Shown piece by piece: positions 1 to 48,224 of a stretch of 48,224 bases of DNA. The stretch is from Acidobacteriota bacterium (GTDB taxonomy: Bacteria > Acidobacteriota > Terriglobia > Bryobacterales > Bryobacteraceae). Where the stretch lies: NCBI GenBank assembly GCA_016871015.1, contig VFZX01000014.1, forward strand, positions 1 through 48,224, in the 5' to 3' direction. The position numbers were made by a program, and so were the translations under genes. Position 1 is the stretch's first letter. The number at the start of each line of letters is the position of its first letter. The notes under the pieces were generated by a model. The model was not told where the DNA came from and did not search any database. It saw only the letters and a list, made by a program, of their open reading frames with translations.

Positions 1-76
1 TCTCCTCAACCGTATCCCCATCTTGACGCGCCGCAATCACCCGCCTACGCAGGTCAATTCCTAGGGCCCTAGCCAT
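1..76 (-). CDS. IS630-like transposase, N-terminal fragment (runs off window)
   Basis: Starting at the ATG complementary to 74-76, the minus strand encodes 25 residues beginning MARALGIDLRRRVIAARQDG. This matches the typical opening of IS630-family transposases, an initial helix of the helix-turn-helix region with the pattern M-A-x-A-L-x-x-D-L-R-x-R-V. The rest, including the DDE catalytic domain, lies beyond the window. The call rests on a short stretch, so another helix-turn-helix protein of the same superfamily is possible. Confidence 0.55.
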   Translation of the reverse strand, partial: MARALGIDLRRRVIAARQDGDTVEE

Positions 77-130
77 TCTCAGTTGGCGGATTCGCGTGGA
101 GCTTCTTTATTATACGTGAAAATGCTCTAG
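1..130 (-). mobile_element. 5' edge of an IS630-like insertion sequence, cut by the window start
   Basis: The first 76 bases read, on the minus strand, as the start of an IS630-type transposase. About 50 non-coding bases lie between that start codon and the first receptor-like codons near 131. An in-frame TAG at 128-130 closes the receptor frame just upstream, so the element's end probably lies between about 100 and 131. IS630 elements insert at TA; several TA dinucleotides occur here (for example 110-116), so the exact edge cannot be fixed. The inverted repeat cannot be checked because the other end is outside the window. Confidence 0.5.
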
Positions 131-1006
131 GTGCATCCGCGGCACATGCCCCTTGGCGCAGCGCTGAATCAGCAGGTGCCGAATCCCTACTTCGGGCAAG
201 TGACAACGGGGAACCTCGCCAATCGCACCATCACGCGGGCGCAGTCGCTCCGTCCATATCCCCATTACTTGAACATCAGCACATTCATTCAAAGCGCGGC
301 ATGGTCGCAGTATCACGGACTGCACCTGACTGTTGAGAAGCGGTTCTCACGCGGATTCAATGTGCTGGCCGCCTGTACCACGGGCAAAGGGACCGACAAC
401 GGCGCGGGCCGCATCATTGACGTCACCGGACTCCAGCCGCCCATCCAGAATCAATACGATTTGCGGGCGGAGAAGTCCCTCTCGCAGCAGGATGTGGCGC
501 AGCGTTTCGTGGTGAGCCACACCTGGGACCTGCCTGTCGGCCGCGGACGCCTGCTGGGGGGATGGTCCGTGAGCGGTCAGGCGACGTTTCACTCCGGTTA
601 TCCAGTTGGACTCACCTCGATCGGCAACAGCGGCGTTTTCTCCGCCGTGCTGCGTCCCAATTCGACGGGACGCTCGGCCAAGCTGGAGGGCGGCCCGCAC
701 GGCCGCCTGCGCCGGTTCTTCGACATTGATGCCTTCACCGTCCCCGCGCCGTTCACCTTCGGCAATGTCATCCGCGCCCTGCCTGATGTCCGCAGCCCCA
801 GCCGCGCCAACTACAATTCCGCGCTGTCCAAGCGGTTCCGGATTACCGAGCGGTTCGAAGCCACGTTCCGGGCCGAAGCCTACAATCTCACGAACACACC
901 CTTCTTCGGATACCCGGGGACGCAAGTGGGATCCAATGACTTCGGCGTCATTTCGAGCGCCGGAAACGCCAGGACGGTGCAGCTTTCCGGCAAAGTCGCG
1001 TGGTAG
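131..1006 (+). pseudogene. 3' remnant of a TonB-dependent receptor (CarboxypepD_reg/Oar-like family)
   Basis: The 291 codons resemble the last third of the large acidobacterial TonB-dependent receptors that carry a carboxypeptidase-regulatory-like N-terminus. Visible family features are the early segment GAALNQQVPNPYFG followed by RPYPHY, alternating beta-strand patterns such as HGLHLTVEKRFSRGFN, a late segment RAEAYNLTNTPFFG, and a terminal aromatic residue (KVAW) as expected for an outer-membrane barrel signal. Complete members are roughly 1,000-1,200 residues, so the plug and most of the barrel are missing. An in-frame stop at 128-130 and the adjacent IS630-like element indicate that an insertion removed or separated the 5' part. 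The GTG at 131 is only the first possible start and has no clear ribosome site. The product is presumably not functional. It converges on the ABC permease gene with 3 bases between the stops. Confidence 0.75.
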
Positions 1007-1009
1007 GGG

Positions 1010-2188
1010 TCAGCGGCCGAAAATGATCTTCTCCCGCCGGAACAGGCCCGTGGTGAGCCACAGCAGGATCCCTGCCACCGCCAACGCCGACAGGGCGGAA
1101 AGCACAAACATGGCCGGCGCTGGCGCCCGGCCGCCGAGCACTTCGCCGAGAAGCACGTGTTGGCCGACAATCGGGATCGGGAACAGCCACGGTTGACGCC
1201 CCAGCGGACTCACGGAAGAGATGATCCCCGGCAGCATGGGAATCATGATCAGCATACCCATGTAGCCCTGAGCCTCCTTGAACGACTTGGCGAACGTGGA
1301 CAAGTACATCTGGAGGGCCGTCGCAAGCAGGCACATCGGGAGAATCCCGAGCAGCACGCCAATCCCTTCGACCGGTGTCAGCCGGAAGCGGACTCCGAAT
1401 TCCTGAAGCGGAATGAAACGCAGCATCATGAAGCACAGGATGGCGGTGGACGCCACTCCAAGAGCCGACGAGCATACCGCCGCCAGCCACTTGCCGGTAA
1501 CAATGTGCTCCCGTGGCGCCGGATTCAGTAGAAGCGGTTCGAGTGATCCCCGCTCACGCTCACCAGCCGTCGAATCGGTAGCGATCTGCATGCCACCAGT
1601 GAACGCGGCCAGGACAATGAACAGAGGCAGAAACGACAGCAGCATCGCGGCCCGCTGTTGAGCGCTCGACACCTCGATATCCTCGACGCGCACCGCCGTG
1701 GCCACCGAAGGACTCACGCCGCGCAGCAAGAGCCGCATGGATCCGATCTCCGCTCCATACCGTGTCAATAACGACCGCACGCGCCGCACTTTGGGAAACG
1801 CCGTCTGCCGGGATCCGTCGGAGACCAGTTGAAGGTCGATGGGCTTGGATTTACTGAAGTCTTCCGCGAAACTCTTCGGGACGACGAGCACCACATCCTG
1901 CTTGTTATCCCGGACGGCGGCCTCCGGATCCGCGGGTCCGTCAACAATCTCGATTCCACCCTGTTGTTTGATCCATTCCATCAGTGCGGGAGCGTATTCG
2001 GCTCCCACCACCGGGAGCTTAATATCTTCGACCTGGCGCTGCCGGTTGGCGATCCGGTTGAACATGAATCCAACCAGCAACGGACCGATCACGGCACCCA
2101 CCACGAGTGATACAAGCGCACGCCGGTCGCGGAATGCGTCCTTCAGCTCCTTGCGGCAAACCACCCAAACCGTGTGAAACATGCTCAT
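1010..2188 (-). CDS. ABC-2 type transporter permease, NatB-like
   Basis: A 392-residue integral membrane protein of the ABC-2 exporter class, NatB-like in layout. There is a cytoplasmic N-terminus with the 'RKELKDAFRDRRAL' segment that precedes the first membrane helix, then a large extracytoplasmic loop (about residues 45-180), then five or so hydrophobic helices from about 183 to 385. The segment ERERGSLEPLLLNPAPR between the second and third helices is characteristic of NatB and related permeases. NatAB-type systems export sodium or small molecules; the substrate here is unknown. Its start overlaps the stop of the ATPase gene by four bases (ATGA, 2185-2188), so the two are translationally coupled. 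It is the last gene of a three-gene minus-strand operon. Confidence 0.85.
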   Translation of the reverse strand: MSMFHTVWVVCRKELKDAFRDRRALVSLVVGAVIGPLLVGFMFNRIANRQRQVEDIKLPVVGAEYAPALMEWIKQQGGIEIVDGPADPEAAVRDNKQDVVLVVPKSFAEDFSKSKPIDLQLVSDGSRQTAFPKVRRVRSLLTRYGAEIGSMRLLLRGVSPSVATAVRVEDIEVSSAQQRAAMLLSFLPLFIVLAAFTGGMQIATDSTAGERERGSLEPLLLNPAPREHIVTGKWLAAVCSSALGVASTAILCFMMLRFIPLQEFGVRFRLTPVEGIGVLLGILPMCLLATALQMYLSTFAKSFKEAQGYMGMLIMIPMLPGIISSVSPLGRQPWLFPIPIVGQHVLLGEVLGGRAPAPAMFVLSALSALAVAGILLWLTTGLFRREKIIFGR

Positions 2189-2922
2189 CCGTGGTGCTCC
2201 GCGTCGTCGAGCCCCACCAGCGCGACAAAGGCGTCCTCAAGGTTGGCGCGGCCGGTCCGTTCCAGCAATTCGGCGGGCGTGCCCATGGCCGCCACCGCAC
2301 CCTTGGCGATGACGACAATGTGGTCACACAGCGCCGACACCTCCTGCATCACATGGCTTGAAAACAGCACGCACTTGCCTTCTGCCCGGAGGCGGCGGAT
2401 GATCTCACGGACCGCGCGTGTACTCATGACGTCGAGTCCGTTTGTCGGCTCGTCGAGAATGATGTTCTGGGGCCGGTGCACGAGAGCGCGTGCGATCGCC
2501 ACTTTCGTCCGCTCACCGTGCGAAAACCCGCTGGTGCGGCGGTTGGCAATTGGTTTCATGTCGAGCGATTCGATTAGTTCTTCGGTGCGCTGTTTGATGA
2601 CGTTTCCAGTTAGACCATGCAACTCGCCGTAGTATTGGATATGCTCCCGAGGGGTCAGCCGGGGATAGAGTCCGGAAACATCCGGCATCACACCCATGCG
2701 TGCTTGAGCGGCCAGGGGATCCGCGACACCATCGACTCCGTCGATGTCGACCGAGCCGCCGTCGGGCTTCATCAGCCCGTAGATCATGCGGAGGGCCGTG
2801 GTTTTTCCGGCGCCGTTCGGACCCAGGAGTCCGGTAACGCGTCCGTCGCTCGCTTCAAAGCTCACGCCGTCAACAGCTTGCACAGTGCCGAACCGCTTGC
2901 GGAGGGCGTCCACCCGGATCAT
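2185..2922 (-). CDS. ABC transporter ATP-binding protein, NatA-like
   Basis: A 245-residue ATPase partner of the permease. It shows Walker A GPNGAGKTT, the Q-loop region, a signature FSHGERTKVAIARAL (FSHGE instead of the usual LSGGQ, a common variant in NatA-type ATPases), Walker B IILDEPTNGLD and the switch histidine in LFSSHVMQEV. The open frame extends far upstream, but that part overlaps the preceding hydrolase gene. The start is set at the ATG at 2922 because it gives a canonical MIRVDALRKRFG opening and overlaps the hydrolase stop by four bases (2919-2922). The C-terminal tail of about 25 residues is typical of exporter ATPases. Confidence 0.9.
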   Translation of the reverse strand: MIRVDALRKRFGTVQAVDGVSFEASDGRVTGLLGPNGAGKTTALRMIYGLMKPDGGSVDIDGVDGVADPLAAQARMGVMPDVSGLYPRLTPREHIQYYGELHGLTGNVIKQRTEELIESLDMKPIANRRTSGFSHGERTKVAIARALVHRPQNIILDEPTNGLDVMSTRAVREIIRRLRAEGKCVLFSSHVMQEVSALCDHIVVIAKGAVAAMGTPAELLERTGRANLEDAFVALVGLDDAEHHG

Positions 2923-4388
2923 TTTGACTGCGCTCCGTTGCGCGGATCGGGGCCCGCGGGAGTGACGAAAAAAGGTGCGCGGCGCATGTCTTTCAGGCAG
3001 CCAGCGTCCAGTTTGGACACCGACCCGTCTTCGGAGAACTGCTGCATGATCTTCACGATGCAGCCGCGTGCAATTGCGCCGTGTCCGGTGCCAGAAGCGA
3101 TCAGGTGCTTTGAGTTCTTCAGATGGCGCGCGACTTGGTCGCCCCAGCTTGGCGGCGTCACGGGATCGAGGTCTCCCGAAAGGATGAGCGTCGGGACATC
3201 CGACACTACCGGCTCGTAGTAGGATTCCGCGACCTCGCCGCGCGGCCAGAACTGGCAGGGCTTGATCTTGCTGTCGAGGATCGTGCGTGTCAGAAACGAA
3301 TTGGTCAGCGCGGCCGGAATTTCCGGCTCCTTGATGCGCGGGGCGTCTTCGCTGCACAGGACCGAAAAGTGCATGCCGGCGGCGATCGTGTCGCCCGCGG
3401 CTTCGCCGATAAATCCAAGTGCGAGAAGGCTTTGGAAGTCGTTGCGCTCGGCCTGCTCGATCACCATCGGCAGCAGCGCCGAGACCTGCGGGGAGTAGAG
3501 GGCAAAGAAGACGATGCCGGCAAGCGCGTCGGCGGTGACGTCGACCTGCTCCCGCGCCCCGGTGCGGGGATGGGTGAGGGTAGCCTTGACCGGAGCCTGC
3601 TTGAGCCGGGCGATGAGACGCTGGAGGCGCTGACTGGTCCCCTTATAGGGGGCGGCACATGCGGGATCGGCGTCGCAGTCGGCAGAGAGGCGGTCGAGGG
3701 CGCGTTGGCCATCCCTAGCCATGAACAGGGGTAGGCGCATGTCTTGCGGAGCGACTCCGTCGAGCACGACGGTCCTCGCATTTGCTTGATGCCGCTGGAG
3801 ATAAACGAGAGCGGCACGTGTCCCGTAAGACCCCCCGTAGAGGTTAATCTTTGAATACCCCAAATGTGCACGGACATCGTCAAGATCGTCCATCGCGATG
3901 GTGGTCGTGTAGAGCTTGGTGTCCGCCTCGTACTTCTCGAGACACCCCCGCAGGCGGGCATTGGTTGCCTCGATGGACTGGTCGAGGTCTTTCAAGCTCT
4001 CGGGTTCGTACTTGCAGTCGAGCTTGTTGGATTTCCCGGTGCCGCGCTGGTCGACCAGAACCAGATCGCGGTTGTGGTGAACGCGCCGGAAGGTGTCTTT
4101 CAGAGCTTTCGCGTGGCTTGCCGCTCCCTGTCCCGGACCGCCAGCGAGGAAAAAGACAGGATCCGGGCGCGACTCGTTAGCAAGCGCGGGCAGCAGGACG
4201 ATGTTGAGGTCGATTTGCCGGCCCGCCTTGGTCTGGCGGTTTTCCCAGACCTTGAGCTTCCCGCAGTAGGCGTCCGTGGGCCCGTCGCTCGACTTGCAAG
4301 GCTGGAGCCGGTCGATCGCAGTAGACTCCTCCCGGTGCGTGCAACCCGCCATGGCGAGGATGAGGCTGGCCAACAGGAATCTGCCCAC
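2919..4388 (-). CDS. secreted alpha/beta hydrolase with TAP-like C-terminal domain (lipoprotein)
   Basis: A 489-residue alpha/beta-fold peptidase or esterase of the tripeptidyl/prolyl aminopeptidase (TAP) group. The N-terminus is a lipoprotein signal with the lipobox at LAMAGC (Cys16). The oxyanion-hole segment GGPGQG lies at 83-88, the nucleophile elbow GGSYGT has Ser187, the acid is probably in LSGDLDPVTP and the His in SGTGHG, both in the C-terminal TAP-like region. The start is the GTG at 4386-4388; an in-frame TGA lies two codons upstream, so no longer start exists. The spacing to a GAGGA sequence is too tight for a normal ribosome site, and a TACACT -10-like box lies 8 bases upstream, so the transcript may be nearly leaderless. 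It is first in the operon with the ABC exporter, so a role in processing or coping with a peptide or peptide-like compound is conceivable (inference). Confidence 0.85.
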   Translation of the reverse strand: MGRFLLASLILAMAGCTHREESTAIDRLQPCKSSDGPTDAYCGKLKVWENRQTKAGRQIDLNIVLLPALANESRPDPVFFLAGGPGQGAASHAKALKDTFRRVHHNRDLVLVDQRGTGKSNKLDCKYEPESLKDLDQSIEATNARLRGCLEKYEADTKLYTTTIAMDDLDDVRAHLGYSKINLYGGSYGTRAALVYLQRHQANARTVVLDGVAPQDMRLPLFMARDGQRALDRLSADCDADPACAAPYKGTSQRLQRLIARLKQAPVKATLTHPRTGAREQVDVTADALAGIVFFALYSPQVSALLPMVIEQAERNDFQSLLALGFIGEAAGDTIAAGMHFSVLCSEDAPRIKEPEIPAALTNSFLTRTILDSKIKPCQFWPRGEVAESYYEPVVSDVPTLILSGDLDPVTPPSWGDQVARHLKNSKHLIASGTGHGAIARGCIVKIMQQFSEDGSVSKLDAGCLKDMRRAPFFVTPAGPDPRNGAQSK

Positions 4389-4393
4389 TCCTC

Positions 4394-4442
4394 AAGAGTG
4401 TAGCTCACTGCAAAATCAGGGGTGGAAGCTGTCTACACTCTT
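4394..4442. promoter_or_regulatory. divergent promoter/operator: 10-bp inverted repeat with outward TACACT boxes
   Basis: AAGAGTGTAG at 4394-4403 and its perfect reverse complement CTACACTCTT at 4433-4442 flank a 29-base spacer between the divergent hydrolase (start 4388) and the first FG-GAP gene (start 4453). Each arm contains TACACT (4397-4402 on minus, 4434-4439 on plus), a plausible -10 box pointing at its own gene, 8 and 13 bases from the start codons. No good -35 boxes are visible. The symmetry also fits a dimeric regulator site. Function is inferred. Confidence 0.4.
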
Positions 4443-4452
4443 CGAACACAGA

Positions 4453-6789
4453 ATGCCCCGGATCCCATTTCTCGGCATGGTTGCAATCCCGGTCGCCGTT
4501 GGCGCGGGATCGTGGTTTGGCATGCGCACGCTGGATGAGCGCGGCTGGAAATTCTTTGACACCGGGCGGGCTATTGTCCAACTGGGCGGAGAGTTTTCCA
4601 ACGCCTTGCGGGCGAAGGACGCGGCGAAGATCGAGACGTTCTTCGCGTCCACCTATTCGGGCAAGGAGCTGGGGCTGAACCGGCTGGAGAAGTTGGAGGA
4701 GAAGGACGGGCTACGGCGCCTCAAGTTTCTCGGAGGAGGCGCCGTAGCCGGAGCGGGTTCGGCAGCGGAGGAGTGGAGGCAGTATCTGAACAGCTTCGAG
4801 ACGGTGGAGGAAGCACGGATGTTCCTCCACCGGTTCATCGATTGGACGGCCGCGGGGGGACCGGAAGCCAGTGTCCGGTTCGAAGTGATCGGTACACCGA
4901 AGGGTTCGAAGCAGGCCGGTATCGACCGGGCTTACTTCAAGATGAAATTCACCGGCACGTTGGAGCATGGGTTCCGGATCGAACGGGCCGAGCTGATGGA
5001 AGGCGACCGGGTGATTTCCGACGAACCGATGTTCACCGAGATGGGTGGCGAAGCCGGCATCGCGTTCGTGAACCGGTATTACCCGGCGTTCCTGAACGAG
5101 CCGCAGAAGTTCGGGATGATCCGGTATGGCCCGGGCGGAATCTCGGCGGTGGACTTCGACAATGACGGCTGGTATGACCTGTTCATCCCGGACGGCGAAG
5201 AATCGAAGCTGTTCCGCAACATCGGCGGCGGCAAGTTCGAGGACGTGACCGCGAAGGCCGGCCTGGCAGGCCTCGATGGGGTCAGCGTCGGCGTGTTCGC
5301 CGACTACGACAACGACGGGTTCAAGGACTTCTTCGTCAGCCGGACCTACAAGCCGAACCAGTTGTTCCATAACAACGGCGACGGGAGCTTCACGGACGTG
5401 ACCAAGAAGGCCGGGATCGGCGTGGATTGCTGCACGACGGTTGCATCGTGGGCCGACTACGACAACGACGGGCGTCTGGACCTGTATGTCGGCCGGTATC
5501 TTGATCCGCGGCTGGACATTCCGACAACGTTCTACGCGCGCAACGGCGAACCGAACCAGTTCTACCACAACAACGGGGATGGCACCTTCACGAACGTGAC
5601 GGTGAAGTCGGGCACCGGCGAGCTGGGCCTGTGCCTGGGATCAGTGTGGGGCGACTACGACGCCGACGGGTTCCCGGATCTCTACGTGGTGAACGACTTC
5701 GGGCGGAACACGCTCTATCACAACGACCGCAATGGCACGTTCACCGACGTCACTGTAAAGACGGGGACGCTCGCCTATGGAGCCGGCATGAACGCCTCCA
5801 TGAGTGACTACGACAACGACGGGCGGATCGATATCTACGTGACCAACATCCGGTCCGAGCATGCCTGGTACGCCGAGTACCCGACGGTGATGCGCTACAT
5901 GCAGAATGTGTGGCGGCAGGGGGTCTGGAAGTCGGATATGCCGTTGTACTGGGAGGTCTTCCGACAGTCCGGCATGGAGTTCGTGCCGGTGTTCCAGCAG
6001 ATGGCGTCGGGCAACACGCTGCTCCGGAACAAGGGCGACGGGACGTTCGAGGATACGACCTGGAAGGCGAACGCCAATCCGCCGGGATGGTTCTGGGGCG
6101 CTTCGTTCGCCGACTTTGATCTCGACGGATGGCAGGACATCTATGCCGCCGACGGCTGGGTCTACAACGACAAGGACACAGAGATCGAGATGGAGTTCCT
6201 GAACAACGTGGTGAGCCACCAGGACACCTACAAGACGGGGCTTTACTTTGATCCGAAGTATTTTGGACGCAGGTCGTGGCATGGATGGGAGCGGAACCGC
6301 CATCTCCGGTCGAACGGAGACGGAACGTTCCTCGAGATGGGAAGGGCCGCGGGGACCGACCTGATCACCAATTCGCGCGGTGTCGCGGTGGCGGACTTCT
6401 GGAATCGCGGAAGGCTGGACATCGCGGTGGCGGCCTCCACCGACAAGCACGCTCTGTTGCGGAACAATATCAAGACCTCCCGGAACTGGCTGGCGGTGGA
6501 GCTGGTGGGCACCAAGTCAAATCGCGATGCGGTGGGGGCGCGGATCACGATCAAAGCCGGTGGTAAGCCGCAGACGCGCGAGATCGTGCTGGGCGACGGC
6601 TACGGTTCGCAGAACACGCTGCGCCAGTACTTCGGGCTGAACGATGTCTCTTCCGTTGAGGAGTTGACCGTGCGGTGGCCCAGATCGGGGCTCACCCAGA
6701 AGTTCAGCAATGTCGCCGGAAACCGGATCATCGCGATTACCGAAGGCACGGACGTTGTAGTGGAGAAAAAGTATGCGCCGAAATCTTAG
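4453..6789 (+). CDS. secreted FG-GAP/VCBS beta-propeller protein with ASPIC/UnbV domain (CRTAC1-like) and extra N-terminal domain
   Basis: A 778-residue exported protein. The open frame continues upstream to 4276, but that part overlaps the divergent hydrolase and is unlike any family. The ATG at 4453 gives MPRIPFLGMVAIPVAVGAGS, a plausible signal anchor. Residues about 25-220 form an unrecognised domain, Lys/Glu-rich at first. From about 230 on there are FG-GAP repeats with Ca-binding loops: DFDNDGWYD, DYDNDGFKD, DYDNDGRLD, DYDADGFPD, DYDNDGRID, DFDLDGWQD, plus a degenerate DFWNRGRLD. Residues about 678-765 are an ASPIC/UnbV domain (NWLAVELVGTKSNRDAVGAR). The family is thought to mediate extracellular binding or adhesion; no enzyme motif is seen. 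It is the first gene of the propeller/cytochrome run, and its 3' end overlaps the next gene by 17 bases. Confidence 0.85.
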   Translation: MPRIPFLGMVAIPVAVGAGSWFGMRTLDERGWKFFDTGRAIVQLGGEFSNALRAKDAAKIETFFASTYSGKELGLNRLEKLEEKDGLRRLKFLGGGAVAGAGSAAEEWRQYLNSFETVEEARMFLHRFIDWTAAGGPEASVRFEVIGTPKGSKQAGIDRAYFKMKFTGTLEHGFRIERAELMEGDRVISDEPMFTEMGGEAGIAFVNRYYPAFLNEPQKFGMIRYGPGGISAVDFDNDGWYDLFIPDGEESKLFRNIGGGKFEDVTAKAGLAGLDGVSVGVFADYDNDGFKDFFVSRTYKPNQLFHNNGDGSFTDVTKKAGIGVDCCTTVASWADYDNDGRLDLYVGRYLDPRLDIPTTFYARNGEPNQFYHNNGDGTFTNVTVKSGTGELGLCLGSVWGDYDADGFPDLYVVNDFGRNTLYHNDRNGTFTDVTVKTGTLAYGAGMNASMSDYDNDGRIDIYVTNIRSEHAWYAEYPTVMRYMQNVWRQGVWKSDMPLYWEVFRQSGMEFVPVFQQMASGNTLLRNKGDGTFEDTTWKANANPPGWFWGASFADFDLDGWQDIYAADGWVYNDKDTEIEMEFLNNVVSHQDTYKTGLYFDPKYFGRRSWHGWERNRHLRSNGDGTFLEMGRAAGTDLITNSRGVAVADFWNRGRLDIAVAASTDKHALLRNNIKTSRNWLAVELVGTKSNRDAVGARITIKAGGKPQTREIVLGDGYGSQNTLRQYFGLNDVSSVEELTVRWPRSGLTQKFSNVAGNRIIAITEGTDVVVEKKYAPKS

Positions 6790-8479
6790 TCTCGCGTTGG
6801 TTGCGGCGGCGGTTCTCGTGGCCAACGGCGGCGCGGGGCGCTGGTTCGCGGATGTGACCGGGCAGGCTGGAATCCGGCACAAACACACCAACCGGGCGTT
6901 TGAGAATCCGTACGCGCACATCATGGCCGGATACACGGCTCTGGGCGCATCGGGCGCGGTGGCCGACTTCGATGGTGACGGCTGGGAGGACATCTTTGCG
7001 ACGGACTCGCAGAAATCCGGCAAGAACCGGCTGTACCGAAACAACGGGAACCTCACCTTCACCGACGTGGCCCGCGAGGCGGGGGTGGCGGAGGGCAACG
7101 ACGATCGCAACGCCTCTTCCGACGCGCTTTGGTTTGATTACAACGGAGACGGGCGGCCGGACCTGTTTGTGATCCGCTTCGGGCAGAGCCTGCTCTACGA
7201 GAATCTGGGCAACGGCAAGTTCCGGGATGTGACGCGGCAAGCGGGATTGACGCGCTACGCGAATTCGATTACGGCGATCGCGTTCGACTACGACCTGGAC
7301 TCGGATCTCGATTTGTTCGTCGGCGATTACTTCCAGCCAGTCGACATCTTCAAACCCAACACGCCGCGGTTCTTTCCCGAGAACTTTGAGACGGCGAACA
7401 ACGGCGGCGGAGTGGCGGTGTTCCGCAACGACAAAGGCGCTTTCACGAATGTGTCGGCGCAGGTGGGGATCAAAATCAGCGGCTGGACGCTCGACCTGGG
7501 CCACGCCGACGCCGATCTCGATGGCGACGACGATCTCTATGTCGCGGCGGATTTCGGCACCGACCGCTTCTTCGTGAACAACGGCAACGGGACGTTCACC
7601 GACCTCACCGACAAGGCAATCGGCGTCGATTCGAAGAAGGGCATGAATGTCGATTGGGGCGACTTCGACAACGACGGCTACTTCGACGTCTACGTCACCA
7701 ACATCACCGACGACTACATGCGTGAGGGCAACTTTCTGTGGAAGAACAACGGGAATCTGACCTTCACCGACGTTTCGCGCGAGATGAACGTCCATGACAC
7801 CGGATGGGGCTGGGCGGCCAAGTTCTTCGACTACGACAACGACGGCTGGCAGGACATTTATGCCGTCAACGGCTGGGTGTCAGCCGGCAAGGACAGCTAT
7901 GTGCCGGACATCTTCGAGATGGTGGTGAAGGCGAACCAGGATTTCGCCGACGCGCGCAACTGGCCGCCCATGGGCAACAAGAGCCTGAGCGGATACCAGA
8001 AGAACCGGCTGTTCCGGAATCACGGCGGGCAGGCGTTCAAGGACGAGGCCACGCTGCACGGCGTGGATTCGGTGAGGGATGGCAGGGGCGTGGCACTGGC
8101 GGATTTCGATCGCGACGGGCGCGTGGATATGTTCGTGTCGAACGCGAATGCCGAGCCGTTCCTCTACCGCAACACGGCTCCCGCGCGGAGCTGGATCGGG
8201 TTCGAGTTCGAAGGGCGGAAGTCGAACCGGTCCGCGATCGGCGCCGTGGTGACGGTGACGGCGGGCGGGCGGACGCAGAAACTGTTTGTCAACGGCGGAA
8301 ACGGATTTGCAAGCCAGAGTTCGCGCGAAGTCCGGTTTGGATTGGCAGATGCGGGACAAGCGGCGGTGAAGGTCCGGTGGCCGTCGGGCGAGACCCAGGT
8401 GTTTGAGAATCTGGCAGCGAACAAGACATACAAAATCGCCGAGGGCGGTAAGCCCGCGGCGTGGATGGCAAAGCGATGA
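6773..8479 (+). CDS. secreted FG-GAP/ASPIC-UnbV beta-propeller protein
   Basis: A 568-residue exported protein with a signal peptide (MRRNLSLALVAAAVLVANGG). It carries seven FG-GAP calcium loops: DFDGDGWED, DYNGDGRPD, DYDLDSDLD, DADLDGDDD, DFDNDGYFD, DYDNDGWQD and DFDRDGRVD. These are spaced about 50-70 residues apart, as in a seven-bladed propeller. The C-terminal UnbV domain spans about 473-555 (SWIGFEFEGRKSNRSAIGA, ending VRWPSGETQVFENLAANKTY). It lacks the extra N-terminal domain of the upstream gene. It is a close paralogue of the gene at 9156; both contain SGWTLDLGH and a long conserved stretch around YVTNITD. Overlaps of 17 bases upstream and 4 bases downstream indicate translational coupling. 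Confidence 0.88.
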   Translation: MRRNLSLALVAAAVLVANGGAGRWFADVTGQAGIRHKHTNRAFENPYAHIMAGYTALGASGAVADFDGDGWEDIFATDSQKSGKNRLYRNNGNLTFTDVAREAGVAEGNDDRNASSDALWFDYNGDGRPDLFVIRFGQSLLYENLGNGKFRDVTRQAGLTRYANSITAIAFDYDLDSDLDLFVGDYFQPVDIFKPNTPRFFPENFETANNGGGVAVFRNDKGAFTNVSAQVGIKISGWTLDLGHADADLDGDDDLYVAADFGTDRFFVNNGNGTFTDLTDKAIGVDSKKGMNVDWGDFDNDGYFDVYVTNITDDYMREGNFLWKNNGNLTFTDVSREMNVHDTGWGWAAKFFDYDNDGWQDIYAVNGWVSAGKDSYVPDIFEMVVKANQDFADARNWPPMGNKSLSGYQKNRLFRNHGGQAFKDEATLHGVDSVRDGRGVALADFDRDGRVDMFVSNANAEPFLYRNTAPARSWIGFEFEGRKSNRSAIGAVVTVTAGGRTQKLFVNGGNGFASQSSREVRFGLADAGQAAVKVRWPSGETQVFENLAANKTYKIAEGGKPAAWMAKR

Positions 8480-9159
8480 TGAGACTGGCATGGTTGTGGG
8501 CCGCGGCCGCGTCGCTGGCAGCGGATCCGCTGGCGGAGTTCGAGAAGGCGCTCGATGCGCAGCCCGACAGCATGCAGATTGGCAGTGAGTACCGGATGGC
8601 CGTGATCCGCATGAAGGAACACGACCGCTGTATCAAGTTCCTGGGAGACCTGGCGGCGAAGCATCCGAAGGCGCCCAACCTGCACCTCAATCACGGGTTC
8701 GCCTACGTGGACAAGATTCCGGTGGCGGGGAGCATCACGCAGGTCCTGCTGGCGAACACAGCGCTTGGGCACTTCGGCAAGTCGATTGAAGCGCAACCGA
8801 CCTGGATCGCCCACTACACGCGCGGCAACGCCTACCTGTTCTGGCCCAAGATCTTCAAGCGGATGCCGCTGGCGATCGCCGATCTCGAAGCAGCGATGAA
8901 GATGCAGAAGGCGGACAAGAAGCGCAGCTATCACATCCGCAACTACATCTCGCTGGGCGACGGATATTGGAAGAACGAGGAGCCGGACAAGGCCAAGGCC
9001 ACCTGGCAGGAGGGACGCAAGGAATTTCCGGGGAACGAGCAGTTAACGGTCCGGCTCGCCAAGAGCCCTGCTGAGATGGACGCATTAATCGTGGAAGTGT
9101 ATGACCCGAACAAGCGGGTGGACACGAATCTCGCCGAACTCTGGAAGCAACAGCCGTGA
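8476..9159 (+). CDS. exported TPR-like protein
   Basis: A 227-residue protein with a short signal peptide (MMRLAWLWAAAASLAADP) and helical TPR-like repeats: a unit around EFEKALDAQPDS, one around CIKFLGDLAAKHPKAPNLHL, one around FGKSIEAQPTWIAHYTRGNAY and one around KAKATWQEGRKEFPGNEQL. The start is taken at the ATG at 8476, which overlaps the previous stop (ATGA) and begins the signal peptide; an upstream GTG at 8461 would add five unlikely residues. TPRs act as protein-binding scaffolds; sitting between two propeller paralogues, it may be a periplasmic assembly partner for them (inference). Confidence 0.78.
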   Translation: MMRLAWLWAAAASLAADPLAEFEKALDAQPDSMQIGSEYRMAVIRMKEHDRCIKFLGDLAAKHPKAPNLHLNHGFAYVDKIPVAGSITQVLLANTALGHFGKSIEAQPTWIAHYTRGNAYLFWPKIFKRMPLAIADLEAAMKMQKADKKRSYHIRNYISLGDGYWKNEEPDKAKATWQEGRKEFPGNEQLTVRLAKSPAEMDALIVEVYDPNKRVDTNLAELWKQQP

Positions 9160-10886
9160 GACGCGCGCGCGCATGGTGGCTGTTGATTCCGGCGCTGGCG
9201 GCGCTCGGGAACGGACCGCCGGGCCGGGTGCGTTTCGCCGAGGTGGGAGAGAAGGCGGGGGTCCGCCATATTCACGAGACGCGGAAGTTCCAGGGCAAGC
9301 ACGGGGATGTGCTCGGCATGTTCACGTCGGGAGGAGCCTCGTCGGCCGCGGGTGATTTTGATAACGACGGTGACGATGATCTGTTCGTCGTCAGCTCGGA
9401 TGCGGGCAAGCCCAACAAGCTGTACCGTAACGATGGAGGATTGAAGTTCACCGAAGTCGGCGTGGCCGCCGGAGTCACCGGGGGCAACGATCCGAAGTCG
9501 ATCGTCGCGGATGCGATCTGGTTTGATTACGACAACGACGGCTGGAGCGATCTCCTGGTGGCGCGGTTCGGCACACCAGTGCTCTATCACAATGAGCGGA
9601 ACGGAAAGTTCAAGGACGTAACGGCGGGCGCGGGCTTCAACAAGTTTGGCAACACGATCGCCGCGATCGCGTTCGACTATGACCGCGACGGTCTGCTGGA
9701 CGTCATGTTCGGCAACTACTTCAAGCCGGTGAGCCTGATCGACCTGACCACGACGAAGGTGCTTCCGAACGATCTGGACAATGCCGTCAACGGCGGGGGC
9801 GTGACGCTGTGGCGCAACACCGGGGGCGGAAAGTTCGTGGACGTGACGGAGAAGACCGGGCTCTCCAAGCAGTCCGGCTGGACCCTGGACCTGGGCCATG
9901 GCGACCTGAACAACGACGGCTGGCAGGATCTCTACGTCGCCTGCGACTATGGCACCGACCGGATGTTCCTGAACAACGGCGACGGCACGTTCCGCGAAGT
10001 CACCGAGAAGGCGATGGGCTTTGACACGCGCAAGGGCATGAACGCCGAGATCGGCGACTACGACAACGACGGGCTGCTCGACATCTACGTCACCAACATC
10101 ACCGACGAGTACATGAAAGAGTGCAACATGCTGTGGCACAACAACGGCGACGGCACGTTCACCGATGTCTCGAAGGAAACCAACACCTGCAATACTCTGT
10201 GGGGATGGGGCGCTAAGTTCGGCGACTGGGACAACGACGGGTGGCTCGATATTTTCGCCACCAACGGGCTCCGCTCAGCGAGCAAGGAAAACTACATCCC
10301 GGTGCTGCTCGAGGCGATCATAAAGCCGAACATGGAGTTTCAGGAGCTGGCTTCGTGGCCCGCGATCGGCAAGATGACCTGGAGCGGATACCAAAAGAAG
10401 GTGATGTTCCGCAACGTGGGCGGGCAGGTATTCAAGGACATCTCTGCGGAAGCCGGTGTCGACAACGACCTGGATGGGCGCGGTCTGGCGGTGGCCGATT
10501 TCGACGGCGACGGATTGCTCGACTTCTACCAGACCAACGCCGACCAGCCTGCGCTGCTCTACCATGGACAGACGCAGGGAGCGGGCAACTGGGTGCAGTT
10601 CAAGCTGCGCGGAGCGGCTGCGAACCGGGATGCGGTGGGTGCGCGGGTGAGCCTGAAGGCGGGTCCGTTGAGCATGATCCGCGAGGTGGACGGCGGAAAT
10701 GGATATTCGGGCCAAAGCACGCAGTGGCTGCATTTCGGGTTGGGAGGCGCGCAGCAGATGGGACAGATCGAGGTCCGCTGGCCGGACGGGCGCAAGGAGC
10801 AGATCCGGGCGGAGATCAACAGCTTTGTGCGGATTGAGGAAGTCAAGGGCGGACCAGCCAAAGTCAGCGTGTCGAAGAACCGATAG
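9156..10886 (+). CDS. secreted FG-GAP/ASPIC-UnbV beta-propeller protein, paralogue of the 6773 gene
   Basis: A 576-residue exported protein starting with GTG that overlaps the TPR gene stop (GTGA). A signal peptide (residues 1-18) is followed by seven calcium loops: DFDNDGDDD, DYDNDGWSD, DYDRDGLLD, DLNNDGWQD, DYDNDGLLD, DWDNDGWLD and DFDGDGLLD. The C-terminal UnbV domain lies at about 478-562 (NWVQFKLRGAAANRDAVGAR, VRWPDGRKEQIR). It aligns along its length with the protein at 6773-8479, including matching segments SGWTLDLGH, YVTNITD and SGYQKK/SGYQKN. The two are probably products of duplication, now separated by the TPR gene. Three bases separate it from the next gene. Confidence 0.88.
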   Translation: MRRARAWWLLIPALAALGNGPPGRVRFAEVGEKAGVRHIHETRKFQGKHGDVLGMFTSGGASSAAGDFDNDGDDDLFVVSSDAGKPNKLYRNDGGLKFTEVGVAAGVTGGNDPKSIVADAIWFDYDNDGWSDLLVARFGTPVLYHNERNGKFKDVTAGAGFNKFGNTIAAIAFDYDRDGLLDVMFGNYFKPVSLIDLTTTKVLPNDLDNAVNGGGVTLWRNTGGGKFVDVTEKTGLSKQSGWTLDLGHGDLNNDGWQDLYVACDYGTDRMFLNNGDGTFREVTEKAMGFDTRKGMNAEIGDYDNDGLLDIYVTNITDEYMKECNMLWHNNGDGTFTDVSKETNTCNTLWGWGAKFGDWDNDGWLDIFATNGLRSASKENYIPVLLEAIIKPNMEFQELASWPAIGKMTWSGYQKKVMFRNVGGQVFKDISAEAGVDNDLDGRGLAVADFDGDGLLDFYQTNADQPALLYHGQTQGAGNWVQFKLRGAAANRDAVGARVSLKAGPLSMIREVDGGNGYSGQSTQWLHFGLGGAQQMGQIEVRWPDGRKEQIRAEINSFVRIEEVKGGPAKVSVSKNR

Positions 10887-10889
10887 ACC

Positions 10890-13800
10890 ATGAGATCGCG
10901 TATCGTTTTCGCCGTCCTGTTTCTGGCGGCCGCGCCAGCCCAGGAACAACTGACACGGCACATCAATCTGGGAAAGGCCTTCTACGAGAATCCCACGACG
11001 CAGAAGGAAGCCGCCGCCGAGTTCAAGAAGGCGCTCGCCCTGAATCCGAATTCAGCGCGCGAGCAGTTGAACTACGGGCTCGCGCTGTTGCGGGCCGGGG
11101 ACGTGAAGCAGGCTGTGGTGTACCTGGAGAAGTCGCGCAAGACGAATCCGGCGCTGCCGCACACCTATTTCAACCTGGGCGTGGTCTACAAGAAGGAAGG
11201 CGATTTTGACCGCGCGATGGCCGAGTTCACCGAGATGGCCAAACGCGTGCCGGACGAGCCGGTGACGCGGTTCAATCTGGGGATGCTGCACAAGCTGCAA
11301 GGGGCACCGGAGAAGGCCTTAGCCGAGTTCGAATTGGCGGCGAAGCTCGACTCGACGTTGGCCGCTCCGCACTTCCAGCTCTATAACTCATATCGGGCGG
11401 CAGGCCGGACGGCGGATGCGCAACGGGAGTTGCAGACGTTCAACGACATCAAGAAGCGGATGTCGCAGTTGGGGCTTTCCGAGGACATGGACTGGTGCTA
11501 CTACGCGGAACTGCTTGAGGAGATTCCAGCGGTGGCAAGTCCCGGTCCGGCGCCCGTCGAGGTGAGTTTCGCGCCGGTAGGCGCCGGCTCGCTCGGTGGA
11601 CCCGCTGTGGGTCTGGCGGCGATGGACGCGAATGGCGATGGAAAGCCGGACATTCTGGCCTGGGGCGCGGTGAGTTCGGCGGTGTTCGTGAACGGCGTGA
11701 AGACGGCTCTGCCGCCAGCGGTCCATGCCGCGGTGGGCGACTTCAACAACGACACGTTCGCCGATGTCGCGCTGGTGACCTCGTCCGGCGTGGTGCTCGC
11801 GGTGAACAACAAGGGCGTGATTACGGCGCAAGGCGCACCCGCTGTGACCGGGGTGTTCCGCGCCGCGGTCTGGGTGGATTTTGATCACGACTACGACCTC
11901 GACCTCATGCTGCTCGGTGAGCCGTCGAAGCTGATGCGCAATAACGGCGACGGCAGTTGGACCGGCCAGGAGTTCCCCTTCGCCGCCGGGAATCCGATCG
12001 ACGGCGCGGTGCTCGAGGTGGGCGAGAACAACGGCTTCGATGTCGTGGTCGCGTACGAAGGCAAGCCAGGAGTGCTCTACCGCGACTTGAAGATGGGCAA
12101 GTACGAGGCGGTGGCGCTGCCTTCGGAACTGCCGGGACGTCTGGTGATCGAGGACTTCAATCACGACAGCTTCCTGGATGTCGCGTCGGTGGGGCCGCGA
12201 GGCACGGTGTTCCTGGAGAACAAGCGGGGGCGGCTGGAGCCGGGTCCGGCGCTGGCACAGCGGGCGTCGGTGTTCGCTGACTTTCAGAACCGGGGCCGGA
12301 ACGATGTGCTGGCGGGTGGCGCGATGTTCGTGCACAAGGGCGGACTCGCATGGGACGCCGGCAAGGCGAAGAATGCCGTGGACGGAGTCGCGGCGGCGGC
12401 CGATTTTTCAGGTGACGGCCTGGCGGACGTTGCGGTGGCAGGGGCGGGCGGGGAGATCCAGATCCTGCGCAACACGACTCCGGTCAAGACGCCGGTGATG
12501 CGCGTCGGAATCACGGGGGTTAAGAACATCAAGCTCGCACCCGATGCGCGGGTAGAAGTGAAAGCGGGAAATCTGTATCAGAAGAAGATCTATCGCGGAA
12601 TGCCGCTGGTGTTCGCGATGCCGGGAGCCCCGGTGGCGGAAGCGGTCCGGATCACGTGGCCGAACGGGCTGATCCAGAACGAGCTGCGGCAGAAGGCGGG
12701 CGGCGCCTACACGTTCAAGGAGGCGCAGCGGCTGTCCGGTTCGTGCCCGATGATCTTTACCTGGAACGGAAACAAGTTCGAGTTCATCTCCGACGTGCTG
12801 GGCGTGGCTCCGCTGGGCGCGGGCGCCGGTGACGGGCAGTTCTTCCCGGTGGACCATGATGAGTACGTGCAGATCCGGGGCGATCAGCTTGTGGCACGGG
12901 ACGGCAAGTTTGAGATCCGTGTGACGGAGGAGTTGCGGGAGGTTTCCTATCTCGATCAGATCAAGCTGATAGCGATGGACCATCCGGCGGAGGTGAGCCT
13001 GTTCACCAACGACAAGTTCAAGGCGCCGCCGTTTCCGGAGTTCAAGCTGTTTGGCGTGCGGGAGCGGATCTACCCGAAGTCAGCAGTGGATCATCTCGGG
13101 CGGGACGTGCTGGCGCTGGTGACGCGGCAGGATGCGCGCTACCCGGCCAGCTTCGTGCGCGACATGCAGGGCCGGGCGGAGCCTCATTCGTTGACGCTCG
13201 ACTTTGCGGGTGCGCCTGACGATCCGGTGATGTTCCTGCACGGCTGGGTCGACTGGGCCGATGGCAGCACGTTCGTCGCAAGCTCGCAGGCAGGGCGTGG
13301 CGGGCTGGCGGCTCCGTCGCTTCAAGTCAAGGACAGCGCGGGCAACTGGGTCACCGTGATTCAAGACATGGGCATGCCCGCGGGCAAGCCGAAGGCGATC
13401 GCGGTGGATCTGCGGGGTAAGTTCCTGTCGGCGTCGCGCGAGGTCCGCATCGTGACCAGCATGGCCGTTTACTGGGACGAGATTTTCGTTGCGGGGGCGG
13501 ACGTGAGAGATCCCCAAGTGCGGTTGACCGGAATGGGACCGGCCACCGCAGACCTGCGGTTCCGCGGGTTCTCGGCGGTGCGGGTGCATCCGGAGCGGCG
13601 GCAGCCGGAACATTTCGACTATCACGCGTTGCGGCCGTTGGCCATGTGGAATCCAACGCCGGGGATGTACACGCGATACGGCGACGTGAAACGGCTGATC
13701 GAGCGAGTGGATGACTGGTTCGTGGTGATGGGCTCGGGGGACGAGGTACGGCTGGAATTTGACGCCACTGCGTTGGCCCCGCCGCCGAAGGGTTGGACCA

Positions 13801-14012
13801 GAGACTTCCTGATTTTCTTTGACGGCTACGCAAAGGACGCCGACGCCAACACGGCGCATTCGTCGCGGGTGGATCCGCTGCCGTTTCATGCGATGCCGGG
13901 GTATCCGTACCCGGCGGCGATGGAACACCCGGATCCGGGCTACCAGGAGAAGTACAATACGCGTCCGGCGCTGCGGTTGATCCGGCCGCTGGTTGAGGGG
14001 CGTGCCAAATAG
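10890..14012 (+). CDS. exported TPR / FG-GAP / UnbV fusion with large C-terminal domain
   Basis: A 1,040-residue exported multi-domain protein. A signal peptide (MRSRIVFAVLFLAAAPAQ) is followed by four or five TPRs at about 20-180 (for example AAAEFKKALALNPNSAREQL and TYFNLGVVYKKEGDFDRAMA). Degenerate FG-GAP repeats follow at about 215-530 (DANGDGKPD, DFNNDTFAD, DFDHDYDLD, DFNHDSFLD, DFSGDGLAD), then a shortened UnbV-like region at about 545-612. From about 616 to the end is a 420-residue domain opening with CPMIFTWNGNKFEFISDVLG and ending near HPDPGYQEKYNTRPALRL. I recognise that opening as recurring C-terminal to TPR/UnbV proteins in Acidobacteria, but I know no function for it. It probably acts outside the inner membrane as part of the same complex or surface layer as its neighbours. 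Confidence 0.82.
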   Translation: MRSRIVFAVLFLAAAPAQEQLTRHINLGKAFYENPTTQKEAAAEFKKALALNPNSAREQLNYGLALLRAGDVKQAVVYLEKSRKTNPALPHTYFNLGVVYKKEGDFDRAMAEFTEMAKRVPDEPVTRFNLGMLHKLQGAPEKALAEFELAAKLDSTLAAPHFQLYNSYRAAGRTADAQRELQTFNDIKKRMSQLGLSEDMDWCYYAELLEEIPAVASPGPAPVEVSFAPVGAGSLGGPAVGLAAMDANGDGKPDILAWGAVSSAVFVNGVKTALPPAVHAAVGDFNNDTFADVALVTSSGVVLAVNNKGVITAQGAPAVTGVFRAAVWVDFDHDYDLDLMLLGEPSKLMRNNGDGSWTGQEFPFAAGNPIDGAVLEVGENNGFDVVVAYEGKPGVLYRDLKMGKYEAVALPSELPGRLVIEDFNHDSFLDVASVGPRGTVFLENKRGRLEPGPALAQRASVFADFQNRGRNDVLAGGAMFVHKGGLAWDAGKAKNAVDGVAAAADFSGDGLADVAVAGAGGEIQILRNTTPVKTPVMRVGITGVKNIKLAPDARVEVKAGNLYQKKIYRGMPLVFAMPGAPVAEAVRITWPNGLIQNELRQKAGGAYTFKEAQRLSGSCPMIFTWNGNKFEFISDVLGVAPLGAGAGDGQFFPVDHDEYVQIRGDQLVARDGKFEIRVTEELREVSYLDQIKLIAMDHPAEVSLFTNDKFKAPPFPEFKLFGVRERIYPKSAVDHLGRDVLALVTRQDARYPASFVRDMQGRAEPHSLTLDFAGAPDDPVMFLHGWVDWADGSTFVASSQAGRGGLAAPSLQVKDSAGNWVTVIQDMGMPAGKPKAIAVDLRGKFLSASREVRIVTSMAVYWDEIFVAGADVRDPQVRLTGMGPATADLRFRGFSAVRVHPERRQPEHFDYHALRPLAMWNPTPGMYTRYGDVKRLIERVDDWFVVMGSGDEVRLEFDATALAPPPKGWTRDFLIFFDGYAKDADANTAHSSRVDPLPFHAMPGYPYPAAMEHPDPGYQEKYNTRPALRLIRPLVEGRAK

Positions 14013-14027
14013 GAGGCGCTGAGCGCT

Positions 14028-16808
14028 ATGAAGAAACTTCTGACGTTATGCTTCCTGCTGTTGATCGTGAATTCGGCGTACTTGTGGGCCTTTCCCGATC
14101 CGAACGTGTTCTACGTCTCCAACATCGTGGCGCATATCGTGGGCGGAGCACTGGTAGTGGCTGGATTGATGGCGCTGCGTGACTACCGCCGGGCGCTGGC
14201 GCCGCTGGCGCTGGTGTTGGTGAGCGGCGTGGCGCTGGCCAAGATGGGTGCAATCCGGCCCAATCAGTGGCTGGTGTGGGTCCACATCGCGACGGGGCTG
14301 GTTGCGGTAGTGGGAATGACGCGGGTGGCAAGAGGGCGCTTCGTTCCGGTGGTGGCGCTGGCGGCGGTGATCGCGGCGGCGGGATTCGTAAAGGAGCGCT
14401 TCTTCCCGAATCCGGAACACCGGATCAAGAATCCGGCGATGGTTCCGGTGGCCATGGAGGGCGAAGGCGGCGGGCCGTCAAGTCCGTTCTTCCCTTCGGC
14501 TTCAGTGACCAACACGGGCAAGATCATTCCATCGAACTTCTTCATGGATTCCAAGGCGTGCGCGGAGTGCCACAAGGACATCTACGACCAGTGGAACAGC
14601 TCGATGCACCATTTCGCATCGTTCAACAATCAGTTCTACCGGAAGTCGATCGAGTACATGCAGGACGTGGTGGGCACCCAGCCATCGAAGTGGTGCGCGG
14701 GATGCCACGATCACGCGGTGTTCTTCAATGGGCGCTTCGAGCGTCCGATCAAGGATCAGATCGATACGCCGGAGGCGCACAACGGGTTGGGCTGCATGTC
14801 GTGCCATTCGATTTCGGCAGTATCCAACACGGCGGGCAATGGCGGGTTCCGGATGGAGTATCCGCCGCTCCATGAGCTGACCACGAGCACGAATCCGGTG
14901 GTGAAGTTCGTGCATGACTACGTGACCAAGACGGCTCCGGAAGCCCACCGCCGCGCGTTCATCAAGCCGTTCATGCGGCTGGATGCGTCGGAGTTCTGTT
15001 CAAGCTGCCACAAGGTGCACCTGGACGTTCCGGTGAACAACTACCGGTGGTTCCGGGGCTTCAACGAGTACGACAACTGGCAGGCGAGCGGCGTTTCGGG
15101 ACAGGGCGCGCGGAGTTTCTACTATCCACCCAAGTCGTCGACGTGCGTCGACTGCCACATGCCGATGGTGCCATCGAAGGATTTTGGAAACGTCAGCGGG
15201 ATGGTCCACAACCACCGGTTCCCCGGCGCGAACACGGCGGTCCCTTACGTCAACAATGACCAGGAGCAGTTGAAGCTGACCGAGCAGTTCCTCAAGGACG
15301 GCATCGTTTCGGTGGATATTTTCGCCGCGTCCCCGGTGGAGGAAGACAAGCATTCGCCGCAGATGCGGCGGCGCGCGGGCGATGCTCCGTCGGCGGCGAC
15401 GATGTTCGCGGTGGGTGAAGAGGCGGAGACGCAAGGCCAGGTACTGATCCGCGAAGTGGGCAAGATCGCGGCTCCGCTCGACGTGGTTCAACCGGTGTTC
15501 AAGCCGGGGGACCAGGTCCGGGTGGATGTTGTGGTGCGCACGCGGAAGGTCGGCCACTTCTTCCCCGGCGGGACAGTGGACGCTTTCGACGTGTGGCTGG
15601 AGTTGAAGGGCGAGGACGAGTCCGGCAAGGTGGTGTACTGGTCGGGCGCGCTGGACGGGGACAACGGCCCGGTGGAGCCGGGCGCGCACTTCTACAAGTC
15701 CTACCAGCTTGATGAACACGGGAATCCGATCAACAAGCGGAATGCCTGGCAGAGCAGGACGATGTTGTATGTCCGGCTGATTCCACCGGGCGCGGCCGAT
15801 GTCGCGCACTACCGGGTGCGGATTCCGAAGGACGCCAAGGGCAAGATCAAGCTGACGGCGAAGCTCAACTACCGCAAGTTCGCGCATTACTACACACAGT
15901 TCGCCTATGCAGGGCAGCCTGAGGCAGGGGACAGATCACCGTTCGGGAAGGACTTCGACGACCGCAAGTTCACGTTCCTGCCCACGCATATACCGCGCAA
16001 CGTGTCGGGACAGATCCGGGACCGGATACCGGATATTCCGATCGTGACGCTGGCGTCGGCTGTGTCGCAGTTGAACGTCGGCGCGGGCGGGGCCGAGTGG
16101 AGGCAGGCGGCGGATCTGAAGTCGCGCGAACGGTGGAACGACTGGGGGATCGGACTGCTGCTGCAGGGAGATCTGAAAGCCGCTGAGTACGCATTCAAGA
16201 AGGTGACCGAGGCGGAACCGGCCTACGCCGACGGGTGGCTGAACCTGGCGCGCGCCTACATCCAGGAAGGGCAGACCGAGGAGGCGAAGCCCTATATCGA
16301 GAAGGCGCTGTCAATTAACAAGGAGCTGGCCCGGATCCACTATTTCAAGGCGCTGATCCAGAAGGCTGACGGGGACTACGACGGCGCGATCCAGTCGTTG
16401 CGCGTGGTGACAGCGAAGTATCCGCGCGACCGCGTGGTCCAGAATCAGTTGGGGCGCATCCTGTTCCTGAAGCGGGACTACAAGGCCGCGCTGGCGGCGC
16501 TGGATTCGGTCCAGGATGTCGATTGCGAGGATGTGCAGATGCACTATACGAAGATGCTCGCCTTCCGGGGCCTTGGCGATACCGCGAACGCGGCGCGCGA
16601 AGAGCAGTTGTTCCGCCGGTTCAAGGTGGAGGAGGCGGCCCAATCGATCACCAACGTGAGGCGTCAGGCGAGTCCTGAGGACAACAACGAGCGGCAGTTC
16701 ATTCACGATCACGAGTCGATCGACTTGAGCCGTCCGGCAAAGGCCGCTGGCAAGCCGCTGCTTGCGGGCGCAAAGGAGCCGCCGGCGGTAGGAGGAGGGT
16801 TCCGGTGA
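14028..16808 (+). CDS. membrane-anchored pentaheme cytochrome c (cytochrome c554-like) with TPR C-terminus
   Basis: A 926-residue protein. The first 125 residues form about five membrane helices, two of which carry an internal His (NIVAHIVGG, His36; WVHIATG, His86). The exported middle has five CXXCH heme c sites: CAECH (178), CAGCH (223), CMSCH (256), CSSCH (324) and CVDCH (373), the last followed by MPM. The pattern resembles the cytochrome c554 / multiheme nitrite-oxidoreductase-like superfamily. A beta-rich stretch runs to about residue 650, then about four TPRs (680-860: AEYAFKKVTEAEPAYADGWL and onwards). An AGGAGG site at 14011-14016 lies 11 bases before the ATG. The cytochrome sits inside the propeller cluster, so the cluster may have a redox role. 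The partner and direction of electron flow are unknown. Confidence 0.85.
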   Translation: MKKLLTLCFLLLIVNSAYLWAFPDPNVFYVSNIVAHIVGGALVVAGLMALRDYRRALAPLALVLVSGVALAKMGAIRPNQWLVWVHIATGLVAVVGMTRVARGRFVPVVALAAVIAAAGFVKERFFPNPEHRIKNPAMVPVAMEGEGGGPSSPFFPSASVTNTGKIIPSNFFMDSKACAECHKDIYDQWNSSMHHFASFNNQFYRKSIEYMQDVVGTQPSKWCAGCHDHAVFFNGRFERPIKDQIDTPEAHNGLGCMSCHSISAVSNTAGNGGFRMEYPPLHELTTSTNPVVKFVHDYVTKTAPEAHRRAFIKPFMRLDASEFCSSCHKVHLDVPVNNYRWFRGFNEYDNWQASGVSGQGARSFYYPPKSSTCVDCHMPMVPSKDFGNVSGMVHNHRFPGANTAVPYVNNDQEQLKLTEQFLKDGIVSVDIFAASPVEEDKHSPQMRRRAGDAPSAATMFAVGEEAETQGQVLIREVGKIAAPLDVVQPVFKPGDQVRVDVVVRTRKVGHFFPGGTVDAFDVWLELKGEDESGKVVYWSGALDGDNGPVEPGAHFYKSYQLDEHGNPINKRNAWQSRTMLYVRLIPPGAADVAHYRVRIPKDAKGKIKLTAKLNYRKFAHYYTQFAYAGQPEAGDRSPFGKDFDDRKFTFLPTHIPRNVSGQIRDRIPDIPIVTLASAVSQLNVGAGGAEWRQAADLKSRERWNDWGIGLLLQGDLKAAEYAFKKVTEAEPAYADGWLNLARAYIQEGQTEEAKPYIEKALSINKELARIHYFKALIQKADGDYDGAIQSLRVVTAKYPRDRVVQNQLGRILFLKRDYKAALAALDSVQDVDCEDVQMHYTKMLAFRGLGDTANAAREEQLFRRFKVEEAAQSITNVRRQASPEDNNERQFIHDHESIDLSRPAKAAGKPLLAGAKEPPAVGGGFR

Positions 16809-18445
16809 GGCTCTGTGTAGGGGTTCTGGCGGCCGCGGGGGCGGCGTTTGCGCAGGTCCAGTTCGCTGACGTGACGGCGGCGGCTGGGATCAAGTTCAAG
16901 CACAACGCGGGAAAGGCGGGGAAAAAGTTCCTGCCGGAGACGTTGGGGTCGGGCTGCGCGTTTCTCGACTACAACAATGACAATTGGCCCGACATTTTCC
17001 TGGTGAACGGGCGGAGCTGGGTTCCGGGTCCACGGAAGTCGTATCCGGCCCTATACCGCAACAACAAGAACGGGACGTTCACCGACGTGACGGCGGAGGC
17101 GGGCCTCACCGTGGAACTGCAAGGGATGGGCGTTGCCGCCGGCGACTTTGACAACGACGGCAATTCCGATCTGTACGTGACGGCGATCGAGGGCGACCGA
17201 CTGTTCCGCAATCTCGGGACGGGGAAGTTCGCCGACGTGACCAAGGCATCCGGGATCGCGAACATCGATTTCTCGACGAGTGCGGCTTGGCTGGACTATG
17301 ATCGCGATGGAAAGATCGACCTGTTCGTCGCGAATTACGTGAAGTGGACCGAGAAGGGCGACCTGTGGTGTTCGCTGGATGGGCAGACGAAGTCCTATTG
17401 CACGCCGGAGTCGTATAAGGGCACGGCGTCGAAGCTCTACCGGAATCTGGGCGGCGGGAAGTTCGAGGATGTGTCGAAGAAGGCGGGCGTGGGCGATGCG
17501 ACCAGCAAGTCGCTCGGGATCGCGATCTTCGACATGGACAACAACGGGTGGCCGGACATCTTTGTCGCCAATGACACGCAGCCGAACAAGCTGTACAAAA
17601 ACAACGGAAATGGAACGTTCACCGAAGCTGGCGTCGCGGCGGGAGTGGCGTTCGGCGAGGATGGCACCGCGCGGGGAGCGATGGGCGTGGATGCAGCCGA
17701 TTATGATCGCAGCGGCCGGGCCCACCTGCTGGTGGGGAACTTCTCGAATCAGATGCTCGGGCTGTACCACAACGAAGGCACGGGGCTGTTTGTGGATGAG
17801 GCGCCGGCGAACAATGTGGGACGCGTGAGTCTGCTGTATCTGGCGTTCGGCGCGTTCTTCTTCGACTACGACAACGACGGGCTGTTCGATATCTTCACGG
17901 CGAACGGGCACATTGAGGAGGAGATCAGCCGGGTCCAGCCGCGGGTGAAGTACGCCCAGAATCCGCTGGTGTTCCGCAATCTGGGCAACCGGAAGTTCGA
18001 GCACGCGAATGCGAAGCTGGGCGCGGCAATCAACCGGGCAATCGTGGCGCGGGGCGCGGCTTACGCCGATTTTGACCGGGATGGCGATCTTGATGTGCTG
18101 TTGTCGACCAATGGGGGTCCGGCGTACTTGTACCGGAATGACGGCGGCAATGCGAACAATTGGGTGCGGATCCAGACGGCGGGAAAGAAGTCGAACCGGG
18201 ACGGGTACGGCGCGGTGGTGCGGGTGAAGACGGCGGGGGGACAGGTGTGGTCGACCGTACGGAGCGGGTCGAGCTATTGTTCGCAGAGCGAGCGCGTGTT
18301 GTCGTTCGGGTTGGCGAAAGCAGGGAAAGTAGACTCAATTGAGGTCGTCTGGCCGAGCGGGGAAAAGCAGTTGTTTAGCGGCTTGGACGTGAACAAAACT
18401 TACCTCGTGGAGGAAGGGGCGAAGGCCCCTGTAGTGGTCAACTGA
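16805..18445 (+). CDS. secreted FG-GAP/ASPIC-UnbV beta-propeller protein (last of the run)
   Basis: A 546-residue exported protein starting at a GTG that overlaps the cytochrome stop (GTGA) and has a strong GGAGGAGGG site at 16791-16799. The signal peptide MRLCVGVLAAAGAAFAQ is followed by FG-GAP loops DYNNDNWPD, DFDNDGNSD, DYDRDGKID, DMDNNGWPD, a broken DYDRSGRAH, DYDNDGLFD and DFDRDGDLD. The UnbV domain starts at about 452 (NWVRIQTAGKKSNRDGYGA) and contains SSYCSQSE. It is of the more widespread CRTAC1 subtype (opening QFADVTAAAGIKFKHNAGKA, with LPETLGSGCAFLDYNND) and is more distant from the two mid-cluster paralogues. Tight coupling to the pentaheme protein suggests they act together. Its 3' end overlaps the convergent MsbA-type gene by 8 bases. 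Confidence 0.88.
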   Translation: MRLCVGVLAAAGAAFAQVQFADVTAAAGIKFKHNAGKAGKKFLPETLGSGCAFLDYNNDNWPDIFLVNGRSWVPGPRKSYPALYRNNKNGTFTDVTAEAGLTVELQGMGVAAGDFDNDGNSDLYVTAIEGDRLFRNLGTGKFADVTKASGIANIDFSTSAAWLDYDRDGKIDLFVANYVKWTEKGDLWCSLDGQTKSYCTPESYKGTASKLYRNLGGGKFEDVSKKAGVGDATSKSLGIAIFDMDNNGWPDIFVANDTQPNKLYKNNGNGTFTEAGVAAGVAFGEDGTARGAMGVDAADYDRSGRAHLLVGNFSNQMLGLYHNEGTGLFVDEAPANNVGRVSLLYLAFGAFFFDYDNDGLFDIFTANGHIEEEISRVQPRVKYAQNPLVFRNLGNRKFEHANAKLGAAINRAIVARGAAYADFDRDGDLDVLLSTNGGPAYLYRNDGGNANNWVRIQTAGKKSNRDGYGAVVRVKTAGGQVWSTVRSGSSYCSQSERVLSFGLAKAGKVDSIEVVWPSGEKQLFSGLDVNKTYLVEEGAKAPVVVN

Positions 18446-20234
18446 GCATGTTCAGGCGGTGGTAGATTCCGCCCTGGCGCATCAGTTCCTCGTGTGCGCC
18501 GGACTCGCGGATGCGCCCGCCTTCAACCACGGCGATCCGGTCGGCGCGGCGGATGGTGGACAGGCGGTGGGCGATGACGAACACCGTGCGTCCGGCCATG
18601 AGGGTCGCGAGCGCTTCCTGGACCAGCAGCTCGGATTCGGTGTCGAGGTGCGAGGTGGCTTCATCGAGGATGAGGATCGGCGCGTTCTTGAGCAGCGCGC
18701 GGGCGATGGCCAGGCGCTGGCGCTGTCCACCGCTGAGCTTGGCGCCACGCTCGCCGATCACGGTGTCGTAGCCGTTGGGGAGCTGGAGGATAAACTCGTC
18801 GGCAAGCGCGTTCCGGGCGGCTTCGCGGACTTCAGCGTCGGTGGCGCCACGGCGTCCGTAGCGGATGTTGCTGGCGACGGTTTCGTTGAACAGGAAGGTG
18901 TCCTGCGCGACGATCGCGATCTGAGAACGGAGGGTCGAGAGCGTGAACTCGCGGAGGTCGCGGCCGTTGAGGAGAATCCGGCCTGAGGTGGTGTCGTAGA
19001 AGCGAGGCAGGAGGCTCGCGATGGTTGACTTTCCGGATCCGGATGGGCCGACGAGGGCGAGCACTTGTCCGGCCTCGACTTCGAGGCTGATAGCGGCGAG
19101 TTCGAATCCGCTGGGGGAGTTCGGGTAGCGGAAGCCTACATCCTCAAAGCGTACGGATCCGTTAAATGGGGGCATGGGGACGGCGCCGGGGAGGTCGCGG
19201 ACGCGCTCGGTGCGGTCGAGGTATTCGAAGACTTTTTGAGAAGCTCCGATCGCTTGCTGGAAGATGTTGAAGATGCCGGTTAGGCGCTTAACGGGCTCGT
19301 AGAGCATCAGCAGCGCGGCGATGAAGGAGGTGAAGGCTCCCGCGGACATCGCGCCGGTCTGGATCTGGCTGCGGGCGTAGGCGAGGAGTCCGACGATGGA
19401 CAGCGCGCCGAAGAATTCGATCAGCGGCGAGGCGATGGCCTGTTGTGCGACGTAGCGGAGATTGGCGCGGCGCAGGCGGTCCCCGGCTTCGGCGAAGCGG
19501 CGGGCTTCGTGCTCTTCGGCGGCGAAGGACTTGACGATCACGTGTCCGCTGAGGGTTTCCTGGAGAATCTGGTTAATTTCGCCAGCCTGGTCCTGCGCGG
19601 TGCGTGTGCTGCGGCGGATGCGCTTCCCGAGCCGTGCGGTGGGGACCAGGACGACGGGGAGCACGGTGAGGCTGAACAGGGCGAGCTTCCAGTCCGTTTG
19701 CAGGATTACGTAGAGGAGCCAGAGCGCGGTGAACGATTGCCGGAGCCAGTCGGCGAGGATGTGGGAGACGGCGACCTGGATCTTTTCGATGTCGCTCATG
19801 ATGGAGGACATCAGCACGCCGGTCGAGTGCTGTTCGTAGAATTCTGAGTCCTGGCGGAGGAGGCGCTCGAAGATGTGCTGGCGGAGGTCGGTAACGGCGG
19901 CGTATCCGGCTCTGTTGGCGAGGTAGTTGCCGAGGTAGTCGCAGAGTCCTTTGATGAGGAAGACGGCGACGATGGCGGCGGCGACGGCGGTCCAGATGTC
20001 GCTGAACCAGGGGTGGTTGAGGATCGTGAGCTGGATCTCGCCGCCCGGGATCCGGAGGACGGGTGCGGAGTGCTGTGTGGAGTCGGGCGCGAGCACCCGG
20101 TCAAACACGGGCTGAAGCAGGAGCGCGACGGCGGCTTGCGCGGCTCCGGCGATAGCCATCAGGACAACGGCCACGGAGAGCGTGCCGGCGTGTGGCCGCG
20201 CGTAGGCGAGCAGGCGGAACAGTTCGCGGGTCAT
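18438..20234 (-). CDS. MsbA-type lipid/ABC exporter, fused permease-ATPase
   Basis: A 598-residue half-transporter. Six membrane helices lie in about residues 15-315, with the intracellular segment RLGKRIRRSTRTAQDQAGEI typical of type IV exporters. The nucleotide-binding domain follows with Walker A GPSGSGKST, signature LSGGQRQRLAIARALL, Walker B ILILDEATSHLD and the switch His in IAHRLSTIRRADR. Length and layout match MsbA, which flips lipid A-core across the inner membrane. The gene is linked to a glycosyltransferase family 9 gene and a Trm112-like gene, as in other LPS loci, which supports an LPS role over drug export. The start ATG overlaps the glycosyltransferase stop by four bases. Confidence 0.88.
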   Translation of the reverse strand: MTRELFRLLAYARPHAGTLSVAVVLMAIAGAAQAAVALLLQPVFDRVLAPDSTQHSAPVLRIPGGEIQLTILNHPWFSDIWTAVAAAIVAVFLIKGLCDYLGNYLANRAGYAAVTDLRQHIFERLLRQDSEFYEQHSTGVLMSSIMSDIEKIQVAVSHILADWLRQSFTALWLLYVILQTDWKLALFSLTVLPVVLVPTARLGKRIRRSTRTAQDQAGEINQILQETLSGHVIVKSFAAEEHEARRFAEAGDRLRRANLRYVAQQAIASPLIEFFGALSIVGLLAYARSQIQTGAMSAGAFTSFIAALLMLYEPVKRLTGIFNIFQQAIGASQKVFEYLDRTERVRDLPGAVPMPPFNGSVRFEDVGFRYPNSPSGFELAAISLEVEAGQVLALVGPSGSGKSTIASLLPRFYDTTSGRILLNGRDLREFTLSTLRSQIAIVAQDTFLFNETVASNIRYGRRGATDAEVREAARNALADEFILQLPNGYDTVIGERGAKLSGGQRQRLAIARALLKNAPILILDEATSHLDTESELLVQEALATLMAGRTVFVIAHRLSTIRRADRIAVVEGGRIRESGAHEELMRQGGIYHRLNMLS

Positions 20235-21127
20235 AGGAGGCGGTCGATCGCGGCGAGCACCGGGGCGGTGCCCAGGTTCGCCAGGCCGTCTGGGGCGATG
20301 ATTTGTTCGGCTGCCGTTTTCCAGGGAGCCCAGACTACGGGATCGGACGCACCAAACAGGACCGCGACGGGGAGTCCGAAGGCGGCGGCCACGTGCGCGG
20401 GTCCGCTGTCGTTGCCGAGGAACAGGCTCGCGCCGGCGAGGATGCTCTTGGTCTGTTCAAGAGGCTGGCCGGTGAGGCAGCGATATCGGGCGAAGGGTTC
20501 GAGGTTGTCGCCGGGACCGCCGATGAAGATGGGTTCGAGTCCTTTGTGGGCGATGTGCTCCGCGGCGTGGAGGAAACGCTGAGACGGCCAGGTCTTGGCC
20601 GGGGTCGCGGCGATGGGATGGATGACGGCGTACGGGTTGGAGATGGGCAGGGGCTGGGCGAAGAGACAGGCACGCGGAATCTCCTGGCGCGGCGCGCCCA
20701 GAAAAAACATTGCCGAGGCCAAATGTTCCGCCGTGTGGACTTTGCGGGTCAGACCGAGTATCTCCTGCGCGGTGGGAATCTTCACATTATGGACAAACCC
20801 GTGGCGGTAATGCGCGAATCCGGCGCGGAAGCGGGCGCGGGAGAGCGCGGTCAGCACCAGGCTGCGGGTGCCGCCGTGGAGATTGATGGCGAGCGACGCG
20901 CGGCTCGACCAGGCGTTGGCATGGGTGGGCGGAAGGATGGTCTCGATGTCCGGGTTTCCGGTGAACACGGCTTCGAAGCGGGGCTCGACGATCACGGAGA
21001 CAGAGAGATCGGGACGGGCGGATTTGAGGATCCGGATGGCGGGAGTCGTGAGGACGCAATCGCCGAGGGACCGCAGGCGGATCAGCAGTACGCGCGCACG
21101 CGCGGGCAACTGGGTGAGGATGTCCAC
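20231..21127 (-). CDS. glycosyltransferase family 9 (ADP-heptose:LPS heptosyltransferase-like)
   Basis: A 298-residue GT-B enzyme. The N-terminal VLLIRLRSLGDCVLTTPAI is the family 9 signature, and the C-terminal GNDSGPAHVAAAFGLPVAVLFG is the nucleotide-sugar-binding motif of WaaC/WaaF/WaaQ enzymes. The mid-segment HPIAATPAKTWP is also typical. It probably adds a heptose or related sugar to the LPS inner core; which heptosyltransferase it is cannot be told. At about 300 residues it is on the short side of the family (320-350). The start is a GTG at 21127, one base beyond the Trm112-like stop at 21129-21131. Confidence 0.85.
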   Translation of the reverse strand: MDILTQLPARARVLLIRLRSLGDCVLTTPAIRILKSARPDLSVSVIVEPRFEAVFTGNPDIETILPPTHANAWSSRASLAINLHGGTRSLVLTALSRARFRAGFAHYRHGFVHNVKIPTAQEILGLTRKVHTAEHLASAMFFLGAPRQEIPRACLFAQPLPISNPYAVIHPIAATPAKTWPSQRFLHAAEHIAHKGLEPIFIGGPGDNLEPFARYRCLTGQPLEQTKSILAGASLFLGNDSGPAHVAAAFGLPVAVLFGASDPVVWAPWKTAAEQIIAPDGLANLGTAPVLAAIDRLL

Positions 21128-21128
21128 C

Positions 21129-21296
21129 CTACTCGCGGCGCGCTTCGTCGACCAGCATCACGGGGATGTCGTCGCGAATCGGATAGACGAGCCTGCACGG
21201 GGAGCAGCGCAGTCCGTTCTCCTCGTGGAGGAGCTCGATGGGAGTCTTACAGACCGGGCAGACCAGGATTTCGAGAAGCTCTTTGCTGATGGCCAT
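21129..21296 (-). CDS. Trm112-like zinc-ribbon protein (UPF0434/YcaR type)
   Basis: A 55-residue protein beginning [16 protein letters not shown]. The pairs Cys13/Cys16 and Cys31/Cys34 form a zinc ribbon, and the ending [19 protein letters not shown] is the Trm112/YcaR signature. Bacterial members are often encoded beside lipid A or LPS genes (ycaR lies in the msbA-lpxK-kdsB region of E. coli), which fits the neighbours here. The function is probably as an adaptor or activator of a partner enzyme; none is demonstrable. It sits between the glycosyltransferase (one base away) and the KDPG aldolase gene (one base away). Confidence 0.9.
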
Positions 21297-21297
21297 C

Positions 21298-21963
21298 TCA
21301 GGAACTCGCTTTCATTTCCGCCCGGGCTTTTTCGATCACGGCGAGGTACTGGCGGGCCCGCTCTTCGATTTCGCCGTAGCGGCCTTCCTTGATCAGCTTG
21401 GCATCGACGAGTTCGCCGCCGACGGCGACGGCGCTCGCACCGGCCTTGAGGAACTCACCGGCGGTATCGAGGTTGACACCTCCGGTGGGGATCATATCGA
21501 TTTGCGGGAAGGGGCCCTTGAGGGCCTTGATATACTTGGGTCCGCCCATGTTCCCGCAGGGGAACACCTTGACGAAATCGGCGCCCGCCTCCCAGGCTGT
21601 GAGGATCTCGGTGGGCGTGAGCGCACCAGGGCAGATGATCTTGGAATAGCGCTTGGCCATCTCGATCGTGGAGACCTTGAGCGACGGAGTCACGAAGAAC
21701 TCGGCGCCCGCGAGCATGCAGATGCGCGCCGTTTCCGGGTCGAGCACTGTACCCGCACCAAGGACAAGCTTGTCACCGAACTGATCCGCCACCTTTTCCA
21801 GTGCCTTTACCGCGCCCGGCACGGTCATCGTGATCTCAGCCGCGCGGATTCCCCCATTGTAGATGGCTTCGATCGCGCGGATGGCGGATTCGGCGGATGC
21901 AGTGCGGACGACGGGGACTATACCGACGTCAAGCATGAACGACAGGGTTTGAGCCCGGGTCAT
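21298..21963 (-). CDS. eda: 2-dehydro-3-deoxy-phosphogluconate (KDPG/KHG) aldolase
   Basis: A 221-residue class I aldolase that splits KDPG to pyruvate and glyceraldehyde 3-phosphate (or acts on KHG). Family hallmarks are GIVPVVRT near the N-terminus, the catalytic Glu in [25 protein letters not shown], the FVTPSL segment, the Schiff-base Lys in [14 protein letters not shown], and [18 protein letters not shown] with the phosphate-binding Gly pair. Length matches the family. The ATG is at 21961-21963, four bases after the LacD-like stop. Its place in an envelope/sugar operon suggests uronate or sugar-acid breakdown rather than a dedicated Entner-Doudoroff cluster, as no edd is present. Confidence 0.9.
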
Positions 21964-21967
21964 TCGA

Positions 21968-22969
21968 TTAGTCTACCGTGATGCCGAGCTTGGCATACCA
22001 AGGCTTGGCGGGCTTGAGCGCGTTGTTGACGGCGTTGATGTTGCGGACGCCCTCCTCCGCCAGCCAGTCCTCCAGAGCCTTGACTCCGTGCTGGGCGTAG
22101 ACCGGGATTCCTTCCTTCCAGGTGGCGCGTCCGCACAGGACTCCTGAGAAGCCGGTGCCCGCTTCGGCTGCCATGCGGAGGGATTCGGTGAACTGGTCGT
22201 TCGAAACGCCCGCGCTCAGGTAGATGAAAGGCCTAGTGGCAACGGCTGCGGCGCGGCGGAAATGATCGAGCGCCTCGTCCCACGAGTAGGCCTTCTGGCC
22301 TTTGTAGACGCTGCTGCCTTCGGTGAAATTGGCGTTGATAGGGACTTCGACCTTGAGCACGTCGACCTTGTAGTGGGGCTTGGAGTACTCTTCCATGCTC
22401 CGGATGACGATTTCGGGCTTGCGCTTGGCGAACTCGAGTCCCTTTTCGTCACCGCCTGCCGGGTCATAGCCGACGAATTCGAGGAAGAAGGGAATGTCGC
22501 AAGCCTCGCACTCGGCGCCGATGCGCTCAATGAAGGCATGCTTGATGTCGTTGACCTGGGCGTCATCGAACGGAGTGTAATAGATGAGGATCTTGACGGC
22601 GTCTCCGCCCCAGTCCTTGATCCGCTTGACCGAGACGTGGGGAAGCAGATCAGGCAGACGTCCGGGCTGCGTGTTGTCGTAGCCCGATTTTTCGTAGGCA
22701 AGCAGGAGTCCGGCGTTGGCGGAACGTGCTTGCGCTGCGGGGAGTCCGAATTCAGGATCGAGCAGGATGGCGCTGGCGTGCGGGGTCAGGACGCGCGAAA
22801 CGGCGATCTTGAACTCCTGCATCATCTCGTCGGTGATATCGGATTCCGCAACGCCTTTTGCTTTTGCAATGGACTTCTGAAGGCTGCCGCGCTGGTCCAT
22901 TGCGGCGGCGGCAATGACTCCGCGGGAGTCGGAGAGATTTTTGAGGTGGGCAAGCTTGCCTGGAGTCAT
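21968..22969 (-). CDS. LacD-like tagatose 1,6-bisphosphate aldolase (class I)
   Basis: A 333-residue TIM-barrel aldolase. The N-terminal AAAMDQRGSLQK and VLTPHASAILLDPEFGLPAA segments, the VKILIYYTPFD strand, the probable Schiff-base Lys in YKVDVLKVEVPIN and the late PFIYLSAGVSNDQF are typical of the LacD family. That family cleaves tagatose 1,6-bisphosphate to DHAP and glyceraldehyde 3-phosphate, and some members accept several hexose bisphosphates. A sulfo-sugar aldolase of the YihT kind is related but shorter. No other lac or tagatose gene is nearby. It is the first gene of the minus-strand run ending with the MsbA-type gene. No ribosome site is obvious; a TATACT box on the minus strand at 23030-23035 could serve as its -10. 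Confidence 0.8.
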   Translation of the reverse strand: MTPGKLAHLKNLSDSRGVIAAAAMDQRGSLQKSIAKAKGVAESDITDEMMQEFKIAVSRVLTPHASAILLDPEFGLPAAQARSANAGLLLAYEKSGYDNTQPGRLPDLLPHVSVKRIKDWGGDAVKILIYYTPFDDAQVNDIKHAFIERIGAECEACDIPFFLEFVGYDPAGGDEKGLEFAKRKPEIVIRSMEEYSKPHYKVDVLKVEVPINANFTEGSSVYKGQKAYSWDEALDHFRRAAAVATRPFIYLSAGVSNDQFTESLRMAAEAGTGFSGVLCGRATWKEGIPVYAQHGVKALEDWLAEEGVRNINAVNNALKPAKPWYAKLGITVD

Positions 22970-23027
22970 GGATTGTGTTGTTGAAAGCTTGGATTGGGAT
23001 GGTCGCGAACGAGGCGGGACTGAACTT

Positions 23028-23202
23028 TCAGTATAGCGGGCTCAATCGAGGCTCGATGACCCAGTCGCCCTCCGGAGAGATGTATCCCGCTTTGCGGTCG
23101 AGAGACGCCGCCTTTCATCGGAACGGACCGGACCTGCCAGCACCGCCCAGAAGCCTGTGCTGGTGGTCCCTCGAACTGGAACGTGATCACGACCGAACCA
23201 TC
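23028..23202 (-). pseudogene. possible decayed WG-repeat protein remnant
   Basis: This lies in the 294-base gap between the LacD-like gene and the kinase fusion. On the minus strand one frame reads DGSVVITFQFEG (codons from 23202 downward). A different frame, ending at a TGA at 23028-23030, reads RKAGYISPEGDWVIEPRL. Both match the WG (KWG) repeat pattern in which D-G-x-V-V-I-x-x-x-F-x and G-Y-I-x-x-x-G-x-W-V-I-x-P alternate. The frame change and the absence of a start indicate a degraded gene. The rest of the gap shows nothing recognisable. Short matches leave room for coincidence. Confidence 0.4.
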
Positions 23203-23263
23203 CCGGCGCAGGTGGCCTCGTGGGCCCCGGGAATTGGACAAATGCGCCGCGTCCATGCCGCGG

Positions 23264-26200
23264 CTAACAGCGCGAGACGGATTCGGCCAGGCACAGCGCC
23301 ACAGCCTGGGCGGAGCCATCCCGGACCCAAGCGTCCAACTGCGCCACATCCTTCAATTGCTGGCCACGTTGGCGGCTTACCTCGATATATTGGCACGACA
23401 CCTCTTCAATCGCGGTCATATCGCCCCACAGGCGCTCGAACTGGGCGACAGGGAAGATGTCCTCCTGGCCGCGGCCCCAACGCTTCTTGACGTCCTTGAT
23501 CGTCATGTAGCTCGGGATCCGGCGGCTGGTGCGGCGGACGGCGGCCTGCACCAGGTCCGGGTTACCCAGGTCAGCGCGGCGTAGACCGAACACGGCGAGC
23601 ATCGGATCGATCGAGATCCAGTAGGTCGCTGCGTTGTAGAAGCTGAGCCCGAACTCGATTTCCTCGTTGGGCAGGCAGAGTCCCTCGACCAGACGGAGGC
23701 GTCCATTCACGCGCGCCAGTCCACCGCCGTGGTCGTCGTACTGCCGGCGGATCACCTCGACCGTCATCACCGCGCCCGACGCGATGTGTGCGCCGAGCAC
23801 CGCCGGATCCGGTGACGCCCCCAGCGTGTCAATGTTGTGGACCAGCAGATAGTCGATCTCCGGCTGCGCGGTGAGCAAGCGGTGCAGCAGTCCGTTGCGG
23901 AGCAGGTTCGGAACTTCATACCAGTGTCCGACCGGATGCAGGCACTGGCGCGGCAGGTTGTCCGTGTAGTCGCCCGCTTCGCCCGCCTGCTCGACCCACT
24001 TGATGAGGCTGGCGCGGCCGCTGTCCCGGACCTTCTGCTTCTGTTCATCCAACTGTTGCTGCGGCAGGACCTCCCACAGATATCGCAAGTCAGCCACCGT
24101 CGGGATCAAACGCAGTCCGATGCTCCTTCCCTCCGACACGTGGAGTTCCTTGCCCTCCGCGAATCTGGCCACCGCGTCGTGCGTCAAATAGCTGGTGGTG
24201 ACGACATGCGGGATACGCGCCGCGGAGGTCCGCGCCAAGTGGATCTCGATGAAGTTACGGAAGCGGTCTCCGAAGCGATGGAAGGGATTGAGCGCTTTCA
24301 CGACTCCCGCGCCCGTCGTCCACCGGCTGCCGGCGCCACCCGCCAGGCTCACCACCGCGAGTTGTCCGCCGGAGAGAGAGCGGCGGCCGGACGCTTCGTG
24401 CCGGGTGCTGTAGGCCGGCACCTCTTTCGCGCGTACATCCTCGATTGACGTGGCCGGCGGAAGCTGATTGCGCGCAAGCCCGATGCGTCCAGCACGGTAG
24501 TCGGCGCGGATCCGCTCGTGCTCGGCGGGATCAAAGCCGTGGCGCACGAGCAAATCGCGCAACTCGCCGGATGAGTCCGCCACGGCTGCCGCGTCGCGCG
24601 GTGTAAGCCGGTCGATCAGGGCTCCGGCATACGAGGGATAGGCGCCGGTGAAGCGCGCAAGCTCGCGCCGCCGAGCCGGAGTCAGGCCGCGTGCATCGCG
24701 GAGCCCCTCAGGCGCGCAGAGCAAATAATAGGAGGGACTCAATAGCGCGGCATCACCCGCATGGAGTTCCGCACGGGAGCCATCCTCATTGACCGCGAAA
24801 TCGTAGACCACCGGTTCGATCGCGAAGGGGACGAAGTTCTCCATCCGCTGCTTGGTGGAGCTCAGGATCCGCGCCATCCCGTCGAGCGCCTGTTCGCGGA
24901 TTGCCGGGTCAAAGAGGAAGCCCATACCGCCGCCGCTCATCCCGCCGAGCATCCAGAAACCCCAGAACTGTTCGCCGAACCGCTCCTGGCACGCCTGGAT
25001 CAAGCTGTCGGTGTAGGCGTTGCCCGCCCAGGGAATGATGGCGCGGATCGGACCGTGAAAATTGGCGCTGGTGAGCGCGCCCACCGCGCGGATTTCGCCA
25101 AGCCTGAGCTTCGCCACCAGCTCGTCGAAAAGCCGGATCGCCTCCTGCCGGGCGGTCCACTCCGAACTGCCGCGCAGCAGGTAGCGCTCGGTGCACATCT
25201 CCAGGATCGGACCCACATCCTGGCTCATCCCGCCGTGGACCAGCACGAGCGAACGCTCCAGATCCCGCCGCGCCTGCGCGGGGACCTGGTCAGCGCCGAG
25301 CAACTGATGCCGGGGCAGCAGGCATCCGCGGCTGATGCCGAACTCGGGACTTCCTGGTGCGGCCGATTCGGCGTGGATCACTTTGATGCCGGGCCACAGC
25401 CCGCCAGAGTCCTGCCAGCCGCCGCCGGAGCCCCCTAGCCACTCACCGTAAATTGCGCGGGCCGCAACCCACCGGCGCCCGGATTCCGTGAGCACGCCTT
25501 CGAGAGAGGGAAGCTGGCGGGTCGCGCGCATGCACGCAGCGATCAGGCAGGCGAGCAGATTGGTGCTGACCGCCAACCGGCTGCCTTTCGGAATATCGTT
25601 CACCTGGCTGACGAGTTCGATGCCGAGCCCGTCTCGACCCGTGAGCCGCCGCAGGATTCCGGTGAGCGGACGCCCGCTGCCTTCCAGTCCAGCGGGAATC
25701 AGTCCGGAGGCGATGAGCGCGGCCTTGAGCAGGCCCAGGTAGTCGCGCGCGAAATCGAAGATCTCCTCCAGCATGGTGATGCTCGCTCGCGCCTCCAGGT
25801 CGACGCTCACCAGGCGGATCACGGGCTCGTCGATGATCCGCAGAAAGGCTTCGACCGGCGGTCGCGGAGCCTGGCCCGAACCGCGGATCGCCAAGTCGAC
25901 GGAGATGTTGCAGACGCGCGCGCCCTCGGGATAGTCCATCGCGAGGAAGAAGATGTCGCTCCAGGCGCTGTGGCTCAGGTCCATGCGCACGGGCGTGACT
26001 TCGTGCAGGACCGGGAATGGGTCCGCGATCAGCGCCGGATGGATCCGCAGGGGGTAATCGTCCTCGTGACCCGCGCGGAACATCCATTGATTGCCGGGGA
26101 AATCGCGGACGCTGCGGCGCACCTGTCCGGCCAGAGTATGGAAGGCGAGTCCGCGGTAAGCCACCGCCAGCGCAGAAGAGAGCGCGGGACTCGGGCCGTG

Positions 26201-26518
26201 CTCCTGCTGAGCCGCGAGCAAAGCCTCGATCGCGGCCTCAAATCTCCGGCCGCGGATGTGCTCCACCGCCCGGTACGGAATCAGTGACGTTCCGCCTGCG
26301 CGCATCCCGATGTGGAAACGGTGCAGCGCGGTCAGGAACGCCAATGCGCGGACCCGCTCATAAAGGCTGCCCGCGCCGCGCCGGAACCGGTCGAGCGCCG
26401 TGGCGGCTTCGACCCACGTGTCAAAATCCGTAGCCGCCGTCCACGCGTCGAAGGGCTGGTGCCGGACGGTGTCGTCGCTGCTGGTGATCCGCTCGATGAG
26501 CTCGGAGACGGCGCTCAT
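23264..26518 (-). CDS. predicted bifunctional GHMP sugar kinase / sugar-phosphate nucleotidyltransferase
   Basis: A 1,084-residue cytoplasmic fusion. After a helical N-terminus (about 1-170), residues about 175-570 look like a fucokinase-type GHMP kinase: VRMDLSHSAWSDI with ARVCNISVDLA (substrate and N-terminal motif), the ATP loop NDIPKGSRLAVSTNLLACLI (307-326), and the C-terminal motif LGGMSGGGMGFLF (524-536). From about 718 there is a UDPGP-type nucleotidyltransferase: VVSLAGGAGSRW (723-733) with a following Lys741, then YLLVHNIDTLGA and EIEFGLSFYN. This suggests phosphorylation of a free sugar followed by nucleotide activation, as in FKP-type salvage enzymes but with the domain order reversed. 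The long upstream open frame overlaps the GalU-like gene, so the ATG at 26518 (ATGA overlap at 26515-26518) is chosen. The sugar is unknown; fucose is only one option. Confidence 0.7.
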   Translation of the reverse strand: MSAVSELIERITSSDDTVRHQPFDAWTAATDFDTWVEAATALDRFRRGAGSLYERVRALAFLTALHRFHIGMRAGGTSLIPYRAVEHIRGRRFEAAIEALLAAQQEHGPSPALSSALAVAYRGLAFHTLAGQVRRSVRDFPGNQWMFRAGHEDDYPLRIHPALIADPFPVLHEVTPVRMDLSHSAWSDIFFLAMDYPEGARVCNISVDLAIRGSGQAPRPPVEAFLRIIDEPVIRLVSVDLEARASITMLEEIFDFARDYLGLLKAALIASGLIPAGLEGSGRPLTGILRRLTGRDGLGIELVSQVNDIPKGSRLAVSTNLLACLIAACMRATRQLPSLEGVLTESGRRWVAARAIYGEWLGGSGGGWQDSGGLWPGIKVIHAESAAPGSPEFGISRGCLLPRHQLLGADQVPAQARRDLERSLVLVHGGMSQDVGPILEMCTERYLLRGSSEWTARQEAIRLFDELVAKLRLGEIRAVGALTSANFHGPIRAIIPWAGNAYTDSLIQACQERFGEQFWGFWMLGGMSGGGMGFLFDPAIREQALDGMARILSSTKQRMENFVPFAIEPVVYDFAVNEDGSRAELHAGDAALLSPSYYLLCAPEGLRDARGLTPARRRELARFTGAYPSYAGALIDRLTPRDAAAVADSSGELRDLLVRHGFDPAEHERIRADYRAGRIGLARNQLPPATSIEDVRAKEVPAYSTRHEASGRRSLSGGQLAVVSLAGGAGSRWTTGAGVVKALNPFHRFGDRFRNFIEIHLARTSAARIPHVVTTSYLTHDAVARFAEGKELHVSEGRSIGLRLIPTVADLRYLWEVLPQQQLDEQKQKVRDSGRASLIKWVEQAGEAGDYTDNLPRQCLHPVGHWYEVPNLLRNGLLHRLLTAQPEIDYLLVHNIDTLGASPDPAVLGAHIASGAVMTVEVIRRQYDDHGGGLARVNGRLRLVEGLCLPNEEIEFGLSFYNAATYWISIDPMLAVFGLRRADLGNPDLVQAAVRRTSRRIPSYMTIKDVKKRWGRGQEDIFPVAQFERLWGDMTAIEEVSCQYIEVSRQRGQQLKDVAQLDAWVRDGSAQAVALCLAESVSRC

Positions 26519-27351
26519 CGGACGGCCTGCTCCAGGAGCAAGGAGAGGATCTCGGCGCGGTCGGGTCCGTTGAGGCCAAGGGCGAGCTGGGCTTGGAGGA
26601 GTCCGTACTTGCTGCCGATGTCGAAGCGCTGTCCGGGGAGGAGCGCGGCGATTACGCGTTCGCGCTGGGCCGCGGCTTGCAGCGCTTCGGAGAGGCTTGG
26701 AATCCGGCCGCCGCGTTGCGCGTGCTCGTCGAAGAAGTCCATGACGGCTGGCGAGAGCAGGTGAATACCAAAGAAGCACAGGTAGTGGCCGCGGCGCAGT
26801 CCGGGTGAGTAAAGCTCGCATTCGGCCTGAGTGGGGGTGGGCTTTTCGAGCACGGTGTCGACCTGGTAGAGCTTCACTGGACCGTCCGTAGCGATCGCCG
26901 GTCCACCGATAGCGCCGAAGTAAGGCAGCAGGGACTCTCGGGTCGGCTGGACCGCCGTGACGCTGCACTTGTGCCGCTCATGGATCTCCACGAGTGTCTG
27001 GACGAGGGCAGAGCTGGGTCCCTCGTTCGCGAGATAGAAGTGATCACCGACCATGTGCAGGAACGGCTGGCCCGCGGTGAATTCGCGTGCCTGGTAGAGT
27101 GCGTGGCCATAGCCGCGGGGCTCCGGCTGCTCAATCAGCGTCACGTCGGAGGACACTGGACGGATCAGCGGCGTGAACAGGTCACGCGCTCCTGCCGGAA
27201 TGATCAGCGCGATGCGGTCGCTGACGCCTTCGAGCATCCCGGCGAGGAACTCGAAAATCGAAGTCCGGCGGTTCTCGTGCGTGACGAGGGTCTGCTGGAG
27301 AATGTGTTGCTGGCCGGGTGCTCCAGCGGTAATGACGGCGGGAAATTTCAT
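26515..27351 (-). CDS. GalU-like nucleotidyltransferase with altered nucleotide loop
   Basis: A 278-residue protein with GalU-type layout: IFEFLAGMLEGVSDRIALII, the acidic metal site region FLHMVGDHFY, a YFGAIGG segment, VLEKPTPTQAE (Lys of the sugar-phosphate site), HYLCFFGIHLLSP, and RFDIGSKYGLLQAQLALGL near the end. GalU makes UDP-glucose from UTP and glucose 1-phosphate. The N-terminal loop, normally G-x-G-T-R, reads VITAGAPGQQHILQQT here, so the nucleotide-binding Arg and Gly-Thr are missing. Activity, nucleotide preference or a purely regulatory role is therefore open. It is coupled by ATGA to the kinase/nucleotidyltransferase fusion and is probably a partner in the same sugar-nucleotide step. 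Confidence 0.65.
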   Translation of the reverse strand: MKFPAVITAGAPGQQHILQQTLVTHENRRTSIFEFLAGMLEGVSDRIALIIPAGARDLFTPLIRPVSSDVTLIEQPEPRGYGHALYQAREFTAGQPFLHMVGDHFYLANEGPSSALVQTLVEIHERHKCSVTAVQPTRESLLPYFGAIGGPAIATDGPVKLYQVDTVLEKPTPTQAECELYSPGLRRGHYLCFFGIHLLSPAVMDFFDEHAQRGGRIPSLSEALQAAAQRERVIAALLPGQRFDIGSKYGLLQAQLALGLNGPDRAEILSLLLEQAVR

Positions 27352-27361
27352 CGGTCACCAT

Positions 27362-27410
27362 AATTATCGCAGCGGAGCGGGGGGCGTCCCATCCAGGCCG
27401 CGGGATAATT
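27362..27410. promoter_or_regulatory. divergent promoter region with symmetric GATAAT boxes
   Basis: AATTATC at 27362-27368 and its reverse complement GATAATT at 27404-27410 flank the 64-base gap between the divergent GalU-like gene (start 27351) and the small membrane protein (start 27416). Each contains GATAAT, five of six matches to a -10 box, pointing outward. They end 11 and 6 bases before the start codons, which would give almost leaderless transcripts. No clear -35 is seen. The arrangement mirrors that at 4394-4442. Confidence 0.4.
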
Positions 27411-27415
27411 GAGGG

Positions 27416-28069
27416 GTGTTTCGACGGGCCGCCCTCATCACTGCGATAGCGTTCGCGCTCTACACTCCCTATGTATTGTCGCTGCCGCACTTTGGGTGGG
27501 CGGGGTCAAAAGCGGAGGCGAAGGCGAAGCTCGACGGGCGGGCGGAGAAATTTCGCCAGGGTTTGCGGGCGGACCACTTCTACATTCCCTCGTACGGGAT
27601 CCACATCGCTGCCTGGGTGGCCTGGATAGCGTTCGGATACGGAGAGCGGCACCGGCTGGCGCAGGCGGCGGCAGTTGGCGCATTGTTGCTGACCGGCACT
27701 GCGGTCCTGTCGGACTACCGGGAGAATCAGCTCCAGCATGCGGTGATCGACGCGGCCAGCAAAGGTGGGGAATCGTGGGCGTCCGTAAGTCTGACGGAGG
27801 TGCTCACGGCGACGCGGCGGAAGTGGGGATACCTGGGACTCACACTGCTGCTCGCGGGGATGGCGAACGGGGCCGGGATGTGGATCAAGGGAGAGCGGAG
27901 GTGGGGCTGGCGCCGCGTCCGCACCGTGGCGTGCGTGGTGGGCGGAGCGGCTGGTACGTTGGGTGCGGCGATGGTGGTTCCGGCGCTATTTCCGGCGGTG
28001 GCGGTGGGAATGGCGGTGGCCGCGGTGTGCGTGATCGCGGAGTCGCGGCAGGACCACGTCAGTTGCTGA
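27416..28069 (+). CDS. small hypothetical inner-membrane protein
   Basis: A 217-residue protein of no family I recognise. Hydrophobic helices lie at about 5-23, 62-79, 85-103, 138-156 and 172-212. Between the first two is a charged stretch with GSKAEAKAKLDGRAEKFRQG. The frame has a consistent membrane-protein composition, whereas the overlapping alternative frames do not. The GTG at 27416 follows a GATAATT-GAGG sequence with little room for a ribosome site, so the true start is uncertain. Its 3' end overlaps the convergent GT-C-like gene by 11 bases. Confidence 0.6.
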   Translation: MFRRAALITAIAFALYTPYVLSLPHFGWAGSKAEAKAKLDGRAEKFRQGLRADHFYIPSYGIHIAAWVAWIAFGYGERHRLAQAAAVGALLLTGTAVLSDYRENQLQHAVIDAASKGGESWASVSLTEVLTATRRKWGYLGLTLLLAGMANGAGMWIKGERRWGWRRVRTVACVVGGAAGTLGAAMVVPALFPAVAVGMAVAAVCVIAESRQDHVSC

Positions 28070-29639
28070 GCGCCGCGGGCTGCGCTGCCTGCGGCGCCGC
28101 TGGAGACGGCGCAAGCGTGTACGCACCAAACCGTACCGGCGCCGCGGTCTCGACCGGAGTCCAGTACACCGGGCCGGCCTGCCGGACATCGGTGGACCGG
28201 CTCAACACCGCGTGGGCTGCCGGGTCATAGGGAGAAAGCACCCATATGATGCGCCGGGCGGGTGGCAACATTACTGTACCCGCCTGGATCTCCGGTTCAC
28301 TCCAATTGCGGCCGCGGATCAACCAGACCGCGGGCTTGTCCCGTGGATCGTGATCGTAGTCCTGGCGCAGCACGGCCACCGGAGTACCTGGGAAGTAATA
28401 GCTCAGGTGCCGGTAGGTGACGAAGCACTTGTAGCAAACCAGGACTGCTGGCCCGGCACCGGTCAACTGCCGTATTGAGGCAATGGTTTCGCGGGTTGCA
28501 CGGTCTACGTACTCGACAGCCCGGAATCCGGTGGCGCCGGCCAGCCCTGTCATCGGCAGGAAGAAGATCACCACGTTGATGGCCACAGCGAAACCCGTGG
28601 CCATGATCCAACCCTCCTTGTTCAGCCGGGTCATCAGCGAAGCGAGGAGCGCGCCTCCGGCAAGACACAGAGCGGTAATCGAGACCAGCGTGTGGTCGGG
28701 ATCGCCAACGTGGACGATGGAGTGGAACAGGAACGCGGGCGCCAGCCACACGGCGAGAAACAGGGTCCGGGGGCTCAACCAATGTGAAGGGCGCACGGCG
28801 GCCAGTGCCCAGATCCAGCTTGGGACGCCGATGCAGGTCCATACCGCGGCCGCGATGAACATGTGGGAGGCGGCCCGCGATCCTGCGCCGAACAGCGCCG
28901 ATCCGGGTGAAAACTCGGCGCGCGAGTAGTCCAGTGTCAGCCTGGCGAACTGGCTCCAGCCCCCTCCCGCCGCGGCGGTGAGTGACAGCCAGGATCCGAC
29001 CACGGCGAACATCGCGGCCGCGCCCCACACGACCCAACGCCATCCGGGCCGGGCGCGCCACGCCGTGTAAGCGACCAAGGGAGTGAGCATAATCAGCATC
29101 GCGGGCCTGAATCCGGCAAAGAGGCCAAGCAGCGCGCACGCCCAGACAAAGGCCGGACCGGCGCGTGATCCCGACAACGCGCGCCAGCAAGCGATTCCGA
29201 CCCCGGCCGCACCCACCGCAAGCCATAGCCGGACCTGATTGGACAGGCACGCCATCCAGAAGACGGGATGGGCTGCCAGCAGCAGGGCAGCGGCGATTCC
29301 CGCCCGCGGCGAGAACATCAATTCCCCCAGCCACCAGAGCAGCGCCACGGCAAACACGGAGGCCAAAAGTCCGACAGCGATGAAGAGGCGCTCGGGTTCG
29401 GAGATCACCGGGCGCATCATCCGGAGCACGGCTACATGCAGCGGATAGCCTGGGGGCTGAGGCTGGTGGAGGGTGGGATTGAATTCCTCAAGCGCAAGCG
29501 CGAAGTTGACGCTGTCGAAGTAGTAGAGGTACTTTGGCGCGAGCGGAATCCTGGTGGCGGCGATTACGCCGGACAGCGCAGCCAAAATCATACCACGGCG
29601 CAGCCAAGAAGCGCCCCTCAAGGAGCAGCAGCCTCCCAA
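28059..29639 (-). CDS. GT-C type membrane glycosyltransferase-like protein
   Basis: A 526-residue protein with about ten membrane helices. The first extracytoplasmic loop carries YYFDSVNFALALEEFNPTLH followed by QPQPPGYPLH. This is the acidic-residue (Asp in FDSVNFAL) and PPGYP arrangement seen in PMT/ArnT/DUF2723-like enzymes that transfer sugars from polyprenyl-phosphate donors. The C-terminal 140 residues form a soluble extracytoplasmic domain (from about 385: AVEYVDRATRETIASIRQL and on). No acceptor can be named. The first ATG region is GC-rich with an unusual MGGCCSLRGASWLRRGM; the internal Met17 is an alternative start. It lies 97 bases downstream of the gamma-glutamyltransferase gene on the same strand. 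Confidence 0.68.
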   Translation of the reverse strand: MGGCCSLRGASWLRRGMILAALSGVIAATRIPLAPKYLYYFDSVNFALALEEFNPTLHQPQPPGYPLHVAVLRMMRPVISEPERLFIAVGLLASVFAVALLWWLGELMFSPRAGIAAALLLAAHPVFWMACLSNQVRLWLAVGAAGVGIACWRALSGSRAGPAFVWACALLGLFAGFRPAMLIMLTPLVAYTAWRARPGWRWVVWGAAAMFAVVGSWLSLTAAAGGGWSQFARLTLDYSRAEFSPGSALFGAGSRAASHMFIAAAVWTCIGVPSWIWALAAVRPSHWLSPRTLFLAVWLAPAFLFHSIVHVGDPDHTLVSITALCLAGGALLASLMTRLNKEGWIMATGFAVAINVVIFFLPMTGLAGATGFRAVEYVDRATRETIASIRQLTGAGPAVLVCYKCFVTYRHLSYYFPGTPVAVLRQDYDHDPRDKPAVWLIRGRNWSEPEIQAGTVMLPPARRIIWVLSPYDPAAHAVLSRSTDVRQAGPVYWTPVETAAPVRFGAYTLAPSPAAPQAAQPAALSN

Positions 29640-29689
29640 TCAACCCGTCCCCGTTTCTACCCCTGCCACCACCTAGTCGCAATTAGAAC

Positions 29690-29715
29690 ATAGATGAGAG
29701 CCCGGTCCCATCTAT
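29690..29715 (-). terminator. possible transcription terminator hairpin after gamma-glutamyltransferase
   Basis: On the minus strand ATAGATG and CATCTAT form a 7-bp stem around a 12-base loop, 21 bases past the stop at 29737. The stem is AT-rich and the following GTTCTAATT has only a weak T-run, so termination efficiency is doubtful. Confidence 0.3.
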
Positions 29716-29736
29716 CTTTTGGGCATCGCCTTGCGG

Positions 29737-31527
29737 TCACCAGGCCAGCGCGTATGCATCCGCGCGCGGATCGGCGCCTGCCTGCAGGACTCCGTTGGCA
29801 CCCACTACGATCGCCGCGTTCAAGCCGATCGACCAGCCTCCGCCGGTCTTCAGCTTATGCCCGCGGCTGATCAGCTCCTTGCGGATGGAGTCCGGGATGC
29901 GGTCCTCGACCGTCACTTCGCCCGCGTACATCCGGTGTGGGAAATAGGACATCGGAAAACTGCGCGTGGACCAGCGGGGAGCCTCGATCGCGCGTTGGAC
30001 GTTCATCCCAAACTCGGCCATGTTGAGGAACGTCTGCATCGTGCGCAGGCACTGGTCGTCGCCACCGGGACTGCCGAGGATCATCGCAGGCTTACCGTCC
30101 TTCATCACCAGCGTCGACTGAAGTGTGCTGCGCGGGCGCTTGCCCGGCTCGAGCGCGTTGGCGTGGCCGCGGGTGAGCGAAAAATAGTCACCGCGGCAAT
30201 TGAAAGAGAATCCCAGATCGCCCATCACGACGTTGGTGCCAAAGCCGTTGTGAAGCGACGGTGTGAACGAGACCATGTTGCGGTGCTTGTCGACCACCGC
30301 GATGTAGGTCGTATCGCCGTTCTGTCCGCCTTCAGCCGACAGGTTGACATTGCCCGGCCGCTCGACCGCCGGAAATCCGGGCTGGAACTTCTCCGCCTCG
30401 CCGGGGCGGAATTCGAGCGAGGCGCGGCGCGGGTCGATCAGGGCGCGGCGGGAATCAGCGTAGGACTTCGAAAGCAGCCCTTCGAACGGAATGCGGATGA
30501 AAGCAGTGTCGCCCAGGTATTTCTCGCGGTCGGCGAAGGCGAGCTTGATCGACTCGATCGAGGTGTGGATGTAGTCGGGAGAGTTGTGGCCCATCTTCTT
30601 CAGGTCGTAGCCTTCGAGCAGGTTCAGCGCGGCGAGTTCGGCGGGACCCTGGTTGGACGACGCGTTCTTGTAGACCTGGTAGCCGCGGTAGTCCACCGAC
30701 ACCGGCTCCTCGAAGCGCGCCGCGTAGGTGGCGAAATCCTCGTAGCGGAACAGTCCGCCGTTGGCTTCGGAAAAGCTCGCCATCTCGCGCGCGATGGCGC
30801 CTTTATAGAACTCGTCGCGGGCCGCCTTCAGTCCGGCGCGGCGGCCATGGGACGAGGCGCGTTGTTCGGCTTCGACCAGACGGCGCATAGTGCGGGCGAG
30901 GTTCGGGAAGCGCGCGATCTCGCCACCCTTCCAGGTCTGCTGGCCGGGCAGCGGGAAGTAGTTGGCGGCTGACGACGGATACTTGCGCAGCCTCTTGGAT
31001 CCGTTGATGGCGCCCGCGAGCTTGTCGTTTATCGGGAATCCGTTCTCAGCCATGTCGATGGCCGGGGCGAGCACCTGGGCGAAGGTCATCGTGCCCCAGC
31101 GGTCGAGCATCAGGTACCAGGCGTCGATCACGCCGGGGACGGTGCCGGCGAGGAGTCCGTCGCTGTCGGGGAGCTTGCCGCCGTTGTGCTTTTCGAACCA
31201 TTCGATGGTGGCCAGCCGGGGCGCGGTGCCCTCGGCGTCGATCGAGACCACCTTGCCAGACGCCGCGTCGTAGACCAGGACTACTGCGTCGCCGCCGATC
31301 CCGTTGTTGTTCGCGTCGACGAGTCCCAGCACAGCTTGTCCGGCGACAGCGGCGTCGAATGCGTTGCCGCCTTGATGGAGGATCCGTTCGGCGACCTGGG
31401 TCCCTTCGAGCCTCATAGAGGAGACCGCATGGAAGCGGCCGAGGACGACGGGGCGGGTTTGAGGTTCGCGCCGGGCTTGGGGGAGGAGGGTGGCGGTGAG
31501 CAGCAGGGCCGAGAAAAGCAGCTTCAT
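29737..31527 (-). CDS. ggt: gamma-glutamyltransferase (gamma-glutamyl transpeptidase) precursor
   Basis: A 596-residue exported N-terminal nucleophile hydrolase that cleaves gamma-glutamyl bonds, for example of glutathione, in the periplasm. The signal peptide MKLLFSALLLTATLLPQA is followed by the family opening AVSSMRLEGTQVAERILHQG, GNAFDAAVA and DANNNGIGGDAV. The self-cleavage site is in NGDTTYIAVVDKHRNMVS, with the first Thr (about residue 406) becoming the nucleophile of the small subunit. Later PRSTLQSTLVMKDGKPAMILGSPGG is split here by normal family spacing and carries the oxyanion Gly-Gly. Length is normal (580-600). The open frame continues 120 codons upstream without family similarity; the ATG at 31527 gives the signal peptide and lies 10 bases from a consensus -10 box. 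Confidence 0.92.
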   Translation of the reverse strand: MKLLFSALLLTATLLPQARREPQTRPVVLGRFHAVSSMRLEGTQVAERILHQGGNAFDAAVAGQAVLGLVDANNNGIGGDAVVLVYDAASGKVVSIDAEGTAPRLATIEWFEKHNGGKLPDSDGLLAGTVPGVIDAWYLMLDRWGTMTFAQVLAPAIDMAENGFPINDKLAGAINGSKRLRKYPSSAANYFPLPGQQTWKGGEIARFPNLARTMRRLVEAEQRASSHGRRAGLKAARDEFYKGAIAREMASFSEANGGLFRYEDFATYAARFEEPVSVDYRGYQVYKNASSNQGPAELAALNLLEGYDLKKMGHNSPDYIHTSIESIKLAFADREKYLGDTAFIRIPFEGLLSKSYADSRRALIDPRRASLEFRPGEAEKFQPGFPAVERPGNVNLSAEGGQNGDTTYIAVVDKHRNMVSFTPSLHNGFGTNVVMGDLGFSFNCRGDYFSLTRGHANALEPGKRPRSTLQSTLVMKDGKPAMILGSPGGDDQCLRTMQTFLNMAEFGMNVQRAIEAPRWSTRSFPMSYFPHRMYAGEVTVEDRIPDSIRKELISRGHKLKTGGGWSIGLNAAIVVGANGVLQAGADPRADAYALAW

Positions 31528-31537
31528 TGTATTGGAA

Positions 31538-31543
31538 ATTATA
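31538..31543 (-). promoter_or_regulatory. consensus -10 box (TATAAT) upstream of ggt
   Basis: TATAAT on the minus strand ends 10 bases before the ggt ATG, which would place the transcript start about 3-5 bases from the start codon. A TTGCAA at about 31564-31569 is a partial -35 match, but the spacing of 20 bases is longer than usual. A perfect TATAAT is unlikely by chance in this GC-rich sequence. Confidence 0.45.
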
Positions 31544-31747
31544 CTTGGAATGCGCCGGAGCGATTGCAACCTGTGGGAGCGTCGGGCCGATAAGCTGCAG
31601 GGCCGGGACCGCGAATGGCGTCCAAGAGAGAAACCGACGGCCGTAATCGTGCCGATCACCCTGTGGAAGCAAATCGCGTAAACTACCAGCTCTGCGTCCG
31701 GCTGCGCGAAATTCCCCACCGCCCCGCCGGCATGTGCCAAATCCCCC

Positions 31748-31777
31748 TGGAAACGGGCTAAATCGAACAAAAATAAT
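31748..31777 (+). promoter_or_regulatory. possible sigma-70-like promoter for the molybdoenzyme/bc operon
   Basis: TGGAAA (31748-31753, four of six) and AATAAT (31772-31777, five of six) are separated by 18 bases. They lie 29 bases upstream of the first operon ATG at 31807. The 279-base gap between ggt and this operon otherwise shows no gene; no FNR-like or sigma-54 site was recognised. Confidence 0.3.
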
Positions 31778-31806
31778 GGCCCCCTGCGTGCAAACGAGAC
31801 ACTGTC

Positions 31807-33639
31807 ATGCAGGCGCTCCGCGCAGAGGTTCCTGGGGACGGCTACCACGCCGGGCTGATCTCCTGCCAGGCCGCTTGCCCGGTCCACACCGACGCCAGGG
31901 GATATGTCCGGGCGATCGCGGAGGGGCGGTTCGAGGAAGCATACCTGATTGCGCGGGGGCCAAATCCGTTTGCCTCGATTTGCGGCCGGATTTGCGGGGC
32001 GCCGTGTGAAGCAGCCTGCCGCCGCGGGAAGGTCCCGCGGGTGGACGATGATGGGCGCTTCGTTGCGGTGGACCGCCCGATTGCGATCCGGGCGCTAAAG
32101 CGGTTTGCCTGCGAACAGGCCGGTCCGGACAACGGGTGCGAGCCAGGTGAGATGCTGCGGCGCATCAGTGCCTGGGTCCCCGAGGTCTCGGCGCACGCCG
32201 ATGAGATGGCGGCGATCCTGCGGGCGGCGGCGAACGGAAAGGTCCGTAAGGGCGGCGGGCAGCGGGTGGCGATCATCGGCGCGGGTCCGGCGGGATTGTC
32301 TGCCGCGCACGATCTCGCGCTGTTGGGGTTCAAGCCCGTGGTTTATGAGACAGAGCCGGTGGCGGCGGGGATGCTTGCGGTTGGGGTGCCGGCCTACCGG
32401 CTGCCGCGGGAGGTGATCCGGCGGGAAGTGGCGGTGATCGAGGCGTTGGGAGTCGAAATCCGGTGCGGAGTTACGGTCGGCAAGGATATCGATTACGCGG
32501 AACTGAAGCGGGACTCAGGAGCCGTGATCGTCGCGGTGGGCGCCAAGTCGTCTCGCTCGCTCGGATTGCCGGGGGAACGGGGGCCGCGCGTGTATGGCGG
32601 AGTCGACCTGCTGCGGGCGGTGTCGCTCGGCGAGCCCATGAGCATCGGACATGAGGTAGTGGTCATCGGCGGCGGCAATGTCGCCTACGACGTGGCGCGC
32701 ACGGTGGTCCGTCAGATCGCTTATGACACCGCGCGGACCGCGGCCCGGCTCGCGGGAACCACGCACGTCGTCCTGGCCTCGCTCGAGGGACTCGAGGAGA
32801 TGCCCGCCGATACGCTCGAAATCCTCGAAGGCGACGAGGAGGGTATCGAGCGGATGAATGGCTGGGGTCCAGTCGAGATCCGGCGGGGGCCGGACGGAAT
32901 GCCAGTCTCGGTGGAGTTCCGCCGGTGCGTCCGCGTTTATGACGCAAACCGCAGATTCGCCCCGGCGTTCGACGACAGCGAGCGGCGGACGGTGTCCTGC
33001 GATACAGTGCTGCTGGCCGTGGGCCAGGCGCCGTCGCTCGGGTTCCTGGGAGAGGATCCGCGCGGAGAGATGAAGGCGCCGGGCGTGTTCGCCGCCGGAG
33101 ACCTCGCACACGGGACGCGGTTGCTCATAGACGCGGTCGCCTCGGGCAAGGCGGCAGCGCGGAGCGTGTATGAATACCTGACGGGGGAAAAGCTACAGAC
33201 CGAGGTGACGACGGCGCACGCGGTGATCGAACGTTACCGGCGCGAGCGGGGCTATGAGTCGATCCGGCGGCAGGCTGTGCCCACGTGCGAGCCGGAGGAA
33301 CGCCTGCGCCATCCCGACGTAGCCGTCGAGATGGGCTACACACCGGAGCTGGCGATGAGGGAAGCCTCGCGGTGCCTGGATTGTGGTGTGACGCCGGTGT
33401 TCGACGGCGCGCGGTGTGTGTTGTGCGGCGGGTGTGCCGACGTGTGCCCGACGCAGTGCCTGAAGCTGGTGCCGATGTCCGGACTCGAGCTGGCAGGCGT
33501 CGAGAGCGGCGCGGAGGACTCCGCAATCTTAAAGGACGAGGACCGGTGCATCCGCTGCGCGTTGTGCGCGATGCGCTGTCCGGTGGAGGCGATTTCGATG
33601 GAACGTGTCCTGACACAGACTGACTGGAGGATCCAATGA
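31807..33639 (+). CDS. GltD-like FAD/NAD(P) oxidoreductase with N- and C-terminal iron-sulfur domains
   Basis: A 610-residue cytoplasmic flavoprotein. The N-terminal Cys-rich domain (Cys20, 24, 59, 63, 67, 71; [13 protein letters not shown]) matches the Fer4_20 domain of the glutamate synthase small subunit. FAD binding is at [23 protein letters not shown](P) binding at [18 protein letters not shown], and the second FAD motif at [20 protein letters not shown]. After a C-terminal extension there are two CxxCxxCxxxCP motifs ([12 protein letters not shown] and [12 protein letters not shown]), giving a bacterial-ferredoxin-like tail. No glutamate synthase large subunit is nearby; the neighbours are Rieske and cytochrome b. 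A role linking NAD(P)H or ferredoxin to the bc-type complex is inferred. It is the first gene of the operon; its stop overlaps the Rieske start (ATGA). Confidence 0.85.
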
Positions 33640-34097
33640 GGCTCGATCCCGAACCCTTACCGCGGCGGGACTGGCTGGGGCTGGCCTCCTTATGGTCGGC
33701 GGCCTCGGCGCTGGCATTCGGATTCATCGGCGCAATGCGGCTGCCCAAGGCTGCCGTTGTGGCGGCACCCTCCAAGGCGCTTAAGCTGACGCTGCCGGAG
33801 TCGCTGCCAGCGGGTGAAGCGTTTGTCCCGCCGGGACGCGCGATGGCCGTGTTCCGCGACGGTGAAGGTGTCTACGCGATCTCAACGATCTGCACCCACT
33901 TGGGCTGCGTGGTCAAGCCGAATGCAGAGGGCTTCGAGTGTCCGTGCCACGGCTCGCGCTTTGACCACGCGGGCGGAGTGGTGAAGGGACCCGCGCCGCG
34001 GGCGCTGCCGTGGCTCCAGGTCCGGTTGGCCAATGGCGAAGTCCACATCGACGAAGGCAAGACGGTTCCGAGCGGGACCAAGGCGAAGCAAGCATGA
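33636..34097 (+). CDS. Rieske [2Fe-2S] protein of a bc-type complex
   Basis: A 153-residue protein with a Tat-type N-terminus ([12 protein letters not shown]) followed by a membrane anchor, then the Rieske fold. Box I CTHLGC (86-91) and box [10 protein letters not shown] (102-109) give ligands Cys86, His88, Cys102 and His105, with Cys91 and Cys104 placed for the usual disulfide. The spacing is that of quinol-oxidising bc-complex Rieske proteins rather than dioxygenases. The globular domain lies in the periplasm and moves electrons from quinol to cytochrome c. It overlaps both neighbours by four bases, coupling it to the flavoprotein and cytochrome b genes. Confidence 0.92.
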
Positions 34098-35644
34098 GCC
34101 CGAGCACCGAGCAGCGGCCGCCTTTGGCGGAATTCTGGGACAACCTGCGCGCGGCGCCGCGCCGGATCCTGGACACCGCGTTCCGCGGCGGGAGTCCGTC
34201 GACCGACCGCACGCGGTCAACCTTCGTGTTCGGAAACGTGTTCCTGCACCTGCACTCGGCCCGCGTTCACCGCTGGACGCTGCGTTGGACGGCAACCGCC
34301 GGGCTTGGAATCGCCACGACGGCTGCCTTCCTGATCACGCTGGTGACGGGCGTCCTGCTGATGTTCTACTACAAGCCTTACCCGGACGTCGCCTACCAGT
34401 CGATCAAGGACATCCACTTCGTCGTCCCCACCGGCCGCTTCATGCGCAACATCCATCGATGGGCGGCGAACGTGATGGTGGTGACTGTGATTCTACACAT
34501 GGCTCGCGCCTTCTATACGGCGGCCTACCGGAAGCCGCGCGAGTTCAACTGGGTGATCGGGATGGGGCTGCTGGCGGTCACGCTGGGACTCTCCTTTACC
34601 GGATATCTGCTGCCGTGGGACCAGCTTGCCTATTGGGCGATCACGATCGGAGCCAATATCGCGCAGTCGCCACGGGAGGTGACCGACGCGCTGGAGATCA
34701 CTGAATGGTTCGATCCGGGCGGATTCCAACGTGCGCTGCTGCTCGGGTCGGAGGTTGTGGGTGAAGAAGCGCTGATCCGCTTCTACCTGCTCCATGTCAT
34801 GATCCTGCCGCTGGTGCTGGTGGGGTTGATGAGCATCCACTTCTGGCGGATCCGCAAGGACGGCGGACTGGCGCGTCCCGTCGATGCGGACCAGCGGCTG
34901 GAGCCCGAGCCCGGCGTGTATCCGGTGTTCACGCAGGCGCCGGAGAAGACCTACCAACTGGCGGCCGTCGTCGAGGGCCGGACGCCGGCGGTCGGCCGTG
35001 GTCCGGAAAACACCGTGCCCTCGATGCCGCACCTGTTCTACGCCGAGTTGGGCGTGCTGATGCTTACGACGCTGATCTGTGTCGCGCTGTCGATCGTGTC
35101 GGACGCGCCTCTGAAGGAGCTGGCAAATCCGAGCGTGCCGGAGAATCCGGCCAAGGCGCCGTGGTACTTCCTCGGCCTGCAGGAGCTGGTCGCTTTCTCA
35201 GCATTCATGGGCGGAATCGGGATTCCCACGATCGTGCTCGCCGGACTGGGGTTGATTCCCTATCTCGACCGGGAATCCGAGGGCACGGGCCTGTGGTTTG
35301 GCGGACCCGGCGGATGGCCGCTGGTGAAGCGCGCGCTGGTGGTGGGATTCGGCGCGTCGATCCTGGTGGAGGCGTTCGTGATCCGGTACGGCTGGATCCG
35401 CGAGTGGTTCCCCAGCGTCGGCCAGCTTGTGGTGACGGTCCTCAATCCCGGGACGCTGTTGACATTGATCTACGGCGCTTACTCGGTGTGGCTTGTGAAG
35501 CGCTATCGTTCGACGCGCGCGGGCGCGCTGGGGTTGTTCACTTGTTTCCTGTGCGGATTCCTGGTGCTGACGGTGGTCGGGACATATTTCCGCGGTCCGA
35601 ACTGGGACTTCTACTGGTCGCCGTCGCAATGGCCGAGGCATTGA
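34094..35644 (+). CDS. cytochrome b of a bc-type complex (b6 plus subunit IV in one chain)
   Basis: A 516-residue membrane protein that would bind two b hemes and oxidise quinol. Heme ligands are His121 and His135 (13 residues between) in helix B, and His234 and His249 (14 between) in helix D. The 14-residue spacing in helix D is the b6-type form. The Qo-site loop [10 protein letters not shown] at about 357 (preceded by Lys-Ala, not Pro-Glu) replaces PEWY, a variant seen in several bacterial b-type cytochromes. A C-terminal extension adds about four helices, giving subunit IV and more. The open frame reaches to 34010, but the ATG at 34094, with an ATGA overlap to the Rieske gene, is the natural start. 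Confidence 0.92.
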
Positions 35645-35649
35645 ACGCG

Positions 35650-37293
35650 ATGAAGAAGAACAAAATCCTGCTTCTGGTGTCGAGCATTGGCGTGTTCGTG
35701 CTGCTGGCCGCGGCTGCCATCGACGAGAACTTCTTGAAGCAGTGGCGCCGGATTCAGGCATCCGGCAGCCACGACGGCGAGCCGATCCCGGTGCAGTTGC
35801 GGCAGGTGGTGAACATGGGTCTGCGTACTGCCGACCGCTGCGTGAGTTGCCACGTCAGCATGGGACCGGGCGAGGATGGTGTCACCGGGAATGCGTTGTT
35901 CAAGAAACATCCGCCGGTGGTGCATGATCCGGCGCAGTACGGATGCACGGTTTGCCACGGCGGACAAGGATTGGCAACCGAAAAGGACGATGCGCACGGC
36001 ACGGTCCACTTCTGGCCCGAACCGATGATCCCGGCGGCAGTGGCCGAGGCCGGATGCGGAACCTGCCACGCGGCGCCTGGAGTTCCATCCCGCGACACGC
36101 TACGGCAGGCGCGGGCCACGTTCGAACGGCTGGACTGCGGGGCGTGCCACCGCGTGGATGGGCGCGGCGGGACGATCCGTCCGGACGGTGGTGGCATGGA
36201 GGGTCCGGACCTGTCGCGTGTGGGGATCACGGGTTATGACGCGGGATGGCACGGCAAGCATGTGGCCAAGGCGGCCGCCGCGGACAAGGGTCCGTGGAAG
36301 ACTTCGTTCGCGCCCGTGCCGGAGGCGGACCAGGGGGCTGTAGCGATGTACCTTGCCGTACGCAACAGTGCGCCGAGGCTGACCGAAGCCAAGTCCGTGT
36401 TCCTGAGCTACGGGTGCCTGGGCTGCCATCGTCTGAGCGGAGTGGGCGGGGACGAGGGTCCCGATCTGACACGCGCCGGAGAGCGGGATCCGGGCCAGAC
36501 CGACTTCACGCACGTGCCCGAACAGCAGGGCCTGGACAACTGGATCGCCGAGCATTTCCGTTCGCCAGGCGCTGTGATGACGGGGTCGAAGATGCCGGCC
36601 GTGGCGGCCCCCGAGTCCGACATCCAGCAGTTGACGATGTTCGTGCTTTCGCTGCGGCGGCGTGAACTGCCCGGCGCGTATATGCCAAAGGACCGGATCG
36701 CGGTGGCGCGGATGGGGCAGCGCGAGTTCGCCCCGGATGGCGCGACCATCTACGGTGCGTTCTGCGCCGGCTGTCACGGCCTCAATGGCCTGGGACGGAC
36801 GAGCGGCGATGAAACGTTTCCCGCAATTGCGAATCCGGAGTTTCAAAAGCTCGTCACGGACCGGTTCCTCACGGAGACGATCGCGCGGGGACGGCCGGGA
36901 CGCAGGATGCCGGGTTGGAAAAAGGAAGGCGGGCTGCGGCCCGAGGAGATCCGCGTAGTGGTGGAGCACCTTCGCGCGCTGGCCGGTGTGACGGGACGGA
37001 CCGAAGAGGACGCATGGAAGGCGAACGGGTCCACCGCGGAAGGCCGCAAACTGTACGCGGCGGCATGCGCGGGCTGCCATGGCGACAAAGGCCAGGGTGC
37101 GAAGGGGCCGTCGCTTGGAACCAGGGCGTTCCTCGAAGTGGCCACCGAAGGCTACCTGCGCGACACCATCACCAAAGGCCGTCCGGGTACCGTCATGCCC
37201 GCATTCGGCGAGCCGTCGACGGTGCACCGGACTTTGACGCCGGGGGATGTGGAATCGATCGTGACCTTCATCAATTTATGGAAGGGGAAGTAA
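35650..37293 (+). CDS. heptaheme membrane-anchored cytochrome c
   Basis: A 547-residue protein with an N-terminal anchor ([19 protein letters not shown]) and seven CXXCH sites: CVSCH (64), CTVCH (99), CGTCH (136), CGACH (163), CLGCH (256), CAGCH (372) and CAGCH (473). The last three lie in separate mono-heme class I domains, each with a downstream Met region (SKMP, RRMP, TVMPAFG). The first four are close together in a multiheme head. It replaces the single-heme c1 subunit of a bc complex and could pass electrons on to the molybdoenzyme complex. The start at 35650 follows a GAGG at 35635-35638 and gives the anchor directly; an ATG at 35629 would add seven residues and overlap cytochrome b. 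A long upstream frame is spurious. Confidence 0.88.
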
Positions 37294-37297
37294 CGCT

Positions 37298-40744
<3,447 letters not shown>

Positions 40745-40746
40745 AG

Positions 40747-41874
40747 ATGGCACGCGTTTATAACTGGCAACTCGGACGGGAGATGTCGTACTGGTATCCG
40801 GAGAGCCGCCCCCAGCGGCAGTTCGCGGCCGTGTTCGACACCAACAAGTGCATCGCATGCCAAACCTGCACGCTGGCATGCAAGACCACCTGGACTTCGG
40901 GCCGCGGGCAAGAGTACATGTTGTGGAACAACGTGGAATCGAAGCCGTACGGATTCTATCCGCTGGCCTGGGACCTGAAGCTGCTGGACATGCTCGATGG
41001 TGGCAAGTGGAACGGCAGCCGTTACGAGGGGCAGACTGTCTTTGAGTCCGCTCCGGCGGGCGAGCGGGTGCTCGGCTGGCGGCCGGAGTCGGAAGACTAC
41101 GCCTACCCGAACTGTGGCGAGGACGATTGCGCGGGCCAGGTGGATGGTGGCGCCAGCATGGCCATGCCGCACATGAACTGGTTCTACTACCTGGCGAGGA
41201 TCTGCAACCATTGCTCCTACCCAGCTTGTCTGGCGTCGTGCCCGCGCGGGTCGATCTACAAGCGCCCTGAGGACGGAATCGTGCTGGTGGACCAGGGCCG
41301 GTGCCGGGGCTACCAGGAGTGCGTCAAGGGTTGCCCGTACAAGAAGGTGTTCTTCAACCCGATGACCGGAACGTCGGAGAAGTGCATCGCCTGCTTCCCC
41401 AAGATCGAGCAGGGAATTCAGCCCCAGTGTTTCGTGAACTGCATTGGCAAGATCCGGATGGCGGGGTGGATCTCGAAGCCTCAAGACGCGCGGCCGGAGA
41501 ATCCGATCGACTACCTGGTCCACATCAAGAAGGTGGCGCTGCCCCTGTTTCCGCAGTTCGGGCTGGAGCCGAATGTCTACTACATCCCGCCGGTGCATGT
41601 CCCCACGGCGTTCACGCGCCAGATGTTCGGACCCGGTGTGGACGACGCCATCAAGACTTACCGCAACGCGAAGAACGATCCGGATCTTGCAGGACTGCTG
41701 TGCCTGTTCGGATCGAGTGAGATGGTGATGCCGCGCTGGCGGCGGCAGGGCGACACCGTCACCGGACTCGACGAGAAGGGCAACGCGCTGGTCCGCGTGC
41801 CGATGAACGAGCCGGTGCACGTGCGTCCGGCATACGACAAGCTCTACCAGATCGCACGCACGAACTGCCCGTAG
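40747..41874 (+). CDS. type II molybdoenzyme iron-sulfur beta subunit (NarH/EbdB-like)
   Basis: A 375-residue protein with four cluster sites. Site I is [11 protein letters not shown] (Cys35, 38, 41, 45); site II is [14 protein letters not shown] (153, 156, 161, 165). Site III is [15 protein letters not shown] (186, 192, 196, with Tyr189 in place of Cys, so probably [3Fe-4S]). Site IV is CIACFP followed by CFVNCIG (213, 216, 228, 232). The order and spacing match beta subunits of ethylbenzene dehydrogenase, selenate reductase and DMS dehydrogenase. It has no signal peptide and is presumably exported with the Tat-bearing alpha subunit. It carries electrons between the alpha Mo site and the heme b gamma subunit. 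The start is ATG 40747 after a GAGAGAGGA ribosome site; an upstream frame extension overlapping alpha is rejected. Confidence 0.92.
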
Positions 41875-41883
41875 GAGGACGCC

Positions 41884-42735
41884 ATGACAATGAAGAGGAA
41901 GCTGGCACTGGCAGGCGCGCTCATGGCCACGGTGGCGTGCCAGACCAAAGCTCCGGTGGCGAACGAAGTGGTTGCCATGCCGGTGGCGAAGCTGCCAGCC
42001 GCGCCGCAGGACTCCGGGTGGTCAGCGGCGTCTGAACACACAGCAAAGCTGCTGCCGCAGGACCTGGTGGATCCGCGTTTGATGAAGGCGTCGACCGCTG
42101 AGGTGCGGGTCCGCGCAGTTGCGAGCGGGTCCGAGATCGCCTTCCGGCTCGAGTGGACCGACCCCGTGGTGAACGACCTTCCCGGACCGGGGCGGTTCCT
42201 GGATGGCTGCGCGATCCAGATTCCGCGGGTCCGCGAAGCGAATCCTCCCGATCCCCAGATGGGCCAGGCGGCCAAGCCGGTCGACATCGCGTTCTGGCGG
42301 GCGGACTGGCAGGCGTCGGTGAACGGCCGCGAGGACTCGATCCGTGCGCTGTACCCGAATGCGGCCGTAGACCACTACCCGTTCGAGGCCAAGTCCATCG
42401 AGCCGGGGTCGGCAGTGGCAAAAGAGATGGCGGCGCGATATGCCCCGGCCCAGGCGGTGGGAAACCGGCGTGTGGGGCCGCGCGTCTCGCCCGTGGAGGA
42501 CATGGTGGCGGAGGGGCCGGGGACGCTGTCCCCGGGTCCAGGGGGGTCGCGTGGGAAGGGTGAGCGGACGGACGGCGGGTGGTCCGTGATGATCGTGCGG
42601 AAGATGCCAGAGGGGCTGGCGCCGCGGCAGCGGACCCAGATCGCCTTCGCTGTGTGGGAGGGCTCGAAGGAGGAGACAGGGGCGCGGAAGATGCGGACAG
42701 GTTGGATTCCGCTATCGGTGAAGGAGTCCAAGTGA
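41884..42735 (+). CDS. ethylbenzene-dehydrogenase-type heme b gamma subunit (lipoprotein)
   Basis: A 283-residue exported protein of the EB_dh family. The N-terminus MTMKRKLALAGALMATVAC has a lipobox-like end with Cys19, so it may be a periplasmic lipoprotein. The core contains AFRLEWTDPVVND, PDPQMGQAAKPVDIAFWRAD and a late RTGWIPLSVKES, which matches EbdC/DdhC/SerC-type subunits that bind one heme b by Met and Lys. Met126 in PQMGQ is the likely Met ligand and a late Lys the other. A Gly/Pro-rich insert lies at about 211-227. It accepts electrons from the beta subunit and could pass them to the heptaheme cytochrome. The ribosome site is AGGAGG at 41873-41878. Confidence 0.87.
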   Translation: MTMKRKLALAGALMATVACQTKAPVANEVVAMPVAKLPAAPQDSGWSAASEHTAKLLPQDLVDPRLMKASTAEVRVRAVASGSEIAFRLEWTDPVVNDLPGPGRFLDGCAIQIPRVREANPPDPQMGQAAKPVDIAFWRADWQASVNGREDSIRALYPNAAVDHYPFEAKSIEPGSAVAKEMAARYAPAQAVGNRRVGPRVSPVEDMVAEGPGTLSPGPGGSRGKGERTDGGWSVMIVRKMPEGLAPRQRTQIAFAVWEGSKEETGARKMRTGWIPLSVKESK

Positions 42736-43355
42736 CCGTAGAGGGACTTGCCGGCGAACGGCTGCGGGAGGCGGCGGAGTGGAGGTTGATCTCGCTGCTG
42801 TTTGAATGTCCGTCGGCGGTGTGGCGCAGCAGTGTCGCGGAGATGGCTGGTGAGGTGGGGGATTCCGACCTCCGCGAAGCCGCGGGACGGGCGCAAGAGG
42901 AAGCCTCCGAGGGGCTCTATCATTCGACGTTTGGTCCCGGCGGTCCGGCGCCGCCGCGCGAGGTGACGCACCGGGACATGATGCAGCTTGGGTACCTGAT
43001 GTCCGAGCTTGACACCTATTACCGCGCGTTCGGCTTCCAGCCGTTGGGCGCCGAGCCGCCCGATCACATTGCGGTGGAAGCGGGATTCGTGTCGTACCTG
43101 AAGTTCAAAGAAGCGTATGCATTGGCGTGCGGGGATGGCGAGGCGGCTGCGGTGGTGGCCAGCGGCTGCGCGGAGTTCCTCAAAGAGCACCTGTCGTCAA
43201 TCGCGACGCCGATGGCGGAGGCTTTGGCGGGCTCCGGTGTCTTATACCTGGAGGCGGTGGCCAGGGCGCTCGCGCTGCGGACGCCAGTGGCGAAGCCACG
43301 GTTCGTGGTGCTGGATGGCGCGGCGGAGGATACCGAAACCTGCGGTGCATGCTAG
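42732..43355 (+). CDS. TorD/NarJ-like molybdoenzyme assembly chaperone
   Basis: A 207-residue, mostly helical cytoplasmic protein of the TorD/DmsD/NarJ superfamily, which binds the Tat signal of the alpha subunit and holds it for cofactor insertion. The family-like core is YHSTFGPGGPAPPREVTHRD followed by LMSELDTYYRAFGF and PDHIAVEAGFVSYL. The C-terminus ends CGAC (a CxxC pair), unusual for the family as I know it. The start is a GTG overlapping the gamma stop (GTGA, 42732-42735). The upstream frame extension inside the gamma gene is rejected. It is last in the operon. Confidence 0.85.
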   Translation: MTVEGLAGERLREAAEWRLISLLFECPSAVWRSSVAEMAGEVGDSDLREAAGRAQEEASEGLYHSTFGPGGPAPPREVTHRDMMQLGYLMSELDTYYRAFGFQPLGAEPPDHIAVEAGFVSYLKFKEAYALACGDGEAAAVVASGCAEFLKEHLSSIATPMAEALAGSGVLYLEAVARALALRTPVAKPRFVVLDGAAEDTETCGAC

Positions 43356-43367
43356 GATCGTACCGGA

Positions 43368-43928
43368 ATGGCTCTCGCGGCACGGCGGTACACAGAACTT
43401 GAATACGCGGCGATGGAGGAGATGGCGGACCACCGCAGCGAGTTCTTCAACGGTGAGATCTTCGCGATGACTGGCGGGACACGGACGCATTCGCGATTGT
43501 GTATCGCGGTGCTGCTGAGGTTGGAGACCGGGGTGGCCGGCAGCCGGTGCGAGGTGCTCGACTCGAACCTGAGAATCCGCATCGCGGCGACAGGGCTTCA
43601 GACTTACCCGGACGCGAGCGTCGTGTGCGGAGATGCCCAATTCTGGGGGCAGTCCGAAGATTGCGTCATGAATCCCCGGCTAATCGTCGAGGTGCATTCC
43701 AAGGGAACCGCATCCTACGGCCGGGGGAAGAAGTTCGAGCATTATAAGCAGATCCCTTCGCTGCAAGAGTACGTGCTGGTTTGGCAGGACCGGATGCGGA
43801 TTGAGGTGTTCCGGCGCGAAGCGGGGTGGGCCGGTATTGCGGCCGAGGGTCCCAGCGCAACCGCCCGGCTGGAGAGCATCGGTGTGGATCTGCCACTGGC
43901 CGGGATCTACACCGGAATTCTGCGATAG
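43368..43928 (+). CDS. Uma2 family (DUF820) restriction-like nuclease protein
   Basis: A 186-residue PD-(D/E)XK-fold protein. The motifs are YPDASVVCG (catalytic-type Asp), PRLIVEVHSKGT (Glu; usually EVLSPST) and GRGKKFEHYKQIPSLQEYVLV (Lys in the following helix). Uma2 proteins are abundant in Cyanobacteria, Chloroflexi and Acidobacteria; their role is unproven, sometimes linked to mobile elements. It begins 12 bases after the TorD-like stop, but its content is unrelated to the operon and it may be transcribed with it only by read-through. Confidence 0.88.
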   Translation: MALAARRYTELEYAAMEEMADHRSEFFNGEIFAMTGGTRTHSRLCIAVLLRLETGVAGSRCEVLDSNLRIRIAATGLQTYPDASVVCGDAQFWGQSEDCVMNPRLIVEVHSKGTASYGRGKKFEHYKQIPSLQEYVLVWQDRMRIEVFRREAGWAGIAAEGPSATARLESIGVDLPLAGIYTGILR

Positions 43929-43937
43929 CATAAGGCC

Positions 43938-44465
43938 ATGAGCACGCTTGCCACTCTGATGACAGTGGAGGAGTACCGCCGGTTGCCGAATCCGGGAAAC
44001 GGGGCTCACTACGAACTTCATCATGGGGAGGTAGTGCTGGTGTCCGCACCGAAGCAGCGTCACGTGGATAAGCAGGTGAGGATCGCCCAGATCTTGGGCG
44101 AGGCGCTTCGTTCGTTCGGATTCTGCTGGACCGAAGTGCCGTTCCGGCCGGCGCCGGAACATGAAGTCTGGGTCGCGGATGTCGCTGTCGTCTCGTGGGA
44201 GCGATGGCGGTCGATTGATCCCGACGACAATCTGGGGGGCGCTCCGGAGATTGTGGTCGAGGTGATGTCCCCATCCAATACGTGGACTGAGATGGAGGAC
44301 AAGGCTGAGACCTGCTTCGCTGGAGGCGCACTTCAGTTCTGGACGGTCCGGACCGACGGGGAGATCACGGTGAGAAGCCGCGACGGAGTCAACAGGACAT
44401 TCTCTCCCGGAGTCCCGATCCCTATGGATGCCTTCGGGATTGGGCCTGTCACGGTTCCAGCCTGA
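43938..44465 (+). CDS. Uma2 family (DUF820) protein, second copy
   Basis: A 175-residue member of the same family as the upstream gene but clearly divergent. The motifs are MTVEEYRRLPNPGNGAHYEL (typical opening), WVADVAVVS (Asp), EIVVEVMSPSNT (Glu) and EDKAETCFAGGALQFWTV (Lys; usually followed by Y-x-x-x-G-x-x-E-Y-W). The terminal LQFW in place of x-E-Y-W is a small change. It lies nine bases after the first Uma2 gene, so the two form a pair. Tandem Uma2 genes are common in genomes where the family is expanded. Confidence 0.87.
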   Translation: MSTLATLMTVEEYRRLPNPGNGAHYELHHGEVVLVSAPKQRHVDKQVRIAQILGEALRSFGFCWTEVPFRPAPEHEVWVADVAVVSWERWRSIDPDDNLGGAPEIVVEVMSPSNTWTEMEDKAETCFAGGALQFWTVRTDGEITVRSRDGVNRTFSPGVPIPMDAFGIGPVTVPA

Positions 44466-44493
44466 GCCGAGATTAAGCCCTGAAACCGCGGAC

Positions 44494-44511
44494 CGGGGAC
44501 CCGCGTCCCCG
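44494..44511 (+). terminator. GC-rich hairpin after the Uma2 pair
   Basis: CGGGGAC, loop CCGC, GTCCCCG is a perfect 7-bp stem starting 28 bases after the Uma2 stop. No T-run follows (TCATTGGTA), so it is not a textbook intrinsic terminator. It may still end or attenuate transcripts of the upstream genes. Confidence 0.4.
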
Positions 44512-44518
44512 TCATTGG

Positions 44519-44524
44519 TATACT
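44519..44524 (+). promoter_or_regulatory. possible -10 box (TATACT) for the NHL/TIGR03437 gene
   Basis: TATACT, five of six to TATAAT, lies 61 bases upstream of the ATG at 44586, just past the hairpin. No convincing -35 is present at the right spacing. Confidence 0.25.
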
Positions 44525-44585
44525 TAAGAAGAATTCACCGGTCCGCCGCGGCCGGTCCTTTGCTTCACTCCTCCTCGCCCAAACG

Positions 44586-47321
44586 ATGAAGTACGCAGCC
44601 CTGTTGCCTCTGAGCGCAGCCTTGGTGTGGCCCGCCGACATTAATTTCACCACCGGCCAGGCCGCGCGTCTGGTCATTGGCCAGCCGACTTTTACGGCGG
44701 CCCAGCCAGGCACGTCGCAGGACCTGTTGGGCGGCCCACACGGAGTCGCTTACGCGAACGACACGCTTTTTGTCGTAGATGCCAACAAGCTCGGCGCGTC
44801 GCCCTCCAATCACCGGGTCCTGATTTACCGGAACTTGTCGCAGGTACTGCCGTCGCCCACGGCGGAAATCGAGCAGGACGGCCGGATCTGCAAGGTCTGT
44901 TTCGGACGGGCCGACACGGTCGTGGGCCAGTCCGCGTTTGACAAGGGCGACTTCCGCGCGCCCGGGCAGGACAACCTCCGGACGCCAACCGGAATCTCGG
45001 TGGACGGCACGACGATGGCAGTGGCCGACACCGACAACAACCGGGTGCTGATCTGGTTCACGATTCCGCAGTCGAACAACGCCCGCGCCGATGTGGTGCT
45101 CGGCCAGCCGGACTTCGGGCGGGCCCTGGTGAACGATGGCCAGGGCAACGTTCCCACCGCACGCGGACTCCGGGGGCCGCAGGGGGTCTGGATCCGTGGT
45201 GGCAAACTGTTCGTGGCCGACACTGGCAACAACCGGGTCCTCATCTGGAACACGGTTCCGCGCAACAACCACACGCCCGCCGACGTAGTCGTGGGCGCGC
45301 CGGACTTTACCACGTTCGTTCAGCAGGATCTGACCAGGACCACGATCGACGCCAAGCCGAATACGCTGCTGACGCCCGTGGCGGTGACCAGCGATGGAGT
45401 GCGGATGTTCGTGGCGGACCTGGGACACAACCGGGTGCTGATCTGGAACTCGATCCCGACGTCCAACAGCCAGCCCGCAAGCGTCGTGCTTGGGCAGAAG
45501 ACTTTCGAGACCGCGGTTGCCAACAACACCAGCGAGCTTTGTGCCGCCACCGGGAAAAATGCTGACGGAAAGGACACGTTCCCTGCGCTGTGCGAAGCCT
45601 CGATGGAATTCCCACGGTTCGCTCTCTCCGACGGCCGCTATCTGTTCATCGCCGACGGCGGCAACGACCGGATCCTGGTGTACAACTCGATCCCGACGCA
45701 GAACGGTGCGCTGGCCGACGCGATTATCGGGCAGATTACGCCCCGGTTCAACCTGATCTCCGATAGTGCCGATCCTCTCGGTGTGGCTTCCTCCGGCGCG
45801 GTCCGGACGCCGCTGGCCCTGGCCTGGGATGGCCGGAACCTGTATGCCTCGGACCCATTCAACCGGCGGATTCAGGTGTTCACGATGGCTGAGCGGAAGG
45901 TGCCGAACACGGGCGTCCGGAATGCGGCGCAGCGGGAGATTTTCGCGGTAGGCGCCGTTTCGCTGTCCGGCTCCTCGAAGGAGAACGACGAGGTCACCGT
46001 AACCATCAAGTTGGGCGAGGCTTCGAGAGAGTACAAGTACAAGGCCAAGGCGAACGAACGGCTGGAGCATGTGATCCAGAATCTGGTGGATTTGATAAAC
46101 ACGAGGGAGCGGGGCGGGGATCCCGCCGTTCTGGCGACTCCGAATCTGATCCGCCTGGCGATCATCCTTACGGCCAAGAGCAGTGGCGCGGCTGGCAACA
46201 ATGTCGAGATCACGGCAGCCGTCTCCACGGGCGCGACCATACAGTCGACCACCAGCGGTCCACGGTTGTCGGGCGGGCAGGACGCGGCGTTGATCGCGCC
46301 CGGCACGATCGTGACCATCTTCGCGGCGGACGATCAAGGGCTTGCCGACCAAACTGTCGCGGCGCCGCCAAACGTGACGGTACTTCCGACGACACTGGGC
46401 GGTGTGCAGGTTTACTTTGACGGGATCCGGGCGCCCCTGTTTTCGGTGTCGCCGAACGAGATCAACGCGCAGGTGCCGTTCGAGATCCTCAATTCGGACA
46501 GCCTGAACGCGTTCGTCCGCACCGTCAGGCGCGACGGTTCGGTGTCGGTGTCAAGCGCGATCGCAGTTCCGATCATCCGCCAGAATCCAGGTCTATTCGC
46601 GGCCGCGGGCATCGATCCGCGTCCGGCGATCGCCTTCCACGCGAGCGAGTTTGCCACCGGCACGGTGTCCGTGGACGGCTCGATCCGCGGGGGCGATATC
46701 GCGACGGTGGTCATTTCCGATCGCGAATACAAATATACGGTAAAGGAAAGCGACACGCTGGCGACCGTCCGCGACGGGCTGATTGCGGAGATCAACCAGG
46801 ATCCCGAGGTACAGGCATCGGCTGCGGCAGCTTTTACCCGTATCCGCTTGCGCGCCCGCAAGCGCGGACCAGAAGGGAACGGGATCGTCTATCGCGGTGC
46901 GGTCCGCGATGGGGACCAGGTGATTCTGACGGCGACGACGCCGGCGCTTTGTTGCGCCAACCGGGGTCCGATCACCGAGGACAATCCAGCGCTGCCCGGC
47001 CAGACGATCTTGCTGACGGCGACGGGGCTGGGATTGGTGAAGCCGGACGAAGAGCGGAGGCGCCAGGACACGGGACAGGTCTTTAGGGGGTCGATTGATA
47101 ACGATCCCGTGGAGTTTGTTTCGTCACTCGCCGGGGGCAAGACGGCCAACGTGCTGCAGGCGGCGATGCGGCCCGGTTCAATCGGGATCTACGAGGTAAT
47201 TCTCGAGCTAAACTCGGATCTGCCCACCGATCCCCGGACGCAACTCACGATTGCGCAGGACATTTACGTGTCCAATATTGTGACGATCGCGGTCCGGAAC
47301 CCGAACGAACAGCCTCAATAG
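44586..47321 (+). CDS. secreted NHL-repeat protein with TIGR03437-type C-terminus and two internal repeat domains
   Basis: A 911-residue exported protein. The signal peptide MKYAALLPLSAALVWPA is followed by NHL-like propeller repeats to about residue 430 (units with VADTDNNRVLIW, VADTGNNRVLIW, VADLGHNRVLIW and ADGGNDRILVY, each paired with an ADVVLGQP-like strand). Residues about 450-565 hold a domain with SREYKYKAKANERLEHVIQN and AGNNVEITAAV. A TIGR03437-like domain begins at LIAPGTIVTIFA, with LGGVQVYFDGIRAPLFSVSP and INAQVPFEIL. A second copy of the extra domain (about 690-785: DREYKYTVKESDTLATVRDG) follows, and the TIGR03437 part resumes at PGQTILLTATGLG. The C-terminal family is expanded in Solibacter relatives. 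No enzymatic motif; an extracellular binding or structural role is likely. Confidence 0.82.
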   Translation: MKYAALLPLSAALVWPADINFTTGQAARLVIGQPTFTAAQPGTSQDLLGGPHGVAYANDTLFVVDANKLGASPSNHRVLIYRNLSQVLPSPTAEIEQDGRICKVCFGRADTVVGQSAFDKGDFRAPGQDNLRTPTGISVDGTTMAVADTDNNRVLIWFTIPQSNNARADVVLGQPDFGRALVNDGQGNVPTARGLRGPQGVWIRGGKLFVADTGNNRVLIWNTVPRNNHTPADVVVGAPDFTTFVQQDLTRTTIDAKPNTLLTPVAVTSDGVRMFVADLGHNRVLIWNSIPTSNSQPASVVLGQKTFETAVANNTSELCAATGKNADGKDTFPALCEASMEFPRFALSDGRYLFIADGGNDRILVYNSIPTQNGALADAIIGQITPRFNLISDSADPLGVASSGAVRTPLALAWDGRNLYASDPFNRRIQVFTMAERKVPNTGVRNAAQREIFAVGAVSLSGSSKENDEVTVTIKLGEASREYKYKAKANERLEHVIQNLVDLINTRERGGDPAVLATPNLIRLAIILTAKSSGAAGNNVEITAAVSTGATIQSTTSGPRLSGGQDAALIAPGTIVTIFAADDQGLADQTVAAPPNVTVLPTTLGGVQVYFDGIRAPLFSVSPNEINAQVPFEILNSDSLNAFVRTVRRDGSVSVSSAIAVPIIRQNPGLFAAAGIDPRPAIAFHASEFATGTVSVDGSIRGGDIATVVISDREYKYTVKESDTLATVRDGLIAEINQDPEVQASAAAAFTRIRLRARKRGPEGNGIVYRGAVRDGDQVILTATTPALCCANRGPITEDNPALPGQTILLTATGLGLVKPDEERRRQDTGQVFRGSIDNDPVEFVSSLAGGKTANVLQAAMRPGSIGIYEVILELNSDLPTDPRTQLTIAQDIYVSNIVTIAVRNPNEQPQ

Positions 47322-47758
47322 ATTGTCACTTGCCAATTGCCTGGCGTAGATCTTTGCGCGTTTATTGGGCGTGCAGCGGATCAGGAAGCCTTGCGCGGGC
47401 CGGGCATCGCGCTTCAATCGTTGCGAAACGTTCCCTTTTTCCCACAGCGCACTACACGTACTCTATCCATCTGGGGGAAACCGTTTGGCGCCAACTTCCG
47501 GAAGCAACCTCAGAACCGGTGACCCTGCAGACGGTCGAAGGACGCGGAGGTGACGGGAGAGGTGTTCGCGGAATGCAAGGGAACGAGGCGGTTTCCCGGT
47601 TTTGGGTTCCTTGTCCCCGGCCGTGATGCGGAATGTGAGAACATGTGTGAATTATGGGGCTTCGGATTCCCGCGCCGATGGTGCGGCCATTCCGCAGCCA
47701 GTTCATGGTTCGAACTAGTTGGGCACAGGCCGGGAGGCCGGTCCTACGGGGGTGAACA
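47322..47758. other. 437-base gene-free region
   Basis: There is no supported gene on either strand; the open frames lack coding character and family resemblance. It contains an 8-bp palindrome GTTCGAAC at 47708-47715 overlapping AACTAGTT, and a repeat-like inverted sequence at 47723-47747. It presumably holds the promoter of the broken receptor gene that follows, but no clear -10/-35 pair was found. Confidence 0.6.
47723..47747. repeat. possible dispersed REP-like element
   Basis: The stretch reads GCACAGGCC-GGGA-GGCCGGTCCTAC, a short imperfect inverted repeat of the CACAGGC...CCTGTGCTAC kind that I recall as dispersed extragenic copies in Acidobacteria, Planctomycetes and Verrucomicrobia. 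Only one copy is in this window, so dispersal cannot be shown. Confidence 0.3.
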
Positions 47759-48151
47759 ATGGTGGTCCTTTTGGTTGTCTTAATGGCGGGCATGTTTGCT
47801 CCGTTTGCATGCGCGCAGGTTTCAACGGGCGAAATCTCCGGCGCTGTCACAGATCAGAGCGGTGCAGTGGTGGCCGGCGCCAAAGTCACGGCGGACAACA
47901 AAGACACAGGCGCATCGCGTCAAACCGTGACCAGCGCCGATGGTTCCTTTGTGATGACGTTGCTTCCGCCTGGAGAGTACTCCGTATCCGTGGAGGCGCA
48001 GGGTTTCCGGCGTCTGGTGCAACAGACCGTGCCGTTGCAGGTGAGTCAGCGGCTGCGGCTCGACGTGGTTCTCGAGGTCGGACAAACTACGGAAACCCTT
48101 CAGGTGTGCGAACCGGAGACATCCTTGACAAGTGTGCCGGTGGGCGGTTGA
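47759..48151 (+). pseudogene. 5' part of a TonB-dependent receptor, interrupted by an insertion sequence
   Basis: The first 115 or so codons encode a signal peptide (MVVLLVVLMAGMFAPFACAQ) and a carboxypeptidase-regulatory-like domain: VSTGEISGAVTDQSGAVVAG, ADGSFVMTLLPPGEYSVSVE, and LRLDVVLEVGQTTETLQV. These are typical of acidobacterial Oar-like receptors. After LQV the frame reads CEPETSLTSVPVGG and stops at 48149-48151, unlike the family, which continues for about 900 residues. The change point near 48104-48107 coincides with the start of an IS481-like element. A GGGGGTG at 47748-47754 can serve as the ribosome site. The intact plug and barrel are missing from this window; they may lie beyond the element. 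Confidence 0.72.
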
Positions 48152-48224
48152 CACAAACGAAGGGTAACCGGGGGACAGCGGTTAAGCTGGGGGATGCCCT
48201 GGCGAGAGGTGAGCCGCATGGACA
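48105..48224 (+). mobile_element. left end of an IS481-like insertion sequence (runs off window)
   Basis: From about 48105 the sequence TGTGCGAACCGGAGAC no longer fits the receptor. About 90 bases later there is a transposase-like start codon. The leading TGT is typical of many IS481 ends. The right end and target duplication are outside the window, so the boundary is estimated from loss of receptor similarity only. Confidence 0.45.
48194..48224 (+). CDS. IS481-like transposase, first ten codons
   Basis: ATG at 48194 opens MPWREVSRMD, which matches the common opening of IS481-family transposases (MPW-[KR]-E-x-x-x-M-D-x-R). The helix-turn-helix and DDE domains would lie beyond the window end. 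Ten residues are thin evidence, but the match in every conserved position and the disruption of the receptor upstream agree. A GCTGGGGG upstream could be the ribosome site. Confidence 0.5.
   Translation, partial: MPWREVSRMD

What the first reader, a model, noticed from the sequence alone, without database searches (positions are those of the whole stretch)
31807..43355. Eight-gene operon joining a Rieske/cytochrome b complex, a NAD(P) flavoprotein and a periplasmic type II molybdoenzyme
Seen: GltD-like flavoprotein, Rieske, b6-like cytochrome b, heptaheme cytochrome c, Tat-exported molybdoenzyme alpha, beta, heme b gamma and TorD-like chaperone, mostly overlapping or within 10 bases of each other. 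Known: type II enzymes (EbdABC, SerABC, DdhABC, ClrABC) usually pass electrons through soluble cytochromes, or in NarGHI through a NarI subunit; none of these is classically encoded in one operon with its own bc-type complex. Inference: a dedicated supercomplex links quinol (or NAD(P)H/ferredoxin) to a periplasmic Mo enzyme via seven c hemes. From memory, anammox planctomycetes have bc complexes with NAD(P)-binding subunits, which makes the flavoprotein part plausible. The substrate is unknown, so this may be an undescribed respiratory system.
Basis: partly seen in the sequence, partly recalled or inferred. Interest (0 to 1): 0.85.

Follow-up and report, generated by a model that had tools for sequence, protein, structure and literature searches.

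The report
NXR-type nitrate reductase with own bc-complex
An eight-gene operon in acidobacteria and some other bacteria appears to wire a nitrite-oxidoreductase-like enzyme, probably working as a nitrate reductase, to its own NAD(P)-linked cytochrome bc-type complex, which could change how such genes are counted in nitrogen-cycle surveys.

Summary
The eight genes are real (31807-43355, + strand) and form a conserved operon: in 46 of 49 unique related loci with enough flank (alpha at least 62% identical) all eight occur in the same order. The molybdoenzyme is not of unknown kind: alpha, beta and gamma each match Kuenenia nitrite oxidoreductase best among solved structures and keep its Mo, cluster and heme ligands, but alpha lies in a sister clade. 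The bc module (GltD-like flavoprotein, Rieske, b6-type cytochrome b, heptaheme c) has the parts of the NAD(P)-linked complexes of anammox bacteria. Related modules in the same family carry another type II enzyme or a cbb3 oxidase in the same slot, so the attached enzyme is probably a terminal reductase. Ammonifying nitrite reductase NrfA co-occurs (17/23 vs 10/44 family genomes; 19/29 vs 75/345 phylum genomes) and sits beside the operon in two genomes; none of 23 carriers tested has NirK or full-scoring RuBisCO. Best reading: a quinol-dependent periplasmic nitrate reductase that opens ammonification. Whether NAD(P)+ is reduced by electron bifurcation, and even the direction of catalysis, need experiments.

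The parts
31807..33639 (+). GltD-like NAD(P)/FAD flavoprotein with N-terminal Fer4_20 and C-terminal 2x[4Fe-4S] domains (610 aa)
   Evidence: Pfam PF14691, PF07992, PF00037; NCBIfam PRK12771-like, below cut-off; best PDB match 9bov (same sequence as 9bp5), 230 bits; 17 Cys kept in at least 65 of 66 rows
33636..34097 (+). Rieske [2Fe-2S] protein, CPCHGSRF (Ser/Phe pair)
   Evidence: PF00355; best PDB match 9rk4, 68.6 bits, which is Kuenenia Kuste4569 (PMC12954380 Table 1); Ser-Phe in 65 of 70 relatives, Ser-Tyr in 5
34094..35644 (+). cytochrome b6-type b fused to a subunit-IV-like C-terminal half (516 aa)
   Evidence: PF13631/PF00033; cytb_ExtP and memb_ExtQ, both below cut-off; model with five long helices after residue 305, mean pLDDT 65; His52 in 71 of 71 rows
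35629..37293 (+). membrane-anchored heptaheme cytochrome c, C-terminal part QcrC-like
   Evidence: 7 CXXCH and one N-terminal hydrophobic helix; PF13442/PF00034; bc1_QcrC_actin below cut-off over residues 353-549; weak Foldseek matches to actinobacterial bc cytochrome cc
37298..40744 (+). alpha: NXR-type molybdopterin subunit with twin-arginine signal (1148 aa)
   Evidence: PDB 7b04_B Kuenenia NxrA 838 bits over residues 7-1140; PcrA 183, EbdA 137, NarG 122; 37% identical to Kuenenia over 957 columns; C66, N69, D70, D273 conserved
40747..41874 (+). beta: Fe-S subunit, NXR-B type
   Evidence: 7b04_A Kuenenia NxrB 382 bits, PcrB 226
41884..42735 (+). gamma: heme b subunit (EB_dh family), probable lipoprotein, Met126/Lys269 heme ligands
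   Evidence: 7b04_C Kuenenia NxrC 68.6 bits; Met in 104/104 and Lys in 103/104 rows of all tiers, duplicates included; PF09459
42732..43355 (+). delta: TorD/NarJ-type assembly chaperone
   Evidence: PF02613 above cut-off; TIGR03482 below cut-off

Best explanation
The operon encodes a periplasmic NXR-type enzyme that works mainly as a nitrate reductase and is fed by its own quinol-oxidising Rieske/cytochrome b complex. Proposed path (inferred): menaquinol is oxidised at the P side; the high-potential electron goes Rieske -> heptaheme cytochrome c -> heme b of gamma -> Fe-S chain of beta and alpha -> Mo, reducing nitrate to nitrite, which in most carriers NrfA can reduce to ammonium. The second, low-potential electron either recycles quinone (Q cycle) or passes through the GltD-like flavoprotein to NAD(P)+, as proposed for the anammox complexes. 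Shown: gene content and conservation, NXR kinship and motifs, kinship of the Rieske to a Kuenenia one, module swapping, NrfA association. Inferred: physical complex, direction, quinone type, use of the flavoprotein.
For: NXR kinship of all three subunits and active-site/ligand motifs. Cyt b of 72% or more in 23/23 carriers and 0/44 non-carriers of one family, one match partial. Related modules carry other enzymes in the slot: a type II alpha of the TIGR03479 group in 4 of 4 loci with a 59-62% cyt b (L207, L208, L209 above cut-off, L210 cut by the contig end; L209 matches PcrA with 931 bits) and CcoN of a cbb3 oxidase in both of the ~50% loci inspected. NrfA: 17/23 vs 10/44 (p 7e-5); 17/23 vs 9/30 with a 94% completeness filter on both sides (p 0.002); 9/15 vs 4/34 among genomes without NarG/NapA (p 0.001; 9/15 vs 4/24, p 0.013, with the filter); phylum 19/29 vs 75/345 (p 2e-6), and 0/19 in genomes with an alpha of the ~40% tier. 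NrfH and NrfA genes follow the operon in G473 (L074); an nrfA pair lies about 2.5 kb away in G225 (L219). NirK 0/23 and RuBisCO above 400 bits 0/23 in carriers.
Against: Sequence cannot fix direction: Kuenenia NXR itself works both ways (PMC8387239). 6 of 23 family and 10 of 29 phylum carriers lack NrfA at the thresholds used. Some carriers also have NarG (5/23) or NapA (5/23). One family and one phylum were profiled, and genomes share ancestry. CO2 fixation other than RuBisCO was not tested. NirK is also nearly absent from non-carriers, so it says little. Adjacency is not a complex. Gln539 replaces a His of Kuenenia NxrA, so catalysis may differ. In G225 the alpha and gamma frames are broken in the assembly.
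Confidence: 0.7

Rival explanations
1. Nitrite oxidation with reverse electron flow: nitrite electrons enter through the NXR-type enzyme and the heptaheme c, go partly to a terminal oxidase, and are pushed backwards through the bc module to the flavoprotein to make NAD(P)H, as in nitrite oxidisers.
For: The closest characterised relative is a nitrite oxidoreductase; a bc module with an NAD(P) flavoprotein would suit reverse flow; nitrite oxidation by a heterotroph is conceivable.
Against: The clade is sister to, not inside, the Kuenenia NXR clade; carriers often have NrfA, and none of 23 has a full-scoring RuBisCO; related modules carry a cbb3 oxidase or a TIGR03479-type enzyme in the same slot.
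Confidence: 0.15
2. The Mo enzyme reduces another oxyanion (chlorate, perchlorate, selenate, iodate) or another substrate, nitrate being incidental.
For: A sister module carries an enzyme closest to PcrA; Gln539 instead of His sets the clade apart from Kuenenia NxrA.
Against: At the columns of PcrA Phe164, Tyr165, Tyr168 and Trp461 (roles recalled, no call) the window has Asn267, Tyr268, His271, Tyr574, the same as Kuenenia NxrA and different from PcrA at three of the four; link to NrfA.
Confidence: 0.1
3. Two functions in one transcript: the bc module serves general respiration and the NXR-type enzyme takes its electrons elsewhere.
For: Alphas at 57-62% identity lack the bc genes (0 of 15); two loci inside the clade lack them (L142, L155); in 7 of 23 carriers this cyt b is the only one found at E 1e-30, so there it may be the general one.
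Against: 46 of 49 loci keep both halves; the ortholog is absent from 0/44 non-carriers; 16 of 23 carriers have at least one further cyt b match (in G124 one of these is a second operon copy).
Confidence: 0.05

Closest known systems
Nitrite oxidoreductase of anammox Kuenenia stuttgartiensis (NXR-ABC, PDB 7b04; PMC8387239)
   Same: Best PDB match of alpha, beta and gamma; full-length alpha; Mo-ligand Asp, Asn, Asp ligand of the FS0 cluster, Met/Lys heme b ligands
   Different: 37% identity over 957 columns, separate sister clade; Gln for His at residue 539; operon with bc module; direction probably reductive. The tubule subunit NXR-T was not looked for
NAD(P)-linked Rieske/cyt b complexes Kuste4569-4574 and Kustd1480-1485 of Kuenenia (PMC12954380)
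   Same: NAD(P) flavoprotein with several Fe-S clusters (four modelled there; four inferred here from cysteines), Rieske, b6-like b plus long subunit IV, multiheme c; in Kuste4569-4574 also a dedicated enzyme (HAO-like)
   Different: Cyt b and subunit IV fused here (separate in six more distant loci by ORF length); seven hemes; NXR-type enzyme; no cysteine at the b6 Cys35 position (Gly70)
[quoted passage not shown] PMC2483277)
   Same: Eight-gene operon with Rieske, cytochrome b, Tat-exported Mo subunit, beta, chaperone; nitrate reduction outside the membrane
   Different: Alpha of 983 aa named NarG; no NAD(P) flavoprotein or multiheme c named in the passage read
Caldithrix abyssi Nap cluster with Rieske and cyt b (PMC5317091)
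   Same: Nitrate reductase cluster with its own Rieske/cyt b and an adjacent nitrite reductase thought to form ammonia
   Different: NapA-type enzyme, NapM, eHao
EbdABC / SerABC / DdhABC / ClrABC type II enzymes
   Same: Alpha-beta-gamma-delta plan, heme b gamma, TorD-like chaperone
   Different: Alpha scores 292 bits on TIGR03479 against a cut-off of 985

Membership tests
Periplasmic NXR (anammox/Nitrospira type) | Full-length homology of A, B and C subunits | tested here: met
   838, 382 and 69 bits, each the best PDB match
Periplasmic NXR (anammox/Nitrospira type) | Mo-ligand Asp, substrate Asn, Asp ligand of FS0 | tested here: met
   D273 72/72; N69 and D70 70/70 rows with letters; roles from PMC8387239
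Periplasmic NXR (anammox/Nitrospira type) | Met/Lys-ligated heme b in C subunit | tested here: met
   Met126 104/104, Lys269 103/104
Periplasmic NXR (anammox/Nitrospira type) | Branches inside the clade of characterised NXR | tested here: not met
   Sister of the clade of Kuenenia NxrA plus anonymous sequences (seven, six) that are 57-68% identical to it; support 99-100. Nitrospira and Nitrospina NxrA were not in the tree
Periplasmic NXR (anammox/Nitrospira type) | Nitrite oxidation in vivo | not testable with these tools
   needs physiology
Anammox-type NAD(P)-linked Rieske/cyt b complex | NAD(P) oxidoreductase subunit with Fe-S clusters | tested here: met
   best PDB match 9bov/9bp5, and 9bp5 is also the fold match named in the paper for the Kuenenia subunit
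Anammox-type NAD(P)-linked Rieske/cyt b complex | Rieske of the same kind | tested here: met
   9rk4 (Kuste4569) best of 70 PDB sequences, 68.6 vs 57.8 bits for the next; 9rk3 (Kustd1480) ranks lower, 49.9 bits
Anammox-type NAD(P)-linked Rieske/cyt b complex | b6-like b with subunit IV part of five helices | tested here: inconclusive
   Five long helices in the model, but mean pLDDT 65
Anammox-type NAD(P)-linked Rieske/cyt b complex | Extra heme b site: His before helix A plus Arg after helix D | tested here: inconclusive
   His52 and Arg254-Lys255 in 71/71 rows; spacing 202 in the window and 50 loci, 190 in 7, 13 not parsed, vs 204 from the paper's numbering; Kuenenia cyt b was not aligned; Arg-Lys there is common in b6 (recalled)
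Anammox-type NAD(P)-linked Rieske/cyt b complex | Heme cN (b6 Cys35) | tested here: not met
   b6 residue 36 aligns with window 71 (6rqf), so Cys35 = Gly70; Gly in 64, Tyr or Phe in 7 of 71 rows
Type II EbdA/SerA/DdhA/ClrA/PcrA group | TIGR03479 above curated cut-off | tested here: not met
   292.3 bits vs 984.75
NarGHI | Integral membrane diheme NarI gamma subunit | tested here: not met
   gamma is EB_dh type without predicted membrane helix
Haloarchaeal pNar system | NarG-type alpha in operon with Rieske and cyt b | tested here: not met
   Operon plan met, alpha type not: E. coli NarG 122 bits vs NxrA 838; no haloarchaeal sequence was compared

The most novel reading that the evidence does not exclude
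A nitrate-driven electron-bifurcating supercomplex: each menaquinol pair is split at a bc complex, one electron falling to nitrate through the heptaheme cytochrome and an NXR-type enzyme, the other lifted through low-potential hemes b and an Fe-S flavoprotein to NAD(P)+. It belongs to a modular family in which one NAD(P)-linked bc core is combined with swappable high-potential terminal reductases (NXR-type, PcrA-type, cbb3 oxidase, and HAO-like in anammox).
Probability: 0.35. Interest if true: 0.87.

Novelty: new variant of a known kind. Interest (0 to 1): 0.64.

Why it matters
If right, NXR-type genes of this clade in Acidobacteriota, Planctomycetota and Myxococcota mark nitrate reduction and often ammonification, not nitrification; metagenome surveys that count nxrA by profile (for instance PMC8141241, which reports NXR-encoding genomes as more common than those for the first nitrification steps) could be over-calling nitrite oxidisers. 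That such surveys caught this clade is inference. It also gives the unresolved NAD(P)-linked bc complexes of anammox bacteria many natural relatives with an identifiable high-potential partner, which makes the bifurcation proposal testable outside anammox cultures.

Tried and rejected
Rejected: membership of alpha in the TIGR03479 group, NarGHI. No tRNA, tmRNA or Rfam match at the gathering score in the window. Tried without result: FNR, NarL, NnrR, CRP, NsrR boxes in 350 bases upstream of the first gene in 56 sequences (2 of 56 FNR sites vs 0.2 in shuffles, 2 of 56 CRP sites vs 0; too few to use). Foldseek of the heptaheme model gave one match at E below 0.001 (chain B of a Kuenenia HAO-like complex) and weak matches to bc cytochrome cc. 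A MAG titled Nitrospira japonica (L175) held only the 59% alpha, so no canonical Nitrospira reference entered the tree. Papers were searched (listings seen; ten papers opened, by outline, passages or sections; none read whole); none described this operon in what I saw. Supplements, preprints and most subscription journals were out of reach.
Full report
Observation. Pfam and NCBIfam give the same reading for each: GltD-like Fe-S flavoprotein, Rieske, b6-type cytochrome b whose two halves best match ExtP and ExtQ of a selenite/tellurite operon (below cut-off), a cytochrome c with seven CXXCH, molybdopterin alpha, Fe-S beta, EB_dh-type heme b gamma and a NarJ/TorD-like chaperone. Alpha begins with a twin-arginine signal (RRxF invariant in 12 aligned sequences).

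What the molybdoenzyme is. Against all PDB sequences alpha matches Kuenenia stuttgartiensis NxrA (7b04) with 838 bits over its whole length, PcrA 183, EbdA 137, NarG 122; identity to the part of Kuenenia NxrA that I had is 37% over 957 columns. Beta matches NxrB with 382 bits, PcrB 226; gamma matches NxrC with 69 bits. Residues named in the NXR structure paper (PMC8387239; outline and passages seen) are present: Cys66, Asn69, Asp70 and Cys74 in 70 of 70 window-clade sequences with letters there (72 in all), Mo-ligand Asp273 in 72 of 72, heme ligands Met126 (104 of 104) and Lys269 (103 of 104) of gamma in rows of all tiers. A clean difference is Gln539: 72 of 72 in the window clade, 21 of 28 in the 57-62% band (7 have His), while Kuenenia NxrA, PcrA and 7 of 7 sequences of the ~40% tier have His.

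Phylogeny. FastTree on 109 sequences and IQ-TREE (quick) on 56 both put Kuenenia NxrA with anonymous Acidobacteriota sequences of the ~40% tier (57-68% identical to Kuenenia) in one clade and the window in a large sister clade, with support 99-100. PcrA was outgroup only, on a long branch that the tool warns about; one search is midpoint-rooted. Nitrospira and Nitrospina NxrA were not available; the structure paper calls them closest to the anammox enzymes, so I place them on the Kuenenia side by inference.

Spread and conservation. Close alphas occur in 36 of 200 genomes of the host's family, its own included, and alpha-like genes in 51 of 396 genomes of its phylum: 29 in the window's tier (69% or more, its own included), 3 near 60%, 19 near 40%. 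Of 120 loci with flanks (40 anonymous, 80 named) 13 were duplicates; among unique loci with at least 6.5 kb upstream, 3.5 kb downstream and under 5% N, all eight genes in order were found in 46 of 49 with alpha of 62% or more, 0 of 15 at 57-62%, 0 of 3 below 45%. The three exceptions are L091 (masked stretch), L142 and L155. Of the 46, 5 carry Planctomycetota and 4 Myxococcota titles, one (L122) an Acidimicrobiia title, the rest are of the window's phylum; L116, also titled Acidimicrobiia, is the same locus as L073 from a genome that the tool puts in the window's phylum, so those titles are doubtful. On the 56-row tree the bc genes (27 rows with, 17 without, 12 unknown, labelled by hand; Kuenenia counted as without) need three changes, one gain and two losses being enough, against 13.7 in shuffles.

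What the bc module is. Its Rieske best matches 9rk4 (68.6 bits against 57.8 for the next), which is Kuste4569 of Kuenenia (PMC12954380 Table 1). That 2025 study (first part, section 13, first part of section 14, and passages seen) describes two Kuenenia complexes with an NAD(P) oxidoreductase, b6-like cytochrome b, long subunit IV and multiheme c, measures Rieske potentials of +303 and +335 mV, and supports an older proposal that they bifurcate quinol electrons to NAD(P)+ and to a high-potential acceptor; for Kustd1480-1485 no acceptor had been proposed. The window module has the same parts, and its flavoprotein best matches 9bov/9bp5, the NfnABC entry that the authors found as fold match of their NAD(P) subunit. 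The Ser/Phe pair of the window Rieske is that of Kustd1480. His52 before helix A is invariant in 71 rows and lies 202 residues before Arg254 (190 in 7 loci, 13 not parsed), against 204 from paper numbering; this is suggestive only. One feature differs: the b6 cysteine that binds heme cN is Gly70.

Module swapping. A cyt b of 72-100% identity is in 23 of 23 carriers (in G081 partial) and 0 of 44 non-carriers of the family. Four non-carriers (G001, G019, G033, G049) have a 59-62% cyt b; in all four the order flavoprotein-Rieske-cyt b-cytochrome c-alpha is kept (beta seen in three; L210 ends inside alpha) with a different alpha: L207, L208 and L209 pass TIGR03479 (1126, 1114, 1106 bits), L210 covers half of it, and L209 matches PcrA with 931 bits. 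In the two inspected loci with a ~50% cyt b (L211, L212) the core sits with CcoN of a cbb3 oxidase; CcoO was identified in L211 only. Other ~50% loci were not looked at. An NAD(P)-linked bc core with exchangeable partners, one of them a terminal oxidase, points to the reductive direction for the window enzyme. Against a dedicated role: in 7 of 23 carriers no other cyt b was found at E 1e-30.

Host physiology. I compared 23 carriers of at least 94% completeness with 44 non-carriers taken in handle order and not filtered by completeness. NrfA: 17/23 vs 10/44, p 7e-5; with both sides at 94% or more 17/23 vs 9/30, p 0.002; without NarG or NapA 9/15 vs 4/34, p 0.001 (9/15 vs 4/24, p 0.013, with the filter); carriers collapsed by genus 11/15 vs 10/44, p 0.001. 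NirK: 0/23 vs 1/44, the one below cut-off. RuBisCO above 400 bits: 0/23 vs 2/44; 12 more genomes have 210-234-bit matches, 9 of them carriers, which I read as RuBisCO-like proteins. NarG 5/23 vs 9/44, NapA 5/23 vs 1/44 above cut-off. The window's own genome has NrfA and no NarG or NapA match over cut-off; a NasA-like gene lies by an NrtA-like gene, by eye. In the phylum NrfA (E 1e-60) is in 19/29 window-tier genomes, 0/3 near 60%, 0/19 of the ~40% tier and 75/345 with none of these; only seven of the 19 were placed on the tree. In G473 NrfH (TIGR03153, above cut-off) and NrfA genes follow the chaperone on the same strand; in G225, whose alpha and gamma frames are broken, a convergent nrfA and a tetraheme gene lie about 2.5 kb away. 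No other of the 120 loci has NrfA in its flank. P-values ignore shared ancestry.

Mechanism. Best supported: a quinol-dependent periplasmic nitrate reductase that opens nitrate ammonification. Whether the low-potential electron recycles quinone or reduces NAD(P)+ is open; with menaquinone near -75 mV (recalled) and nitrate/nitrite at +420 mV (PMC8387239) bifurcation to NAD(P)+ would be downhill overall. Nitrite oxidation remains the main rival.

Comparison with what is known. Gene clusters joining Rieske/cyt b to a nitrate reductase exist: the Haloferax mediterranei nar operon (PMC2483277 passages) and the Caldithrix Nap cluster (PMC5317091 passages); a Rieske-cyt b route to nitrate reductase is also proposed for Methanoperedens (PMC5244752 passages). 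The present operon differs in its NXR-type enzyme, NAD(P) flavoprotein and heptaheme cytochrome. It is a new variant built of known kinds; my paper searches did not show it described.

Noticed in passing
L207-L210 (G033, G001, G049, G019): Sister operon: flavoprotein-Rieske-cyt b-cytochrome c core with a type II molybdoenzyme of the TIGR03479 group (PcrA-like in L209) in place of the NXR-type one.
   Followed up: partly
L211 and L212 (G042, G023): Related core with Rieske, cyt b, heptaheme c, CcoN (and CcoO in L211) of a cbb3 oxidase and the flavoprotein in one cluster.
   Followed up: partly
L094-L100 and other ~40% tier matches: 19 of 396 Acidobacteriota genomes carry an alpha of the ~40% tier; the seven placed are 57-68% identical to Kuenenia NxrA and group with it, and none of the 19 has NrfA: possible nitrite oxidisers in the phylum.
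   Followed up: partly
L097 (G330): Two alphas of the ~40% tier on one contig, about 5 kb apart.
   Followed up: no
window 43368-44465: Two neighbouring genes that look by eye like Uma2-type (DUF820) proteins follow the operon on the same strand; no search run.
   Followed up: no
window 29737-31887, - strand: Gamma-glutamyltransferase-like gene, by eye, read divergently from the operon; its 5' end as listed overlaps the start of the flavoprotein gene, so its real start is probably further inside.
   Followed up: no
family genomes: RuBisCO-like matches (210-234 bits) are commoner in carriers (9/23) than in non-carriers (3/44), p 0.002; unexplained.
   Followed up: no
L175: MAG titled Nitrospira japonica has only the 59% NXR-like alpha at E 1e-60, so the title may be wrong.
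   Followed up: no
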